NCBI RefSeq assembly: GCF_000425365.1
Contig: NZ_AUDH01000004.1
Span: 1 to 64,000, forward strand
Length of the DNA: 64,000 nucleotides
Direction of reading: 5' to 3'
Source: Rubritepida flocculans DSM 14296
GTDB taxonomy: Bacteria; Pseudomonadota; Alphaproteobacteria; Acetobacterales; Acetobacteraceae
The notes beneath the pieces were generated by a model. The model saw nothing but the letters and a program-made list of their open reading frames with translations, was not told the origin of the DNA and did not search any database. Of the stretch, positions 1 to 64,000 are shown in pieces. Both the position numbers and the translations under genes were made by a program. How positions within the stretch are numbered: the first letter of the stretch is position 1; each line of letters begins with the position of its first letter.

Positions 1-42
1 GAGGCATCCGCGCTGCCTGCCGGCGTCTAATTATTAGCGGTT

Positions 43-72
43 CCCCGTCGGAGGTCGCCGCGACCGGCGGGG
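43..72. terminator. Possible hairpin terminator of an upstream gene
   Basis: CCCCGTCGG at 43-51 can pair with CCGGCGGGG at 64-72 around a 12-base loop, with one G-T pair. It follows a frame-1 TAA at 28-30, so it may end a transcript entering from the left. There is no run of T after the stem, so this is only suggestive. Confidence 0.25.
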
Positions 73-312
73 GCGTGAGGGCGATGGTGGCGTGATGGCG
101 TACCGGTCGAACCCGGGGCCAGGCAGAACCCGTTTAGAGTCTCGCGCCCCCGAGCGCGCGAAACTGATTGGGAGCCAGGCCGCGGATTGCATCAGGGCCA
201 GCGGCCATGAGCCGCGCAGACAGGCCGGACACATGACCGCACCCGACCGCGGCGCCGATCGTCAAATCGCCCTTGCGTCGAAGGGGCCGTCCACACAAGC
301 CTCTAAGCCGGA

Positions 313-413
313 CGTATCTCGCACGCCGGGTTGGTGGGCGGCGGCGTGCCAAAACAAAGATATACCAGCGGCCGCGCGCAGCTTCAGCGGTCAAAGCAAG
401 CGGCCGCTGGTAT
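313..413 (-). repeat. Palindromic repeat family, copy D (degraded)
   Basis: Arms ATACCAGCGGCCGC (362-375) and GCGGCCGCTGGTAT (400-413) are perfect inverted repeats around a 24-base centre that is itself partly self-complementary. Read on the minus strand, the box is followed by a TTTGTTTTGGCACGCCGCC stretch and then by a decayed half of the family's GATACGGTCGGCATG palindrome near 313-323. Orientation matches the copy at 7381-7506. The additional hairpin seen in the copies at 5386 and 55702 is absent. It sits upstream of the lipoprotein gene. Confidence 0.8.
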
Positions 414-511
414 GAATCGGGGCGGCGGCGCGCGGCGTTTGCCGCCATGCACAGCCCGCGATAGAAACCAAAAGCTTGCCGGGCGATGACGAGCCCCGCA
501 CGAGAAGGAAC

Positions 512-925
512 ATGCCCTTGCGGATGCGCGCTGCCCTGCCGGCCCTGCTCGCGGGCCTCCTCGCGGGATGCGAGAGCCTGCCCGGCGTGAGCATGCCGGC
601 CCTGACCCTGCCGGACTTCTCCTTCCTGCGGCCCGCCACGGAGGGCGAGGCGCCGCCGCCCGCGCCCATCGCCGCCGCCGCCGAGCAGGCGCCCCGCGGA
701 ACGGACCCGCTGGCCGCCTTCGCCGCGAGCGCCACGCCGGGCGCGACGGGCGTGGTCGAGGGGCAGCCCGCGCGCCTCGTGCGCGTCTATCACGCGGCCA
801 GCGGGCGCGAGTGCCGGGAGGTGCTGCTCGGCGCGGGCCTGTCGCAGCGCGCGGCGGTGGCCTGCCGCCAGCCCGATGGCAGCTTCGCCTCCTCGCGGCC
901 CCTGCTGCAGGGCGGGCGGCCCTAG
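512..925 (+). CDS. Small lipoprotein of the polysaccharide export cluster
   Basis: A 137-residue protein starting at the ATG preceded by AAGGAA. The N-terminus is a short charged stretch, then a hydrophobic segment ending in the lipobox LLAGC (Cys20), so it should be a lipidated envelope protein. A Pro/Ala-rich linker (about 35-75) leads to a C-terminal part with two cysteines (in RECREVL and VACRQPDG), which resembles the small DVU3141-like surface lipoproteins. It ends six bases before the KpsM-like permease and probably belongs to the same transcript. A role in capsule export is inferred from position only. Confidence 0.7.
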   Translation: MPLRMRAALPALLAGLLAGCESLPGVSMPALTLPDFSFLRPATEGEAPPPAPIAAAAEQAPRGTDPLAAFAASATPGATGVVEGQPARLVRVYHAASGRECREVLLGAGLSQRAAVACRQPDGSFASSRPLLQGGRP

Positions 926-931
926 CCGGCC

Positions 932-1744
932 ATGGAGCGCCGGGCGCCCCGCGCGATCCTGGAGGATTCGGGCTTCTGGCGCGCGGCCCGCGTCCAGGCC
1001 GGCGTGATCGGCGCGCTGATCCTGCGCGAGATCCACACGCGCTTCGGGCGGCGCAACCTCGGCTTCGTCTGGCTGTTCCTCGAGCCGGCCATCCTCGCCG
1101 TCGGGGTGAGCATCATCCGCGCCGTCCGGCGCGAGGCCTTGCCGGGCGGCCTGGACATCGTGGCCTTTTTCACCATCGGCTACACGCTCTTCTACCTGCA
1201 GCGCGCCGTGATCGCGCGCGCCGCCCACACGGCGGAGGGCAACCGCGCCATCCTCGCCCATGCGCGGATCACGCTGGAGGACATCCTCATCGCACGCACC
1301 CTGCTGGAAACCGGCGCGGTGATGATGACGGCGCTGATCTTCGTCGTGCTGATCGGCGTCTTCTCCGGGGTGTGGCCGCGCAGCATCGTCCAGATGGGCA
1401 TCGGCTTCGTGCTGTTCGGGCTGATGGCGCACGGCTTTGCGCTGGTCGTGCTGTCGCTGGCGCGCTTCGACGCCGACGTGCTGGACAGGATCATCCACCC
1501 GCTGATGTATTTCTCCATCGTCATCAGCGGCGTGTTCTTTATGGTCTGGTGGCTGCCCAAGCCCTATCAGGACGTGGTGCTGCTGCTGCCGCTCATCCAT
1601 CTGTTCGAGTTCGTCCGCGAGGGGCAGTTCGGCCCCGACATCCCCTATCATTACGATCTGGTCTATGCCGGCGCCTGGATTTTGGTGCTGAACGTCTATG
1701 GCGGGCTGGCGCTGCGGCGCGCCCGGCCCTTCCTGCTGGAGTGA
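932..1744 (+). CDS. Capsule polysaccharide ABC transporter, KpsM-type permease
   Basis: A 270-residue ABC-2 type integral membrane protein. Residues 20-40 carry the family's amphipathic entry (ALILREIHTRFGRRNLGFVW), followed by about six membrane helices. This is the size and order of KpsM/BexB/CtrC, the channel that moves lipid-linked capsular polysaccharide across the inner membrane. The ATPase gene follows six bases after the stop, as is usual. The polymer cannot be told from this protein, and no polysaccharide synthesis gene is visible in the window. Confidence 0.88.
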   Translation: MERRAPRAILEDSGFWRAARVQAGVIGALILREIHTRFGRRNLGFVWLFLEPAILAVGVSIIRAVRREALPGGLDIVAFFTIGYTLFYLQRAVIARAAHTAEGNRAILAHARITLEDILIARTLLETGAVMMTALIFVVLIGVFSGVWPRSIVQMGIGFVLFGLMAHGFALVVLSLARFDADVLDRIIHPLMYFSIVISGVFFMVWWLPKPYQDVVLLLPLIHLFEFVREGQFGPDIPYHYDLVYAGAWILVLNVYGGLALRRARPFLLE

Positions 1745-1750
1745 GCCGCG

Positions 1751-2398
1751 ATGCTGCGCCTGCGGGGCGTGCGGAAGACCTATGTCGAGGCGGGCCGCCC
1801 CCGCGAGGTGCTGCGCGGCGTGGACGCCACCATCCACATGGGCGATGCGGTGGGCATACTGGGGCGCAACGGCTCGGGCAAATCCACCTTGCTGCGGATC
1901 ATGTCGGGCCGCGAGCAGCCCACCGCCGGCGTGGTGGAGCGGCGCATGACCGTCTCCTGGCCGCTCGGCTATGACGGCGGGGTGCACGATGCGCTGACAG
2001 GGGCGGACAATGCCCGCTTCCTGGCCCGCGTCTATGGCCGCCCCCCCGGCTGGGTGGTGGATTTCGTGACAGAGTTCTCGGAACTCGGCCACGAGATGCA
2101 TGAGCCGGTGCGGACCTACTCGGCAGGCATGAAGGCGCGGCTGAGCTTCGCCCTCTCGCTTGCGGTGGATTTCGACTGCTATCTTCTGGACGAGGTGACC
2201 TCCGCCGGGGATGCCCGCTTCAACGCCAAGTGCCGGCAGGCGCTGCTGGCGCGGCGCCGGCGCAGCGCGGTCATCCTGGTCTCGCATCACGAGGAGACGG
2301 TCAGGACCTTCTGCCGCCACGCCGCGGTGCTCAAGAGAGGCAGGCTCACCTTCTATGAAGATATGGACGAAGCTTTCGCCCGCTACGCCGAGTTCTGA
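1751..2398 (+). CDS. Capsule polysaccharide ABC transporter, KpsT-type ATPase
   Basis: A 215-residue nucleotide-binding subunit. Walker A is GRNGSGKST (38-46), the signature is the degenerate YSAGM (122-126) typical of polysaccharide exporters, Walker B is CYLLDE (142-147), and the switch histidine lies in VSHHEE. It lacks the C-terminal carbohydrate-binding extension of O-antigen Wzt proteins, which points to the capsule (KpsT/CtrD) branch. It should energise the KpsM-like permease encoded just upstream. Confidence 0.9.
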   Translation: MLRLRGVRKTYVEAGRPREVLRGVDATIHMGDAVGILGRNGSGKSTLLRIMSGREQPTAGVVERRMTVSWPLGYDGGVHDALTGADNARFLARVYGRPPGWVVDFVTEFSELGHEMHEPVRTYSAGMKARLSFALSLAVDFDCYLLDEVTSAGDARFNAKCRQALLARRRRSAVILVSHHEETVRTFCRHAAVLKRGRLTFYEDMDEAFARYAEF

Positions 2399-2450
2399 GC
2401 GTCGCCTCGCCCGCGACCCCCGCCTGCCGGAGCGGCAGGAGGATGCGCGC

Positions 2451-3599
2451 ATGGTGCTCGGCTATGCCGGCGGCCTGGAGGAGGGCGGGCCGCCCCGCCG
2501 GGCGCTGCCCGGCTTCGTGCGCCGCCATCCCTTCAGCTTCGCCGTGCTGCTGCCCACCTTCCTGATCGCGCTCTACTTCTTCGCCATCGCCACCCCGCAA
2601 TACATTTCCGAGACGCAGTTCGTGCTGCGCAACCAGGCGGCCCCGACCAGCGTCAGCGGGCTTTCGGGGCTGGTGGGGGCGGCCGGCGGCCTGCCGACCA
2701 CGACGGAGGAGGAGCGCAGCGTCGCCGCCTATCTCGTCTCGCACGACGCGATCCGCGAGGTGCGGCAGCGGATGGACCTCGTCGCCGTCTTCCGGCCCGA
2801 GGGGGCGGACCCGATCTCGCGCCTGTGGTGGGCGAACCCCTCGGCCGAGCGGCTGCGCGACCATTTCCGCAACCAGGTGAGCGTGGTGCCGGACGCCTAC
2901 ACCGGCATCATCACGATGACGGTGCGCACCTACAGCCCGCGGGAGAGCCTCGATCTGGCCCGGCTGCTGCTCGAGCTGGGCGAGCGCCGCGTGAGCGAGA
3001 TGAACCAGCGCCTGCTGGACGAGACGCTGCGCGTCTCGCGCCAGGAGGTGGAGCGCGCCGAGGCGCGCGTGGCCCGCGCGCAGGAGGCGCTCACCGCCTT
3101 CCGGCAGCGCGAGCAGGCGCTGAACCCCAGCCGCTCGGCCGAGCTGACGGTGGGCAGCATCGCCGCGCTGGAGGCGGATGCGGCGCGCATGCGCACCGAG
3201 CTGCAGCAGCTCCAGGCCTTCGCGCGCCCGAATGCGCCGCAGGTGCAGGCGCTGCGCGAGCGCATCCGCGCCACCGAACAGCAGATCCAGGAGGAGCGCG
3301 CGCGGGTGGCCAGCGCCAGCCAGGGCGTGACGCAGCAGATGGCCGGTTTCGAGCGGCTGCAGCTCGAGGCGGAGTTCGCCGCGCGCATGCTCGCCGCCGC
3401 CGTGGCCGGCTTCGAGCAGGCGACGACCAACGCCCAGCGCCAGCAATTCTTCCTCCAGCGCATCGTCGAGCCCAACCTCGCCGAGCGCTCGCTCTATCCG
3501 CGGCCGGTGATGTTCACGCTCTACGCCTTCGCCGGCCTTTCGCTCGCCTATGGTCTCGTGTGGCTCATCGTCGCCGGAGTGAGGGAACATGCGGTCTGA
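2451..3599 (+). CDS. KpsE/CtrB/BexC-type capsule export inner-membrane adaptor
   Basis: A 382-residue protein with one membrane helix near each end (about 27-47 and 352-376) and a long periplasmic coiled coil between (about 200-330, rich in Glu, Arg, Gln and Ala). This is the architecture of the polysaccharide co-polymerase-like adaptors that bridge the ABC transporter to the outer-membrane channel. The ATG at 2451 is chosen because AGGAGG lies seven bases upstream; an in-frame ATG at 2357 would overlap kpsT and lacks a good site. The stop overlaps the next gene by 11 bases. Confidence 0.88.
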   Translation: MVLGYAGGLEEGGPPRRALPGFVRRHPFSFAVLLPTFLIALYFFAIATPQYISETQFVLRNQAAPTSVSGLSGLVGAAGGLPTTTEEERSVAAYLVSHDAIREVRQRMDLVAVFRPEGADPISRLWWANPSAERLRDHFRNQVSVVPDAYTGIITMTVRTYSPRESLDLARLLLELGERRVSEMNQRLLDETLRVSRQEVERAEARVARAQEALTAFRQREQALNPSRSAELTVGSIAALEADAARMRTELQQLQAFARPNAPQVQALRERIRATEQQIQEERARVASASQGVTQQMAGFERLQLEAEFAARMLAAAVAGFEQATTNAQRQQFFLQRIVEPNLAERSLYPRPVMFTLYAFAGLSLAYGLVWLIVAGVREHAV

Positions 3600-5349
3600 C
3601 AGCTTCTGGCCGGCGCTGGCCGGCGCCCTGCTGCTCGCGGCCGGGCCCGCGCTGGCGCAGCTTCCGGCCAGCATCCCCTTCGGCGCGGCCGGGGCGGCGA
3701 ACCAGCGCGCCGCGGCGGCCCAGGCGCTGGGCCTCGGCCTGCCGCAGGCGGGCAACCCGCTGCTGACGCCGGATTCCGGCGTGGCCCGCCAGGGCACCGC
3801 CACCGAGGCCGAGGCGGGGGCGCGCATCGTCCGCCCGCTCGGCGAGCCGCCGCGCCCCGCGGGGCAGACCATGGCCGTCTTCGGCGCCGCCATCTTCACC
3901 GGCCAGGCCGCCACCACCTCCGACGCGCCCAACCCGAACTACGTCCTCGCCATCGGCGACCGGGTGACGGTGCGCGCCTGGGGCGCGGTGGACGCCGAGG
4001 TCACCGCCATGGTGGACCCGCAGGGCAACATCTTCATCCCGAATGTGGGCCCGGTGCGGGTGGCCGGCGTGCGCGCGGGCGACCTGCAGCAGACGCTCGA
4101 GGCCGAAATCCGCCGCATCTACACCCAGCAGGTGCAGATCTACGCGGTGCTCGCCTCGGCCCAGCGCATCGGCGTCTTCGTCACGGGCTTCGTGCGCACC
4201 CCGGGCCGCTTCGCCGGCACCGCGGCCGACAGCCCGCTCGACTTCCTGGTGCGCGCCGGCGGCGTGGACCCCACGCGCGGCAGCTATCGCGACATCCAGC
4301 TCCTGCGCGGCGGGCGCACCGTCGCCACCATCGACCTCTACCGCTTCCTGCTGGAGGGCCGGCTGCCGCCCATCCGCATGCAGGAGGGGGACACGCTGCT
4401 CGTCGGCCGCCAGCGCGCCCTGGTGGGGGGGGATGGGGCGGTGCGCAACAACTACCTCTTCGAGGTGGGCGGGCGCGTGATGTCGGGCCGCGAGCTGATG
4501 GACCTCGCCCGCCCGCTGCCGGCGGCCACCAACGCCGTGATCCAGGGCACGCGCGAGGGCCGCCCCTGGTCGCGCTACGTCACGGTGCGCGAGCTCGCGG
4601 GCGTGACGCTGACCGACCAGGACGTGGTGACCTTCATCACCGACAGCCCCGCGCCCACGGTGCGCGTCACCGTCGAGGGCAGCCGCATCGGCCCCTCCGT
4701 GCTGGTGACCGACCGCGACGCCACACTCTGCCAGGTGCTGGACTACATCGCGGTGGACCCGCGGCTCGCGGACACGCGCAGCGTCTTCCTGCTGCGCCAG
4801 AGCGTGGCGGCGCAGCAGCGCCGCGCCATCCAGGAGGCGGCGGACCGGCTGGAGCGCCAGCTCTTCACCGCCGTGGCGCAGACCCAGGGCGTGGCCAGCA
4901 TCCGCAACACCGAGGCGCAGCTCGTCTCGAGCTACCTGCAGCGCGCGCGCACCGCGACGCCGGACGGGCGGGTGGTGGTGATGGACAGCAACGGCCGCTG
5001 CGGCCCCGTGCGCCTCGAGGACGGCGACATCATCGTGATCCCCGACCGCAGCGACACGGTGTTCGTCGCCGGCGAGGTGAGCTCGCCCGGCGCCATCCTC
5101 TGGCAGCGCGGCCTGACGCTGGACGACTACATCCGCCGGGCGGGCGGCTTCAGCCAGCGGGGCAGCGCCTCCACCGTCTTCCTGCGCCGCCCCTCGGGCG
5201 AGGTGCTGCTGGACGGCAGCCGCGCGGAAATCCGCCCGGGCGACGAGATCATCGTCGGCCCCAGGCTGGATCCGCGCTACCTGCAGCTCGGCATCGACCT
5301 CACGCAGATCGTGTTCCAGACGGCGGTGGCCGCGCGGGCCTTCCGGTGA
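3589..5349 (+). CDS. KpsD/Wza-type outer-membrane polysaccharide export protein
   Basis: A 586-residue secreted protein with a signal peptide cut after ALA (residue 23). A Poly_export domain starts about residue 116 (NYVLAIGDRVTVRAWG), followed by two or more SLBB beta-grasp repeats and a C-terminal segment (GDEIIVGPRLDPRYLQLG) near the membrane helix region. It would form the outer-membrane exit channel for the polymer handled by the three preceding genes. Its start lies inside the end of the KpsE-like gene, indicating translational coupling. It is the last gene of the cluster; a GC-rich hairpin and a repeat copy follow. Confidence 0.88.
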   Translation: MRSDSFWPALAGALLLAAGPALAQLPASIPFGAAGAANQRAAAAQALGLGLPQAGNPLLTPDSGVARQGTATEAEAGARIVRPLGEPPRPAGQTMAVFGAAIFTGQAATTSDAPNPNYVLAIGDRVTVRAWGAVDAEVTAMVDPQGNIFIPNVGPVRVAGVRAGDLQQTLEAEIRRIYTQQVQIYAVLASAQRIGVFVTGFVRTPGRFAGTAADSPLDFLVRAGGVDPTRGSYRDIQLLRGGRTVATIDLYRFLLEGRLPPIRMQEGDTLLVGRQRALVGGDGAVRNNYLFEVGGRVMSGRELMDLARPLPAATNAVIQGTREGRPWSRYVTVRELAGVTLTDQDVVTFITDSPAPTVRVTVEGSRIGPSVLVTDRDATLCQVLDYIAVDPRLADTRSVFLLRQSVAAQQRRAIQEAADRLERQLFTAVAQTQGVASIRNTEAQLVSSYLQRARTATPDGRVVVMDSNGRCGPVRLEDGDIIVIPDRSDTVFVAGEVSSPGAILWQRGLTLDDYIRRAGGFSQRGSASTVFLRRPSGEVLLDGSRAEIRPGDEIIVGPRLDPRYLQLGIDLTQIVFQTAVAARAFR

Positions 5350-5351
5350 TA

Positions 5352-5381
5352 CGGGCGGCGGCCGCGCCGGGCGGCCGCCCG
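5352..5381 (+). terminator. GC-rich stem-loop after the polysaccharide export operon
   Basis: CGGGCGGC (5352-5359) pairs with GCCGCCCG (5374-5381) three bases after the KpsD stop codon. A weak T-containing stretch (TTATA) follows. It could end the export operon, although a real U-tract is missing. Confidence 0.4.
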
Positions 5382-5385
5382 CCTT

Positions 5386-5581
5386 ATACCAGCGGCCGCT
5401 GATTTCGACTCCTGAGGAGCCGGTGCGGCCGCTGGTATGCCTTTGTTTTGGCGCGCAGCCGCCACACCGGGTCCCATCGAAGCAAAGCTTCGATGGGGGC
5501 CCGTCAACCCTGCGCGCGATACGGTCGGCATGTCATGCCGACCGTATCACATACGCGTGGCATGCCATGCCGCCCGTCTCG
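5386..5581 (+). repeat. Palindromic repeat family, copy A (left of ettA)
   Basis: Three self-complementary blocks occur in order. Box: ATACCAGCGGCCGC (5386-5399) against GCGGCCGCTGGTAT (5425-5438), with an inner CTCCTGAGGAG. Middle hairpin: CCCATCGAAGC (5473-5483) against GCTTCGATGGG (5487-5497), with an AAA loop. End palindrome: GATACGGTCGGCATG, one T, then its exact complement (5518-5548). A second, decayed copy of the end palindrome follows at about 5551-5581. Copy B on the other side of ettA is nearly identical in inverted orientation but lacks the middle hairpin. Confidence 0.93.
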
Positions 5582-5702
5582 CGCGCCAAGGCAGGGCCAA
5601 ATCACCGACTGCCGCTGTGAGGGCGCCCGGGCGCGGCATTGAAGCCCCGGGGCCGGCCCGGTAGAAGCCGCGCAACCCCCACACAGCAGGACTCGCGCCC
5701 TC

Positions 5703-7382
5703 ATGCCCGCCTGGCAGTATGTTTATGTGATGAAGAACCTCACCAAGTCCTACCCGGGCGGGCGTGAGGTGTTCAAAGGCATCACGCTCTCCTTCCTGCC
5801 GGATGCGAAGATCGGCGTGCTCGGCCCGAACGGCGCGGGGAAGTCCACGCTGATGCGAATCATGGCCGGGCGGGATCAGGATTTCGGCGGCGAGGCCTGG
5901 GCGGCCGAGGGCGCGCGCGTGGGCTATCTCGAGCAGGAGCCGCAGCTCGACCCGACCAAGACCGTGGGCGAGAACGTGCGCGCGGCCTTCACCGAGCTCG
6001 AGGCGCAGCTCAAGCGCTTCAACGAGATCAGCGAGAAATTCGCCGAGGAGATGAGCGAGGAGGAGATGAACGCCCTCCTCGCCGAACAGGGCCAGCTCCA
6101 GGAGAAGATCGACGCCGCCGATGGCTGGGAGCTCGATCGGCGCATCGACATCGCGCTCGATGCGCTGCGCTGCCCGCCGGCCGACAGCCCCGTGACCAAC
6201 CTCTCGGGCGGGGAGCGCCGGCGCGTCGCCCTCTGCCGCCTGCTGCTCGAGAAGCCCGACCTTCTGCTGCTCGACGAGCCGACGAACCATCTGGACGCGG
6301 AGAGCGTCGCCTGGCTCGAGAAGACGCTGCGCGACTACCCGGGCGCGGTGCTCGTCGTCACCCACGACCGCTACTTCCTCGACAACGTGACCAACTGGAT
6401 CCTCGAGGTGGACCGCGGCCGGGGCTACCCCTACCAGGGCAACTACTCCGCCTATCTCGAGCAGAAGCGCAAGCGCCTTGAGCAGGAGAACCGCGAGGAG
6501 CAGGCGCGAATCCGCGCCCTGGCGGCCGAGCAGGAGTGGATCGGGCGCAGCCCCTCCGCCCGCCAGGCGAAGAACAAGGCGCGCATCCAGCGCTACGAGG
6601 AGCTGCTGGAGAAGAGCCAGGAGCGCGGGCCCGGCGAGCTCGAAATCCTCATCTCGCCGCCGCCGCGCCTCGGCAACACCGTCATCGAGGCCGAGGGGCT
6701 GCGCAAGGGCTACGGCAACCGGCTGCTGATCGACGACCTCTCCTTCAAGCTGCCGCCCGGCGGCATCGTGGGCGTGATCGGCCCCAACGGCGCGGGCAAG
6801 ACCACGCTGTTCCGCATGATCACCGGCCAGGAGAAGCCCGACGCCGGCACGCTGCGCATCGGCGAGACGGTCAGCCTCGGCTATGTGGACCAGTCGCGCG
6901 ACAGCCTGGACGACAAGAAGACCGTCTGGGAGGAGATTTCCGGCGGCGACGACGTGATCAACATCGGCAAGCGGCAGATCCCCTCGCGCGCCTACACGGC
7001 CGCCTTCAACTTCCGCGGCGCGGACCAGCAGAAGCGCGTGGGCGTGCTCTCGGGCGGCGAGCGCAACCGCGTGCACCTCGCGAAGATGCTGCGCGTGCCG
7101 CACAACGTGCTGCTGCTCGACGAGCCGACCAACGACCTCGACGTGGACACGCTGCGCGCGCTCGAGGAGGCGCTGATGGAGTTCGCGGGCTGCGTCGTGG
7201 TGATCAGCCACGACCGCTGGTTCCTCGACCGCCTCGCCACGCACATCCTCGCCTTCGAGGGCGATTCCCACGTCGAGTGGTTCGAGGGGAACTTCCAGGC
7301 CTATGAGGAGGACAAGCGGCGCCGGCTCGGCAAGGACGCGACCGAGCCGCACCGCATCAAGTACCGCCCGCTGGTGCGCTGA
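5703..7382 (+). CDS. ettA: Energy-dependent translational throttle protein EttA (ABC-F ATPase)
   Basis: A 559-residue soluble tandem ABC ATPase without membrane segments, which binds the ribosomal E site and gates translation according to ATP/ADP level. Domain 1 has Walker A GPNGAGKS (41-48), LSGGE (167-171) and DEPTNHLD (191-198). The EttA-type arm lies about 95-140 and the P-site tRNA interaction linker about 240-325. Domain 2 has Walker A at 360-367 and a second DEPTNDLD. Length and the MPAWQYVYVM start match EttA (about 555 residues). The gene lies between two inverted repeat copies, and its TGA overlaps the right one. Confidence 0.95.
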   Translation: MPAWQYVYVMKNLTKSYPGGREVFKGITLSFLPDAKIGVLGPNGAGKSTLMRIMAGRDQDFGGEAWAAEGARVGYLEQEPQLDPTKTVGENVRAAFTELEAQLKRFNEISEKFAEEMSEEEMNALLAEQGQLQEKIDAADGWELDRRIDIALDALRCPPADSPVTNLSGGERRRVALCRLLLEKPDLLLLDEPTNHLDAESVAWLEKTLRDYPGAVLVVTHDRYFLDNVTNWILEVDRGRGYPYQGNYSAYLEQKRKRLEQENREEQARIRALAAEQEWIGRSPSARQAKNKARIQRYEELLEKSQERGPGELEILISPPPRLGNTVIEAEGLRKGYGNRLLIDDLSFKLPPGGIVGVIGPNGAGKTTLFRMITGQEKPDAGTLRIGETVSLGYVDQSRDSLDDKKTVWEEISGGDDVINIGKRQIPSRAYTAAFNFRGADQQKRVGVLSGGERNRVHLAKMLRVPHNVLLLDEPTNDLDVDTLRALEEALMEFAGCVVVISHDRWFLDRLATHILAFEGDSHVEWFEGNFQAYEEDKRRRLGKDATEPHRIKYRPLVR

Positions 7383-7506
7383 CACGGTCGGCATGACATG
7401 CCGACCGTATCGCGCGCAGGGTTGGTGTGGCGGCTGCGCGCCAAAACAGGGACATACCAGCGGCCGCACCGGCTCCTCAGGAGTCGAAATCAGCGGCCGC
7501 TGGTAT
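7381..7506 (-). repeat. Palindromic repeat family, copy B (right of ettA)
   Basis: Inverted relative to copy A. The end palindrome GACACGGTCGGCATG-A-CATGCCGACCGTATC (7381-7411) begins inside the ettA stop codon (TGA at 7380-7382); the single arm mismatch is the C next to that codon. A TGTGGCGGCTGCGCGCCAAAAC spacer follows, then the box ATACCAGCGGCCGC (7454-7467) and GCGGCCGCTGGTAT (7493-7506) around CTCCTCAGGAG. The 37-base middle hairpin block of copy A is cleanly missing, so the CCACACC and AACCCTGCGCGCG flanks are joined directly. Confidence 0.93.
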
Positions 7507-7533
7507 GAGGCGCGCGCGCCCCGCCCCCTGGCC

Positions 7534-8091
7534 ATGGAGCCGAGTGCGCCCGCGATCCTGCCCGCCTTCGCCGGGCGGCGGCTGGAGATCGGCCCCGACG
7601 AGATCGGCCTCGCCTGCCGCTACAAGGCCGGGCCGAACATCCGCTCGACGGATGAGGGCGGCCATGCGGATGCGCTGCTGCCCCGCGGCGTGCCCGTCGG
7701 CTACTACGCGCGCACGCGGCGCGACCGCCGCCTCGCCCTGATCGCGCCCGGCATGGTCAAGCGGGGCGAGGCGCTGCGCGCCCACCGCTGCCCCACCACC
7801 TTCGCGCTGATCCGCGTGGGCGAGGCGCGCGCGGCCGCCTTCGCCCGCGCCTGGGAGGAGATCGAGGCCGACCCGCCGCTCTTCCTCGCCATCGGCGGCA
7901 ATTGCGCGCAGGTGATCTTCGGCGCGCTGGTGCGGGCAGGCGCCATGCCGCGCCGGCTCATCGCGCCCGGCAGCCCGGATGCGCTGTTCCGCGCCCTGCA
8001 GCGCGCCCACCCCGAGGCGCGCATCGCCACCGGCTTCGCCAGCTTCCTCGCCGACGGCGCGGGCGGCTACCGCGTGGAGCTCGCGGCATGA
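7534..8091 (+). CDS. Unknown protein with a possible papain-like Asn-Cys motif
   Basis: A 185-residue protein of unknown function, with no signal peptide or membrane segment. Near the C-terminal third is AIGGNCAQVIFGALVRAG (Asn123-Cys124), preceded by a conserved-looking His84 in AHRCPTTFALIRVG. An NC followed by an amphipathic helix after an upstream His is the layout of several papain-fold amidase or peptidase families, but the family cannot be named and catalysis is inference. The start at 7534 is the first ATG after the repeat. It overlaps the acetyltransferase gene by four bases (ATGA), so the two are translationally coupled. Confidence 0.65.
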   Translation: MEPSAPAILPAFAGRRLEIGPDEIGLACRYKAGPNIRSTDEGGHADALLPRGVPVGYYARTRRDRRLALIAPGMVKRGEALRAHRCPTTFALIRVGEARAAAFARAWEEIEADPPLFLAIGGNCAQVIFGALVRAGAMPRRLIAPGSPDALFRALQRAHPEARIATGFASFLADGAGGYRVELAA

Positions 8092-8609
8092 GCCACCTCC
8101 TCGCCGCCCCGCGCAGCGTCACCACCGCCCGGCTCTCGCTGCTGCCCCCCGGGCCCGAACACCTGCCCGACCTCATCCGCCTCAAGGCCGACGAGGCGGT
8201 GTTCGGCTTCATGCTGCACGGCACCCGCACGCCCGAGCGCACGCGCGAGGAGCTGGAGGACGACATGGAGTTCTGGCAGGTGCGCGGCTACGGCACCTGG
8301 TCGGTCTTCGAGCGCGGGACGGGCCGCTTCCTCGGCATCGCGGGGCTGATGGAGCGCCCCGACGGGCGGGGCGTGGCCGTGCGCTTCGCTCTCTGGCCCG
8401 AGTATCGCGGCCGCGGCTATGCGCGCGAGGCGGCGCGCGCCGCGCTGGAGTTCGGCCACGCCGCGGGGCTGGCGCGCATCATCGGCGTCGCACGCGAGAC
8501 AAACACCGCGAGCCGCGCGGTGCTGACCGAGATCGGCATGCGCCCCTGCGGCGAGTTCATGAACCGCGGCCATCGCATGATGGTGTACGAAAGCCTCGCG
8601 CCGCGCTGA
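8088..8609 (+). CDS. GNAT-family N-acetyltransferase (RimJ/RimL-like)
   Basis: A 173-residue acetyltransferase. The N-terminal strand TARLSLLPPGPEHLPDLIRL and the acetyl-CoA pyrophosphate loop YRGRGYAREAARAAL (about 102-116) are typical of the RimJ/RimL-like group that acetylates protein N-termini or small amines; the substrate is unknown. The start ATG overlaps the preceding stop as ATGA, linking it to the unknown gene before it. It converges on glnA and is followed by a strong hairpin. Confidence 0.85.
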   Translation: MSHLLAAPRSVTTARLSLLPPGPEHLPDLIRLKADEAVFGFMLHGTRTPERTREELEDDMEFWQVRGYGTWSVFERGTGRFLGIAGLMERPDGRGVAVRFALWPEYRGRGYAREAARAALEFGHAAGLARIIGVARETNTASRAVLTEIGMRPCGEFMNRGHRMMVYESLAPR

Positions 8610-8634
8610 GGGCGGCCGCGCGCCCATGCGAAAA

Positions 8635-8665
8635 GGGCCCGCCGCCAGCGCCTGGCGACGGGCCC
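8635..8665. terminator. Hairpin between convergent acetyltransferase and glnA genes
   Basis: GGGCCCG at 8635-8641 pairs with CGGGCCC ending at 8665, and an inner GCCAG/CTGGC stem continues it. On the minus strand the hairpin is followed by CTTTT, favouring termination from the glnA side, and it may work in both directions. Confidence 0.6.
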
Positions 8666-8705
8666 GTGGCGGGAGGGCGCGGCCGGCTGGCGGCCGCGCG
8701 CCGGA

Positions 8706-10130
8706 TCAGACGCTGTAGTACATCTCGAACTCGACCGGGTGCGGGGTGTGCTCGAAGCGGTACACCTCGCTCCACTTCAGCTCGATGTAGCTCTCGATCT
8801 GGTCCTTCGAGAACACGTCGCCGGCCAGCAGGAACTCGTGGTCCGCCTCGAGCGACTGCAGCGCCTCGCGCAGCGAGCCGCACACCGTCGGGATGCCCTT
8901 CAGCTCCTCCGGCGGCAGGTCGTAGAGGTCCTTGTCCATGGCGTCGCCCGGATGGATCTTGTTCTTGATGCCATCGAGGCCGGCCATGAGCATGGCGGCG
9001 AAGGCGAGGTAGGGGTTGGCGCCCGGGTCGGGGAAACGCACCTCCACGCGCTTGGCCTTCGGGCTCGTCGCGTAGGGGATGCGGCAGGAGGCGGAGCGGT
9101 TGCGGGCCGAATAGGCCAGCAGCACCGGGGCCTCGAAGCCCGGGATCAGGCGCTTGTAGCTGTTGGTCAGCGGGTTGGTGAAGGCGTTCAGCGCCTTGGC
9201 GTGCTTGATGATGCCGCCGATGTAGTAGAGCGCCGTCTCGCTGAGGTCGGCGTAGCCGTTGCCCGCGAAGAGCGGCTTGCCGTCCTTCCAGATGGACTGG
9301 TGCACATGCATGCCCGAGCCGTTGTCGCCGTAGATCGGCTTCGGCATGAAGGTGGCGGACTTGCCGTAGCTGTGGGCGACGTTGTGGATGCAGTACTTGT
9401 AGATCTGCATCTGGTCGGCCATCTTCACCAGCGTGTTGAACTTCATGCCCAGCTCGTGCTGGGACTGCGCCACCTCATGGTGGTGCTTCTCGATCACCAC
9501 GCCCATCTCGCCCATGGTGGAGAGCATCTCGGCGCGCAGATCCTGCTCGCTGTCCACCGGCGGCACGGGGAAATAGCCGCCCTTCACGCTGGGCCGGTGG
9601 CCCATGTTGCCCTCGGGGAAGTCCTTCAGGCTGGCCTGCGGCCCCTCGACGCTGTCGAGCTGATAGATGCCGTAGTTGCCGCCCGTGCCGAACTTCACGT
9701 TGTCGAAGATGAAGAACTCCGCCTCGGGGCCGAAGAAGGCCGTGTCGCCGATGCCGGTGCTCTTCAGATACTCCTCGGCCTTCTTGGCGGTCGAGCGCGG
9801 GTCGCGCGAGTAGCGCTGGCCGGTCGAGGGCTCATAGATGTCGCAGAAGAGGATGAGCTGCGGCTTGGCCGAGAAGGGGTCCATGCAGGCCGAGGAGGCG
9901 TCCGGCATCAGGATCATGTCGGACTCGTTGATCGCCTTCCAGCCGGCGATCGAGGAGCCGTCGAACATGATGCCTTCCTCGAAGGTGTCCGGCTCGATGG
10001 TGGAGACGTGCTGGGCCGTGTGCTGCCACTTCCCGCGCGGGTCGGTGAAGCGGAAGTCCACGTACTCCACGCTGTTCTCCTTGATCATTTCCATGACCTT
10101 GGAGACGGCCTCGGGGGAATTCATCGCCAT
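8706..10130 (-). CDS. glnA: Glutamine synthetase, type I
   Basis: A 474-residue GlnA that makes glutamine from glutamate and ammonia with ATP, as a cytoplasmic dodecamer. Beta-Grasp entry [13 protein letters not shown], catalytic [10 protein letters not shown] (about 270-279), and the adenylylation loop DLYDLPPEE with Tyr403 are all present, so activity should be switched by GlnE. The start at 10130 is preferred because AGGA lies nine bases upstream; ATG 10124 is the alternative. glnB lies 171 bases upstream in the same direction, the classical alphaproteobacterial glnBA order. Confidence 0.97.
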
Positions 10131-10301
10131 GTCGCTGTCCTGTTGTCCTGCGTCCCTGTTGGAGTTGCCCCGCCCCGCCCCTCGCCGAGAGGCCCTGCGC
10201 GGCCGCCGCATCCGCGGCCAGGGACGCCCCCGAGCCGCGCATGCCGCGCTGTGCCGGTGGCCGCGCCCGGGCCCGGCTGGGCCCCGCGCGCGGCCGGAAA
10301 C

Positions 10302-12125
<1,824 letters not shown>

Positions 12126-12219
12126 TCAGGCCCCGGGGCGCGCCGCGCGGCCATGCGGCGCGCGCGGGCCCCGGTGGTTGACGCCCCCGCCGCCCCGGCC
12201 CTATTCCCCCCGCCACTGC

Positions 12220-12295
12220 GGCGGCCTTAGCTCAGTTGGTAGAGCGCCAGGTTGTGGTCTTGGATGTCACGGGTTCGAGTCCCGTAGGTCGCCCA
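12220..12295 (+). tRNA. tRNA-His (GTG)
   Basis: The acceptor stem GCGGCCT pairs with AGGTCGC. The anticodon stem CCAGG/CTTGG closes a TTGTGGT loop with anticodon GTG, and the T arm reads CGGGTTCGAGTCCCG. The extra G at 12220 opposite the C discriminator is the histidine identity element. The full CCA end is not encoded. It stands alone between the aminotransferase and the sensor kinase. Confidence 0.96.
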
Positions 12296-12388
12296 TCCTT
12301 CCCTTCCGTCCCCCTCTGCTTGCCTTCCGGCTCGCGCCCGGGCGAGGATCGCGCATCCCCTCGCGCCGGGCCAGCAGGGAGGTCCGCC

Positions 12389-14599
12389 ATGCACGCCCCG
12401 ACCGCGCCGTCCGAGGCCGCGCTCGGCCCGCCGCCGCGGCCTGCGCGCCCGCTCGCGCGCCATATCGCCCTGCTCGCGGCCATGCTGCTGGCCCCCGCGC
12501 TGGGCCTCGGGGTGATGACCGCCATCGATCAGACCCGGCGCATCCGCGAGGGGCTGGAGACCGCCTTCTTCTATGCCGGCCGCGCGGCCGCCGTCGCCGT
12601 GGTGAAGGAGCTGGAGACGCGCGTCTTCCTGCTCGGCGCGCTTGCGGGGGCGCGCAGCCTCGAGGGCGGCGAGGAGGATCGCGAGGGGTTCCGCGCGCGC
12701 AGCCGCGCCGCGCTGGAGGCCTTCGGCGGGCGCATCCTGTTCCTTCCGGGCCCCGAGGGGGCCTCGGGCCCCGCCGAGCCCGATGCGCCCGGCCTGCTGC
12801 AGCAGATGGCCGAGGCCGCGCTGGCCCGGGGCGAGCCCGCCTTTCCCCTGCTGCCGCAACCCGAGGGGCGCGTCATGCCCTTCGTGCTGGTTCCCGTGGA
12901 GCGCCCGCATGCGCGGCTCGGCGCGCTCGGCATCCCGATCGACCCCGCGGTGCTGGACGCCGCGCTGCGCCTGCCGGAACTGCCCGAGGGCAGCGCCCTC
13001 TTCCTGCTCGGGCCCGGCGGAGAGGTGATCGCCCGCTCCTCCGAGGCGGTGCTGCCCGGCCTCGCCCGCTGGCCGGAGGATCAGACGCCCGCGCTGCGCG
13101 CCGCCCTCGGCATGGGTCTCGTGCCCGCGCGGCTCGGCGCCGCGGATCTGTTCATCCAGGCCGAGCCCGTCGAGCGCAGCGGCTGGACCGTGGTGGTGGC
13201 GGAGCCCGCGGCCGCCTTCGCCGCCCGCTGGCGCGCGCCCGCGCTGCGCTATCTGGCCGGGGCGCTGGCCATCCTCGCCGCGGGGCTGCTGGCGGCGGGC
13301 TGGTTCGCCCGCCGGCTGCTCGCCGCGCTGCCGGGGCGGGCCGAGGCGGCGCGCAACCCCGGCGCCGCCCTGCGCGTGGCGGAGTTCGAGGCGGCCGAGT
13401 CGGCGATCCGCGCCGCCCAGGCCGCGCTGCGCCGCGAGGCCGACCGCGCGGCCGCCGTGGCCGCCGAGAACAGCCGCCTCGCCCGCGAGGCGGAGAACGA
13501 CCGCCGGCTGCTGCGCTCGGTGATGGAATCCGCGCCCGACCCGATCTTCGTGAAGGACCGCGCGCTGCGCTACGTCATGGTGAACGAGGCGACGGCGCGC
13601 GCCATGGGCCGCCCCGCGGAGGCCATCCTCGGCCGGCGCGACGCCGACCTCCTCGCGCCCGACTTCGCCGAGCGCCTCGCCGCGCAGGACCGCGCGGTGA
13701 TGGCCGAGGGCCGTCCCCGGGAGTTCGAGGACCAGCTTCCGCCCGACCGCGAGGGGCGCGCCATCGTCTTCCTCACCACCAAATCCCCCTGGCGGCGCGC
13801 CGATGGGCGGCTTGCGGGCGTGGTCGGCATCTCGCGCGACGTGACGCGCCGGCGCGAGGCCGAGGCGCGGCTGCGCGCCGCCGAGGACGCGATGCGCCGC
13901 CTCGCCCGGGCCGACAGCCTGACGGTGATGAGCGTGGGCATCGCCCATGAGCTGAACCAGCCGCTGACCGCCTCGGCCAACTATCTCGGCGCGGCGCTGC
14001 GCTGGCTCGACCGCGCGGGGGGCGAGGGCCCGGCCATGGCCGAGGCGCGCGCGGCCATCGCCGAGGCCGCGGCCGAAACCCAGCGCGCGGGCGCCATCCT
14101 GCGCGGCCTGCGCGACTTCATCGACCGCGGCGAGGCCGGGCAGTCGGAGGTGGCGCTCGCCCCGCTCATCGCCGAGACGGTGGCGCTGCTCGCCGCCGCG
14201 CGCGGGGGCGAGGAGCTGCCCGTGGCGCTGGAGCTGCCCGAGACGCCGGTCTTGGTCCGCGCCGACCGGCTGCAGCTCCAGCAGGTGCTGGTCAACCTGC
14301 TGCGCAACGCCATCGAGGCCACCGAGGGCCAGGCGGAGCGCGGCCTCGCCGTGCGGCTCTGCGTGCAGGGGGCGCAGGCGCGGCTCAGCGTGCTCGACCG
14401 CGGCCCCGGCCTCGCGCCCGAGGTCCGCGCGCGGCTCTTCGAGCCCTTCGTCTCCACCAGCGCGCAGGGCATGGGCATGGGCCTGTCCATCTGCCGCACC
14501 ATCGTCGAGGCGCAGGGCGGGCGCATCGCCGCCGAGGACCGGCCCGGCGGCGGGGCCGCCTTCGTCATCCAGCTTCCCGTCGCCGAGGAGCGTCCATGA
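12389..14599 (+). CDS. Membrane PAS sensor histidine kinase (FixL/DctB-like)
   Basis: A 736-residue sensor kinase. It has TM1 about 24-46, a periplasmic domain to about 285, TM2 about 286-308, a coiled linker, and a PAS domain about 372-486 (ESAPDPIFVKDRALRYVMVN) with no visible haem histidine pattern. Next come HisKA with His520 in AHELNQPLTASANYL and a C-terminal HATPase (VNLLRNAIEAT N box; DRGPGL and GMGMGLSI G boxes). The H box is the FixL/DctB type. The ATG at 12389 follows GGGAGG. It overlaps its response regulator by four bases. The ligand is unknown. Confidence 0.9.
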   Translation: MHAPTAPSEAALGPPPRPARPLARHIALLAAMLLAPALGLGVMTAIDQTRRIREGLETAFFYAGRAAAVAVVKELETRVFLLGALAGARSLEGGEEDREGFRARSRAALEAFGGRILFLPGPEGASGPAEPDAPGLLQQMAEAALARGEPAFPLLPQPEGRVMPFVLVPVERPHARLGALGIPIDPAVLDAALRLPELPEGSALFLLGPGGEVIARSSEAVLPGLARWPEDQTPALRAALGMGLVPARLGAADLFIQAEPVERSGWTVVVAEPAAAFAARWRAPALRYLAGALAILAAGLLAAGWFARRLLAALPGRAEAARNPGAALRVAEFEAAESAIRAAQAALRREADRAAAVAAENSRLAREAENDRRLLRSVMESAPDPIFVKDRALRYVMVNEATARAMGRPAEAILGRRDADLLAPDFAERLAAQDRAVMAEGRPREFEDQLPPDREGRAIVFLTTKSPWRRADGRLAGVVGISRDVTRRREAEARLRAAEDAMRRLARADSLTVMSVGIAHELNQPLTASANYLGAALRWLDRAGGEGPAMAEARAAIAEAAAETQRAGAILRGLRDFIDRGEAGQSEVALAPLIAETVALLAAARGGEELPVALELPETPVLVRADRLQLQQVLVNLLRNAIEATEGQAERGLAVRLCVQGAQARLSVLDRGPGLAPEVRARLFEPFVSTSAQGMGMGLSICRTIVEAQGGRIAAEDRPGGGAAFVIQLPVAEERP

Positions 14600-15213
14600 G
14601 CGAGACCGTGCATGTGGTGGACGATCACGCGGCGGTGCGCCGCTCCCTCGCCGCGCTGCTCGGCGCGGCGGGCCATGCGGTGGCGCTGCACGAGAGCGGC
14701 GAGGCGCTGCTGGCGGAGGCCGAGGGCGGCCTCGGCGGCGGCTGCGTGATCCTCGACGTGCGCATGCCGGGCATGGACGGGCTCGAGGTGCTGGCCGCCC
14801 TGCGCGCCCGCCCTGCGCCGCCGCCCGTGGTGCTCGTCACCGGCCACGCCGACATCCCGCTCGCCGTGCGCGGCATGCGCGCGGGCGCCTTCGACTTCGT
14901 GGAAAAGCCCTACACCGAGGCGCGCATCCTCGGCGCGGTGGAGGAGGCGCTGGCCGCCGCGCGCGCGGCCGGCGCGGCGCGCGAGCATGCGGCCTCCGCC
15001 CGCCGCCGCCTCGCCCTGCTCTCGCCGCGCGAGGCGGAGGTGCTGGCGCTGCTGGTCGAGGGGCTGCCGAACAAGCTGGTGGCCGCGCGGCTCGGCATCA
15101 GCCCGCGCACCGTGGAGGTGCACCGCGCCAATCTGATGGAGAAGCTCGAGGCGCGCAGCCTGCCCGAGGCGGTGCGGCTGCACCTGCTGGCGGGGCAGTC
15201 GCCCTCCGGCTGA
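14596..15213 (+). CDS. FixJ/TodT-type response regulator
   Basis: A 205-residue two-domain regulator. The receiver has the acidic pair Asp9-Asp10, phospho-acceptor Asp54 (VILDVRMPGMDG) and Lys in VEKPYTE. The C-terminal LuxR-type helix-turn-helix (LSPREAEVLALLVEGLPNK, then ISPRTVEVHRANLMEK) binds DNA. ATGA coupling to the upstream kinase makes the pair a cognate two-component system. The acyl-CoA gene cluster starts 44 bases downstream on the same strand, so that cluster is a plausible target or co-transcript. Confidence 0.93.
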   Translation: MSETVHVVDDHAAVRRSLAALLGAAGHAVALHESGEALLAEAEGGLGGGCVILDVRMPGMDGLEVLAALRARPAPPPVVLVTGHADIPLAVRGMRAGAFDFVEKPYTEARILGAVEEALAAARAAGAAREHAASARRRLALLSPREAEVLALLVEGLPNKLVAARLGISPRTVEVHRANLMEKLEARSLPEAVRLHLLAGQSPSG

Positions 15214-15257
15214 AGCCGTGCCAAGCTTCCTGCCCAAGGCAGGAGGGAGGAAGCGGC

Positions 15258-16232
15258 ATGGAGCTGCCGGCCGAGGTCGAGTTCCGCGAGGAGGGCCCGC
15301 GCGAGGGCTTCCAGATCGAACCGCGCCAGTATCCGCTGGCCGATCGCGTGCGGCTGGTGGAGGCGCTGGCCGAGACGGGGCTGCGCCACATCCAGGTGGC
15401 GAGCTTCGTCAGCCCCAAGGCCGTGCCGCAGATGGCCGACAGCGAGCAGCTCTTCGCCGCGCTGAACAAGCGCCCCGGCGTCACCTATTCCGCGCTCTGG
15501 CTGAACGAGAAGGGCTTCCTGCGCGCGCTCGCCACGCCGGGCGTGGATGTGCGCGCCCGCCTCGCCTTCTACGCCTCCGACGCCTTCGCCCGGCGCAACA
15601 ACGGCTGCTCGGCCGAGGAGATGGCCGCGCGCCAGCAGGGCTGGATGGCGCTCTATGCCGAGCACGGGCTGCGGGTGGAGACGATGACGGTGCTCGCCGC
15701 CTTCGGCTGCAACTTCGAAGGCGACGTGCCGCCCGCGCGCAGCGTCGCCGCCGCCCGCGCGGCCGAGGCGCTGTGCCGCGCCCAGGGCTATGGCGTGCCG
15801 AAGATCCTGCTCGCCGACACCATGGGCTGGGCCAACCCCGTGGCGGTGAAGCGCCTGGTGGGCGCGGTGCGCGAGGCGGTGCCCACGGCGCGCGTGGGGC
15901 TGCACCTGCACGACACGCGCGGCCTCGGCGCGGCCAACATGCTCGCCGGGCTGCAGATGGGGGTGGATCTTTTCGACAGCTCGGTGGCCGGGCTCGGCGG
16001 CTGCCCCTTCTCCGCGCCGGGCGACGTCACCGCCGCGGGCAACATCTGCACCGAGGACATGGTGTTCATGTGCCACGAGATGGGTATCGCCACGGGGGTG
16101 GATCTGGAGGCGCTGCTGGAGGCGGCGCGGCTTGCGGAATCCATCATCGGCCGGCGGCTTAACGGGCATCTGCTGCGGGCGGGCAGCCTCGCGCGCTTCC
16201 GCGCGGCGCGGGCGCTCGCCGCCCAGGCGTGA
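15258..16232 (+). CDS. HMG-CoA lyase-like enzyme (HMGL domain)
   Basis: A 324-residue TIM-barrel lyase of the HMG-CoA lyase family, which cleaves 3-hydroxy-3-methylglutaryl-CoA to acetyl-CoA and acetoacetate or acts on a longer-chain analogue. Metal ligands His216 and His218 (GLHLHDTRG) and Asn262 (GNICTED) and the loop Cys249 (AGLGGCPFS) are present. The usual GPRDGLQ catalytic motif reads GPREGFQ (Arg15-Glu16), an Asp-to-Glu change at a position essential in studied lyases, so the substrate may differ. It overlaps the carboxylase gene as GTGA. Confidence 0.85.
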   Translation: MELPAEVEFREEGPREGFQIEPRQYPLADRVRLVEALAETGLRHIQVASFVSPKAVPQMADSEQLFAALNKRPGVTYSALWLNEKGFLRALATPGVDVRARLAFYASDAFARRNNGCSAEEMAARQQGWMALYAEHGLRVETMTVLAAFGCNFEGDVPPARSVAAARAAEALCRAQGYGVPKILLADTMGWANPVAVKRLVGAVREAVPTARVGLHLHDTRGLGAANMLAGLQMGVDLFDSSVAGLGGCPFSAPGDVTAAGNICTEDMVFMCHEMGIATGVDLEALLEAARLAESIIGRRLNGHLLRAGSLARFRAARALAAQA

Positions 16233-17836
16233 GGCCGATCGAGAGCGCGCTCGACGTCTCGGGCGCGGTCTTCGCGGCGCGGCGTGCGGCGCTCGAGGAG
16301 AAGCTCGCCGCGCTGCGCGCGCTGGAGGCGGGCGCGGCCGCCGCCTCTGCGCGCGGCACGGCGGGCTGGGCAGCGCGCGGCAAGCTGCCTCCGCGCGAGC
16401 GCCTGGCGCGGCTGCTCGATGCGGAGCGCCCCTTCCTGCCGCTGATGAGCCTCGCCGGATACGGCACGGAGGAGGACGCGGTGCCGGGCGGGGCGCAGCT
16501 CGCGGGCATCGGCTTCGTCGCGGGCACGCGCGTGATGGTGGTGGCCACCGATGCGGGCATCGCCGGCGGCGCGCTGAGCGAGATGGGCAACCGCAAGCTG
16601 CTGCGCTGCCAGGAGATCGCGCTCGAGAACCGGCTGCCCTTCCTGCACCTGGTGGAGAGCGCGGGGGCCAATCTGCTCAAGTACCGGGTGGAGAAGTTCG
16701 TCAACGGCGGCGCGATCTTCCGCAACCTCGCGCGGCTCTCGGCCGCGGGCATCCCGGTCATCACCTCCGTGCACGGGCCGAGCGCGGCGGGCGGGGCCTA
16801 TATGCCCGGCCTGTCGGACCATGTGGTGATGGTGGAGGGGCAGGGGCGCGCCTATCTCGCCGGCCCCGCCCTGCTGCGCGCCGCCACCGGCGAGCAGGCG
16901 GAGGACGAGGCGCTGGGCGGGGCGGGCATGCACGCGCGGATTTCGGGCCTGTGCGAGCACCTCGCCGCCGACGACGTGGAGGCCGTGGCGCTGCTGCGCG
17001 AGATCGTGGCGAGCCTCGACTGGCGCGCCGAGGCGCCGCCGCCCCCCCGCCCGCCGCGCCCGCCGCGCCAGGATCCGGCGGAGCTCGCCGGCGTCATGCC
17101 CGCGGATTTCCGCGAGCCGGTGGACATGCGCGAGGTGATCGCGCGGCTCGTGGACGACAGCGCCTTCCTGCCCTTCAAGCCCGATTACGGGCCGGCCACG
17201 GTCTGCGGCCGCGCGCGCATCGAGGGGCACGCCGTCGGCATCCTCACCAACAACGGGCCGCTCGACCCGGCCGGCGCGGCCAAGGCCACGCATTTCGTGC
17301 AGGCGGCGGCGCAGACCGGCACGCCGCTGCTCTGGCTGCAGAACACCACGGGCTTCATCGTCGGCCGCGCGAGCGAGGAGGCCGGCATGGTCAAGCACGG
17401 CGCCAAGCTGATCCAGGCGCTGAGCAACGCGCCCGTGCCGCAGGTCACGCTGCTCTGCGGCGCGAGCTTCGGCGCCGGCAATTACGGCATGTGCGGGCGC
17501 GCCTTCGGGCCGCGATTCCTCTTCTCCTGGCCGCTGGCGCGCACCGCGGTGATGGGCGCGGCCCAGGCGGCGGGCACCATGGAGATCGTCGCGCGCGCCG
17601 CCGCCGCCCGCCGCGGCGAGCCGCCGGACGAGGCGCGGCTGGCCGCGCAGCGAGAGGCCATCGCGGCGAATTTCGAGCGCCAGTCCGACGCCTTCGTCAC
17701 CTCCGGCCTGCTGCTCGACGATGGCGTGATCGACCCGCGCGAGACGCGCGCCATCCTCGCCTTCCTGTTCGAGACCATCCGCGAGGGGGAGGCGCGCAGG
17801 CTCCGCCCCGTGCAGTTCGGAGTCGCCCGCCCATGA
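16229..17836 (+). CDS. Acyl-CoA carboxylase beta subunit (MCC/geranyl-CoA carboxylase type)
   Basis: A 535-residue biotin-dependent carboxyltransferase subunit, of the size and type of 3-methylcrotonyl-CoA or geranyl-CoA carboxylase beta. The N half holds GPSAAGGAYMPGLSD; the C half has NTTGFIVGRASEEAGMVKHGAK and FGAGNYGMCGRAF, the acyl-CoA and biotin pockets. It should pair with the biotin carboxylase subunit two genes on. GTG 16229 overlaps the preceding TGA, and its own end overlaps the dehydrogenase. Leucine-derived and terpenoid-derived substrates cannot be separated from the motifs alone. Confidence 0.88.
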   Translation: MRPIESALDVSGAVFAARRAALEEKLAALRALEAGAAAASARGTAGWAARGKLPPRERLARLLDAERPFLPLMSLAGYGTEEDAVPGGAQLAGIGFVAGTRVMVVATDAGIAGGALSEMGNRKLLRCQEIALENRLPFLHLVESAGANLLKYRVEKFVNGGAIFRNLARLSAAGIPVITSVHGPSAAGGAYMPGLSDHVVMVEGQGRAYLAGPALLRAATGEQAEDEALGGAGMHARISGLCEHLAADDVEAVALLREIVASLDWRAEAPPPPRPPRPPRQDPAELAGVMPADFREPVDMREVIARLVDDSAFLPFKPDYGPATVCGRARIEGHAVGILTNNGPLDPAGAAKATHFVQAAAQTGTPLLWLQNTTGFIVGRASEEAGMVKHGAKLIQALSNAPVPQVTLLCGASFGAGNYGMCGRAFGPRFLFSWPLARTAVMGAAQAAGTMEIVARAAAARRGEPPDEARLAAQREAIAANFERQSDAFVTSGLLLDDGVIDPRETRAILAFLFETIREGEARRLRPVQFGVARP

Positions 17837-19008
17837 TGCTCACGCCCGAGCACCGCGCGCTGATGGAGAGCGTGCGCCGCTTCGTCGCCGAGGAGATCGA
17901 CCCCTTCGTGGACGGCTGGGAGGAGGCGGAGCGCTTCCCCTCGCGCGAGCTGTTCCGCAAGGCCGGTCGGCTCGGCCTGTTCGGCATCACCAAGCCGGTC
18001 GAATACGGCGGGCAGGGGCTCGATTTCTCCTACTCCGTCGCGGCGGGCGAGGCGCTGGGCGCGATGAAGGCGCAGGGCGTGGGCATGGCGCTCTCCGTGC
18101 AGTCGGACATGGCGACCCCCGCGCTCGCCGAGTTCGGCAGCGACGCGCTCAAGCGCGAGTATCTCGCCCCCGCCATCGCGGGCGAGGTGGTGGTGGCCAT
18201 CGGCGTCTCCGAGGCGGGGGCGGGCTCGGATGTCGCCTCCATCCGCACCGTGGCGCGGCGCGACGGCGAGGACTACGTGATCTCCGGCGGCAAGATGTGG
18301 ATCACGAACGGCATGGAGGCGGACTGGGTCTGCCTGCTCGCCAACACGGGGGGCGAGGATCCGCACCGCAACAAGAGTCTGATCGTGCTGCCGCTGCGCG
18401 AGCGCCCGGGCGGGCCCGACCGGCCCGGCGTGGCGCGCCGCAAGATCCGCAAGTTCGGCATGTGGTGCAGCGACACGGCGCAGCTCTTCCTCGACGAGGT
18501 GCGCGTGCCCTGCCGCAACCGCATCGGCGAGGAGGGCAGGGGCTTCGCCTACCAGATGCGCCAGTTCCAGGAGGAGCGGCTGAACGCGGCGGCGCGGCGG
18601 CTCGCCATCGGCGGGCTGATCGAGCATGTCGCCGAATACCTGCGCACGCGCGAGGCCTTCGGCCGGCCGCTGCTCGACAACCAGTTCATCCAGTTCAAGC
18701 TCGCCGAGCTCAAGACCGAGGTGGAGGCGCTGCGCGCGCTGACCTGGCGCGCCACCGAGCTCTATGTCGCCGGCGAGGACGTGACGGAGCTCGCCTCCAT
18801 GGCGAAGCTCAAGGCCGGCCGCGTCTCCCGCGAGGTGGCGGACTGGTGCATGCAGTTCATGGGCGGCATGGGCTACACCTGGGAGAACTGGATCAGCCGC
18901 GCCTACCGCGATTTCCGCCTCGGCTCCATCGGCGGCGGGGCGGATGAGGTGATGCTGCAGATCATCGCCCGCCGCATGGGGCTCCAGGCGCGCAAGGGGC
19001 GGCGATGA
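17833..19008 (+). CDS. Acyl-CoA dehydrogenase (isovaleryl/citronellyl-CoA type)
   Basis: A 391-residue FAD acyl-CoA dehydrogenase that forms a 2-enoyl-CoA and passes electrons to ETF. The FAD/substrate signatures are VAIGVSEAGAGSDVASI and KMWITNGMEADW, and the C-terminal helix contains CMQFMGGMGYTWEN and GSIGGGADEVM rather than the short-chain YEGT motif. That pattern suits isovaleryl- or citronellyl-CoA dehydrogenases. It is flanked on both sides by carboxylase subunits with 4-base overlaps, so it probably makes the substrate they carboxylate. Confidence 0.87.
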   Translation: MMLTPEHRALMESVRRFVAEEIDPFVDGWEEAERFPSRELFRKAGRLGLFGITKPVEYGGQGLDFSYSVAAGEALGAMKAQGVGMALSVQSDMATPALAEFGSDALKREYLAPAIAGEVVVAIGVSEAGAGSDVASIRTVARRDGEDYVISGGKMWITNGMEADWVCLLANTGGEDPHRNKSLIVLPLRERPGGPDRPGVARRKIRKFGMWCSDTAQLFLDEVRVPCRNRIGEEGRGFAYQMRQFQEERLNAAARRLAIGGLIEHVAEYLRTREAFGRPLLDNQFIQFKLAELKTEVEALRALTWRATELYVAGEDVTELASMAKLKAGRVSREVADWCMQFMGGMGYTWENWISRAYRDFRLGSIGGGADEVMLQIIARRMGLQARKGRR

Positions 19009-20852
19009 GGCTGCTCATCGCCAATCGCGGCGAGATCGCGCTGCGCATCGCGCGCACCGCGCGGCGCATGGGCATCGCGGTGCTCGCCGTTCATTCCACG
19101 GCGGATGCCGGCGCGCCGCATCTGCGCGCGGCCGATGCGCTGGCGCCCCTGCCGGGCGGCTATCTCGACATCGCGGGGCTCCTCGCGGCGGCGCGCGCGC
19201 TGGGGGCCACGGCGGTGCATCCGGGCTACGGCTTCCTCTCCGAACGCGCCGCCTTCGCCGAGGCGGTGACGCGGGCGGGGCTTCTCTTCGTCGGCCCGCC
19301 CGCGCGCGTCATCGCCGCGATGGGCGACAAGGCGGAAGCCAAGCGCCTGGCCCGCGCGGCCGGCGTGCCCTGCCTCGAGACCGCCGAGCCCACGCCGGAG
19401 GCCGCCGCGCGCCTCGGCTTTCCCGTCATGGTGAAGGCCGCGGCCGGCGGCGGCGGGCGCGGCATGCGCCGGGTGGAGGCGCCGGCCGCGCTTCCCGAGG
19501 CGCTCGCCCTCGCCCGCCGCGAGGCCGAGCAGGCCTTCGGCGACGGGCGGCTGCTGCTCGAGCCCTGCCTGGACGGCGCGCGGCATGTGGAGATCCAGGT
19601 GCTGGCCGATGCGCATGGCCATGCGATCCATCTCGGCGAGCGCGACTGCTCGGTGCAGCGCCGCCACCAGAAGCTGATCGAGGAGGGCCCGGCGCTCGAC
19701 GCGGAAACCCGCGCCGCGATGGGCGAGGCCGCGCTGCGCCTGGCCCGCGCCGTGGGCTATGTCGGCGCGGGCACGGTGGAGTTCCTGCTCGCCCCCGATG
19801 GCCGCTTCGTCTTCCTCGAGATGAACACGCGCCTGCAGGTGGAGCATGGCGTGACCGAGGCGCTGACGGGGCTCGACCTCGTGGAGTGGCAGTTGCGCAT
19901 CGCGCGCGGCGAGCGCCTGGCGCTGCGGCAGGAGGAGGTGCGGCTCTCGGGCCACGCCATCGAGGCGCGGCTCTGCGCCGAGGATCCGGCGCAGGGCTTC
20001 GCGCCCCAGTCGGGCCCCGTGCTGGCCTGGCGCGCGCCCGAGGGGGTGCGGGTGGACCATGCGCTGGAGGCGGGGCGCGACATCCCGCGCGAGTACGACA
20101 CCATGCTCGCCAAGATCATCGCCCATGCGCCGACGCGCGAGGAGGCGCGCGCCCGCCTCGCCGCCGCGCTGGACGAGACGCTGCTGCTCGGCGTGGCGAG
20201 CAACCGCGCGCTGCTCGCCGCCGCGCTGCGCGCGCCGCGCTTCGCCGCGGGCCCGCCGGACACGGGCTGGCTCGGGCGCGAGGCCGGGGCGCTGGCGGCG
20301 GAGACGGAGGCGGGGACGGCGCTGCACGCCCTCGGCGCGCTGCTGCTCGCCGGCATCCGTCACGACACGCCCCCGCCCTTCGCGGGCGGGCCCGGCCATG
20401 TGCTCGACCTCGAGGGCCCGCGCCGCGCGGCCATCGCCTGGGAGGGGGAATGGCGCGTCGCGCTGGGCGAGGCCGTGCACCGCATCGCCCTCGCCCCCGG
20501 CCTGGCTTCGGTGGACGGGATCGCGCGGCCGCTCGCCTTCGCCGGGGATGGCGGGGCGATCCACCTCCACTGGGGCGGGCGCGACCTGCGCCTCGCCCGC
20601 CACGCGCCGCGCCGCGCCGGCGAGGCGGCGGGCGATGGCGCGCTGCGCGCCCCCTTCGCCGCCATGGTCGCGCGCGTCGCCGTGCGCGAGGGCGAGGCGG
20701 TGCGCGCGGGCCAGACGCTGCTGGTGCTGGAGGCGATGAAGGTGCAGACGCCCATCCTCGCGCCCCGCGACGGCGTGGTGGAGGCGCTGCCCGCCGCGGG
20801 CCGGCGGGAGGTCTCGGCGGGGATGCTGCTCGCCGTGCTGCGGGAGGCGTGA
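19005..20852 (+). CDS. Acyl-CoA carboxylase alpha subunit (biotin carboxylase plus biotin carrier)
   Basis: A 615-residue subunit with an N-terminal biotin carboxylase (LIANRGEIALRI; ATP-grasp loop GGGGRGM about 148-154; EMNTRLQVEH), a linker, and a C-terminal biotinyl domain with Lys579 in EAMKVQ. It carboxylates biotin with ATP and bicarbonate for the beta subunit at 16229. Val after the biotin lysine replaces the usual Met. Length is slightly below typical MCC alpha (about 650). It overlaps the dehydrogenase by four bases and the CoA-transferase by one. Confidence 0.92.
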   Translation: MRLLIANRGEIALRIARTARRMGIAVLAVHSTADAGAPHLRAADALAPLPGGYLDIAGLLAAARALGATAVHPGYGFLSERAAFAEAVTRAGLLFVGPPARVIAAMGDKAEAKRLARAAGVPCLETAEPTPEAAARLGFPVMVKAAAGGGGRGMRRVEAPAALPEALALARREAEQAFGDGRLLLEPCLDGARHVEIQVLADAHGHAIHLGERDCSVQRRHQKLIEEGPALDAETRAAMGEAALRLARAVGYVGAGTVEFLLAPDGRFVFLEMNTRLQVEHGVTEALTGLDLVEWQLRIARGERLALRQEEVRLSGHAIEARLCAEDPAQGFAPQSGPVLAWRAPEGVRVDHALEAGRDIPREYDTMLAKIIAHAPTREEARARLAAALDETLLLGVASNRALLAAALRAPRFAAGPPDTGWLGREAGALAAETEAGTALHALGALLLAGIRHDTPPPFAGGPGHVLDLEGPRRAAIAWEGEWRVALGEAVHRIALAPGLASVDGIARPLAFAGDGGAIHLHWGGRDLRLARHAPRRAGEAAGDGALRAPFAAMVARVAVREGEAVRAGQTLLVLEAMKVQTPILAPRDGVVEALPAAGRREVSAGMLLAVLREA

Positions 20853-22066
20853 TGCGCCCGCTCGAGGGGATCACGGTGCTCGACCTCACCCGCGTCGTCG
20901 CGGGGCCATGGGCGACGCAGCTTCTGGGCGATCTCGGCGCGACGGTGTGGAAGGTGGAGCCGCCTGGCGCGGGGGACGACACGCGCCGCATCGGCCCGCA
21001 TCTGCGCGACGCCTCCGGCGCGCCGACGCGCGAGAGCGCCTTCTACCTGGCCTGCAACCGCAACAAGCGCGGCCTCGCCATAGACGTGCAGCGCGCGGAG
21101 GGCGCGGCGCTGGTGCGCGCGCTCGCCGCGCGCGCCGATGTCTTCGTGGAGAACAGCAAGGCGGGCAGCCTCGAGAAGCTCGGCCTCGGCGCGGCGCAGC
21201 TTCGCGCGCTCAACCCGCGCCTCGTCACCTGCTCCATCACCGGCTTCGGCCCCGACGGGCCCTATGCGAAGCGCCCGGCCTATGACGTGATCATGCAGGG
21301 CATGGCCGGGCTGATGAGCACGGTGGGCGAGCCGGACGGCCCGCCCACGCGCACCGCCATCCCCATCGCCGACCTCTTCACCGGCATGACCGCGGCGGTG
21401 GGCGTGCTGGGCGCGCTGCTGCGGCGAGCGCGCACGGGCGAGGCCGGGCATGTGGACTGCGCGATGCTCGACGCCTCGGTGGCGATGAACGCCCATCTGA
21501 TGCTGGGCTTCCTCATGACGGGCGAGGTGCCGGCGCGGATCGGCAACGCGAATCCCGTGGCCGCGCCGTCCAACGTCTACGCCACGGCCGATGGCCATGT
21601 GATCCTCGGCGCGGGGAATGACCGGCAGTTCCAGGCGCTCTGCGCGGCGCTCGGCCGGGGCGGTCTCGCCGCCGATCCGCGCTTCGCCTCCAACGACCTG
21701 CGCGTGCGCCACCGCGCGGCGCTGGACGCCGAGGTGGCGGCGGTGCTGCGCACGCGCCCCTCGGCCGCCTGGATCGCCGCGCTGGAGGCGGCGGGCGTGC
21801 CCTGCGGCCCCATCCAGGACATGCGCGGCGTGGCGGAGGATGCGCAGGTGGCGCATCGCGGGCTGATCCGCCATGTGCCCCATGGCGCGGGGGTGGCCGC
21901 GCCCCTGCTGCGCAGCCCCGTGCGGCTGTCGGGGGAGGAGGCGCCGCTCGACGCGCCGCCGCGCCTCGGGGCCGACACGGCGGCGGTGCTGCGCGAGGCG
22001 CTGGGGCTCGACGAGGCGCGGCTGTCGGCGCTGGCGGCGGCGGGGGTGATCGGGCTTGGGGGGTGA
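20852..22066 (+). CDS. Class III (CaiB/BaiF) CoA-transferase
   Basis: A 404-residue family III CoA-transferase, moving CoA between carboxylic acids via a covalent aspartyl intermediate. The N-terminal PLEGITVLDLTRVVAGPWATQLLGDLGA and the catalytic Asp207 in HVDCAMLDASV are present. As the last gene of a five-gene overlapping unit it could activate the acid that enters the dehydrogenase/carboxylase route, or recover CoA from a product such as a dicarboxylate; which one is not decidable here. Confidence 0.9.
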   Translation: MRPLEGITVLDLTRVVAGPWATQLLGDLGATVWKVEPPGAGDDTRRIGPHLRDASGAPTRESAFYLACNRNKRGLAIDVQRAEGAALVRALAARADVFVENSKAGSLEKLGLGAAQLRALNPRLVTCSITGFGPDGPYAKRPAYDVIMQGMAGLMSTVGEPDGPPTRTAIPIADLFTGMTAAVGVLGALLRRARTGEAGHVDCAMLDASVAMNAHLMLGFLMTGEVPARIGNANPVAAPSNVYATADGHVILGAGNDRQFQALCAALGRGGLAADPRFASNDLRVRHRAALDAEVAAVLRTRPSAAWIAALEAAGVPCGPIQDMRGVAEDAQVAHRGLIRHVPHGAGVAAPLLRSPVRLSGEEAPLDAPPRLGADTAAVLREALGLDEARLSALAAAGVIGLGG

Positions 22067-22084
22067 GGGGGCCTCGAAGGCCCA

Positions 22085-22672
22085 TCAGGGCCCCGGCAGG
22101 AACTCGACGAAGTATTCGTAGTTGTCGGCGTTGTTCAGCGCGCGCTCGGGCGTCTTGAGGGCCAGCTTCAGCGCGGCCTCGGGCCCGTAGCCGGCATCCA
22201 CCGTGCCGATGGCGGCGTGGCTCGCCTCATGGATGACGATGCCGAAGCGCGAATCGCGCCCCGCCTCGGGCGCGGCGAAGAAGCCCGCGCAGAAGCCCAT
22301 CACGAGCCCCACGGGGCGCGTATAGGCCAGCGGGCCGGGCGCGCAGGCCTGCGGGTGCAGGCACTCGAAGCGGAAGGCGTCCTCGCGCGCCAGGGCGGCG
22401 GCGATGGTCTTGAGGTTCTGCGCCAGCACCGGGCGCGGCGCATCGCCGAACCAGCGCCGCACATGCGCGTGATCGGGCGCGCGGAAGAAGAAGGCGAGCG
22501 CCTCGCCCTGGCGCGTGCGCGCGGTTGCGAAGGCGGCGCGGATCGCGCCCATCTGCGCGGCGCTGCAGCGGCCATCGGGCGCGGCGGCGCGGGGCTTGCC
22601 CTGCGCCAGCGCCGGCGGCGCGAGCAGCAGGAGCGCGAGCAGAAGCGCGGCGCGGCGGGGCAGGGCGGTCAT
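22085..22672 (-). CDS. Secreted M35/lysine-specific metalloendopeptidase-like protein
   Basis: A 195-residue exported protein with a signal peptide cut after ALA (residue 23). It carries the aspzincin zinc site HEASH (His148, Glu149, His152) followed by GTVDAGYG with Asp159, then NADNYEYFVE (181-190), the pattern of peptidyl-Lys/deuterolysin-type M35 metallopeptidases. There are three or four Cys available for disulfides. It is short compared with fungal members and mature from about residue 24. It faces the CoA-transferase end-on and has no functional partner nearby. The secreted peptidase role is inferred from motif and signal. Confidence 0.8.
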   Translation of the reverse strand: MTALPRRAALLLALLLLAPPALAQGKPRAAAPDGRCSAAQMGAIRAAFATARTRQGEALAFFFRAPDHAHVRRWFGDAPRPVLAQNLKTIAAALAREDAFRFECLHPQACAPGPLAYTRPVGLVMGFCAGFFAAPEAGRDSRFGIVIHEASHAAIGTVDAGYGPEAALKLALKTPERALNNADNYEYFVEFLPGP

Positions 22673-22730
22673 GGGCTCTCCTCGCGCGCAGCCTGGGGCG
22701 CGGGAGGGCGGCGGGCAAGCGGGGAGGGGA

Positions 22731-22807
22731 TGGTAGTGGTGGGCGGACTTGAACCGCCGACCCCGGCATTATGAGTGCCGTGCTCTAACCAGCTGAGCTA
22801 CACCACC
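22731..22807 (-). tRNA. tRNA with anticodon CAT (elongator Met, or Ile2)
   Basis: A 77-base cloverleaf: acceptor GGTGGTG against CACCACT, D arm GCTC/GAGC, anticodon stem CGGCA/TGCCG with loop CTCATAA, T arm GGCGGTTCAAGTCCGCC, and an encoded CCA. The first acceptor pair is a G-T wobble. It is not the initiator (no C1-A72 mismatch with GGG/CCC anticodon stem). Whether CAT decodes AUG or, after lysidine modification, AUA cannot be settled by eye. Confidence 0.93.
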
Positions 22808-22821
22808 ACGCGGCGCGGGAT

Positions 22822-23934
22822 TTAGGCCGCGGGGGCGGCAGGGTCAACCTGCGCCGCGCGCGCCCCCGCCCCGCGGATCGCGGCGCGAATGACCCCCCCC
22901 GCCAGCACCCGCGCGCCGTCATAGAGCACCGCCGCCTGGCCTGGCGCGGCGATGGCCGGCGCATCGGGCGTCAGCGTCAGCGTCTCGCCGTCCCACGCGG
23001 CCGTCATCGGCTGGGGCTGCTCGCGCCCGCGCAGCTTGGCGGTGATGCGGAACGGGCCTTCGGGCGGGGCGATGAGCCAGTTCACCTCGCCCACCCGCAC
23101 CTGCGGGGCCGGCAGCGCCGCGCGCGGGCCCACCACCACGCGCCGGCGCGCGGCGTCCAGCGCGGTGACGAACAGCCGCTCGCCGCCGCCGATGCCCAGG
23201 CCCCGCCCCTGGCCCACCGTGTAGCGCGCGAGGCCGCGATGCGTGCCGAGCACGCGGCCCTCCTGGTCCACGATCTCGCCCGGCGCCAGGGCCTCGGGCC
23301 GCAGCCGGCCGACGATCCCGGCGTGGTCGCCCTCGGGCGCGAAGCAGATGTCCTGGCTGTCGGGCTTCTCGGCCACGGGCAGGCCGAGCCGCGCGGCCTC
23401 GGCGCGCACCTCGGCCTTGCTCGTCATCCCGCCCAGCGGGAACAGCACGCGCGCGAGCTGCGCGCGGGTGGTCATGGCGAGGAAATAGGACTGGTCGCGC
23501 GCCGCATCGGCCGCGCGGTGCAGCTCCGGCCCCTCGGCGCCGTCCAGGCGGCGCGCGTAATGGCCGGTGGCGAGCGCCTCGCAGCCGAGATCATCGGCCA
23601 GCTCCACCAGGTCCTGGAACTTCACCGTCTGGTTGCAGGCGATGCAGGGGATGGGCGTCTCGCCGCGGGCATAGGCGTCGGCGAAGGGTTCGATCACGGC
23701 GCGGCGGAAGCGCGCCTCGCGGTCGAGCACGTAATGCGGGATGCCGAGATGGGCGGCGACGTTGCGCGCGTCGTGGATGTCCTGCCCGGCGCAGCAGGCG
23801 CCCTTCTTCGCCACCGCCGCGCCATGGTCGTAGAGCTGCAGCGTGGCGCCGATCACCTCATGGCCCTGCGCGTGCAGCAGCGCGGCGACCACCGAGGAAT
23901 CCACGCCGCCCGACATGGCGACGAGCACCCTCAT
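22822..23934 (-). CDS. mnmA: tRNA-specific 2-thiouridylase MnmA
   Basis: A 370-residue enzyme that puts sulfur on U34 of tRNA-Glu, -Gln and -Lys using sulfur delivered from IscS. The PP-loop is SGGVDS (8-13), catalytic Cys100 lies in [12 protein letters not shown], and the persulfide Cys197 is in KPDSQDICF. The C-terminal beta-barrel domain is complete. It is the last gene of a tight minus-strand run that contains two cysteine desulfurases, placing sulfur donor and user in one operon. Confidence 0.96.
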
Positions 23935-23944
23935 CGGGTGGTGC

Positions 23945-24643
23945 TCATGGCGCGGCGTTCAACCCCTGCTGCCAGAAGGCCTGCTCGAGCCGCGCGGCCT
24001 CGGCGAAATCGTGCGCGAGGCGGGCGAAGCGCGCCGCGCCGCCATGCGACTCGCCCAGCGCGTCGATGCGCGCCGCCGCCGCCTCGGCCAGCGCCTGGTA
24101 CTCCGGCGCGGCATAGGTGTCGATCCAGGACTGGTAGGGGTTGCCCTCCGCGCGCCGCGCCGGATCGGCCAGGATGCGCCGCGCCACCTCGCCATAGCCC
24201 ACCGTGCAGGGGGCGAGGGCGATCTCGAGGTCCAGGATGTCGCCGAAAAGGCCGCGGTCCAGCACCCAGCGCGTGTAGCTCACCGTCTCGGCCGTCTCGG
24301 GCACCGCGACCACCTCGGCCTCGGACAGCCCCCATTCGGCGCAGTATCTCAGGTGCAGCTTCGTCTCGTCGAGGATGGCGAGCACCGCGGCCGCCTTCTC
24401 GCGCATCGCCTGCAGGCTCTCGCCCTTCACCACCGCCAGCGCCTTGGCGCGCGCGAAATGGATGAGGAAGAGGTAGTCCTGGATCAGGTAGTGGCGGAAG
24501 GCGGCCAGCGGCAGCGTCCCGGCCGAGAGCTGCCGCACGAAGGGGTGCCAGGTGTAGCCCGTCCAGTCCGCGCCCGCGGCGTCGCGCAAGGCGCGGAACA
24601 GCCCGCCTTCGCGCCCGAAGGCGAGCGGATCAGCCGCCGGCAT
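23945..24643 (-). CDS. tenA: TenA-family aminopyrimidine aminohydrolase (thiaminase II)
   Basis: A 232-residue TenA-type helical protein that recycles thiamine breakdown products by hydrolysing aminopyrimidines. Catalytic Cys146 lies in [10 protein letters not shown]; the TWHPFVRQL entry and YLIQDYLFL helix are typical, and a Glu is present in the C-terminal RLEQAFWQQ. So this is the TenA_C class. It overlaps the ferredoxin gene by 14 bases and sits 10 bases before mnmA. No TPP riboswitch is expected or seen, since the gene is internal to an operon. Confidence 0.9.
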
Positions 24644-24959
24644 TGCGGCTGCCCGCGGGCAGCTTCACCACCAGCCCGTCCAGCGCCTCGGTCATGATGA
24701 TCTGGCAGCCGAGGCGGCTCGTCTCCTGCAGGTCGAAGGCGAGGTCGAGCATGTCCTCCTCGTCCTCGGTCGGCTCCACGAGCTTGGGGAACCAGGCGGG
24801 GTCCACGATCACATGGCAGGTGGAGCAGGCGAGGCTGCCCTCGCAGGCGCCCTCGATGTCCACCCCGTGGCGGTGCGCGATCTCGAGCACGGAGAGGCCG
24901 AGCGGCGCCTCCACCTCGCGGCGCGTGCCGTCGCGCTCGATGAACGTCATCTTGGGCAT
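24630..24959 (-). CDS. fdx: [2Fe-2S] ferredoxin, ISC/adrenodoxin type
   Basis: A 109-residue ferredoxin with cluster ligands Cys39, Cys45, Cys48 ([12 protein letters not shown]) and Cys85 (RLGCQI), the C-X5-C-X2-C...C pattern of ISC ferredoxins. These donate electrons for persulfide reduction during Fe-S assembly. The gene lies 9 bases after the IscS-like gene and overlaps tenA. No scaffold IscU, IscA, HscA or HscB gene is in the operon. Confidence 0.94.
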
Positions 24960-24968
24960 GGAAGCAGG

Positions 24969-26141
24969 CTACTCCGCGGCGGCTGGGGTGGAGGCGAGGC
25001 GCTTCCAGGCCGCGCCGATCAGGGCGGCCGCCTGCTGCGCCTCGGCGGGCGAGGTAAAGCGGCCGAGCCCGATCCGCAAGGTGCGCAGGCATTCCTCGCG
25101 CGGCAGGCCCATCGCCGTCAGCACATGGGAGGGGGCGATCTCGGCCGAGCTGCAGGCCGAGCCGCTGGAGAGCATCACCTCCGGCAGCGCCGCCAGCAGA
25201 TCGGCCGCGCGCACGCGCGGGAAGGTGAGGTTGAGATTGCCCGTCACGCGCTGCTCCCAGGCGCCGTTCACGCGCAGCCCGGGGATCTCGGCCCGCAGCG
25301 CATCGAGCAGGATCTGCCGCTGGCCGGCGATGCGCCCGGCGTCCAGCGCGCCCTCGGCCGCCGCGATGCGCGCGGCCTCGCCGAGCCCCACCACCAGCGG
25401 CGCGGGCAGGGTGCCCGAGCGCAGCCCGCGCTCCTGCCCGCCGCCCGAGAAGAGGGGCGCAAGCCGCACCCGCGGCCGGCGGCGGACGTAGAGCGCGCCC
25501 ACGCCCTTGGGCCCGTACATCTTGTGGCCGGAGAGGGAGAGGAGATCGGCCCCGATCGCCTCCACGTCGAGCGGGATGCGCCCCGCCGCCTGCGCCGCGT
25601 CGGTGTGGAACAGCGCGCCATGCGCCCGGGCCAGCGCGCCGATGGCGGCGAGGTCCTGCACCACCCCCGTCTCGTTGTTCACCGCCATGACGGAGACGAG
25701 CAGGGTGGGGACGCGGAGCGCCTCCTCCAGCGCCGCGAGGTCGAGCAGCCCGTCGCCGCGCACGGGCAGCACCACCGGCTCGAACCCCTCGGCGGCGAGG
25801 TCGCGCACGCTCTCCAGCACGCATTTGTGCTCGGTGGCGAGGGTGATGAGGCGCTTGCGCCCCCCCGCCGCATGGAAGCGCGCCGCGCCCTTGATGGCGA
25901 GGTTGTTGCTCTCCGTCGCGCCGGAGGTGAGCACGATCTCGCGCGCATCGGCCCCGATCAGCGCCGCCACCTGGGCGCGGGCGGCCTCCACCGCCTCCTC
26001 GGCGGCGCGGCCCATGGCGTGCTCGACGCTGTGGGGGTTGGCGAAATTCTCCTCCCACCAGGGGCGCATGGCGGCGAGCACCCGCGGGTCGGGCGGGGTG
26101 GTGGCGTGGTGGTCGAGGTAGAGGGGCCGGTTCGGGCGCAT
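24969..26141 (-). CDS. iscS: Cysteine desulfurase, IscS-like
   Basis: A 390-residue class V PLP enzyme that releases sulfur from cysteine as a protein persulfide. PLP-lysine Lys207 lies in LSGHKMYGPKG and persulfide Cys330 in SSGSACSSAEIAPSHVL, the long IscS-type catalytic loop. It is the closest relative of housekeeping IscS in this operon and the obvious sulfur source for mnmA. It is separated by five bases from the second desulfurase gene. Confidence 0.93.
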   Translation of the reverse strand: MRPNRPLYLDHHATTPPDPRVLAAMRPWWEENFANPHSVEHAMGRAAEEAVEAARAQVAALIGADAREIVLTSGATESNNLAIKGAARFHAAGGRKRLITLATEHKCVLESVRDLAAEGFEPVVLPVRGDGLLDLAALEEALRVPTLLVSVMAVNNETGVVQDLAAIGALARAHGALFHTDAAQAAGRIPLDVEAIGADLLSLSGHKMYGPKGVGALYVRRRPRVRLAPLFSGGGQERGLRSGTLPAPLVVGLGEAARIAAAEGALDAGRIAGQRQILLDALRAEIPGLRVNGAWEQRVTGNLNLTFPRVRAADLLAALPEVMLSSGSACSSAEIAPSHVLTAMGLPREECLRTLRIGLGRFTSPAEAQQAAALIGAAWKRLASTPAAAE

Positions 26142-26146
26142 GACCC

Positions 26147-27232
26147 CTATGTGGCGCGAAGCCCGCGCCGTGACGAGAGGCGCGCGCGCATCTCCCGCCA
26201 GGCGGCGAGGAAGCGGTCGGGCGCGTCCTCGGGCGCGTTCCAGGGCAGGGAGACGCGGATGCCGCAGCCCGCCTCGGCGCCGAAGCCCATCGCCTCCAGC
26301 ACCGCCGAGCGCGCGACCTTGCCCGAGGAGCAGGCCGCCCCGGCCGAGACGCGCACACCGGCGAGGTCGAGCGCGATCACCTGCGTCTCGGCCGGCAGGC
26401 CGGGCAGGATGATGAGGCTGGTGTTGGGCAGGCGAGGCGCGCCGGCGCCGGCGATGATGGCCTCGGGGGCGAGGGCGCGCACCCCTTCCTCGATGGCGTC
26501 GCGCAGCCGCGCGAGGCGTGCGGCGTCATAGGGCAGGCCGATCACGGCGCCGAAGCCCGCCAGGGCGGGCAGGGGCTCGGTGCCGCCGCGCCGCCCGCGC
26601 TCTTGCCCGCCGCCGGGGATGAGCGCCGGGCAGGGCAGGCCCGGGCGCAGCACCAGCGCCCCCGCCCCCGGCGGCCCGCCCAGCTTGTGCGCCGAGAGGG
26701 CGAGGGAATCGGCCGCCGGCAGCGGCCCCTCGCGCGCCGCCTGCACCGCGTCCACATGCAGCAGCGCGCCATGGGCGGCGCAGAGCGCGGCGATCTCGCC
26801 CATGGGGTGGCGCACCCCCGTCTCGTTGTTCGCGGCCATGGCGCAGACCAGGGCGGGCGGGCCCGTGCGCAGCGCCGCCTCCAGCGCCTCCAGCGCCAGG
26901 GTGCCGTCGGCATGGACGGGCAGCAGCGCGGCCTCCGGCGCGGCGGCGCGCACGGCGGCGTGCTCGGTCGCGCCGACCAGGACGCGCCGGCCCTGGCCGA
27001 GCGCGTGCAGCGCGAGCGCATTGGCCTCGGTGCCGCCCGAGGTGAACACCGCCTCGCCGGGCGCGAGCCGGGCGAGGGCGGCGCGCGCGCGCTCGAGCAG
27101 GGCGCGCGCCGCCCGGCCCGCCGCATGGACGGAGGAGGGGTTGCCGCAGAGATCGAGCGACTCGAGCAGCGCCGCCCGCGCCTCGGGGCGCAGCGGTTCG
27201 GTCGCGTTGGCGTCGAGATAGAGGCCGGACAT
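26147..27232 (-). CDS. Second cysteine desulfurase (NifS/IscS-like)
   Basis: A 361-residue paralogue of the downstream gene. It keeps PLP-lysine Lys183 (LSAHKLGGPPG) and catalytic Cys301 (VSAGAACSSGKV), with the shorter N-terminus MSGLYLDANATEP. Similarity between the two is moderate, so this is an old duplication or a separately inherited subtype, not a recent tandem copy. The position right after iscR matches the first desulfurase of alphaproteobacterial iscR-suf operons, yet no sufBCD genes follow. The start ATG 27232 begins the conserved strand. Confidence 0.88.
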   Translation of the reverse strand: MSGLYLDANATEPLRPEARAALLESLDLCGNPSSVHAAGRAARALLERARAALARLAPGEAVFTSGGTEANALALHALGQGRRVLVGATEHAAVRAAAPEAALLPVHADGTLALEALEAALRTGPPALVCAMAANNETGVRHPMGEIAALCAAHGALLHVDAVQAAREGPLPAADSLALSAHKLGGPPGAGALVLRPGLPCPALIPGGGQERGRRGGTEPLPALAGFGAVIGLPYDAARLARLRDAIEEGVRALAPEAIIAGAGAPRLPNTSLIILPGLPAETQVIALDLAGVRVSAGAACSSGKVARSAVLEAMGFGAEAGCGIRVSLPWNAPEDAPDRFLAAWREMRARLSSRRGLRAT

Positions 27233-27254
27233 GCGCCGGAAGCTCGGGGCCGCG

Positions 27255-27740
27255 TCAGGCCCCCGTCCATTCCTCGGCCGGCAGCGGGCTGGCCGCGCGG
27301 CCGAGCACGCGCCCGCGCACCACATCCTCGAGCGTGAGGCCGTCGAGGAAGAGGCGGATCTGCTCGCCGAGCTCCGCCCAGAGGTCGTGGGTGAGGCAGC
27401 GGCGGCCGGCGATGCAGCCCGGCGCGCCCTCCTCGCAGCGGGTGGCGCGGATGGGCTCGTCCACCGCGTCCACGATGGCGGAGATGGGAATCTCCCGCGC
27501 CGGGCGGGCCAGGCGGTAGCCGCCGCCCGGGCCGCGGGCGGAGGCGACGAGCCCCGCGCGGCGCAGCGGGCCGAAAAGCTGCTCGAGATAGGCGAGCGAG
27601 AGCATCTGCCCCGCCGCGATCTCGGCGAGGCTCACCGGCGGGCTCGCCTTGCCCGGTGCGGGCGGCGGCAGCGCGTGCTGGCGCGCGGCCAGCTCGACCA
27701 TCGCCATGACGGCGTAGCGGCCGCGTGTGGAGAGGCGCAT
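27255..27740 (-). CDS. iscR: Rrf2-family regulator IscR
   Basis: A 161-residue Fe-S-sensing transcription regulator. The winged helix (MRLSTRGRYAVMAMVELA... SLAYLEQLFGPLRRAGLV) and the cluster ligands Cys102, Cys109, Cys115 with His118 (CEEGAPGC, RRCLTHDLW) are present. First gene of the sulfur operon, 22 bases before the desulfurase, so it most likely autoregulates the unit. An in-frame TTG three codons upstream is possible, but ATG 27740 gives the standard N-terminus. Confidence 0.94.
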   Translation of the reverse strand: MRLSTRGRYAVMAMVELAARQHALPPPAPGKASPPVSLAEIAAGQMLSLAYLEQLFGPLRRAGLVASARGPGGGYRLARPAREIPISAIVDAVDEPIRATRCEEGAPGCIAGRRCLTHDLWAELGEQIRLFLDGLTLEDVVRGRVLGRAASPLPAEEWTGA

Positions 27741-28233
27741 GGATCCCAACCTTCAACCGCGGGGCGCGGCGTGAGAGCCGGCCGCACCCCTCTGCCCCGA
27801 ATCACCTGCCCCGCCGGCGCCGGGTCGTCGAGACTATGTCGCATTTCTCGCCCGATGTGGGGAGAAATCCGGAGCTGTCAGCCCGGCGGGTTCTGTCATG
27901 CGCTGGAAAGAAGGCTGCCATGCGCCGGGCGTGCCGAATCTTTTATGAAAACGGGGGGCGTCTGCGTATAGTGCGCCCCGCTTCGCGGCCCCGGGTGGCG
28001 CGAGGCGCGCGGCTTCCGTTTTCCTTGTCTCGCCAGAATGTTGCGGGTTGATCGCCAGGGCGCGCCGGGTCGCCCGACGAGGCGGATCCCCCGTTCTGGC
28101 GGGCGATGGGCGGGTTCCGTGGCATGGACCGGGCGGGTGCGGCGTGCGGCCGGCCGGCTGTCGGCCCAGCGGGAGATCGGCGCGGCCGGCCACGACCGGG
28201 CGCGCCCAAGACAGAGACGGACGCAAGGACGAA
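27741..28233. other. Divergent intergenic region between iscR and an alpha/beta hydrolase gene
   Basis: A 493-base control region without a gene. Points of note are an inverted repeat ATTTCTC (27843-27849)/GAGAAAT (27862-27868), two TGACAG words (minus-strand reading, near 27878 and 27897), and an AT-richer patch around 27938-27951 followed by TATAGT at 27967. None makes a convincing IscR site or a full promoter with correct spacing. The 27843-27868 dyad is the best operator candidate for iscR. Confidence 0.5.
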
Positions 28234-28902
28234 ATGCCTGAAGTCATGTTCGCCGGGCCGGATGGCCGCCTCGAGGGTCGCTACCACCACGCGAAGCGGC
28301 CCAACGCCCCGGTCGCCCTGCTGCTGCATCCGCACCCGCTGCATGGCGGGACCATGAACAACCGGGTGGTCCACAGCCTCTACGGCCGCTTCCAGGCCAT
28401 GGGATTCTCCGTGCTGCGCTTCAACTTCCGCGGCGTCGGCAAGTCCCAGGGCCGCTATGACGGCGGCATCGGCGAGATCAGCGACGCCGCCGCCGCGCTC
28501 GATTTCCTGCAGGCGGTGAACCCTAACGCCTCCATGCTCTGGGTCGCGGGCTATTCCTTCGGCGCCTATGTGGGCATGCAGCTCCTGATGCGCCGGCCCG
28601 AGATGGGGGGCTTCGTCTCGATCAGCGCCCCGGCCAGCCACTACGACTTCGGCTTCCTCGCGCCCTGCCCCTGCTCGGGCATGATCCTGCACGGCGAGGA
28701 GGACGAGCTGGTGCCGCTGAACAGCGTGCAGAAGCTGGTGGACAAGCTGAACACCCAGAAGGGCGTGTCCATCGACTTCCGCACCATCCCCGGCGCGGGC
28801 CATGTCTTCACGCCTGAGCAGGTGGAGGCGCTCTCCGCCATGGCGGAGGACCATGTGCTCTCCGTGCTCAACCGCAGCCGCATGGCGCTCGCGGCGGACT
28901 GA
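28234..28902 (+). CDS. Alpha/beta hydrolase of the iscR-neighbour type
   Basis: A 222-residue cytoplasmic alpha/beta hydrolase (LLLHPHPLHGGTMNNRVV oxyanion region; nucleophile Ser108 in GYSFG; Asp in HGEEDELVP; His in GAGHVFT). Proteins of this length and start are common next to iscR in alphaproteobacteria, but their substrate is not known. AAGGA precedes ATG 28234. Transcribed away from iscR, it may share the control region. Confidence 0.88.
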   Translation: MPEVMFAGPDGRLEGRYHHAKRPNAPVALLLHPHPLHGGTMNNRVVHSLYGRFQAMGFSVLRFNFRGVGKSQGRYDGGIGEISDAAAALDFLQAVNPNASMLWVAGYSFGAYVGMQLLMRRPEMGGFVSISAPASHYDFGFLAPCPCSGMILHGEEDELVPLNSVQKLVDKLNTQKGVSIDFRTIPGAGHVFTPEQVEALSAMAEDHVLSVLNRSRMALAAD

Positions 28903-28929
28903 TGCGGCCGGCCTGATCCGGCCCCGCCG

Positions 28930-29685
28930 TCAGACCGTGAACTGCTCGGCGATGATCCGCTCGGACAGGCTGTGGTCCGGGTCGAAGAGCATGGTCAGCG
29001 TGATGGAAGGATCCTCGCGCACCTCCACGCGGCGCACGTCGCGCACCTCGGTGTAGTCGGCGGTGGCGGAGACGGGGCGCTTCTCCGCCTCCAGCACCTC
29101 GAACACCACCCGCGCGGTGCTGGGCAGCAGCGCCCCGCGCCAGCGCCGCGGCCGGAAGGCGGAGATGGGGGTCAGCGGCAGCAGCTTCGCGTCCAGCGGC
29201 ACGATGGGCCCATGGGCCGAGAGGTTGTAGGCCGTGCTGCCCATGGGCGTGCTGACCAGCACGCCGTCGCAGATCAGCTCCGCCAGCCTTTCCTTGCCGT
29301 CCACGATGATGCGCAGCTTCGCCGCCTGGCGCGTCTCGCGCAGCAGCGAGACCTCGTTGATCGCGAGCGCGGCGTGGGTGCCGGTGGCGCTGTGCGCGCG
29401 CATCCGCAAGGGGTGCACCCGCGCCGCCTGCGCGGCGGCGAGCCGCGCGGGCAGATCCTCCTCGCGGTAGTCGTTCATCAAAAAGCCGACGCTGCCGCGG
29501 TTCATGCCATAGACGGGCGGGTTGCGGCCGAGGAAGCGGTGCTGGGTTTCCAGCATCATCCCGTCCCCGCCCAGCGCGACGATCACCTCCGCCTCGCCCG
29601 GTGGAGAATCGCCGTAGCGCGCCACCAGCCGCGCGCGCGCCTGCTGCGCGGCCTCGGTCTGCGCGGCGAGGAAGGCGATGCGCAT
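28930..29685 (-). CDS. nadK: NAD kinase
   Basis: A 251-residue ATP-NAD kinase that makes NADP. The conserved GGDG (39-42), [19 protein letters not shown] and [13 protein letters not shown] segments are all present, giving a full-length short-type enzyme. The nitrilase-family gene lies two bases upstream on the same strand, so the two form a small operon convergent with the alpha/beta hydrolase gene. Confidence 0.95.
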
Positions 29686-29687
29686 GC

Positions 29688-30515
29688 TCAGGCGAGGCGG
29701 CGATGTTCGAGCACGGGCATGTCGCGCCGCACCCGCGCGGTGAGTGCGGGGTCGATCCGCGCGGTGGCCCAGCCCACGCCGTCGCTGCAGCGCGCCACCA
29801 CATGGCCCCAGGGGTCGGCGATCAGGGAATGGCCATAGACCTGGCGGGTCGCCCCGCGCTCCTCATAGGCGCCCCAGGAGGCGGCGGCGAGAATCCAGCA
29901 CTGCGTCTCGATGGCGCGGGCGCGCAGCAGCACCTCCCAGTGGTCCTTGCCCGTCATCAGCGTGAAGTTGGAGGGCACGAGGATCGCCTCCGCCCCGAGC
30001 CTGCGCAGCGCGAGATACTGCTCGGGGAAACGGATATCGTAGCAGATGGCGCAGCCGAAGCGCAGGCCGCCCGCCTCGAAGGTGACGAGCGCATCGCCGC
30101 CCCCGTAGAGCGCGCTCTCGCGATAGCCCGTGCCGTCGGGGCCGGTGATGTCGAAGAGGTGGATCTTGCGGTAGCGCGCGATCTCGCGCCCCGCGGGGTC
30201 GAAGACGAGGCTGGTGTTGTGGAGGATGCCCTCGCCCCGCTCGATGATCGAGCCGCCATGGACATGCACGCCCGCACCGCGCGCCACCTCGCGCAGGAAC
30301 TCATAGGCCGGCCCGCCGGTGCCGCCGGGTTCGGGCAGCGCCTCGGCCGCGGCCTCGCGCGCGGCGCGCCCGCCGCCGAGATTGGTCCAGGTCTCGGGCA
30401 GGGAGAGCAGATGCGGGCGATCGGCCTCCAGCGCGGCCTCGATCAGCCGCCGCGCCTCGGCGATGTTCGCCGCCTTGTCGCTGCCCTGGTTCATCTGGAT
30501 GACGGTGACGCGCAT
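29688..30515 (-). CDS. Carbon-nitrogen hydrolase (Nit1/deaminated glutathione amidase-like)
   Basis: A 275-residue nitrilase-superfamily amidase with the Glu41 (LPETWTN), Lys117 (RKIHLFD) and Cys158 ([11 protein letters not shown]) triad. The RKIHLFDI motif and length resemble Nit1/NitFhit-type amidases that repair deaminated glutathione; omega-amidase activity is an alternative. No signal peptide. Its stop lies two bases before nadK. Confidence 0.88.
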
Positions 30516-30547
30516 GGGCGCATCAAGCCACAGGGCGGCGCGCCCCG

Positions 30548-31435
30548 CTATCCCGGCGGGTGCTCGCGCATCCAGTGGCGCGCGATGTCCTCGCGCCGGC
30601 AGACCCAGACGCCCGGCTGCGCCGCCGCCCAGTCGAGCAGCCGCGCGAGCCCGATGGCGCGGCCGGGCTGGCCGATGATGCGGTTGTGCAGCCCCACGCT
30701 CAGCATCCGCCCGCCGGGCTCGGAGAGCAGCATCTCCACCGCGCCCTTGATGTAGAGGAAGAACTCCTCCCCGCTGGTGATGCCCTGGCGGATGAAGCGC
30801 ACGTCGTTGTGCGCGAGGTTGTAGGGCACCACGAGGTGAGGCCTGCCGTTCACCTCGCGCCAGTAGGGCAGCTCGTCGTCATAGGCGTCGCTGTCGTAGA
30901 GGTAGCCGGCCTCCACCAGCAGCCGCCGCGTGTGCTCGGAGGGCGCGTAGCGCGTGTACCAGCCGAGCGGCGGCGCGCCCATCACGCGCGCGATGATGCC
31001 GGTGGCCTCGGCGATGCGCGCGCGCTCCACCGCCTCCTCCATGCCGGCGTGCATCTCCCACTTCCAGCCATGCGCCGCCACGTCCCAGCCCGCGGCGCGG
31101 ATCGCGGCCGCGCACATCGGCGTGCGCTCCAGCGCGCGCGCGACCGCGAAGACGGTGCAGGGCAGGCCGCGCTCGGTGAACAGGCGATGCAGCCGCCAGA
31201 ACCCCACGCGGCTGCCATAGGCGAACATGCTCTCGGCCGCGAGGTCGCGCCCCTTGACCGGCGCGCTGCTGCCCTCGGTCAGCCCCGCCTCGGATTTCGG
31301 GTCGCCGTCGGGCACGCTCTCCTCGCCGCCCTCCTCGTGGTTGATGACGAAGTTGAGCGCGACGCGCGCGCCGTTCGGCCAGCGCGGGTCGGGCGGGGTG
31401 GGGCCGTATTCCTCGAAGACGCGGCGCGTGGGCAT
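30548..31435 (-). CDS. Polysaccharide deacetylase-family protein (PuuE/allantoinase-like)
   Basis: A 295-residue NodB-fold hydrolase of the PuuE type. The opening DPRWPNGARVALNFVINHEEGGE and the metal site pair AAHGWKWEMH are those of cofactor-dependent allantoinase/peptidoglycan-deacetylase-like proteins acting on ureides or N-acetyl groups. The N-terminus is fixed by ATG 31435, which immediately follows the stop of the upstream paralogue. No other purine catabolism gene is next to it, so the substrate is open. Confidence 0.82.
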   Translation of the reverse strand: MPTRRVFEEYGPTPPDPRWPNGARVALNFVINHEEGGEESVPDGDPKSEAGLTEGSSAPVKGRDLAAESMFAYGSRVGFWRLHRLFTERGLPCTVFAVARALERTPMCAAAIRAAGWDVAAHGWKWEMHAGMEEAVERARIAEATGIIARVMGAPPLGWYTRYAPSEHTRRLLVEAGYLYDSDAYDDELPYWREVNGRPHLVVPYNLAHNDVRFIRQGITSGEEFFLYIKGAVEMLLSEPGGRMLSVGLHNRIIGQPGRAIGLARLLDWAAAQPGVWVCRREDIARHWMREHPPG

Positions 31436-31436
31436 C

Positions 31437-32339
31437 TCAGCCCTCCTCCGATCCGGGCACGAGGCCAGGCGGCAGCGTGGCGACATAGTCCGCGAGCGCG
31501 CCCGGCCGCGTGACCCAGAGCCGCTCGCGCCGGGCCAGCACATGGCGCAGCGCCTGGCGCAGCGGCCGCAGACGGTGCGGCTGGCCGAGGATGAAGGGGT
31601 GCAGCACCACGCTCATCACCAGCGGGCGGCGGGCGGACTGCGCCAGCATCTCCTCGAACTGGTCCACGATCATGTCGGCGAACTCGCGCCCCGTGTGGTG
31701 GCGCATCACCAGCGCCGGGCTGTCGTTCAGCTCCACCGAATAGGGCACGGAGAGGATGGGGCCCGCGCGCGTCCTCATCCAGAAGGGCTGGTCGTCGGCC
31801 GGCCAGTCCATCACATAGGTGAAGCCCGCCTCGCGCAGCAGGTCGAGCGTGACGGAGGATTGCGCGATGTAGGGGCCGAGCCAGCCGCGCGGCGCCGCCC
31901 CCGCATGGCGCGCCAGCGCGTCGCGCGCCTCCTCGATCAGCCGGCGCTCGTCCTCCTCCCACAGCCCGTCCTGGCGTTCTGAGTTGGTGCGGCCATGGCC
32001 GATGAACTCGTCGCCGCGGGCGCGCAGCGCGGGCGCGATCTCGGGGCAGGCGTCCAGGGCCGCGCTGTTGACGTTGTGCGCGGCGGGCAGCTCCAGCTCG
32101 TCCAGCAGATCGAGCAGGTTCCACAGCCCCACGCGGTTGCCGTAGTCGCGCCAGGCATAGGCGCGCTGGTTCTGCACCGGCGCGGGCCCCGTCACGTCCG
32201 AGCCGATCCCGGCGCGATAGGCGAAATGCTCGATGTTGTTCACCACGAGCAGGGCGAGCCGCGCCCCGCCCGGCCAGTCATAGACGGGGCGCGCGGGGAT
32301 GGCGCTGTGCGCGTAGCGGCCGTGCGCGGGGAGCTTCAT
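31437..32339 (-). CDS. Second polysaccharide deacetylase-family protein
   Basis: A 300-residue paralogue of the downstream gene, with WPGGARLALLVVNNIEH at the start and FIGHGRTNSERQ in place of the usual H-X3-5-H. The second histidine of the classical NodB site is not evident, so metal binding or chemistry may differ from the neighbour. It ends one base before the start of the PuuE-like gene, and both probably act in one pathway. Confidence 0.8.
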   Translation of the reverse strand: MKLPAHGRYAHSAIPARPVYDWPGGARLALLVVNNIEHFAYRAGIGSDVTGPAPVQNQRAYAWRDYGNRVGLWNLLDLLDELELPAAHNVNSAALDACPEIAPALRARGDEFIGHGRTNSERQDGLWEEDERRLIEEARDALARHAGAAPRGWLGPYIAQSSVTLDLLREAGFTYVMDWPADDQPFWMRTRAGPILSVPYSVELNDSPALVMRHHTGREFADMIVDQFEEMLAQSARRPLVMSVVLHPFILGQPHRLRPLRQALRHVLARRERLWVTRPGALADYVATLPPGLVPGSEEG

Positions 32340-32419
32340 GGCAGCAGCCTAGCCCAGTTGCCCGCGCGCGCCAGCCGGCCGAACATCGCCCGCAAGGATC
32401 ATGAAGGGAGGAGGCGGCC

Positions 32420-33679
32420 ATGGCCGGATGGGCGGCGCTGGCGGAGGGCGAGGGGCTGGCGCGCTGGCAGGCGCTGCTGGCCGAGGACGCGGTGCTGGCG
32501 CGCTGGCTGCCCGGAGCGGACGCGCGCTTCGCCTTCCTCGAGCCCGGCGCGGCGGTGACGCTGGAGTTCGCCGAGGGCCGCGCCCGCGCGAGGCCGGGCG
32601 CCGAGGCGCCCACCCGCTTCACCGCCCCGGCCGAGACCTGGGCGCGCTTCCTCCACCGCTGGCCGGTGCGCCACCACCACAACCTCTTCGCGCTCGCCAT
32701 GCGCGTTCCGGGCTTCGCGCGGGAGGGCGAGGAGCTGCCCTGGCAGCAGCACGCGCATCTGCTGCGCCGCGCCTGCGAGCTGGCCCGCTGGGCCGTCTCC
32801 GGCGAGGCGGGCCCCGCGCCCGAGAGCCTGCGCCCCGGCCTCGGCGCGCCCAGCCCATGCCCCGAGGCGCGCGGGCGCTACCTCACCCTGCGCGCGGGCG
32901 GGCGCGAGATGGTGGTCTATGCCGAGCAGCATGGCGCGGGGCGGCCCGTGCTCGGGCTGCACACGGCGGGCAGCGATTCGCGCCAGTTCCACCGCCTGGC
33001 CGCCGAGCCGGGCTTCCGCGCCGCCGGCCTCTCGCTGCTGGCCTTCGACCTGCCGGGCCATGGCCGCTCGCCCCCCATCGCCGCGCCGGGGGCCTGGGCG
33101 CTCACCACCGACCTCTACGCCGAGATCGTGCTCGGCTTCCTCGACGCCTGGGGCTTCGAGGAGAAGCCGATCCTGCTCGGCGCCTCCATGTCGGGCGAAA
33201 TCTGCCTGGAGCTGGCGCTGCGCGCGCCGGGGCGCTTTTCGCATATCCTCGCCTGCGAGGCCTGCGAGCACATCCCTGGCCGGCGCACCCATGTCCCGCT
33301 GCACCCGGCGGTGAACGCCATGGCCTTCACCCCCGAATGGATCGAGGGGCTGATGGCGCCGCAAAGCCCTGCCGAATGCGCGGCCGAGATCTGGTGGCAC
33401 TACAGCCAGGGCGGCTTCGGCACCTTCCCCGGCGACATCCTGTTCTACTCGGGCGGCTGGGACGCGCGCGGGCGCGTGCACCTCATCGACACGCGCGCCT
33501 GCCCGCTGACGCTGCTGACGGGCGAATACGACTATTCCTGCACGCAGGAGGCCTCGGCGGCGACGGCGGCGAAGATCGCGGGCGCGCGCTTCGTGCCGAT
33601 GGCCGGCATCGGGCATTTCCCCTTCGCCGAGAACCCGGCGCTGTTCCTCGGGCACATGCTCGCGGCTATTCGATCTTGA
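32420..33679 (+). CDS. Alpha/beta hydrolase with an N-terminal extra domain
   Basis: A 419-residue protein. Residues 1-145 form an extra domain with alternating strands and a helical end that might be SCP2-like. Residues 150-419 are an alpha/beta hydrolase: HTAGSDSRQFH loop, FDLPGHGRS, nucleophile Ser256 in GASMSG (Ser instead of Gly after the Met), acid in TGEYDYS, and His in GIGHFPFAENP. GGGAGGAGG precedes ATG 32420. Its 3' end overlaps the convergent Bug receptor by 14 bases. The substrate is unknown. Confidence 0.78.
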   Translation: MAGWAALAEGEGLARWQALLAEDAVLARWLPGADARFAFLEPGAAVTLEFAEGRARARPGAEAPTRFTAPAETWARFLHRWPVRHHHNLFALAMRVPGFAREGEELPWQQHAHLLRRACELARWAVSGEAGPAPESLRPGLGAPSPCPEARGRYLTLRAGGREMVVYAEQHGAGRPVLGLHTAGSDSRQFHRLAAEPGFRAAGLSLLAFDLPGHGRSPPIAAPGAWALTTDLYAEIVLGFLDAWGFEEKPILLGASMSGEICLELALRAPGRFSHILACEACEHIPGRRTHVPLHPAVNAMAFTPEWIEGLMAPQSPAECAAEIWWHYSQGGFGTFPGDILFYSGGWDARGRVHLIDTRACPLTLLTGEYDYSCTQEASAATAAKIAGARFVPMAGIGHFPFAENPALFLGHMLAAIRS

Positions 33680-34637
33680 CGCCTGCGGCGCGCACGATGG
33701 GGCCCCAGCGCTCGTATTCCTCGCGCACGAAGCGGTCGGTGGCGGGGCCGTCCATCCAGATGGGCTCGCTGCCGAGGTCGGTCAGGCGCTGCTTCACGCT
33801 CGCCACCTCCATCGCCTCGCGCGAGAGCTGCGCGGCGCGCGCGAGCACCGCGGCGGGCGTGCCGCGCGGCGCGAAGAGCCCGGTCCAGGAGCGCACGGCG
33901 TAGTCGGGCACGCCGCCCTCCATCACCGTGGGCAGGTCGGGGCGCAGCGAGACGCGCTCGGCCGTGCAGACGGCGAGCACCCGCACCCGCCCCGCCTGCA
34001 TGGGCGGGATCACGGTGGGCAGGTTCATGAAGGCGAGCGGGATGGTGCCCGCGATCAGGTCCGTCAGCACGGGGCCGCCGCCGCGATAGGGCACATGCGT
34101 CATGTCGAGCCCCGTGCGCATGCGGAACAGCTCGCCCGCCAGGTGGTTGGAGGAGCCCACGCCCGAGGAGCCGAAGCTCATCCCGCCCGGGATGCGGCGG
34201 ATCAGCGCCACCAGCTCCGCGATGCTGCGCGCGGGCACGGAGGGGTGCACGGCGACGACGTTGGGCACATCCACCCACATCGCCGCGCCGTGGAAGGCCT
34301 CGCGCACATCATAGCCGAGATCGCCCGAGACGAGCGGGTGGAAGACGTGGTTGGAGGCGGAGGAGACGAAGAGCGTGTGCCCGTCGGGCCGGGCGCGCAT
34401 CGCCTGGCCCATGCCGATGGAGCCGCCGCCGCCCGGGCGGTTCTCCACCACGAAGGGCTGGCCGGTGCGCGCCTCGAAGACGGGCGCGAAGAGCCGGGCC
34501 ACGATGTCGTTCGAGCCGCCGGGCGCCCAGGGCACGATCATGGTGACGGGGCGGCCCGGCCAGGCCTCCTGCGCCGAGGCGCCGGCCGCGGCCAGCAGGG
34601 CGGGGGCGGCGAGCAGCGAACGGCGGCGCAGGCGCAT
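33666..34637 (-). CDS. Bug/TctC-family solute-binding protein (orphan 1)
   Basis: A 323-residue periplasmic receptor with a Tat-like start (RRRSLLAAPALLAAAGASAQ) and the Bug hallmarks RPVTMIVPWAPGGSNDIVAR, VENRPGGGGSIG and VPYRGGGPVLTDLIAG. Such receptors bind carboxylates or similar anions for tripartite tricarboxylate transporters, but no TctA/TctB is in the window, so it is an orphan like the other two copies here. Confidence 0.9.
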   Translation of the reverse strand: MRLRRRSLLAAPALLAAAGASAQEAWPGRPVTMIVPWAPGGSNDIVARLFAPVFEARTGQPFVVENRPGGGGSIGMGQAMRARPDGHTLFVSSASNHVFHPLVSGDLGYDVREAFHGAAMWVDVPNVVAVHPSVPARSIAELVALIRRIPGGMSFGSSGVGSSNHLAGELFRMRTGLDMTHVPYRGGGPVLTDLIAGTIPLAFMNLPTVIPPMQAGRVRVLAVCTAERVSLRPDLPTVMEGGVPDYAVRSWTGLFAPRGTPAAVLARAAQLSREAMEVASVKQRLTDLGSEPIWMDGPATDRFVREEYERWGPIVRAAGVKIE

Positions 34638-34734
34638 CGGAATCCTCCCATGTGTCGCGCGAAGCTTTACGCGGCCCCGGGGCTGACGTTAAGCGGGAAG
34701 GGCCGGGGCGGCCCGGCGGCGAGGGGAGAGGCGG

Positions 34735-35304
34735 ATGCGCGCGAAGGCATGGTTCGGGCCCGCGACGGCGGCGCTGCTGGGCGGTGCGCTGGTGGCCGGC
34801 TGCGCCGCGCCGCGCCAGCCGGCCGAGGGCATCGTGGAGACGGGCGATGGCCTGTTCAGCCTCTCGCTGCGCGGCGCGAGCCCGGCGGCGGCGGTGGAAC
34901 GGGGCCTCAACCTGGCCTCGCAGCATTGCGCGGACCGGAACCGGATGATCTCCGTGCAGTCCTCGCGCATCGAGCGCGACGGCTATCGGCTTGCCTTCCG
35001 CTGCCTCGCCGTGCCGGGCGGCGTGCCGGTGGCGGAGGGGCCGGCGCCGGCCGCGGCGCCCTCCTCGCCCGCTTCGCCCTCGTTGCCCGCTTCGCCCGCG
35101 CCGACCGAGGCGGCGCTTCCGCCCGCCTCGCTGCCCCCGGCCGCGGCGCCGGCGTCGCGCCCGGTCTCGCCGGCCGGCACCCCGCTGCCCCTGGCGAGTT
35201 CCGCCCTGCCGCCCATCGCGGGGGGCGGCCTGTCGGGGGGCGGCGCGGCGACGCGCCCGTCCGGCGGGCTGGCGCCCTCCAGCTTCTGGCAGACCGGGCG
35301 CTAG
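34735..35304 (+). CDS. Lipoprotein with proline-alanine-rich tail
   Basis: A 189-residue protein with a signal peptide and lipobox LVAGC (Cys23). A compact part (about 30-98; two Cys in QHCADRN and FRCLAV) is followed by a long, low-complexity Pro/Ala/Ser tail that is probably disordered and may span the periplasm. No known domain was recognised. It lies alone between the divergent Bug gene and a convergent unknown gene. Confidence 0.65.
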   Translation: MRAKAWFGPATAALLGGALVAGCAAPRQPAEGIVETGDGLFSLSLRGASPAAAVERGLNLASQHCADRNRMISVQSSRIERDGYRLAFRCLAVPGGVPVAEGPAPAAAPSSPASPSLPASPAPTEAALPPASLPPAAAPASRPVSPAGTPLPLASSALPPIAGGGLSGGGAATRPSGGLAPSSFWQTGR

Positions 35305-35316
35305 GTCCGGGGGCGT

Positions 35317-35835
35317 TCAGCCCGCGGCGTTGAGCCGGCCGGCATGGCTCACGAACTCGGCGGCGAGCCGCATGGCCTGGGCGCGGCCCTGGCGCAGCGG
35401 CAGGAACCAGCGCGTCATGTCGGCGCGGCCCTGCGGCAGCTCGAGCTCGGCAAGCCGGGCGATCTCGCCCTGCAGCGCGCCGAGCGTGGCGCCGAGCTGA
35501 TCGGGGCCGATGAAGCCCGCGAGGTGCAGGTGCATCCGCAGCGCCTGGGTGCGCAGCAGCAGCGGCGGGCCGTCGCGGCGGAGCATGGCGGTGACCTCGG
35601 CCACCAGCCTGCGCGCCTCCTCGCGGCCATGGGTGTCCTCGGGCGCGTCGGCGAGGCGCTCCAGCACCAGCTCGATCCCCTCGAGGCTCGCCGCCAGGGC
35701 GGCCAGCGCCCCGGCGCAGCGCGCGCAGAGATGCGCGAGCACCCGCTCGTCGCGCGAGAGGGCGGCCGCCGCGAGGGGGGGCGGCGAGAGCGGCTCGGCC
35801 GAGGGAAGATCGCGGGTCAGAGGGATGGGGGCCAT
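35317..35835 (-). CDS. Unknown helical protein
   Basis: A 172-residue, Ala/Leu/Arg-rich protein predicted to be all-helical, without signal peptide or membrane helix. LCARCAG carries a CXXC pair. The start at 35835 (MAPIPLTRD) is chosen as the first ATG before conserved-looking sequence. The function is not recognised; its 3' end faces the lipoprotein gene with 12 bases between. Confidence 0.55.
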   Translation of the reverse strand: MAPIPLTRDLPSAEPLSPPPLAAAALSRDERVLAHLCARCAGALAALAASLEGIELVLERLADAPEDTHGREEARRLVAEVTAMLRRDGPPLLLRTQALRMHLHLAGFIGPDQLGATLGALQGEIARLAELELPQGRADMTRWFLPLRQGRAQAMRLAAEFVSHAGRLNAAG

Positions 35836-35997
35836 GCGCTCGTCCTGGCTGGCCCGCCGCGCCGACGCGGCGCTGCGGGGCCGCATGCTGCGGCGTTCGC
35901 CCCGATCATGCCCCGCCCTCGCTTAACGGAGGGTTGCGGGGCTGGCCAGCCGCGCCGCTTCGCGCGAGCCTGTCGCCATGAGCAAGGGAGAGACGCG

Positions 35998-36453
<456 letters not shown>

Positions 36454-36577
36454 GGCCGCAGCGCCATGCGCCGCCGCGCGGGGCGCCAGCGGGCGCGCTG
36501 GAGGCCGATGCGGGCGGGGCGACATGCCGCCCATGGCATACCGGCGCGCTGGTTCGGGGAGGGCCGCGACCTCCTCG

Positions 36578-36604
36578 GGGGCGGAGGCGATAAGTCTCCG
36601 CCCC
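36578..36604. terminator. Bidirectional hairpin between maoC-like and cheR genes
   Basis: GGGGCGGAG (36578-36586) and CTCCGCCCC (36596-36604) form a perfect nine-pair stem with a nine-base loop, between convergent stops at 36453 and 36628. No U-run follows, but the position and stem strength support termination for one or both genes. Confidence 0.7.
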
Positions 36605-36627
36605 GCCGTCGCGCCATCGCCGCGCGG

Positions 36628-37470
36628 TCAGGCGCGCAGCCGCTCCGCCTCCGTCCTCGCCGGGCCATAGACGGTGCGCTCGCCGGGCAGCGGCGCCAGG
36701 GCGCGGGTGACGCCGATCGCCGTCTCGGCCGCGCCGAGATAGAGCGCGCCATCGGGGGCGAGCTGGGCCGCGATTCGCTCCAGCACCCGCGCCTTGGTGG
36801 GCACGTCGAAGTAGATCAGCACGTTGCGGCAGAAGATCACGTCGAAGCGGCCGAGGATGCGCGGATCGCCCAGCAGGTTGAAGCTCTGGAAGCGGCAGGG
36901 CGCGGCGATCTCCGGCTTCACGCGCCAGCGCCCCTCCTCCTGCGTGAAGCGCTTCATCAGCGTGCGGATGGGCAGGCCGCGCTGCACCTCGAACTGGCTG
37001 TAGAGGCCCGCGCGCGCGCGCTCCAGCACCGCCGCCGTGATGTCGGTGCCGAGGATTTCGAAGGGCCGGGTGCGCAGCCCCGGGTCGGCCTCCTGCAGCT
37101 CCGCGATCAGGATGGAGATGGAATAGGCCTCCTGCCCCGTGGAGCAGGCGGCGGACCAGATGCGCAGCTTCTGCCCCGGCGGCCGCGCCGCGTGCAGGCG
37201 CGGGATGAGGGTGCGCAGATGCTCGAAGGGCTTGCCGTCGCGGAAGAAGCTGCTCTCGTTGGTGGTGAGCAGCTCGGTCATTTCCTGCGCGAGGGCATCG
37301 GTGCCCGGCTGCCGCAGCCGTGCGGCCAGCGCGTCCAGGCTGGGCAGCCCCTCGCGCTTGAGCAGGGGCGCGAGGCGCGTCTCGAGCATGTAGCCCTGGT
37401 CGGGGCCGATCACCCCGCCCGAGCGCGCGCGCACGATGCCGGTGAGGAAGGCGAAGCTCGCGGGCGTCAT
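36628..37470 (-). CDS. cheR: Chemotaxis protein methyltransferase CheR
   Basis: A 280-residue SAM-dependent enzyme that methylates receptor glutamates. The N-terminal helical domain is followed by LLTTNESSFFRD, the SAM site IWSAACSTGQEAYSISIL, and ILGTDI and FCRNVLIYFD motifs. It is the last gene of the chemosensory operon and overlaps cheB by four bases (ATGA). Confidence 0.95.
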   Translation of the reverse strand: MTPASFAFLTGIVRARSGGVIGPDQGYMLETRLAPLLKREGLPSLDALAARLRQPGTDALAQEMTELLTTNESSFFRDGKPFEHLRTLIPRLHAARPPGQKLRIWSAACSTGQEAYSISILIAELQEADPGLRTRPFEILGTDITAAVLERARAGLYSQFEVQRGLPIRTLMKRFTQEEGRWRVKPEIAAPCRFQSFNLLGDPRILGRFDVIFCRNVLIYFDVPTKARVLERIAAQLAPDGALYLGAAETAIGVTRALAPLPGERTVYGPARTEAERLRA

Positions 37471-38546
37471 CGGCCGGCTCCGAGGGAGAGGGCGAGGGAT
37501 TCCGCCAGCGCCTCGGGCGGGGCGATCTCGCTCGCGATGCCGGCCTTGGCCACCGCGCCCGGCATGCCCCAGACGACCGAGGAGGCCTCGTCCTGCGCCC
37601 AGACCGTGCCGCCCGCGGCGGCCAGCGCCTTGCAGCCGGCGAGGCCATCCTGGCCCATGCCGGTGAGGATCACCGCCTGCGCCCGGCCGCCGCAGGCCGC
37701 CACCACGCTGCGCAGCGTGGGATCCACCGCCGGGCGGCAGAAATTCTCGGGCGGACCGTCGGAGAGCTGGGTGATCAGGCTCTCGCCCTCGGCGCGCAGC
37801 AGCAGGTGCCGGTCTCCGGGGGCGAGAAGCGCCTGGCCCGGCTTCAGCGTCTCGCCGCCCGCCGCCTCGGCCACGCGCGGGCCGCCCAGCGCGTCGAGAT
37901 GCTTGGCCAGCATCGAGGTGAAGCCCGCGGGCATGTGCTGCACGAGCAGGATGGGCAGCGGGAAGCCGCGCGGCAGCCGCTTGAGGAAGGCGGCCAGCGC
38001 CTGCGGCCCGCCGGTGGAGCTGCCCACGCAGAGCAGGCGCGGCCGGGCGCCCGGGGCGGCGGCGCGGGCCGGGCGCGCGGGGGCGGTGGCGGGGCGCGCG
38101 GGGCGGCGGCTGCGCACCCGCGCCCAGCCCTTCACCTTGGCCAGCAGCTCGGCCCGGAAGCCCGGGTCCGCGAGGCCGCCGCCGGCGGCGGAGGGCTTGG
38201 GCACATAGTCGGCCGCGCCGGCGCGCAGCGCCTCCATCGTCGCCGCCGCCCCGCGCTGGGTGAGCGCGGAGGCGACGATGACGATGGGCTTGGGCTCGCG
38301 CCGCAGGATGAGCGGCAGCGCCGTCATGCCGTCCATCACGGGCATCTCGAGGTCGAGCAGAACCACCTCGGGCCGGCTCGCCGGCGGTGCGGCGTCCAGC
38401 GCCGCGAGCGCGGCCTGGCCGTCGCCCACGCGGGCCACCACCTCGATCTCGGGATCGGACTGCAGCACCCGCGCCATCGCCCCGCGCACGGTCGCGCTGT
38501 CGTCGCAGAGCATGACGCGCAGACGCCCGCCGGCCGTCGCGCTCAT
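37467..38546 (-). CDS. cheB: Chemotaxis response regulator-glutamate methylesterase CheB
   Basis: A 359-residue protein with an N-terminal receiver (phospho-Asp65 in LLDLEMPVMDG), a Pro/Ala-rich linker (about 145-168) and a C-terminal methylesterase: Ser177 in GSSTGG, His in LVQHMPAGFT, and Asp in TGMGQDG. It demethylates or deamidates receptors to adapt signalling. Both ends overlap neighbours (cheY and cheR) by four bases. Confidence 0.95.
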   Translation of the reverse strand: MSATAGGRLRVMLCDDSATVRGAMARVLQSDPEIEVVARVGDGQAALAALDAAPPASRPEVVLLDLEMPVMDGMTALPLILRREPKPIVIVASALTQRGAAATMEALRAGAADYVPKPSAAGGGLADPGFRAELLAKVKGWARVRSRRPARPATAPARPARAAAPGARPRLLCVGSSTGGPQALAAFLKRLPRGFPLPILLVQHMPAGFTSMLAKHLDALGGPRVAEAAGGETLKPGQALLAPGDRHLLLRAEGESLITQLSDGPPENFCRPAVDPTLRSVVAACGGRAQAVILTGMGQDGLAGCKALAAAGGTVWAQDEASSVVWGMPGAVAKAGIASEIAPPEALAESLALSLGAGR

Positions 38547-38917
38547 GCCGGCAGCAGCCCCACCTGCGCGAGCTTGTCGAGCAGGATGGCCTCGTCGAAG
38601 GGCTTCATGACGTATTCCTGCGCGCCGGCCTCCAGCCCCTCCATGATGCGCTCCATCGCGGCCTCGGTGGTGCACATCACCACGATGGGCTCGTCGGGGC
38701 CGTGGTCGGCGCGCAGCGCGCGCAGGAAGCCGATGCCGTCCAGCACGGGCATGTTGCGGTCCAGCAGCACGGCGCGCGGCATGGCGGCGCGGCAGGCGGC
38801 CAGCGCCTTCTCGCCGTCCTCGGCCTCGCGCACCGCGAAGCCGTGCTTCTCCAGGATGCGGCGCGCGACCTTGCGGACCACCGCGCTGTCATCCACCACG
38901 AGGATGTCGTTGCTCAT
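38543..38917 (-). CDS. cheY: CheY-type single-domain response regulator
   Basis: A 124-residue stand-alone receiver: acidic pair Asp9-Asp10, phospho-acceptor Asp53 (LLDRNMPVLDG), Thr in VMCTTE and Lys in VMKPFDE. Lying between cheW and cheB, it is the likely diffusible output of CheA. No flagellar or pilus motor gene is nearby, so the final target is not known. Confidence 0.93.
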   Translation of the reverse strand: MSNDILVVDDSAVVRKVARRILEKHGFAVREAEDGEKALAACRAAMPRAVLLDRNMPVLDGIGFLRALRADHGPDEPIVVMCTTEAAMERIMEGLEAGAQEYVMKPFDEAILLDKLAQVGLLPA

Positions 38918-39399
38918 GACGAGAGGACGAGCAGCCGCTCGACGTCGAGCAGGACGAGGAGCTGTTCGCCCAGCCGGTGCACCCCGAGCGAGACCTCGCG
39001 CCAGGCGGGATCGAGGGTGGGCGGGTTCGCCGCGCGCTCGGCCGGGTCGAGGGAGAGCACCTCGCCCACCGCGTCGGCGAGCAGGGAGTAGAGCTCGCCG
39101 CCGATCTCCACCACCACGCTCATCGCGCCCTTCGCCTCGCCGGCCGGGGCGAGGCCGAGGCGCACGCGCAGATCGACGGCGGTGACGATGCGCCCGCGCA
39201 GGTTCAGGCTGCCGGCCACCTCGCGCGGGGCGAGGGGGATGGGGGTGATGGACTGCACCCCCAGCACGTCGCGCACCGCCAGCACGGGCACGCCGCAGAG
39301 CTGGCCCGCCACCGTCAGCGTCAGCACCATCTGGGCCGCGTCGCCCGCGGGGCCCACGCCCGGGCGGGCCATGCCGCGCTGGATTTCCATCTGCTGCAT
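38914..39399 (-). CDS. cheW: Chemotaxis coupling protein CheW
   Basis: A 161-residue CheW fold that links receptors to CheA (QLCGVPVLAVRDVLGVQSITPIPLAP; GSLNLRGRIVTAVDLR). A 25-residue N-terminal extension precedes it. The start lies just below cheA and the 3' end overlaps cheY as ATGA. Confidence 0.93.
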   Translation of the reverse strand: MQQMEIQRGMARPGVGPAGDAAQMVLTLTVAGQLCGVPVLAVRDVLGVQSITPIPLAPREVAGSLNLRGRIVTAVDLRVRLGLAPAGEAKGAMSVVVEIGGELYSLLADAVGEVLSLDPAERAANPPTLDPAWREVSLGVHRLGEQLLVLLDVERLLVLSS

Positions 39400-39420
39400 T
39401 CTGCGTCTCCCTCTGCGCGA

Positions 39421-41982
39421 TCAGTTCGCCGCGATGGGCTCGAGGCACTGCTGCAGGCTGGCCAGCAGCGCCTCGCGGTCGAACTTGCCGATGTAGTCGC
39501 TGAAGCCCGCCTCCCGCCCGCGCGCCACGTCGCGCGGCTCGCTGCGGCTGGAGAGGGCGATCATGGGCAGCTCCGCCCACTCGCCGCCCTCGCGCACCGC
39601 GCGCGCGAGGCCGATGCCGTCGAGTTCGGGCATCTCGATGTCGGAGACGATGGCGTCGAAGCGCTCGCCCGCCTCGCGCAGGGCCAGCGCCTCGCGCCCG
39701 TTGGGCACCGTCACCACGTCATAGCCTGCGGCCGTGATGGCGGGCACGACCAGGTTGCGGAAGAAGGCGCTGTCCTCCACCACCAGCACGCGCGGGCGGG
39801 CGGCGGTCTTGGGGGCGAACCAGTCCGGCTGGCCCTGCTGCAGCCAGAAGACGGTGTCGAGGATTTCCGTCACCTTGCCCTCGACCACGCAGGAGCCGAG
39901 GAAGCCCGGGCGCGCGCCCGCAGGGTCGATCTCCAGCACCGCCTCCACCACGTCGAGGATTTCGTCCACCATCAGGCCGATGGCGCGGTTGCCGTCGCCG
40001 AAGACCAGCACGGCCTGGCTCTCGCGCTCCTCGGCCCCGAAGCCGTGGTGCAGCGGCACCAGCGGCATCAGGTGGCCGCGATACTGCACCACCTGCGTCT
40101 CGCCCGCCCGCTCGATGCGCGAGGCCGGAAGCTGCTCGAGGCGCGAGACGAGCTCGAGCGGCACCGCCTTGGGCGCGCCCTCGCCCGCGCGCAGCAGCAA
40201 GAGCGCCACGCGCTGGCCCGCGCGCTGGGCCGTGCTGGCGGCGATGGTGCGGCCCGCCGCCTCGCCCGAGCCCTCGACCGCAAGCCCGGTGGCGCGCGCG
40301 ATCCCGTTGGGGTCGAGGATCATGATCACGCTGCCGTCGCCCAGGATGGTGTTGCCCGAGAACATGGTGATGTGGCGCAGGATGGGCGCCACCGGCTTCA
40401 CCACGATCTCCTCCGTGTCGAAGACGCGGTCCACCACGATGCCGAACATCTGCGCGCCGACCTGGGTGACGACGACGAAGCCCTGATCCACCCGCGCCTC
40501 GCCCGCGCCGTCGAGGCGCAGCGTGTCGCGCAGCGGCACCAGCGGCAGCAGCCGGTCGCGCAGGCGCAGGATCATCGCGTCCTTGATGCGCTCGGCCTTC
40601 ACGCCTTCGCCCAGCCGCACCAGCTCGATCACGCCGGCCTGCGGAATGGCGAAGCGCTGGCCGCCCACCTCCACGATCAGCGCCGCGGCGATGGCCAGCG
40701 TCAGCGGGATCTTGATGATGAAGGTGGTGCCCTGGCCCTCGCGCGAGCGCAGGTCCACGAGGCCGCCGATGCGCTCGATGTTGGTCTTGACCACGTCCAT
40801 GCCCACGCCGCGGCCGGAGACGGAGGTGACGGCGGCGGCCGTGGAGAAGCCCGCGCGGAAGATGAAACGGTGGATTTCGCGCTCGCTCATGCCCGCGAGC
40901 TCGGCCTCGGTGGCGAGGCCCTGCGAGAGCACCTTCTGGCGGATGCGCTCCGTGTTCAGCCCGCGCCCGTCGTCGCCCACCTCGAGCACGATGTGCCCGC
41001 CCTCGTGGAAGGCGTTGAGGATGATTCGCCCCGTCTCGGACTTGCCGGCGGCGCGCCGCCCCTCGGGCGATTCCAGCCCGTGGTCGGCGCTGTTGCGGAC
41101 CATGTGCGTGAGCGGATCGCGGATCAGCTCGAGCACCTGGCGGTCGAGCTCGGTCTCGGCGCCCTGCATCACCAGCTCGATCTTCTTGCCGAGCTCGTTC
41201 GAGAGATCGCGCACCAGGCGCGGCAGCTTCGACCAGGCGTTGCCGATGGGCTGCATGCGCGTCTTCATCACGCCGTCCTGCAGGTCGGAGGTGATCTGCG
41301 ACAGGCGCTGCAGCGGCACGGCGAAGGCGGAATTCTCCTCGCTGCGGGCGAGCTGGAGGAGCTGGTTGCGCGTCAGCACCAGCTCGCTGACCAGGACCAT
41401 GAGATCCTCGAGCACATCCACGGCCACGCGGATGGTCTGGGCCGCGACGCCGCCGCCCTCGGGCGCGGTCTCGGCGGGTGCGGCGGCGGGTGCGGCGGCG
41501 GGGGGCGCAGTGCGGGGCGCGGGGGCGGCCTCGGCCCGCGGCGCCTCGGGCGGCGGGGCGTGCTCGGCCTGGGGCGCGGGGGCGGGGGAGGGGGCGGGCG
41601 CATCCCCGCCCGCGGCCGCGGCGTCCAGCGCCGCGAGCAGCGCGCCATCCTCGCCCGCCGGCTCCTGCCCGGCCGTCTCCAGCCCCGCGACGATCTCCTT
41701 GATGCGGTCGAGGGCGGAGAGGATCAGCGACACCCCGGCGGGCGTGACCGGCAGCGCGCCGTCGCGCCACAGGCCGAGCACATTCTCCGAGGCATGGGCC
41801 ACGCGCTCCAGCCGCGACAGGCCGAGGAAGCCGCAGGTGCCCTTGATGGTGTGCACCGCGCGGAAGGCCTCCGAGAGCAGGGCGCCGTTCCCCGGCTCCC
41901 GCTCCAGGCGCAGCAGGACGGCATCGAGCCCCTGCAGCGCCTCGTTGGTCTCGGTCAGGAAATCGGCGAGCAGATCGTCCAT
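39421..41982 (-). CDS. cheA: Hybrid chemotaxis kinase CheA with extra CheW-like and receiver domains
   Basis: An 853-residue CheA: HPt domain with His44 (FRAVHTIKGTCGF), a Pro/Ala-rich linker (about 115-180), a dimerisation segment, HATPase (HMVRNSADHGLE, EVGDDGRGLN, GRGVGMDVVKTN), a regulatory CheW-like domain, then a second CheW-like module (about 590-720) and a C-terminal receiver (VLVVEDSAFFRN; Asp in IVSDIEMPELDG). The CheA-receiver fusion is typical of non-flagellar chemosensory systems. ATG 41982 has AGGG upstream; GTG 41991 is an alternative. Confidence 0.93.
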   Translation of the reverse strand: MDDLLADFLTETNEALQGLDAVLLRLEREPGNGALLSEAFRAVHTIKGTCGFLGLSRLERVAHASENVLGLWRDGALPVTPAGVSLILSALDRIKEIVAGLETAGQEPAGEDGALLAALDAAAAGGDAPAPSPAPAPQAEHAPPPEAPRAEAAPAPRTAPPAAAPAAAPAETAPEGGGVAAQTIRVAVDVLEDLMVLVSELVLTRNQLLQLARSEENSAFAVPLQRLSQITSDLQDGVMKTRMQPIGNAWSKLPRLVRDLSNELGKKIELVMQGAETELDRQVLELIRDPLTHMVRNSADHGLESPEGRRAAGKSETGRIILNAFHEGGHIVLEVGDDGRGLNTERIRQKVLSQGLATEAELAGMSEREIHRFIFRAGFSTAAAVTSVSGRGVGMDVVKTNIERIGGLVDLRSREGQGTTFIIKIPLTLAIAAALIVEVGGQRFAIPQAGVIELVRLGEGVKAERIKDAMILRLRDRLLPLVPLRDTLRLDGAGEARVDQGFVVVTQVGAQMFGIVVDRVFDTEEIVVKPVAPILRHITMFSGNTILGDGSVIMILDPNGIARATGLAVEGSGEAAGRTIAASTAQRAGQRVALLLLRAGEGAPKAVPLELVSRLEQLPASRIERAGETQVVQYRGHLMPLVPLHHGFGAEERESQAVLVFGDGNRAIGLMVDEILDVVEAVLEIDPAGARPGFLGSCVVEGKVTEILDTVFWLQQGQPDWFAPKTAARPRVLVVEDSAFFRNLVVPAITAAGYDVVTVPNGREALALREAGERFDAIVSDIEMPELDGIGLARAVREGGEWAELPMIALSSRSEPRDVARGREAGFSDYIGKFDREALLASLQQCLEPIAAN

Positions 41983-42062
41983 GCGTGCCACCCTTTCGAC
42001 TTGGCCCCCGGCGGGGCGTCGCCGGAGAGTGGCGTGCGCGGCGCGAAGAAAGGGTTAAGCGG

Positions 42063-42083
42063 GCAAAGCGCGTTGCGCTTTGC
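42063..42083 (-). terminator. Hairpin between chpT and cheA
   Basis: GCAAAGCGC (42063-42071) pairs perfectly with GCGCTTTGC (42075-42083) around GTT. A second stem, GGCGGGGC/GCCCCGCC (42086-42108), surrounds the chpT stop. Read on the minus strand the first stem is followed by a pyrimidine-rich stretch without a strong U-run, so it may weaken rather than stop read-through into cheA. Confidence 0.4.
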
Positions 42084-42094
42084 GAGGCGGGGCC

Positions 42095-42715
42095 TCAGGC
42101 GCCCCGCCCGAGCAGCAGCACGGGTGCGCCCTCGCCCGGCGGCCAGGCGAGGTCCAGCGCCTCGCCCGCCTCGGCGGCGAGGGCGAACAGCCAGGGCGCC
42201 AGCACATGGCGCGGCCCGAGCCGCAGCGCCGCTTCGGGCGAATCGCCCGCCAGCAGCCCCAGCAGGCACTCCGACCAGGCGACCTGCCGGCCCTCGGGGC
42301 GCAGCGCGATCTGCCCAGGCGCGGGCTCGGTCGCGTGCACGGTGCCGCCGCGCGGCAGCGCCTCGGCCGCCAGCAGCAGCCCCGCGAGGGCGAGGCGCGC
42401 GCGCCCCGCCGGCAGCGCGCCCGCCCGGGCGGGCAGCGCGAAGGCCACGCGATGGGCCATCGGCGCCCCGGCCAGCAGCCGCGCGATCTCGGGCCAGTCG
42501 CGCTCGTCGGCGGGGCCGAACAGGGCGGCGAGCAGCAAAAGCCGTGCGCGCAGCTCCTGCGCCGTCTCGCGCAGGATCTCCTGCGCCGCGGGGTCGGCCG
42601 CCTGGGGCAGCAGCGCGCCGAGGCTCGCCACCGGCGAGCCGATGTCATGGCACAGGCGCGCGGCCACCAGCTCGGCGAGGCGCGGATCCAGGGGGGCAGC
42701 CGGGGCGTGGGTCAT
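42095..42715 (-). CDS. chpT: ChpT-type histidine phosphotransferase
   Basis: A 206-residue protein whose start LVAARLCHDIGSPVASLGALL is the ChpT histidine motif (phospho-His23), followed by a degenerate ATPase-like domain. In alphaproteobacteria ChpT shuttles phosphate from CckA to CtrA/CpdR. Here it is the first gene of the cheA-cheR run, 112 bases ahead of cheA, so it may serve this chemosensory hybrid kinase, or CckA-CtrA, or both. The assignment rests on motif and length. Confidence 0.8.
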   Translation of the reverse strand: MTHAPAAPLDPRLAELVAARLCHDIGSPVASLGALLPQAADPAAQEILRETAQELRARLLLLAALFGPADERDWPEIARLLAGAPMAHRVAFALPARAGALPAGRARLALAGLLLAAEALPRGGTVHATEPAPGQIALRPEGRQVAWSECLLGLLAGDSPEAALRLGPRHVLAPWLFALAAEAGEALDLAWPPGEGAPVLLLGRGA

Positions 42716-42949
42716 CCGATGTCACTCCTGGGCCGCGAAGCCCCCGCGGGGAAGCTTCGGCCCTTCGCAAGAGGCGTGGAAAGGCGCGTCGCCGGGCCCG
42801 AGGCAAGCCTTGGGCCAAGGCCGCCGGGGGCGAGGGGCCGTTCGGGCATGGCCGTCATCGCGACAGGACATAGGGCAGGGATGGTTGCGGCATTCTTTAG
42901 GCCGGACCATCTTCCCGCCTCGTCAGGGGATCGGCGCGGAGGAGAGCCG

Positions 42950-43117
42950 TTGAGCGAACTCGAGCCCGGCATGCGCGTGATCCAGCCCGACCGGCCCGAC
43001 TGGGGGGTGGGGCAGGTGCAGTCCGTGGTCGGCCAGCGCGTCACCGTCAATTTCGAGCATGCGGGCAAGCTGCTGCTGAACCTCGCCGTGGTCCGCCTCG
43101 AACCGGCCCCCTCGTGA
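42950..43117 (+). CDS. DUF3553 family small protein
   Basis: A 55-residue protein ([19 protein letters not shown]... [12 protein letters not shown]) of the DUF3553 family, a tiny beta-barrel-like domain related in look to the CarD/Tudor-like RNAP-binding fold; function unproven. The TTG at 42950 is taken as start because GGAGGAGA lies six bases upstream and this gives the family's normal length. Divergent from chpT. Confidence 0.75.
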
Positions 43118-43217
43118 GGGGCCATGGCCGCGCGGGGCGGGGCCGGGGCTTGCGCCGCCCGGCCCCCCCGCGCCAAATGCACGGCGTTTCACCGCCGGGA
43201 CACACACGAGCCGTTCC

Positions 43218-44210
43218 ATGATCGATCCGTTCGGCCGCCGCGTCACATACCTCCGCGTCTCCGTCACCGATCGCTGCGACCTGCGCTGCGTCTACTGCAT
43301 GGCGGAGGACATGACCTTCCTCCCCAAATCGGAGGTGCTGACGCTCGAGGAGCTGGACCGGCTCTGCGGCGCCTTCATCGGCCTCGGCGTGGAGAAGATC
43401 CGCCTCACGGGCGGGGAGCCGCTGGTGCGGCGCAACGTGATGAGCCTCGTCGAATCCCTCGGCGCGCGGCTCGGCGCGGGCGGGCTGCGCGAGCTGACGC
43501 TCACCACCAACGGCACGCAGCTCGCCAAATACGCCGAAGGGCTGGCGCGCGCGGGGGTGCGGCGCATCAACGTCTCGCTCGACACGCTGGACGCCGCGGC
43601 CTTCAAGGCCGCCACACGCTGGGGCGATCTCGAGAAGGTGCTGGACGGCATCTTCGCCGCCAAGGCCGCGGGGCTGCACGTCAAGATCAACGCCGTGGCG
43701 CTGAAGGGCGTGAACGAGCACGAGTTCGACCGCCTCCTCGCCTGGTGCGGCGAGCACGGCTTCGACCTCTGCCTGATCGAGACCATGCCGATGGGCGAGA
43801 TCAGCCAGGACCGCACCGACCAGTTCCTGCCGCTCAGCCTGGTGCGCGCCCGTCTGCGCGAGCGCTGGACGCTGCAGGAGACGGACTACCGCACCGGCGG
43901 CCCCGCCCGTTACTTCGACGTGGCCGAGACGGGCACGCGCCTCGGCTTCATCACGCCGATGACGCACAATTTCTGCGAGAGCTGCAACCGCGTGCGGCTG
44001 ACCTGCACCGGCACCCTCTACATGTGCCTCGGCCAGGACGACGCGGCCGACTTGCGCGCCCCCCTGCGCGACCCCTCCCTCGGCGAGGAGGGGCTGCGCG
44101 AGGCGATCCTCGCTGCCATCGCGCGCAAGCCGAAAGGGCATGACTTCGTGATCGACCGCCGCCGCAAGGCGCCCGCGGTGGCGCGCCACATGAGCGTGAC
44201 GGGCGGCTGA
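43218..44210 (+). CDS. moaA: GTP 3',8-cyclase MoaA (molybdopterin synthesis)
   Basis: A 330-residue radical SAM enzyme converting GTP to 3',8-cyclo-GTP, the first step of molybdenum cofactor synthesis. N-terminal cluster ligands are Cys20, Cys24, Cys27 (CDLRCVYC); the C-terminal cluster has [11 protein letters not shown] with a third Cys in YMCLG; and the conserved double Gly tail ends the protein (SVTGG). Complete. It overlaps the next small gene by one base. Confidence 0.96.
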
Positions 44211-44512
44211 TGCTGCAGGGCTGGGCCGAGCGCCTCGCCATTCCCGGCCTGCCGGAATGGACCGGGCTGCTCGCCCTGCTCGTGCTGCTGCTGCTGGCGG
44301 GCTGCCTGCTGGCCATGCCCTTCAGCGTCTTCGGCCTGAAGGGCCGGCTCGACGCCATCGAGGCGCAGCTCGACGAGCTGCGCGCCGAGATCCGCGGCCT
44401 CTCCGCCCGCCTCGCCGAGCCCTCGCGCGCGCAGGCGCGGATCGAGCCGGAGTCGCCCCTCGCCCCGCCCGGCCGCAGCGAGCCGCGCATCACCTGGCCG
44501 CGCCCGCGCTGA
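44210..44512 (+). CDS. Small membrane protein with coiled coil
   Basis: A 100-residue protein with one transmembrane helix (about 18-40), a short coiled coil (about 43-72, GRLDAIEAQLDELRAEIRGL) and a Pro-rich tail. TGATG overlap with moaA suggests coupled translation. No known family was recognised; membrane tethering is inferred. Confidence 0.65.
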   Translation: MLQGWAERLAIPGLPEWTGLLALLVLLLLAGCLLAMPFSVFGLKGRLDAIEAQLDELRAEIRGLSARLAEPSRAQARIEPESPLAPPGRSEPRITWPRPR

Positions 44513-44566
44513 GAGAGGGGGCGCCGGGCTTCCGCCGCCGCGCCGGGCCGCTACAAAGGCCGGACC

Positions 44567-45748
44567 ATGAGCGAACGCCTCGCGCAACGCGCGCTGTGCC
44601 TCGACGATTTCGAGGCGATGTCCCGCCGGCGCCTGCCGCGCCCCGTCTTCGGCTATGTCGCCGGCGCCACCGAGCGCAACGCCTCGCTGCGCGACAACGA
44701 GGCCGCCTTCGCCGAATGGGCCTTCCAGCCCCGCGTGCTGGTGGATGTCTCGCGGCGCAGCCCCGCCGCCACCCTGTTCGGCCGCGCCTGGGCCGCGCCC
44801 TTCGGCATCGCGCCCATGGGCATGAGCGCGCTGGCCGCCTATCGCGGGGACATCGTGCTGGCCCAGGCGGCGCGGGCGGCGGAAATCCCGATGATCCTCT
44901 CCGGCTCCTCGCTCATCCGCATGGAGGAGGTGATCGCGGCCAACCCCGACGCGTGGTTCCAGGCCTATCTTCCGGGCGATGCGAAGCGCGTGGAGGCGCT
45001 GGTGGACCGCGTGGCCGCCGCGGGCTTCGGCACGCTGCTGCTGACGGTGGACACGGCGGTGCTGCCCAACCGCGAGAACAACGTGCGCAACGGCTTCTCC
45101 ACGCCGCTCCGCCCCTCGCTGCGCCTGCTGTGGGAGGGCATCACCCATCCGCGCTGGTCCATCGGCAGCTTCCTGCGCACCTGGGCGAAGTTCGGCATGC
45201 CGCATTTCGAGAACAGCTTCGCCGAGCGCGGCGCGCCCATCCTCGCGCGCAACGTGCTGCGCGACTTCACCGCGCGCGACCATCTGAACTGGGAGCATCT
45301 GGCGCTGATCCGCCGCCGCTGGCCGGGCGTGCTGATGATCAAGGGGGTGATGCACCCCGAGGATGCGCGCCGCGCCGCGGCCGAGGGCTGCGAGGGCGTG
45401 ATCGTCTCCAACCATGGCGGGCGGCAGCTCGACGGCACCGCCTCGCCGCTCAGGGTGCTGCCCGCCATCCGCGCCGCCGCGCCCGGGATCGCCGTGCTCT
45501 ATGACGGCGGCGTGCGGCGCGGCACGGATGTGCTGAAGGCGCTGGCGCTGGGCGCGGATTTCGTCTTCGTCGGCCGGCCCATGCTGCATGCGGCCGCCGC
45601 CGCCGGCCGCGCGGGGGTGGACCGGGCGATCGCCCTGCTGAAGGGCGAGATCGAGCGCAACATGGCGCTGCTCGGCGTCAACAGCCTCGCCGAGCTGCGC
45701 CCCGACTGCCTGCTGCGCGTGGGCGGCTACAGCTCGACCACAACGTAG
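44567..45748 (+). CDS. FMN-dependent alpha-hydroxy-acid dehydrogenase (LldD/mandelate type)
   Basis: A 393-residue FMN TIM-barrel enzyme oxidising 2-hydroxy acids such as lactate or mandelate to 2-oxo acids. Catalytic His283 and Arg286 lie in SNHGGRQLDG; Tyr30 (FGYVAGATE), FGIAPMGMS and YDGGVRRGTDVLKALALGA are the FMN signatures. A membrane-association loop (about 180-220) is present, favouring a dehydrogenase. It converges with the Rieske gene and overlaps it by 22 bases. Confidence 0.9.
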   Translation: MSERLAQRALCLDDFEAMSRRRLPRPVFGYVAGATERNASLRDNEAAFAEWAFQPRVLVDVSRRSPAATLFGRAWAAPFGIAPMGMSALAAYRGDIVLAQAARAAEIPMILSGSSLIRMEEVIAANPDAWFQAYLPGDAKRVEALVDRVAAAGFGTLLLTVDTAVLPNRENNVRNGFSTPLRPSLRLLWEGITHPRWSIGSFLRTWAKFGMPHFENSFAERGAPILARNVLRDFTARDHLNWEHLALIRRRWPGVLMIKGVMHPEDARRAAAEGCEGVIVSNHGGRQLDGTASPLRVLPAIRAAAPGIAVLYDGGVRRGTDVLKALALGADFVFVGRPMLHAAAAAGRAGVDRAIALLKGEIERNMALLGVNSLAELRPDCLLRVGGYSSTTT

Positions 45749-46122
45749 TCCTGCTCCACCCGCACGGGGAAGGTCTCGGCCTGCAGCGCCGCGCCCTTCT
45801 CCACGCAGGCGGGGAAGGCGCGCACCTTCATCCGCCGCGGGTCGAAGCGCGAGCGGCCGGTGCGGATGTCGAACTCCCAGGCGTGCCAGGGGCAGCGCAG
45901 GATTTCGCCCGCGCGGCCGTAGCGGTATTCGCCGGGGCAGGGGCTCTCGACGAGGCCCATCACCGGCCCCTTGGAGAGCGGCCCGCCCTGGTGCGGGCAG
46001 CGGTCGGAGAGGGCGAAGAACTCGCCGCCCAGGTTGAACACCACCACGCGCTTGCCGTGCGCCTCCACGAGCTTGCGCCCCCCGGGCGGGATCTCCTCCA
46101 CCGGACCCACCACGTGGCGCAT
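45727..46122 (-). CDS. Rieske [2Fe-2S] ferredoxin-like protein
   Basis: A 131-residue Rieske protein with Cys42-X-His44 (CPHQGG) and Cys77-X2-His80 (CPWHAWEF), and no catalytic oxygenase domain. It would act as an electron carrier or assisting subunit for an oxygenase. One base separates it from the amidohydrolase gene upstream, so it belongs to that operon. The start ATG 46122 excludes a nine-residue extension. Confidence 0.92.
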   Translation of the reverse strand: MRHVVGPVEEIPPGGRKLVEAHGKRVVVFNLGGEFFALSDRCPHQGGPLSKGPVMGLVESPCPGEYRYGRAGEILRCPWHAWEFDIRTGRSRFDPRRMKVRAFPACVEKGAALQAETFPVRVEQDYVVVEL

Positions 46123-46123
46123 C

Positions 46124-47230
46124 TCAGAACCCGTAGAGGGCGCGCGCATTGCCCCCGAAGATGGCCGCGCGCTTCGCCTCCGGGATGAAGGCGGGCAGGG
46201 CGTGGCGCGGGTCGTCGAAATCCCAATGCGGGTAGTCGCTCGCGTAGAGCACCTTGTCCCAGCCGATCCACTCCAGCGTGTCGAGAAGCTGCTCGGGCCG
46301 CGGCGGCTCCTCGATCGGCTGGGTGGAGACCCAGATGTGCTCGCGGATCTGCTCGGAGGGCGCGCGGCGGATGTGCGGGATTTCGTCGCGCAGCGTGGGC
46401 CAGTGGGCGTCGAGCCGCCAGGCGAGGCTCGGCAGCCAGGCGAAGCCGCACTCGATCAGCACGATGCGCAGGCTGCGGAACCGCTCGAACACGCCCTCGA
46501 TCACCAGCGAGTTGACGAGGGACTGGCAGGAGGTGGCGTGCTCGCTCACCTCCTCGATGTAGAAGGAGGGCCAGCCGCCATTGGTCATCGGCCAGCCGGA
46601 ATAGCCGAAGGCGTGGATGCCGATGGGCAGCCCCGCCTCGCAGGCGGCCTCGAAGATCGGCCAGTATTTCGGGTTGCCGAGCGGGTGCGAGGTGCGGCTC
46701 ATCAGCAGCACCTGGCAGAAGCGCGGATCGCCCGCGCGCTTGCGGATTTCGGCCGCACTCGCCGCCGCGTCCTCGTAGGGCACGACGACGCTCGCGCGCA
46801 GGCGCGGATCGCGCGCGACCCAGTGCGCCAACTGCCACTCGTTCACCGCATGCGCCATCGCGGCGGAGAAGGGGTTGTTGATGTCCCCCTGGCCCGAGGG
46901 CTGCAGCGGGTTCAGCACGCCCACGTCGATGCCGTGAAAGTCGAGGTGCTGGGCGGCCATGAAGCCGAGGTCGGAGGCGGGCGCGCCGCCATCGGGCGTC
47001 CAGGCGTCGCGGCGCGAGGCGAGCGGCTGGGACTTGAAATAGGGCGTGCCCTTCACGAAGCCGTGCCGCGGCCGGTTGCCATAAGTGTGGAGCCGGTGGC
47101 GCATCTCGGCCGAGAGCCAGGGGTCGTAGTCGTGCAGCGAGCGCGGGCGGGGGTGGATGTCCACGTCCACGAGGCCCTGCGTCGCCGCGAGCGGGCGGCC
47201 GGGGGCGGGGTGCGGGCGATGCACGTTCAT
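46124..47230 (-). CDS. Amidohydrolase-2 (ACMSD-like) family protein
   Basis: A 368-residue TIM-barrel metallohydrolase: metal strand VDVDIHPRP, His in PIGIHAFG, and Asp in YASDYPHWDFDDP. Family members decarboxylate or hydrolyse aromatic-derived acids (2-amino-3-carboxymuconate semialdehyde, o-pyrocatechuate). It overlaps its paralogue upstream by four bases and is one base from the Rieske gene, so the three act as a unit, probably on an aromatic or related ring compound. Confidence 0.85.
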   Translation of the reverse strand: MNVHRPHPAPGRPLAATQGLVDVDIHPRPRSLHDYDPWLSAEMRHRLHTYGNRPRHGFVKGTPYFKSQPLASRRDAWTPDGGAPASDLGFMAAQHLDFHGIDVGVLNPLQPSGQGDINNPFSAAMAHAVNEWQLAHWVARDPRLRASVVVPYEDAAASAAEIRKRAGDPRFCQVLLMSRTSHPLGNPKYWPIFEAACEAGLPIGIHAFGYSGWPMTNGGWPSFYIEEVSEHATSCQSLVNSLVIEGVFERFRSLRIVLIECGFAWLPSLAWRLDAHWPTLRDEIPHIRRAPSEQIREHIWVSTQPIEEPPRPEQLLDTLEWIGWDKVLYASDYPHWDFDDPRHALPAFIPEAKRAAIFGGNARALYGF

Positions 47231-48303
47231 GGCGTCACCTCCAGGGCCAGGCGCTCATACGCCGAAAGCGCGTTCTCCACGCAGATCTTCCGCGCGAGCG
47301 CGGGGCCGATGCCGGGCGGCAGGGCGGGCGGGCCGTCGAACTGCCAGTGCGGCCAGTCGGAGGACCAGAGCAGCAATTCCTCCGAGCCCAGATGCTCCAT
47401 CACGCGCTGCACCACCGCCGCATCCGGCGGCGCGTCGAAGGGGGTGAGGGAGAGGCGCACATGCTCGCGCACGATCTCGATGGGCGAGCGGTCGAGCCAG
47501 GGGACCTCGAAGCGCACGCCCTTCCAGGTCTTGGCGAGGCGCCAGAGGAAGGCGGGCAGCCAGGTGACGCCGCTCTCCAGCAGCACCACGCGCAGCCCGG
47601 GCACCTTCTGGAAGGCGCCCTCGGTGATGAGCGAGGCGAGGGTGGACTGGAAGCCCTGCTGGTTCGCCGCGTAGTCCTCCGCGTACCAGGAGGTCCAACC
47701 CAGCGAGGTGGTCGGGTTGCGCCAGGCGCTGCCGGCATGGATGGCGAGCGGCAGGCGGTGGCGCGCCAGCGCCTCGAAGACCGGCCAGTTGTGCCGCCGC
47801 CCGAGCGGCGTCTCGCCCATCACCAGCACCATGGCCTGCACGAAGCGGCTGTCGGGCGCGAGGCGCTCGATCTCGGCCACCGCGTGCTCGGGGTTGAACA
47901 TGGGCAGGATGATGCTGCCGGCGAGGCGCGGGTCCTTGTCAAGGAACTCCGTGCGCGTCCAGTCGTTCAGCGCGGCGGTGAAGGCGGCCGCCATGTCCTC
48001 GCTGAAGAGGAGCTGCACGCCGTAGAGCGGTGTCACGATCCCGCGCGCGAGGCCCCAGGGGTCGAGCACCTGGTCGCGGAGCTGCGCGAGGGTGGCGGCG
48101 GGCGGCGCGCCATCGGCCGGGCGCCAGTCGGCGCGCACGGTCTTGGGGGCGCGGGGCGGGTAGGAGTGCGTCTCGAAGCCCTCCAGCCCGCGCGCGGCGA
48201 TCTGGTCGCGCCAGAGCGGCGGCAGATGCGGGGCGAGCGCGGCGAGCGAGGGGACCATCGGGTGCAGGTCCGCATCGATCGCGCCCGGGGGCAGCGGGGT
48301 CAT
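47227..48303 (-). CDS. Second amidohydrolase-2 (ACMSD-like) family protein
   Basis: A 358-residue paralogue of the downstream gene with AIDADLHPMVPSL, PLAIHAG and WSSDWPHWQFDGP as metal-site strands. Two different members in tandem are frequent in catabolic operons where they may form a heteromer or act in sequence. ATG 48303 is preceded by GGAGGGAG on the minus strand. Divergent from the Bug receptor at 48390, a likely supplier of the substrate. Confidence 0.84.
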   Translation of the reverse strand: MTPLPPGAIDADLHPMVPSLAALAPHLPPLWRDQIAARGLEGFETHSYPPRAPKTVRADWRPADGAPPAATLAQLRDQVLDPWGLARGIVTPLYGVQLLFSEDMAAAFTAALNDWTRTEFLDKDPRLAGSIILPMFNPEHAVAEIERLAPDSRFVQAMVLVMGETPLGRRHNWPVFEALARHRLPLAIHAGSAWRNPTTSLGWTSWYAEDYAANQQGFQSTLASLITEGAFQKVPGLRVVLLESGVTWLPAFLWRLAKTWKGVRFEVPWLDRSPIEIVREHVRLSLTPFDAPPDAAVVQRVMEHLGSEELLLWSSDWPHWQFDGPPALPPGIGPALARKICVENALSAYERLALEVTP

Positions 48304-48389
48304 GGCGTTTCTCCCTCCGCCCATCGCACGCCCTCGCGCGCCGCACGTCAACCGGGCATGATGCGGGCAAGACCATCGGAGGAAACGCC

Positions 48390-49355
48390 ATGACCCGCAT
48401 CCCGCGCCGCGCCTTCGGCGCCGGCCTCGCGGCCCTGCCGCTGCCCGCGCTCGCCCAGGCCTGGCAGCCTGGCCGCAACGTCACCATCATCGTGCCCTTC
48501 GCGCCCGGCGGCAGCACCGACGTGGTGACGCGGCTGATGTCCGAGCGCATGGGCCAGGTGCTGGGCCGGCCCGTGCAGGTGGAGAACCGCCCCGGCGGGA
48601 ACACCATCGTCGGCGCCGAGGCGGTGGCCCGCGCCCAGCCCGATGGCCACACGCTGCTCATGGCGGCCGGCACCACGCTGACGGTGAACCCGGTGATCCA
48701 CCGCAACCTCTCCTACCGGATCGAGGATTTCGCGCCCGTCACCCTGGTCTCGACCTTCCCCTTCGCGGTGATCGCGCGCAATGACGGCCCGCGCGACATC
48801 GCGGAGCTGGTGGCCGCGGCCCGCGCCCGGCCCGGGCGCATCACCTACGGCACCAACGGCCCCACCACCCTGACCAACGTGGCGATGCTGATGGTGCTGG
48901 AGCGCCTGGGCATCACCATGCAGGACGTGACCTATCGCGGCGACGCCGCCCAGCTCAACGACTTCCTGGCCGGCACGCTGGACACGCTGGTGGTGGCGGG
49001 CAGCACCGCGCTGCCCGTGCACCGCAACGGCCAGGGCCGCATCCTGGGCTGGACCAGCGCCGAGCGCGTGCCCTCCACCCCCGATGTGCCCACCTTCGCC
49101 GAGCGCGCCGCCCCGGGCCTGGTGGCCGAGAGCTGGTTCGGCCTGCTCGCTCCCGCCCGCACCCCGCCGGCCGCGGTGCGCGCGCTCCACGCCGCCGCGG
49201 TGGAGGCGCTGGGCGAGCCGCGGGTGCGCGAGCGGCTGACCAACGAGGCGCAGTTCCTCAAGGCCAGCACCCCGGAGGCCTTCGCCGATTTCCTGCAGGA
49301 GCAAATCCGCATCTGGCGGCCGGTGCTGAGCCGGCTCGAGGTGCCGCTGAACTGA
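48390..49355 (+). CDS. Bug/TctC-family solute-binding protein (orphan 2)
   Basis: A 321-residue periplasmic receptor with a Tat-like start (RIPRRAFGAGLAALPLPALAQ) and Bug motifs NVTIIVPFAPGGSTDVVTR, VENRPGGNTIVG, VTYRGDAAQLNDFLAG. It is transcribed away from the amidohydrolase/Rieske operon and probably captures its substrate. GGAGGA precedes ATG 48390. Its stop codon TGA (49353-49355) is also the left target duplication of a MITE. Confidence 0.9.
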   Translation: MTRIPRRAFGAGLAALPLPALAQAWQPGRNVTIIVPFAPGGSTDVVTRLMSERMGQVLGRPVQVENRPGGNTIVGAEAVARAQPDGHTLLMAAGTTLTVNPVIHRNLSYRIEDFAPVTLVSTFPFAVIARNDGPRDIAELVAAARARPGRITYGTNGPTTLTNVAMLMVLERLGITMQDVTYRGDAAQLNDFLAGTLDTLVVAGSTALPVHRNGQGRILGWTSAERVPSTPDVPTFAERAAPGLVAESWFGLLAPARTPPAAVRALHAAAVEALGEPRVRERLTNEAQFLKASTPEAFADFLQEQIRIWRPVLSRLEVPLN

Positions 49356-49435
49356 GAGACCGTTTGAGAACACTGGCGGGTCGGCCGCGCGGGTCTTTTC
49401 CGCCTCCGCCGCCAGCATTCTCGAACGGTCTCTGA
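49353..49435. mobile_element. 77-bp MITE with TGA target duplication (IS5-like)
   Basis: Terminal inverted repeats of 24 bases, beginning GAGACCGTTTGAGAA (49356) and ending TTCTCGAACGGTCTC (49432), match at 21 of 24 positions and enclose 29 bases. TGA stands directly outside both ends (49353-49355 and 49433-49435), a TNA duplication as made by IS427/IS1031-type IS5 elements. The left TGA is also the stop codon of the Bug gene. There is no coding capacity, so a transposase elsewhere in the genome would be needed to move it. Confidence 0.85.
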
Positions 49436-49490
49436 TGCGGGGCCGGGCGGCGCGCTGGACAAGCCCCGCGCGCCGCCCGACAAGGCGCGC

Positions 49491-51701
<2,211 letters not shown>

Positions 51702-51707
51702 CCACGC

Positions 51708-51947
51708 ATGCCGATGCAGCCGGCCGAGATCGAGGCGCTCATCAAATCCGCCCTGCCCGATGCCGAGGTCACCATCGAGGACCTGGCCGGCGACGGGGAC
51801 CACTATGCCGCCAAGGTGGTGAGCGAGGCCTTCCGCGGCCTCTCCCGCGTCAAGCAGCACCAGCTCGTCTATGCCGCCCTGCAGGGGCGGATGGGCGGGG
51901 CCCTGCACGCCCTCGCGCTGCAGACCAGCGCGCCCGGCCAACCCTAA
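51708..51947 (+). CDS. BolA/IbaG-family protein
   Basis: A 79-residue BolA-fold protein ([47 protein letters not shown]) with His47-type C-terminal histidine in HQLVYAAL as the likely Fe-S ligand. It forms [2Fe-2S] complexes with the monothiol glutaredoxin encoded 20 bases downstream, acting in iron-sulfur trafficking. Confidence 0.92.
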
Positions 51948-51967
51948 CCCGCACAGGAAGCGAACGC

Positions 51968-52303
51968 ATGAGCGACGTCGTCGAGCGCATCGAGGCCGAC
52001 ATCAAGAACAACCCGGTGGTGCTCTACATGAAGGGGACGCCGGTCTTCCCCCAATGCGGCTTCTCGGCCCGGGTCGTGCAGATCCTCAGCCACCTCGGCG
52101 TGCCCTTCAAAGGCGTGAACGTGCTGGAGGACATGGAAATCCGCGAGGGGATCAAGGCCTACACCAACTGGCCGACCATCCCGCAGCTCTACGTCCAGGG
52201 CGAGTTCGTGGGCGGCTGCGACATCGTGATGGAGATGTTCCAGTCGGGCGAGCTGCAGGGGATGCTGAAGGAGAAGGGCATCCCGATGAAGGAGCAGGCC
52301 TGA
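51968..52303 (+). CDS. grxD: Monothiol glutaredoxin Grx4 (CGFS type)
   Basis: A 111-residue monothiol glutaredoxin with the CGFS site at Cys30 ([10 protein letters not shown]) and the conserved [19 protein letters not shown]. It carries a [2Fe-2S] cluster, pairs with the neighbouring BolA and distributes clusters. Third gene of the purL-bolA-grxD group. Confidence 0.96.
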
Positions 52304-52340
52304 CAAGGGCCGCGCCCGGCCCTCGCGCCGGGCCTTCCTT

Positions 52341-53261
52341 CTACCGCAGTTGCGGCGCGGCGAGCGCGCCGCGCAGCAGAACCACATCGTCCAGGATGTC
52401 GCGGAACTCGATGCCCTGGATGGGCGTGAGCGGCCGGCAGCGCAGCAGACGGTGGCTGCCGATGGCTTGGGCCAGCTCCATCTCGGGGAAAGGCCCCTCC
52501 GGCCTGCCCTCGACCAGCGCCACCGTGACCAGCGTGGCCCCCCGGGCGCTGCGTTCCAGGAACTCGGCGGTCTCGGCGAAGACCTCGGCGGTGTTGTCCT
52601 CCTCCTCGACCACCTGGAGGAGGAGTTTGCCGTGCAGGGCGCGCAGCGCCTCGCGCAGGCGCAGCACGGCGCGCTCCAGCGCGGCGTAGCCCTCGGGCGT
52701 CAGCGGGTCGTGGCGGTGGAAGATCGTCGGGCCGTAGAGCTGCGAGAAGCGCAGGTGGCGGCAGAGATGGCCCGCCGCGCCGGGCGGGCGCTGCTCGGGC
52801 GGGATCTCCTCATGCTCGTGCGGGGCCATGAGCAGGGCGAAATCGTCCACCAGGCAGTCGCGCACCGCCTCGGCCGGAATGGTCATCCAGTCGAAGGGGG
52901 CGGCCCAGCGCCGCAGCCCGCCGCGCCGCAGCGCCCCCGCCGCCACCGGCAGGCAGCCCAGCCCGATCACCGAGAGGGCGGCGGGCCGGGCGTTGAGCGC
53001 CGGGGCCATCACCGGCTGCAGCGGCGCGCCCGCGGCCCCGGCGATGCCCAGGCGGTTGCGCGCCTCCTCGCTGCCGAGGATGATCTTCATGAAATCGCCC
53101 GTCACCTCGGGCAGGTTCTTCTTGCGCAGCCGCGTGCGCAGCTCGTTCACGAAGGCGGTGAGCCAGGTGGGGTCCACCTCGCGGTCCAGGATCGAGGTGT
53201 GGGCGCCGCGGACGATGGCTTCGAGGGCCTCCTGCAAGGGGAGGGGATCGGGCGCGGGCAT
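52341..53261 (-). CDS. DUF1796-like putative papain-fold cysteine peptidase
   Basis: A 306-residue protein. An N-terminal helical part (1-90) is followed by VIGLGCLPVAAGALRRGGLRRWAAPFDWMTIPAEAV and a DFALL segment, the pattern of the DUF1796 family (putative papain-like peptidase: Cys before a helix, then PFDW). A later HRHDPLTP and LLLQVVEEED may complete the site. No signal peptide. It converges with grxD and its role is unknown. Confidence 0.65.
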   Translation of the reverse strand: MPAPDPLPLQEALEAIVRGAHTSILDREVDPTWLTAFVNELRTRLRKKNLPEVTGDFMKIILGSEEARNRLGIAGAAGAPLQPVMAPALNARPAALSVIGLGCLPVAAGALRRGGLRRWAAPFDWMTIPAEAVRDCLVDDFALLMAPHEHEEIPPEQRPPGAAGHLCRHLRFSQLYGPTIFHRHDPLTPEGYAALERAVLRLREALRALHGKLLLQVVEEEDNTAEVFAETAEFLERSARGATLVTVALVEGRPEGPFPEMELAQAIGSHRLLRCRPLTPIQGIEFRDILDDVVLLRGALAAPQLR

Positions 53262-53332
53262 GGCGTCCTTCTCGCCGCTTCGCCGCGGCGCGTCAACGTG
53301 GACGGCGCGGCGGGGTGCGGCGGGAGGGCGTG

Positions 53333-53367
53333 AAAAAAGGCCGCGAAACCCGAGGTTTCGCGGCCTT
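53333..53367 (-). terminator. Rho-independent terminator of rpsD
   Basis: Read on the minus strand, AAGGCCGCGAAAC pairs with GTTTCGCGGCCTT (53337-53349/53355-53367) around a five-base loop and continues into TTTTTT (53333-53338). It lies 28 bases after the rpsD stop codon. This is the clearest intrinsic terminator in the window. Confidence 0.95.
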
Positions 53368-53394
53368 CTCGTGCGGGGCGGGATCGCCCCCGGG

Positions 53395-54036
53395 TCAGCG
53401 CGAGTAGAACTCCACCACCAGGTTGGGCTCCATCTGCACCGGATAGGGCACGTCGCTGAACTTGGGGGCGCGCAGGAAGCGGCCCTTCATGGCGCGATGG
53501 TCCACCTCCAGGTATTCGGGCACGTCGCGCCCGGCCTCCTGCGCGGCGTCCAGCACCATGGTGAGCTGCTTGGACTTCTCCTTCACCTCGATCTCGTCAT
53601 TGTCGCGCACGAGGTAGGAGGGGATGTTCACGCGCTTGCCGTTCACCAGCACATGGCCGTGGTTCACGAACTGCCGGGCGGCGAAGGGCGTCACCGCGAA
53701 CTTCATGCGATAGACGATGGTGTCCAGCCGGCGCTCGAGCAGCTCGATCAGGTTCTCGGAAGTGTCGCCCTTCCGGCGCACCGCCTCCTCGTAGTACTTG
53801 CGGAACTGCTTCTCGCCGATGTTCCCATAATAGCCCTTCAGCTTCTGCTTCGCCATGAGCTGAACGCCGAAGTCCGTGGGCTTCTGCTTGCGGCGCTGGC
53901 CGTGCTGGCCGGGGCCATAGGTGCGCGCGCCCTGCTCGCCCTTGCGGGGCTTGGCGACCGGGGACTTGGCGCGGCCCCAGAGGTTCTCGCCGAGGCGGCG
54001 GTTGATCTTGTACTTGCTGGCAAGGCGCTTGGTCAT
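53395..54036 (-). CDS. rpsD: 30S ribosomal protein S4
   Basis: A 213-residue S4 ([29 protein letters not shown]) that binds 16S rRNA and nucleates 30S assembly. The C-terminal S4 RNA-binding motif ([36 protein letters not shown]) is complete. Compared with the usual 205 residues there is a short insertion (about 31-39, PRKGEQGAR). Single-gene transcript with its own terminator. Confidence 0.96.
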
Positions 54037-54263
54037 GCGCGGCGCATCCCGACCCCCTTCGCGGGGCCGGCCTTCTCTCTTCGCGGCGCGGCGCGGGGCC
54101 GGCAACCGCATGGGTTGTCCCGGTAGGCCCCGGGCCCTGCGGCCGGGGCGGGCGCGCGCCAGGGCCCGTGCGGGCCGGCGCGTCCTCGTTCCCAGGAATG
54201 GGCGGGGGATAGGGCGGGGCGCGGCCCTTGTCAAACCGGGGCCGCGCCGCCTACTCCCCGGCC

Positions 54264-54467
54264 ATGGTGACGCGCGCGGAGATTCTGGTTCTGGGCCTCA
54301 CGGCCGGGGTGATCGGCTGCCTGGTGGGGGGCATGCTGTTCGGCATCGGCATGGGGCTCGTGGTGCAGGGCGCGCATATCGGCTGGCTGATGGTGCTGCC
54401 CTCGGCCCCGGTGGCGGGCGGCATCGGCTATCTGCTGGCGCGGCGGCTGGCGCGCAGGCTGGGCTGA
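54264..54467 (+). CDS. Small two-helix membrane protein
   Basis: A 67-residue hydrophobic protein with two glycine-rich transmembrane helices (about 8-30 and 40-58) and an Arg-rich tail (RRLARRLG). ATG 54264 is the first start. No family recognised. It stands between divergent rpsD and the next small membrane gene. Confidence 0.6.
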
Positions 54468-54556
54468 GCCGGCGGGCGGTTGCGCCCCCGCACGTTCATC
54501 TTTTCTCAAGCCTTCTCCGTGCAGACTGAGGCACGCCACGGAGAGAGGCGCCCCCC

Positions 54557-54754
54557 ATGCCCTTCGACGGTTCGGCCCGTTCCCCCCAGGGCCCGCACCC
54601 CGACCGCCGCCCGCCGCCGGTCGAAACCTGGACGCCGCGCGCCTTCAGCGCGCCCATCCTGGCCCCGTCGGCGGAATGGGGGCGTTTCCTGGTGGCGTTC
54701 GGCGCCGGGCTCGTGCTGTTCGGCGTGGTCGCGTTGATCCTGCTGCAATTCTGA
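54557..54754 (+). CDS. Small single-helix membrane protein
   Basis: A 65-residue protein with a Pro-rich cytoplasmic half and one C-terminal membrane helix (about 42-64, WGRFLVAFGAGLVLFGVVALILLQF). GGAGAG precedes the ATG. No family recognised. Confidence 0.6.
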   Translation: MPFDGSARSPQGPHPDRRPPPVETWTPRAFSAPILAPSAEWGRFLVAFGAGLVLFGVVALILLQF

Positions 54755-54809
54755 TCCGCGGCCGGGCAGGGCCTTGACGGGGGCTGCGGGGCCTCCCTCC
54801 TATGCGTCC

Positions 54810-55067
54810 ATGGCCCGGGTCGAGATCTACACCACCGTCTTCTGCCCCTATTGCGAGCGCGCCAAGGCGCTGCTGGACCGCAAGGGCGTGGCCTATGTCG
54901 AGCACGACGCGCCGCATGGCAGCGCCGCGCGGCGCGAGGCCATCGCCCGCTCGGGCGGGCGCAGCACCGTGCCGCAGATCTTCATCGACGGGCGGGCGAT
55001 CGGCGGCTCGGACGATCTTCTGGCGCTGGAGCGGGCCGGAAAACTCGACGCCCTGCTCGCCGGCTGA
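54810..55067 (+). CDS. grxC: Glutaredoxin GrxC (dithiol)
   Basis: An 85-residue dithiol glutaredoxin with CPYC at Cys12-Cys15 and the TVPQIFIDGRAIGGSDDLLAL glutathione site. It reduces disulfides using glutathione. The CIRCE-like site follows 48 bases after the stop, and the DUF1178 gene, which often accompanies grxC in alphaproteobacteria, lies beyond it. Confidence 0.95.
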   Translation: MARVEIYTTVFCPYCERAKALLDRKGVAYVEHDAPHGSAARREAIARSGGRSTVPQIFIDGRAIGGSDDLLALERAGKLDALLAG

Positions 55068-55115
55068 TCCGCCCGGCGAAACCGCCGGACGCGTCAGGCA
55101 GGCGTCGCGCGGGGC

Positions 55116-55142
55116 TTGGCACTCGCAAGGGGCGAGTGCCAG
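55116..55142. promoter_or_regulatory. CIRCE-like operator (HrcA-type inverted repeat)
   Basis: TTGGCACTC (55116-55124), nine bases, then GAGTGCCAG (55134-55142): the arm length, 9-base spacing and core GCACTC/GAGTGC are those of the CIRCE element bound by the heat-shock repressor HrcA, with one arm mismatch. An ACTATATC stretch at 55143-55150 may be a promoter -10. It lies upstream of the DUF1178 gene; no groES, groEL, dnaK or hrcA is in the window. Confidence 0.7.
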
Positions 55143-55204
55143 ACTATATCTCCTGCAGATGACAGCGCCGGGGCCGCAGGGGCTGCCGGCCCAGGTTGAC
55201 CGGG

Positions 55205-55672
55205 ATGATCCGCTTCTCGCTGCGTTGCGACAACGGCCACGAATTCGAGAGTTGGTTCAAGGACGGCGCCGCCTATGACCGCATGGCGGCGGCGGGCCTC
55301 GTCGAGTGCCCCGTCTGCGGCGACACGCGCGTGGCCAAGGCGCTGATGACGCCCGCCATCGCCAAGGTGCGGGGCGCGAAGGGCCGGCCCGAGGCGCCCC
55401 CGCCGGCCGCCGCGGCCACCCCGACCGCCCGCGCGGCCGCCGGCCCGTTGCCCGCCCAGGTTCTCGCCCTTCTCCAGCGCATGCGCGCGGAGATCGAGCG
55501 GTCCTGCGACTATGTGGGCGCCGATTTCGCCGAGGAGGCCCGGCGCATCCATTACGGCGAGGCCGAGGCGCGCGGCATCTATGGCGAGGCCTCCGAGGAG
55601 GAGGCCGAGGCGCTGCGCGAGGAGGGCATCGAGGTCGCCCGCCTGCCCTGGGTGCCGCGCAGCGACGGGTGA
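55205..55672 (+). CDS. DUF1178 family protein
   Basis: A 155-residue protein with a Cys8/His12 and Cys35/Cys38 pair (RCDNGHEFESWF; VECPVCGDTRVAKALM) suggesting a zinc ribbon, a Pro/Ala linker and a helical C-terminal half (MRAEIERSCDYVGADFAEEAR) typical of DUF1178. Function unknown. ATG 55205 is preferred over TTG 55196. A CIRCE-like repeat lies 63 bases upstream, which may place it under heat-shock control. Confidence 0.85.
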   Translation: MIRFSLRCDNGHEFESWFKDGAAYDRMAAAGLVECPVCGDTRVAKALMTPAIAKVRGAKGRPEAPPPAAAATPTARAAAGPLPAQVLALLQRMRAEIERSCDYVGADFAEEARRIHYGEAEARGIYGEASEEEAEALREEGIEVARLPWVPRSDG

Positions 55673-55701
55673 TCCGTCCCGCGCGACCACGGCCCGCGTT
55701 C

Positions 55702-55862
55702 ATACCAGCGGCCGCTTGCTTCGACTCGTGAGCAAGCGGCGCACCGGCTGGCATGCCCTTGCTTCGGCACGCCGCCACCCCACCGGGCCGCAACGCGGCG
55801 CGCCGCGTCGGGGGGTGGCAACCCGGCATGCGCGCGAGGCCCGGCCATGCGGCCGGCCGGAT
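55702..55862 (+). repeat. Palindromic repeat family, copy C
   Basis: The box keeps the left arm ATACCAGCGGCCGC (55702-55715) and an inner hairpin GCTTGCT/AGCAAGC, with a degraded right arm ending GGCTGGCAT (55754). A middle hairpin ACGCGGCG/CGCCGCGT (55793-55808) lies at the same place as in copy A but with different sequence. A GC-rich version of the end palindrome runs to about 55862, where it touches the stop codon of the minus-strand gene. Located between convergent genes. Confidence 0.85.
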
Positions 55863-56284
55863 CAGGGGCAGGAAATCCGCGTCGCTTCCGCGAGGCGCTG
55901 CGGTGTCAGCGGCGGCCGGCCGGGCTGGCGCGGATGGTAGCCGAGCGGCAGCACCATCCGCCCATGGCCGGGCAGCGTCACGCGCTGACCCATGGGCCGG
56001 CCCAGCGCATCGCCCGCCATCATCACGATCAGGTTCTGCGGCGTGCCGCGCGTGTTGCGCAGATGGGCGCTGTAGTGCGAACGACCCTGCGCGCCCGGCG
56101 TGCCCAGCACCACGAAGCGCTCCACCACCACCCGGCCGGCGCAATAGACCTGGGCTTCGGCGCGCGCGTTCGACGGCCATGCGAGGAGGGGAAGCAGCGC
56201 GAGAAGAACGCGGCGAAGGACGGCGCCCGCCCACGCGGGTGGTGGGCACGACAGGGATTGAACCTGTGACCCCCACCGTGTCAA
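55862..56284 (-). CDS. Exported protein of unknown function, start codon uncertain
   Basis: A signal-peptide-like stretch (RRVLLALLPLLAWPSNARA) leads to about 95 residues with two Cys (VYCAGR, RISC at the very end) and no recognised domain. The only in-frame start codon upstream of the signal is TTG 56284, inside the tRNA-Val gene; no ATG or GTG is in frame between tRNA and signal sequence. So either an unusual start is used or the gene is decayed. The stop overlaps repeat copy C. Confidence 0.5.
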   Translation of the reverse strand: MTRWGSQVQSLSCPPPAWAGAVLRRVLLALLPLLAWPSNARAEAQVYCAGRVVVERFVVLGTPGAQGRSHYSAHLRNTRGTPQNLIVMMAGDALGRPMGQRVTLPGHGRMVLPLGYHPRQPGRPPLTPQRLAEATRISCP

Positions 56285-56314
56285 GGTGGTGCTCTCCCGC
56301 TGAGCTACGTGCCC
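56240..56314 (-). tRNA. tRNA-Val (GAC)
   Basis: A 75-base cloverleaf on the minus strand: acceptor GGGCACG/CGTGCCC, D arm GCTC/GAGC, anticodon stem CCACC/GGTGG with loop TTGACAC giving anticodon GAC, T arm ACAGGTTCAATCCCTGT, and an encoded CCA. The gene at 55862 begins inside or just after it. Confidence 0.96.
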
Positions 56315-56371
56315 GTCTGCCGCGCTGTTAGCGTGGCGCGGGGCCCGCCGCAACCCTCCTCGCCCCGGCCC

Positions 56372-57337
56372 TCAGCCCTGCGCCAGCCCCGCGCGGCGCA
56401 TCAGCGCCGTCAGCTTCTCGCGCTCGCGCCGCCACAGCGCCTCGGCCTCCTCCGGGCCGCGGCTGACGGGGTCGTTTCCGCTCGCCTCGATGCGCCGGGC
56501 GAGCTCGGGGTCGGTGACCGCGGCGGCGAAGGCGGCGGCGAGGCGGCGGCGCAGCGCGAGCGGCGTGCCCGGCGGGGAGAAGATCATCATCCAGGTCGAG
56601 AGCTCGTAACCGGGCAGGATTTCGCCGATGGCGGGCACGCCGGGCAGGTTCGGGCGGCGCTCCGCCCCCGTCACGCCGAACGCCTTGCCGCGCTCGCTGC
56701 GCAGCACGGGGGTGAAGCTGCTCTCGCTGATGAAGCAGGAATCCACGCGCCCGGCCTGCACCTCGCGCGCGGCGTCCGCCCCGCCGCGGAAGGGCACATG
56801 CTCGAGCCGCACCCCGGCCAGGGATTGCAGCAGCTCGCCCATCAGATGGCCCACATGCCCCACCCCGGGCGTGCCGAAGGTCACCTCGCCCGGGCGGCGG
56901 CGCGCCTCGGCGAGGAAGCCGCGCAGGTCCTCGGCCGGAAAGCCGGCGCGCACGCCGAGCACATAGGGCGCCGCGGTGATCTGCGCGACATGGGGCATGG
57001 CCGCGTAGTCGAAGGGCAGGCCGCGATGGGCAAGGGGGCCGGTGATGGAGGTCGCGCCCTCCAGCAGCAGCGTGTGCCCGTCGGGCGCGGCCTGGGCCAC
57101 GAAGCCCGCGCCGATGGCCCCGGAGGCGCCGGTGCGGTTCTCCACGATCAGCGGCTGGCCCAGATGCTCCGCCACCTTGGGCTGGAGGATGCGCGCCACA
57201 GTGTCCGCCACCCCGCCCGCGGAATAGGGCACGACGAGGCGCACGGGCCGTTCGGGGAAGCCGCGCTCCGCGGCCTGCTGGGCGCGGGCGAGGGCGGGGG
57301 CGGCGAGCAGCCCCGCGACCAGGATGCGGCGACGCAT
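56372..57337 (-). CDS. Bug/TctC-family solute-binding protein (orphan 3)
   Basis: A 321-residue receptor with signal peptide (RRRILVAGLLAAPALARAQ) and Bug motifs RPVRLVVPYSAGGVADTVAR, VENRTGASGAIG, VPFRGGADAAREVQAG. Third orphan of the family here, with no TctA/TctB nearby. ATG 57337 gives a standard signal peptide. Divergent from a pair of tiny genes. Confidence 0.9.
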   Translation of the reverse strand: MRRRILVAGLLAAPALARAQQAAERGFPERPVRLVVPYSAGGVADTVARILQPKVAEHLGQPLIVENRTGASGAIGAGFVAQAAPDGHTLLLEGATSITGPLAHRGLPFDYAAMPHVAQITAAPYVLGVRAGFPAEDLRGFLAEARRRPGEVTFGTPGVGHVGHLMGELLQSLAGVRLEHVPFRGGADAAREVQAGRVDSCFISESSFTPVLRSERGKAFGVTGAERRPNLPGVPAIGEILPGYELSTWMMIFSPPGTPLALRRRLAAAFAAAVTDPELARRIEASGNDPVSRGPEEAEALWRREREKLTALMRRAGLAQG

Positions 57338-57419
57338 GGCGTTCCTCCGGTGTTTCACCGCAGGCTGGCGGGGAAGCGCGCCGGCTTGCAAGCGCCGCGT
57401 GCGGGCGCATCTGCCGCGC

Positions 57420-57605
57420 ATGGTCCGAACCCCGCCCGCCGCCCTCGCCCGCCTGCTCGACCGCGCGACCTATGAAGGCTACCGCCTCGGCTTCGAGGCC
57501 GCCCGGGCCGAGGCCGCGCTGCTGGCCGAGCGCGCGGGGCAGGGGGCGCTCGCCGCCGCCCTCCGCGCCATGGCCCCGCTGCCCGACCGCGCGGCCCCCC
57601 AGTGA
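57420..57605 (+). CDS. Small helical protein, unknown
   Basis: A 61-residue Ala/Arg/Leu-rich protein (ALARLLDRATYEGYRLGFEAARAEAALLAERAG), probably one long helix pair. Its stop overlaps the next start as GTGA, which supports it as a real gene coupled to the tiny zinc-ribbon gene. No family recognised. Confidence 0.5.
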   Translation: MVRTPPAALARLLDRATYEGYRLGFEAARAEAALLAERAGQGALAAALRAMAPLPDRAAPQ

Positions 57606-57778
57606 ACGCACCCCCCTCCATGAGCGCCGCGCGCGAGGGGCTGCGCGACTGCCCCCATTGCGGCGAGCCCAGCATGGCGAACCGACTGGCCGATGGCGCG
57701 CTCGTCTGCTCCTGCCCCGCCATGCGCCGGCTGCCCGAGGGGCCGCGCCCGCTTCCCGCCGCGCCCGGCCGGGACTAG
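57602..57778 (+). CDS. Very small zinc-ribbon-like protein
   Basis: A 58-residue protein starting at GTG 57602, overlapping the preceding stop. It contains CPHC and, 17 residues on, CSC (GLRDCPHCGEPSM, ALVCSCPAM), a likely four-Cys zinc knuckle. A later in-frame ATG (57620) would also keep the whole motif. It ends at TAG 57776-57778, 30 bases before the dioxygenase gene. Function unknown. Confidence 0.5.
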   Translation: MNAPPSMSAAREGLRDCPHCGEPSMANRLADGALVCSCPAMRRLPEGPRPLPAAPGRD

Positions 57779-57808
57779 CCTTTCCGCTCCCCGCCGAAGG
57801 AGCGCCCG

Positions 57809-58618
57809 ATGTCCGCGTCCCTCTCCGCCCCCGTGACGGCCGAGCAGGTCGAGGCCTTCCAGCGCGACGGCGCCATCCTGCTGCGCGGCGCCTTCCGCGA
57901 CTGGGTGGAGCCGCTGCGCGCCGGCATCGCCCAGGTGATGGAGAATCCGAGCCCCTATGAGCGCAGCTACACGCCCAAGGACGGCTCGGCCCGCTTCTTC
58001 CAGGATCTGTGCAACTGGCAGCGCATCCCCGAACTGCGCGGCTTCGTGCTGGAGGGGCCCGGCGCGGCCATCGCCGCCGCCCTGATGAAAAGCCCGATCG
58101 CGCGCTTCTTCCACGACCACATCCTGGTGAAGGAGCCGGGCACCTCGATGGTCACGCCCTGGCACCAGGACAGCCCCTATTACTGCGTGGGCGGCGAGCA
58201 GTCCGTCAGCTTCTGGATTCCGCTCGACCCGGTCGGGCGCGAGACCACGCTCGAATGCGTCGCGGGCTCGCACCGCTGGGGGGTGAACCACAAGCCCCAG
58301 CGCTTCGACGGCACCGATCTCTACGAGGGCGACGACAGCCCGCAGATGCCCGACATCGAGGCCGAGCGCGCGCGCTACACCATCCTCGGCTGGGCGATGG
58401 AGCCGGGCGATGCGGTGGCCTTCGACTTCCGCACCGTCCATGGCGCGCCCGCCAACCGCTCCGCCACGCGCCGGCGCGTGTTCTCGGCGCGCTGGGTGGG
58501 GGCGGACGCCGTTTTCGTGGACCGCAAGGGCCGCGGCTCGCCGCCGCTGCGCCACCTGACGCTGGCCGACGGCGCGCCCTTCGACGCGCCGGATTTTCCC
58601 GTGGTGTTCCGCGCCTGA
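57809..58618 (+). CDS. Phytanoyl-CoA dioxygenase-family protein
   Basis: A 269-residue Fe(II)/2-oxoglutarate-type oxygenase. The facial triad is His119, Asp121 (PWHQDSPYY) and His211 (RTVHGAPAN); an Arg in RSATRRRVFSARW fits the 2-oxoglutarate site. It hydroxylates an unknown small molecule. The TRAP transporter genes 70 bases downstream on the same strand may import its substrate. Confidence 0.88.
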   Translation: MSASLSAPVTAEQVEAFQRDGAILLRGAFRDWVEPLRAGIAQVMENPSPYERSYTPKDGSARFFQDLCNWQRIPELRGFVLEGPGAAIAAALMKSPIARFFHDHILVKEPGTSMVTPWHQDSPYYCVGGEQSVSFWIPLDPVGRETTLECVAGSHRWGVNHKPQRFDGTDLYEGDDSPQMPDIEAERARYTILGWAMEPGDAVAFDFRTVHGAPANRSATRRRVFSARWVGADAVFVDRKGRGSPPLRHLTLADGAPFDAPDFPVVFRA

Positions 58619-58690
58619 AGGCTTGGCAGGAACCTCCCGTTCCTGCCACCTTCCTGCAACGCAGCAGAACCGACCACGGAGAGAGAGCCC

Positions 58691-59776
58691 ATGAAGCGCC
58701 GCCACCTCGCCCAGGCCGCCGCCATCGGCGGCGTCGCCAGCCTCGCCACGCCCGCGCTGAGCCAGGGGCGGATCGAGTGGCGCATGGTCACGCTCTGGCC
58801 GCGCAACCTGCCCGGCCCCGGCGTGGCCGCGCAGCGCTGCGCGGACCGAATCGGCGCGCTCTCGGGCGGGCGGCTGACGGTGCGCCTCTTCGCCGCCGGC
58901 GAGGTGGTGCCCGCCCCCGGCGCCTTCGACGCGGTGGCCGCCGGCACGGCCGATCTCTACCACGGCGTGCCCGCCTTCTGGATTTCCAAGTCCCCCGGCA
59001 TCGGCTTCTTCGGCAGCTTCCCCTTCGGCCTGACGGCGCAGGAGCGCCAGGGCTGGATGATGCACGCCGGCGGCCAGGCGCTCTATGACGAGATCTACGG
59101 CCGCTTCGGCATCAAGCCCTTCATCACCGGCGACAGCGGGCCGCAATGGCTCGGCTGGTTCCGCCGCGAAATCCGCTCCATCGAGGATTTCCGCGGGCTG
59201 CGCTTCCGCACCACGGGCCTGGGTGCCGAGATGTTCCGCCGCGCCGGCGCCTCGGTCGTGAACCTGCCCGCGGGCGAGATCTTCGCCGCGCTGCAGTCGG
59301 GCACCATCGACGCGGCCGAGTTCCTCGGCCCCTTCTCGGACGCGCCGCTCGGCCTGCATCAGGTGGCGAAGAACTACTACTTCCCCGGCGTGCAGGAGCC
59401 CTCCTCGGCCGAGGAGATCGGCATCAACATGGCGCGCTGGAACGCCCTGCCGGAGGATCTCAAGAACGTCGTGCGCTTCGCCTGCATGTCGCTCGCCGAG
59501 GAGACGACCACGGAATACGACGTGCGCCACCCCATCGCGCTGCAGGAGCTCGTCACCCGCCACCAGGTGGTGGTGCGCGAGGCCCCGCGCGACCTGCTGA
59601 TCGCCTTCGGCAACACGGCGGGGCAGATGCTCGAGGAGCTGCGCAACCACCAGGACCCGCTGGTGAAGCGCATCGCCGACAGCTACGCCGCCTTCCGCAA
59701 CCGCTCGGCCGGCTACATGGCGCAGAGCTACGGGGCGAACTTCAACGCCCGCGCCCTGCCCATCCGCTGGGGCTGA
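58691..59776 (+). CDS. TRAP transporter substrate-binding protein (DctP family)
   Basis: A 361-residue periplasmic receptor with a Tat-like signal (KRRHLAQAAAIGGVASLATPALSQ). The family features are RIGALSGGRLTVRLFAAGEVVP, the LRFRTTGLGAEMFRRAGASVVNLPAGEIFAALQSGTIDAAE segment and the anion-binding Arg (FRTTG). It delivers an organic acid to the DctQ/DctM permease encoded next. The ligand may be a 2-oxo or aromatic acid; not determinable. Confidence 0.93.
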   Translation: MKRRHLAQAAAIGGVASLATPALSQGRIEWRMVTLWPRNLPGPGVAAQRCADRIGALSGGRLTVRLFAAGEVVPAPGAFDAVAAGTADLYHGVPAFWISKSPGIGFFGSFPFGLTAQERQGWMMHAGGQALYDEIYGRFGIKPFITGDSGPQWLGWFRREIRSIEDFRGLRFRTTGLGAEMFRRAGASVVNLPAGEIFAALQSGTIDAAEFLGPFSDAPLGLHQVAKNYYFPGVQEPSSAEEIGINMARWNALPEDLKNVVRFACMSLAEETTTEYDVRHPIALQELVTRHQVVVREAPRDLLIAFGNTAGQMLEELRNHQDPLVKRIADSYAAFRNRSAGYMAQSYGANFNARALPIRWG

Positions 59777-59783
59777 GGGGCGC

Positions 59784-60329
59784 TTGCGCGCGGCGCTGCG
59801 GCTCGCCGACGGGCTCGACCTCTTCTCGCGGGCCATCGGGCTCGGCGCGCGCTGGCTCGCCGTGCTGCTCGTGCTGGTGCAGTTCCTGGTGGTGGTGCTG
59901 CGCTATGTCTGGGGCTCCTCCTTCGTCTGGATGCAGGAGAGCGTGGTGTACGTGCACGCCGCGCTCTTCATGCTCGCGATCGGCTACGCCTACCTGATCG
60001 ACGCCCATGTGCGGGTGGACTTCTTCTACGGCCGCTGGAGCGAGCGGACGAAGGCGTGGTGCGACCTCATCGGCATCGTCGTGACGGTGCTGCCCTTCTG
60101 CTGGCTGCTCTGGTGGGCCTCCTGGGGCTATGTGGAGCGCAGCTTCCGGCTGGGCGAGGGGCCGATGGCGCGCGGCGGGCTGCCGCTGCAGCCCTATCTC
60201 AAGGCGCTGATCCTGGTGATGGCGAGCCTGCTCGCCCTGCAGGCGCTCTCCATCGCCATCCGCGCCGTGGCCGTGATCACCGGCCGGGCCGAGACCCTCT
60301 TCCCGCAGAAGCAGACCCTCTCCGCATGA
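59784..60329 (+). CDS. TRAP transporter small permease (DctQ)
   Basis: A 181-residue four-helix membrane subunit (SSFVWMQESVVYVHAALFMLAIGYAYLIDAHVRVDFFYG is the family core). TTG 59784 is taken as start because it follows GAGGGGC after the DctP stop and gives a normal length. It overlaps dctM by four bases. Confidence 0.9.
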   Translation: MRAALRLADGLDLFSRAIGLGARWLAVLLVLVQFLVVVLRYVWGSSFVWMQESVVYVHAALFMLAIGYAYLIDAHVRVDFFYGRWSERTKAWCDLIGIVVTVLPFCWLLWWASWGYVERSFRLGEGPMARGGLPLQPYLKALILVMASLLALQALSIAIRAVAVITGRAETLFPQKQTLSA

Positions 60330-61900
60330 GTCCCTCCGCCATCGGGCAGTGGCTCGACCTCTTCATGATGATCGCGCTGTGCACGCTCATCATGACCGGC
60401 ATCCCCGTGGTGTTCATCCTGACCGGCACGGCGGTGGTCTTCGCCGGGCTCGGCATCCTCTTCGGCGCCTTCGACGCCTTCCTGCTGGGGGCGCTGGCGC
60501 AGCGCGTCTTCGGCACGATGACGAGCGAGGTGCTCATCGCCATCCCTCTCTTCATCTTCATGGGCATGATGCTCGAGAAGTCGAAGATCGCGCCCGAGCT
60601 GCTGGAGGCGATGGGCCGGCTCTTCGGGCCGCTGCGCGGGGGGCTTGCCGTCTCGGTCACGCTGGTGGGGGCGCTGCTCGCGGCCTCCACGGGCATTGTG
60701 GGCGCCACGGTGGTGACCATGGGCCTCATCGCGCTGCCCGCGATGATGAGGAACCGCTACCAGCCCGAGTTCTCCTGCGGGACGATCTGCGCGGCCGGCA
60801 CGCTCGGGCAGATCATCCCGCCCTCCACCGTCATGGTCATTCTGGGCGAGGTGCTGGCCGCGGCCTACCAGCAGGCGCAGCTCGCGCAGGGGAAGTTCTC
60901 GGTCGAGACGATCTCGGTCGGGCAGCTCTTCGCGGGGGCGATGATCCCGGGGCTGATGCTCGCGGGGCTCTACATTCTCTACCAGGTGGCGCTGTGCTGG
61001 TGGAAACCCGAGATCGGGCCGGCCATGCGGCGTGAGGAGGCCGAGCGCCTGCCCGCCTCGGCGCTGGCGCGGGCGCTGCTGCCGCCCATCGCGCTGATCG
61101 TCTGCGTGCTGGGCTCCATCCTGGGCGGCATCGCCACGCCGACGGAAGCGGCGGCGGTGGGCGCGGTGGGGGCCACGCTGCTCGCGGGGCTCAGGCTCGG
61201 CGGCGGGCCCGCCTGGCCCATCCATGGCGCGGCGCTCTCGGCGCTCGGGCTCGTGGCGCTCGGCTCCCTCTTCGACATGCGCATCGGGCGCGAGGCGCCC
61301 CCGCTGCCGGACCTCCTCGCCATGTGGGCGGCGCTGCCGCTCGCGCTGATGCTGGCCTACGGCATCGCGGTCTCGCTGCGCCGGGCCTTCGGGGGCGGGG
61401 TGCTGGGCGGCGTGTCGCACTCCACCATGAGCGTGACGGCGATGATCTTCGCCACGCTGATCGGCGCGACGCTGTTCAGCCTCGTCTTCCGCGGCCTGGG
61501 CGGGGACGACATGATCCGCGCCTTCCTCGAGATGATCCCCGGCGGCAAGTACGGCGCGCTGTTCGTCGTGATGCTGATCGTCTTCATCCTCGGCTTCCCG
61601 CTGGATTTCGTGGAGATCGTCATCATCGTCGTGCCCATCGTGGGGCCGGTGCTGCTGCAGATGGGCATAGACCCGATCTGGTTCGGCGTGCTGCTGGCGC
61701 TGAACCTGCAGACGAGCTTCCTCACGCCGCCGCTCGGGCCCACGCTGTTCTACCTGCAGGGCGTGCTGCCCAAGGGGGTGACGGCGCGGCAGGTCTATCG
61801 CGGCGTCACGCCCTTCGTGATCCTGCAGCTTCTCGGCCTGCTGCTCGTGGTGCTCTTCCCCGGCCTCGCCACCTGGCTGCCCGAGGTGATCTTCAAGTAG
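60326..61900 (+). CDS. TRAP transporter large permease (DctM)
   Basis: A 524-residue sodium-coupled permease with about 12 helices. TSEVLIAIPLFIFMGMMLEKS and STGIVGATVVTMGLIALPAMM are family hallmarks, and a loop of about 100 residues (280-380) splits the two halves (long DctM variant). ATG overlaps dctQ. Its 3' end overlaps the convergent MFS gene by eight bases. Confidence 0.93.
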   Translation: MSPSAIGQWLDLFMMIALCTLIMTGIPVVFILTGTAVVFAGLGILFGAFDAFLLGALAQRVFGTMTSEVLIAIPLFIFMGMMLEKSKIAPELLEAMGRLFGPLRGGLAVSVTLVGALLAASTGIVGATVVTMGLIALPAMMRNRYQPEFSCGTICAAGTLGQIIPPSTVMVILGEVLAAAYQQAQLAQGKFSVETISVGQLFAGAMIPGLMLAGLYILYQVALCWWKPEIGPAMRREEAERLPASALARALLPPIALIVCVLGSILGGIATPTEAAAVGAVGATLLAGLRLGGGPAWPIHGAALSALGLVALGSLFDMRIGREAPPLPDLLAMWAALPLALMLAYGIAVSLRRAFGGGVLGGVSHSTMSVTAMIFATLIGATLFSLVFRGLGGDDMIRAFLEMIPGGKYGALFVVMLIVFILGFPLDFVEIVIIVVPIVGPVLLQMGIDPIWFGVLLALNLQTSFLTPPLGPTLFYLQGVLPKGVTARQVYRGVTPFVILQLLGLLLVVLFPGLATWLPEVIFK

Positions 61901-63068
61901 AGCCCCCGCGCGCGAGGCCGGCCCAGGCGGCGAGGGCGAGCAGCCCCGCCGCGCCGATCAGCGCCGCCATGGGCAGGGCGGTGCCGTCGTGCAGCGCCGA
62001 GAGCGCCGCCCCCAGCAGCGCGCCCAGCCCGAACTGCAGCGTGCCCAGCAGCGCCGAGGCCGTGCCCGCCATCTGCCCATGCGGCTGGATGGCGAGCACC
62101 GTGCCGATGGGCAGCACGAGGCCGAGCGCGGCCGTATAGGCCAGGATGGGCAGGTAGAGCGCCCAGAACCCCGCCGCCAGCGCCCCCGCCAGCGCCACGG
62201 CGCCCCCGGCGAGCGCGAGCGCGAGCAGCGCGAGGCCGAAGAGCCGCGGCCGCCCGATGCGCTCCGCAAGCGGCCCCGAGAGCTGCCCGCAGCCGATCAC
62301 CCCCGCCGCCGCCGCGCCGAAATACCAGCCATACTGCTCGGGCGGGATGCCGTGCAGCCGGATGAACACGAAGGGCGAGCCCGCGATGTAGGCGAACATC
62401 CCCGCCAGCGCGAAGCCGCTCGCCAGCGCCGTGCCGAGGAAGCGGCGGTCGCGCAGCAGCCCGGCATAGGCGCCGAGCACCTGTGCGGCCGGCGCGCGGC
62501 GGCGCCGCTCGGGCGGCAGCGTCTCGGGCAGGCCGCGCCAGCAGGCCAGCATGGCCGCGAGCCCGGTGAGGGCGAGGAACCAGAACACGCCGCGCCAGCC
62601 CAGCGCCCAGGCCACCCAGCCGCCCAGCAGCGGCGCGAGGATGGGCGCGGCCCCCATCACCAGCATCAGCCGCGCCATCATCCGCACCGGGTCGAAGCGG
62701 TCGGCGAGGTCGCGCACCACGGCGCGCGCGATCACCATGCCCGCGCAGGCGCCCAGCGCCTGCAGCAGCCTGAGCGCCACAAGCGCCTCGATGGCGGTGG
62801 CGAGCGCGCAGAGCGCCGAGGCCGCGGTATAGAGGATCAGCGCGGCGAAGAGCGGCCGCCGCCGCCCGTAGCGGTCCGCGAGCGGCCCGTGCAGGAGCTG
62901 GCCCGCCGCCATGCCCAGGAAGAAGGCCGCGAGCGTGGCCTGCGCGCCCTCCATGCCCCCGCCCAGCGCCTCGCCGATGGCGGGCAGGGCGGGGAGGTAC
63001 ATGTCGATGGAGAGCGGCCCGAAGGCCGCGAGCAGGCCGAGGACGGCGGCCAGCCGCGCGCGGTTCAC
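61893..63068 (-). CDS. MFS multidrug exporter, Bcr/CflA family
   Basis: A 391-residue, 12-helix major facilitator with the Bcr/CflA opening (LAAFGPLSIDMYLPALPAIGEAL) and motif A GPLADRYGRRRPL in loop 2-3; motif C-type GAAPILAPLLGG in helix 5 marks drug:proton antiporters. GTG 63068 overlaps the cupin stop (GTGA); an upstream GTG (63098) would overlap the cupin by 34 bases and is less likely. Confidence 0.9.
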   Translation of the reverse strand: MNRARLAAVLGLLAAFGPLSIDMYLPALPAIGEALGGGMEGAQATLAAFFLGMAAGQLLHGPLADRYGRRRPLFAALILYTAASALCALATAIEALVALRLLQALGACAGMVIARAVVRDLADRFDPVRMMARLMLVMGAAPILAPLLGGWVAWALGWRGVFWFLALTGLAAMLACWRGLPETLPPERRRRAPAAQVLGAYAGLLRDRRFLGTALASGFALAGMFAYIAGSPFVFIRLHGIPPEQYGWYFGAAAAGVIGCGQLSGPLAERIGRPRLFGLALLALALAGGAVALAGALAAGFWALYLPILAYTAALGLVLPIGTVLAIQPHGQMAGTASALLGTLQFGLGALLGAALSALHDGTALPMAALIGAAGLLALAAWAGLARGGST

Positions 63069-63505
63069 GCCGGCGGCGGCAGGAAGTCCACCTCGCACTC
63101 GGTCGAGATCCTCACCACCGTCTCGGGGTCGGTGACGTTGTGGATGCGGCTGAACAGCTCGTAGAGCTTGCGCGAGGGCGCCACCCAGAACAGCGCGCGC
63201 ACCGGCGCGCCGGACTTGTTGAAGATCCCGTGCGGCAGCCCCATGGGCATGCGGATCAGGTCGCCCGCCTTCGCGTGGAGCGTCTGGCCGTCGAGCATCA
63301 GCTCGAAGGCGCCCTCGAAGATGTGGATGTACTCGTCCTGCGTGGGATGGATGTGCGGGGGCACGAAGGCGCCGGGCGGGAAGAGCGTGTCGAAGGCGAA
63401 GCTCGTCGCCGAATGCTGGCGCGGCTTGTAGGTCTGGCCCAGGATGTTCCAGACGATGCCGCCCAGGCCCTCGCCCGCGGGGGTGATGCCGGCCGTCTCG
63501 TTCAT
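63065..63505 (-). CDS. Cupin-domain protein
   Basis: A 146-residue single-cupin beta barrel with metal ligands His51, His53, Glu58 (PPHIHPTQDEYIHI) and His92 (PHGIFN). Substrate unknown; such proteins are often isomerases, dioxygenases or sensors in catabolic clusters. Translationally coupled to the downstream MFS exporter; the transketolase-like gene lies 70 bases upstream on the same strand. Confidence 0.85.
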   Translation of the reverse strand: MNETAGITPAGEGLGGIVWNILGQTYKPRQHSATSFAFDTLFPPGAFVPPHIHPTQDEYIHIFEGAFELMLDGQTLHAKAGDLIRMPMGLPHGIFNKSGAPVRALFWVAPSRKLYELFSRIHNVTDPETVVRISTECEVDFLPPPA

Positions 63506-63575
63506 GCGCTCTGTTCCCTTGCTGCGCGATCCGCAGGGGCGAGGCTGCGCGCGCCCCGCGCGGATGGCAAGCGCG

Positions 63576-64000
63576 TCACGCGGCCCCGAGCAGAAGCTCC
63601 GCGCAGGCGTCGAGGATCGCGCTCTCATCGAGCCCGTATTCGGCGTAGAGCGAGGGGATGTCGCCCGCCTGGCCGAAGCGGTCCACGCCGAGGGCGGCCA
63701 CGCGCTGCCCGCGCACCGCGCCCATCCAGTCGAGCGCGGCGGGGTGCCCGTCGAGCACGGTGACGAGGCCCGCGCCGGGCGCCAGCGGCGCGAGCAGCCG
63801 CTCGATGTGCGAGGGATGGGCACCCGGCCCCCGCCGGGCCGCGCGCCGCGCCGCGAGCCAGCCCTGGTGCAGCCGGTCGGGCGAGGTGACGGCGAGCAGC
63901 CCCGCGCGCGGTTCCTCCGCGCGCAGCGCCTCGAAGGCGGCCATGGCCTCGGGCGCCACGGGCCCCTGGTAGGCGATGGCGATGGGCGCGCCCTCGCCGG
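63576..64000 (-). CDS. Transketolase / pyruvate dehydrogenase E1-like protein, C-terminal part
   Basis: The open frame runs off the right edge; only the last 141 residues are seen. The C-terminal transketolase domain is clear: VTVLDGHPAALDWMGAVRG then ALGVDRFGQAGDIPSLYAEYGLDESAILDAC, which resembles the end of homodimeric pyruvate dehydrogenase E1 or a transketolase-like oxoacid enzyme using thiamine diphosphate. The full identity needs the rest of the gene. Same strand as the cupin and MFS genes. Confidence 0.75.
   Translation of the reverse strand, partial: GEGAPIAIAYQGPVAPEAMAAFEALRAEEPRAGLLAVTSPDRLHQGWLAARRAARRGPGAHPSHIERLLAPLAPGAGLVTVLDGHPAALDWMGAVRGQRVAALGVDRFGQAGDIPSLYAEYGLDESAILDACAELLLGAA

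Follow-up and report, generated by a model that had tools for sequence, protein, structure and literature searches.

Why would a hairpin inside a genomic repeat change its letters from copy to copy and still pair? The question arises near the left end of the 64,000-nucleotide stretch of Rubritepida flocculans DSM 14296 analyzed here (the window, contig NZ_AUDH01000004.1), where the first-pass annotation had noticed a middle hairpin at 5473-5497 that differs in sequence, and keeps its pairing, between two copies of a repeat, two other copies lacking that block. The repeat is about 120 to 165 bp long, with most copies measured in the source genome at about 125 or 161 to 165 bp, and its modules follow the order H1 hairpin, T-rich tract, H2 (with or without P3) and H4 hairpin. 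The features in the window are as follows.

5384..5549, plus strand: copy A, whole, type I with the middle block; flanks TTA (left) and TCA (right), unequal
5386..5438, plus strand: H1 terminal hairpin of copy A, 14-bp outer stem ATACCAGCGGCCGC/GCGGCCGCTGGTAT
5440..5449, plus strand: T-rich tract CCTTTGTTTT, between H1 and H2
5451..5517, plus strand: H2 stem-loop, arms GCGCGCAG (5451-5458) and CTGCGCGC (5510-5517), conserved loop CCGCCACACC..AACC
5469..5505, plus strand: optional middle block of 37 nt inside the H2 loop, delimited by comparing copies with and without it
5473..5497, plus strand: P3, middle hairpin, 11 bp with an AAA loop
5518..5548, plus strand: H4 terminal hairpin GATACGGTCGGCATG/..TGCCGACCGTATC
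7380..7508, minus strand: copy B, type I without block; TGA 7380-7382 is both target copy and stop codon
55700..55864, plus strand: copy C, type II with block; right TCA at 55862-55864
55789..55812, plus strand: P3 of copy C, arms 55789-55799 and 55802-55812, 9/11 pairs
307..415 (ends approximate), minus strand: copy D, type II without block; H4 degenerate

Two main subfamilies occur in the source genome, each both with and without the block. Type I has the H2 arms GCGCGCAG/CTGCGCGC and the block stem CCCATCGAAGC; type II has the H2 arms GCACGCCG/CGGCGTGC and the block stem CCCAACGCGGC. The fold of copy A is far more stable than that of shuffled sequences (z of -11.5 for the minus strand as RNA and -9.8 for the plus strand as DNA). 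Three loci (L080, L084 and L087) are recombinants that join a type I left half to a type II right half, and their H2 pairing is broken.

The original description of these hairpins was right for copy A, whose P3 is exact (5473-5483 CCCATCGAAGC, AAA, 5487-5497 GCTTCGATGGG). The stem given for copy C, 55793-55800 ACGCGGCG with 55801-55808 CGCCGCGT, also pairs exactly, but the one homologous to that of copy A is 55789-55799/55802-55812; most type II block copies have the stem CCCAACGCGGC/GCCGCGTTGGG or one close to it. The clean absence of the block from copies B and D (minus strand, 7380-7508 and about 307-415) was confirmed, with the junction ..CCGCCACACC AACCC.. in block-free copies against ..CCGCCACACC[37 nt]AACCC.. 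in block copies. The statement that the box centres remain self-complementary despite differing letters holds only in part, since among 64 copies many centres are paired but others are mismatched. In the TGAT-type centres (n=41), CTCC/GGAG pairs at all four positions in 21 copies, at three in 16 and at fewer in 4, and one inner pair of the TTGC-type centres (n=15) is T-A in 4, A-T in 3, C-G in 3, T-G in 2 and unpaired in 3; 8 more of the 64 copies fit neither type.

The repeat is abundant in its host. Searching the 3.8-Mb genome with ATACCAGCGGCCGC (at most 1 mismatch) gave 134+123 matches, compared with 1+0 for the backward control; one full copy yields two such matches, and the genome holds more than 100 copies. 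Copies were examined in their surroundings at 92 loci, of which one duplicates window sequence. A listing under a loose rule contained 93 places, at least 2 of which are not true copies, and 29 with unclear or missing ends were omitted from the 64-copy alignment. A covariance model of H2+H4, built on no-block copies from the source genome and one congener, matched 81/249 genomes of the family, in 45/102 genera, and a model of H2 with the block matched 10/249 genomes, in 7/102 genera. In a class-wide draw, H2+H4 matched 3/385 genomes, namely the source genome and two weak matches; the draw contained at least 4 other genomes of the family, none of which matched. All of these genome counts are lower bounds, resting on at most 19 (H2+H4), 20 (block) or 12 (class draw) places per genome and on stricter filters. 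A GTDB pattern scan with the exact H1 hairpin found one other named record, a Roseococcus MAG, and the plasmid collection queried with the element gave no match.

The modules are kept to different degrees in other genera. The H2 loop GCCGCC..CAACC is conserved, and the T-rich tract is mostly kept, a similar tract being present in most relatives examined. The H1 and H4 sequences differ, with distinct left arms in 25/27 (H1) and 28/30 (H4) genomes. These left arms pair with their own right arms at 0.84 (H1) and 0.86 (H4), versus 0.38 and 0.43 with the right arms of other genomes, in hairpins that had been chosen by a 9-of-12 pairing filter; H2 had been chosen by a 6-of-8 filter. We also collected H2 without a stem filter, by its loop and tract and a G or C at the closing pair, at loci that themselves came from the structure model. 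Of 78 such places, 58 had 8/8 pairs, 9 had 7 and 1 had 6, and the 10 with lower pairing comprised 6 wrong-register repeats, 3 chance matches and 1 real case (L208).

Covariation was scored on alignments of 36 no-block copies (A2), 32 block copies (A4), 22 block copies (A5; 16 of them from other genera) and 71 block copies, 67 of them distinct (A6; the source genome and 10 others, that is, G018 plus 9 from the block-model search). The score was 0.267 for A4 compared with 0.116 in shuffled alignments, 0.327 compared with 0.126 for A5 and 0.147 compared with 0.056 for A2, and in each case it was reached by 0/500 shuffles. In A5, 13 pairs were altered on both sides, versus 5.3 in shuffles. Weaker shuffle measures gave 45/500 (A2) and 28/500 (A4) for pairs changed on both sides, and 275/500 (A2) and 58/500 (A4) for further pair types.

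As relatedness can mimic covariation, columns were simulated along a FastTree tree. Compensatory change in P3, which had been proposed from the window copies, was supported under this null on the 67 distinct block copies of A6, where three P3 pairs among 19 tested pairs were significant at E<0.05 (T-A/A-T, C-G/A-T and A-T/G-C), but not by an all-pairs test on the 22 copies of A5, in which none of the P3 pairs reached significance (best E 0.055). Mean P3 pairing on A6 was 0.967, above the simulated maximum of 0.955 (1000 simulations), and H2 pairing was 0.930 versus 0.919 simulated. For A2, one H2 and two H4 pairs were significant at E<0.05, with H2 pairing at 0.971 versus 0.968 simulated and pairing of the H4 helix, at 0.932, below the simulated maximum of 0.952. 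When the all-pairs test was applied to 79 distinct cores, one H2 pair exceeded every one of the 200 simulations. Because the model itself made the A5 and A6 alignments, both lean toward the structure. Substitution values in type I copies of the source genome were 0.026 for H1, 0.019 for H2, 0.050 for P3 and 0.067 for H4, and substitutions were commoner at unpaired positions (0.123, including the variable H1 centre) than in these stems. The most variable pair of H4 shows the unpaired intermediates C-C or T-C in 9/64 copies. H2, P3, H1 and H4 change their letters while their pairing is kept, and it is very likely that the inner hairpin is homologous among copies and conserved in its pairing.

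A clean presence or absence, together with stem letters that differ between the two window copies, could also have come from an unrelated hairpin inserted secondarily into each copy, the alternative that the first-pass annotation had set against its own proposal. That explanation failed, because the block is recognized by a single covariance model in 7 genera, where its flanks, GCCGCC..CCGGG and CCCGGCAACCC, are mostly shared, and we give it next to no credence. The P3 stems seen are CCCATCGAAGC, CCCAACGCGGC, CCCGACGCGGC, CCCATCGCAGC, CCCATCGCAAC, CCCGTCGCAGC and CCCGTCGCGGC, with partner arms that match or nearly so. The block is best seen as an old component of the inner module, dispensable and lost in some lineages, and not as a separate insertion in each copy. 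At one insertion site shared by its flanks between the source genome (L043) and G018 (L034), the H2, H4 and block sequences differ, by replacement, by independent insertion at the same TCA or by fast turnover of the hairpins.

The annotation had overlooked that the entire repeat is a transposable element. The element mostly starts with TACC and ends with GGTA or CGTA, and TNA flanks it on both sides, nearly always TCA in the source genome. The flanking triplets were equal in 93/116 copies and unequal in 23, copy A (TTA/TCA) included; this count covered 69 source-genome copies and 47/70 cross-genus rows, with L105 and L127 (both TTA/TTA by eye) outside it. Identical flank pairs other than TCA occurred 8 times in the 116 copies, compared with 0.37 when the left sides were shuffled (p<=5e-5); half of the eight came from the relative G105, and one, L157, rests on a re-anchored left end. 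G105 has 12 copies of 122 bp that are 96.7-100% alike, with flanks TCA/TCA in 5, TTA/TTA in 4, TAA/TAA in 2 and TCA/TCG in 1, and a 13th, which differs by a single change in H4, is flanked by TTA/TTA. G140 may likewise hold many alike copies, since its nine listed H2+H4 matches score equally. An empty site, GATCGAC-TTA-AACCG, was found there beside L258, and its filled counterpart in L257 and L262. We are confident that the repeat is a mobile element that duplicates TNA. No autonomous copy sharing H1 was seen in G105, where all 13 H1 ends (at most 2 mismatches) lie in short copies, and none was recognized among the source-genome copies examined.

Copy B sits exactly on the TGA stop of an EttA-type ABC-F gene (5703-7382). 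A stop codon (TGA, TAG or TAA) was present at the same position in 11/11 relatives examined, of 20 that matched, and the element was absent from that position in all 11. The right TCA of copy C (55862-55864) is likewise the stop codon of a predicted minus-strand gene, 55862-56131. The right target is the stop codon of a predicted gene in 53/78 copies of the source genome and in 6/7 of G018; for comparison, 57/156 non-coding TGA/TAA sites of the window are stops. The left target is a stop codon in 1/75 copies, in line with a TCA target. In G105, 1/12 copies scores as abutting a stop (L252), by a codon model trained on the window that possibly missed some. Stop-codon targeting as a general property of the element was rejected, since G105 does not show it.

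Other repeats and fragments were seen near copies. Another repeat, about 115 bp long (GTTACCCACCGGCGG..GTTTCTGTCTA), occurs at 30 places in the source genome, several of them near contig ends. It starts directly after the TCA of several copies (L132-L137 region), and its last three letters in L132 and L133, CTA, are the TAG stop codon of the adjoining reading frame. L117 has a solo inverted H1 just upstream of a reading frame that we take to resemble the start of an IS3-type orfA.

We propose, with a probability of roughly 0.6, that P3 is the apical hairpin of the inner module of a non-autonomous, MITE-like transposable element that is spread through the family and whose movement depends on its fold. 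A transposase acting in trans would make a 3-bp staggered cut at TNA and would need the element in its folded form, with the hairpins extruded from duplex or formed in a single-stranded intermediate; it might recognize the folded ends or the core. Only copies with intact hairpins would then seed new copies and resident copies would decay, so that source copies would stay paired while their sequence drifts. Selection for pairing in one RNA strand should favor G-U over A-C. The G-U/A-C cells were 15/9 for H2 and 9/8 for P3 on A6, 7/5 for H2 and 6/3 for P3 on A5, 9/7 for H4 and 0/1 for H2 on A2, and 13/15 for H1. The absence of a clear bias favors causes at the DNA level, whether extruded hairpins, a step in single-stranded form or correction by template switching, and a selected transcript explains the data no better than folded DNA or template-switch repair does. 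Of the original proposal of selection on RNA or single-stranded DNA, the conserved pairing stands, but the RNA part does not gain from G-U and A-C cells that are about equally frequent, which differs from what selection on one RNA strand should produce. We put selection on folded DNA, rather than on RNA or mutational correction, at about even odds.

Template-switch correction during replication could perfect imperfect hairpins and leave their arms complementary with no structure being selected. Long perfect hairpins such as these are plausible substrates, and template switching both creates and maintains hairpins, with palindrome correction able to yield compensatory pairs (PMC8794818). The lack of a clear G-U/A-C asymmetry agrees with such a process, as do the pairing-filtered H1 and H4 arms that differ between genomes and still pair best with their own partners. 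The process fails to explain, however, why the loop and internal-loop letters of H2 are conserved across genera. Moreover, isolated pairs often change by way of unpaired or wobble states (C-C, T-C, G-A and T-G at one H4 pair) and resident copies retain mismatches, and we regard this explanation as rather unlikely. An element working as RNA, with a fold selected as a 3'-UTR structure, a terminator or a small RNA, would account for the excess fold energy, for H1 followed by a T-rich tract that looks terminator-like by eye, for the right-end stop codons in excess of the window background and for the G-U cells slightly above A-C on A5. The stop-codon abutment, though, we read as a result of the choice of TCA as target and the loss of harmful insertions and not as a function, and the single G105 copy scored as abutting a stop and the lack of a clear G-U excess on either strand speak against it. 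No Rfam family matches the element: at the gathering threshold, Rfam 15 found three tRNAs and nothing else in the window, and a permissive search with the element and 10 relatives gave sub-threshold matches only. We consider a selected RNA unlikely.

The high copy number and palindromic ends recall REP/BIME-type palindromes moved by a RAYT (Y1 HUH) transposase, as do the mostly extragenic position and the supply of stop codons, which REP ends may provide too (PMC3733652). However, Y1_Tnp (PF01797) had 0 matches in the 99% complete source genome, the control being matched in 5/14 genomes, and no GTAG/CGTC tag is visible by eye at the ends. A 3-bp duplication with agreeing copies is not expected of Y1 single-strand transposition, so that the matching left and right targets speak against it. 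CGTC repeats are, besides, reported missing from Acetobacteraceae (PMC3733652), and an origin of this kind appears very improbable.

Whichever process moves it, the inner module also occurs by itself. H2 with P3 stands alone, with neither H1 nor H4, at L224, L227, L228 and other loci, and the solitary modules of G214, G106 and G068 have long P1 stems of unrelated sequence. In 4/17 block loci of relatives (L224, L227, L229 and L234), H2+P3 lies 10-17 bases past a predicted stop codon. The function of the module need not, therefore, be transposition, and H2+P3 may have a life outside the mobile element. It is possible, if tentative, that H2+P3 is an undescribed structured nucleic-acid module of the family that was also built into a TNA-duplicating element, with fold-dependent, structure-guided transposition by an enzyme yet to be named. 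Read on the minus strand, the H2 loop (5459-5509 in the window, and its counterparts in relatives) is, without the block, GGTTGG-n-GG-C-GG, and four GG runs are found in 46/48 listed loops, one of the 48 being a chance match (L173). Judged from these letters, a two-tier G-quadruplex could be the recognized feature. A viral contig, L266 (200-620), contains an H2 core with neither H1 nor H4 after a stretch that resembles a tRNA 3' end by eye, ..CCACCA TTTTTCTTTGCGCGCAG..; a tRNA at this place was not confirmed, ARAGORN finding 0 tRNA genes in L266.

Going back to the fold-dependent MITE-like element, its closest parallels can be drawn from several known systems. The IS1031 group of the IS5 family makes 3-bp TNA target duplications and is described in acetic acid bacteria; our element resembles it in the target duplication. 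Rhizobial mosaic intergenic repeats of the RIME/ABC type are modular palindromes in an alphaproteobacterial lineage, as here, a likeness by description only. Bacterial MITEs, which include RUP, NEMIS, ERIC and Nezha, share with it a size of 70-300 bp, a high copy number, target duplication, here of 3-bp TNA, and a frequent location at gene ends (PMC3733652). MITEs are further defined by terminal inverted repeats of 15-30 bp, whereas here the ends are two separate hairpins that share, by eye, little beyond TACC/GGTA and partly TACnnnCGGC, and the inner hairpin module is conserved and covaries across genera. The repeat behaves like a MITE, a partner insertion sequence or transposase and shared ends of 15-30 bp not being among the features seen. 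No description of this element was found in the literature, judged on titles and abstract openings.

Descriptions of small repeats usually rest on their sequence, and such repeats tend to be regarded as transposon ends in decay. The family described here retains a structure in dozens of genera even as its letters turn over, so that folded DNA as the substrate of movement can be tested directly, and the two covariance models, R1 and R2, are a means to find the repeat.
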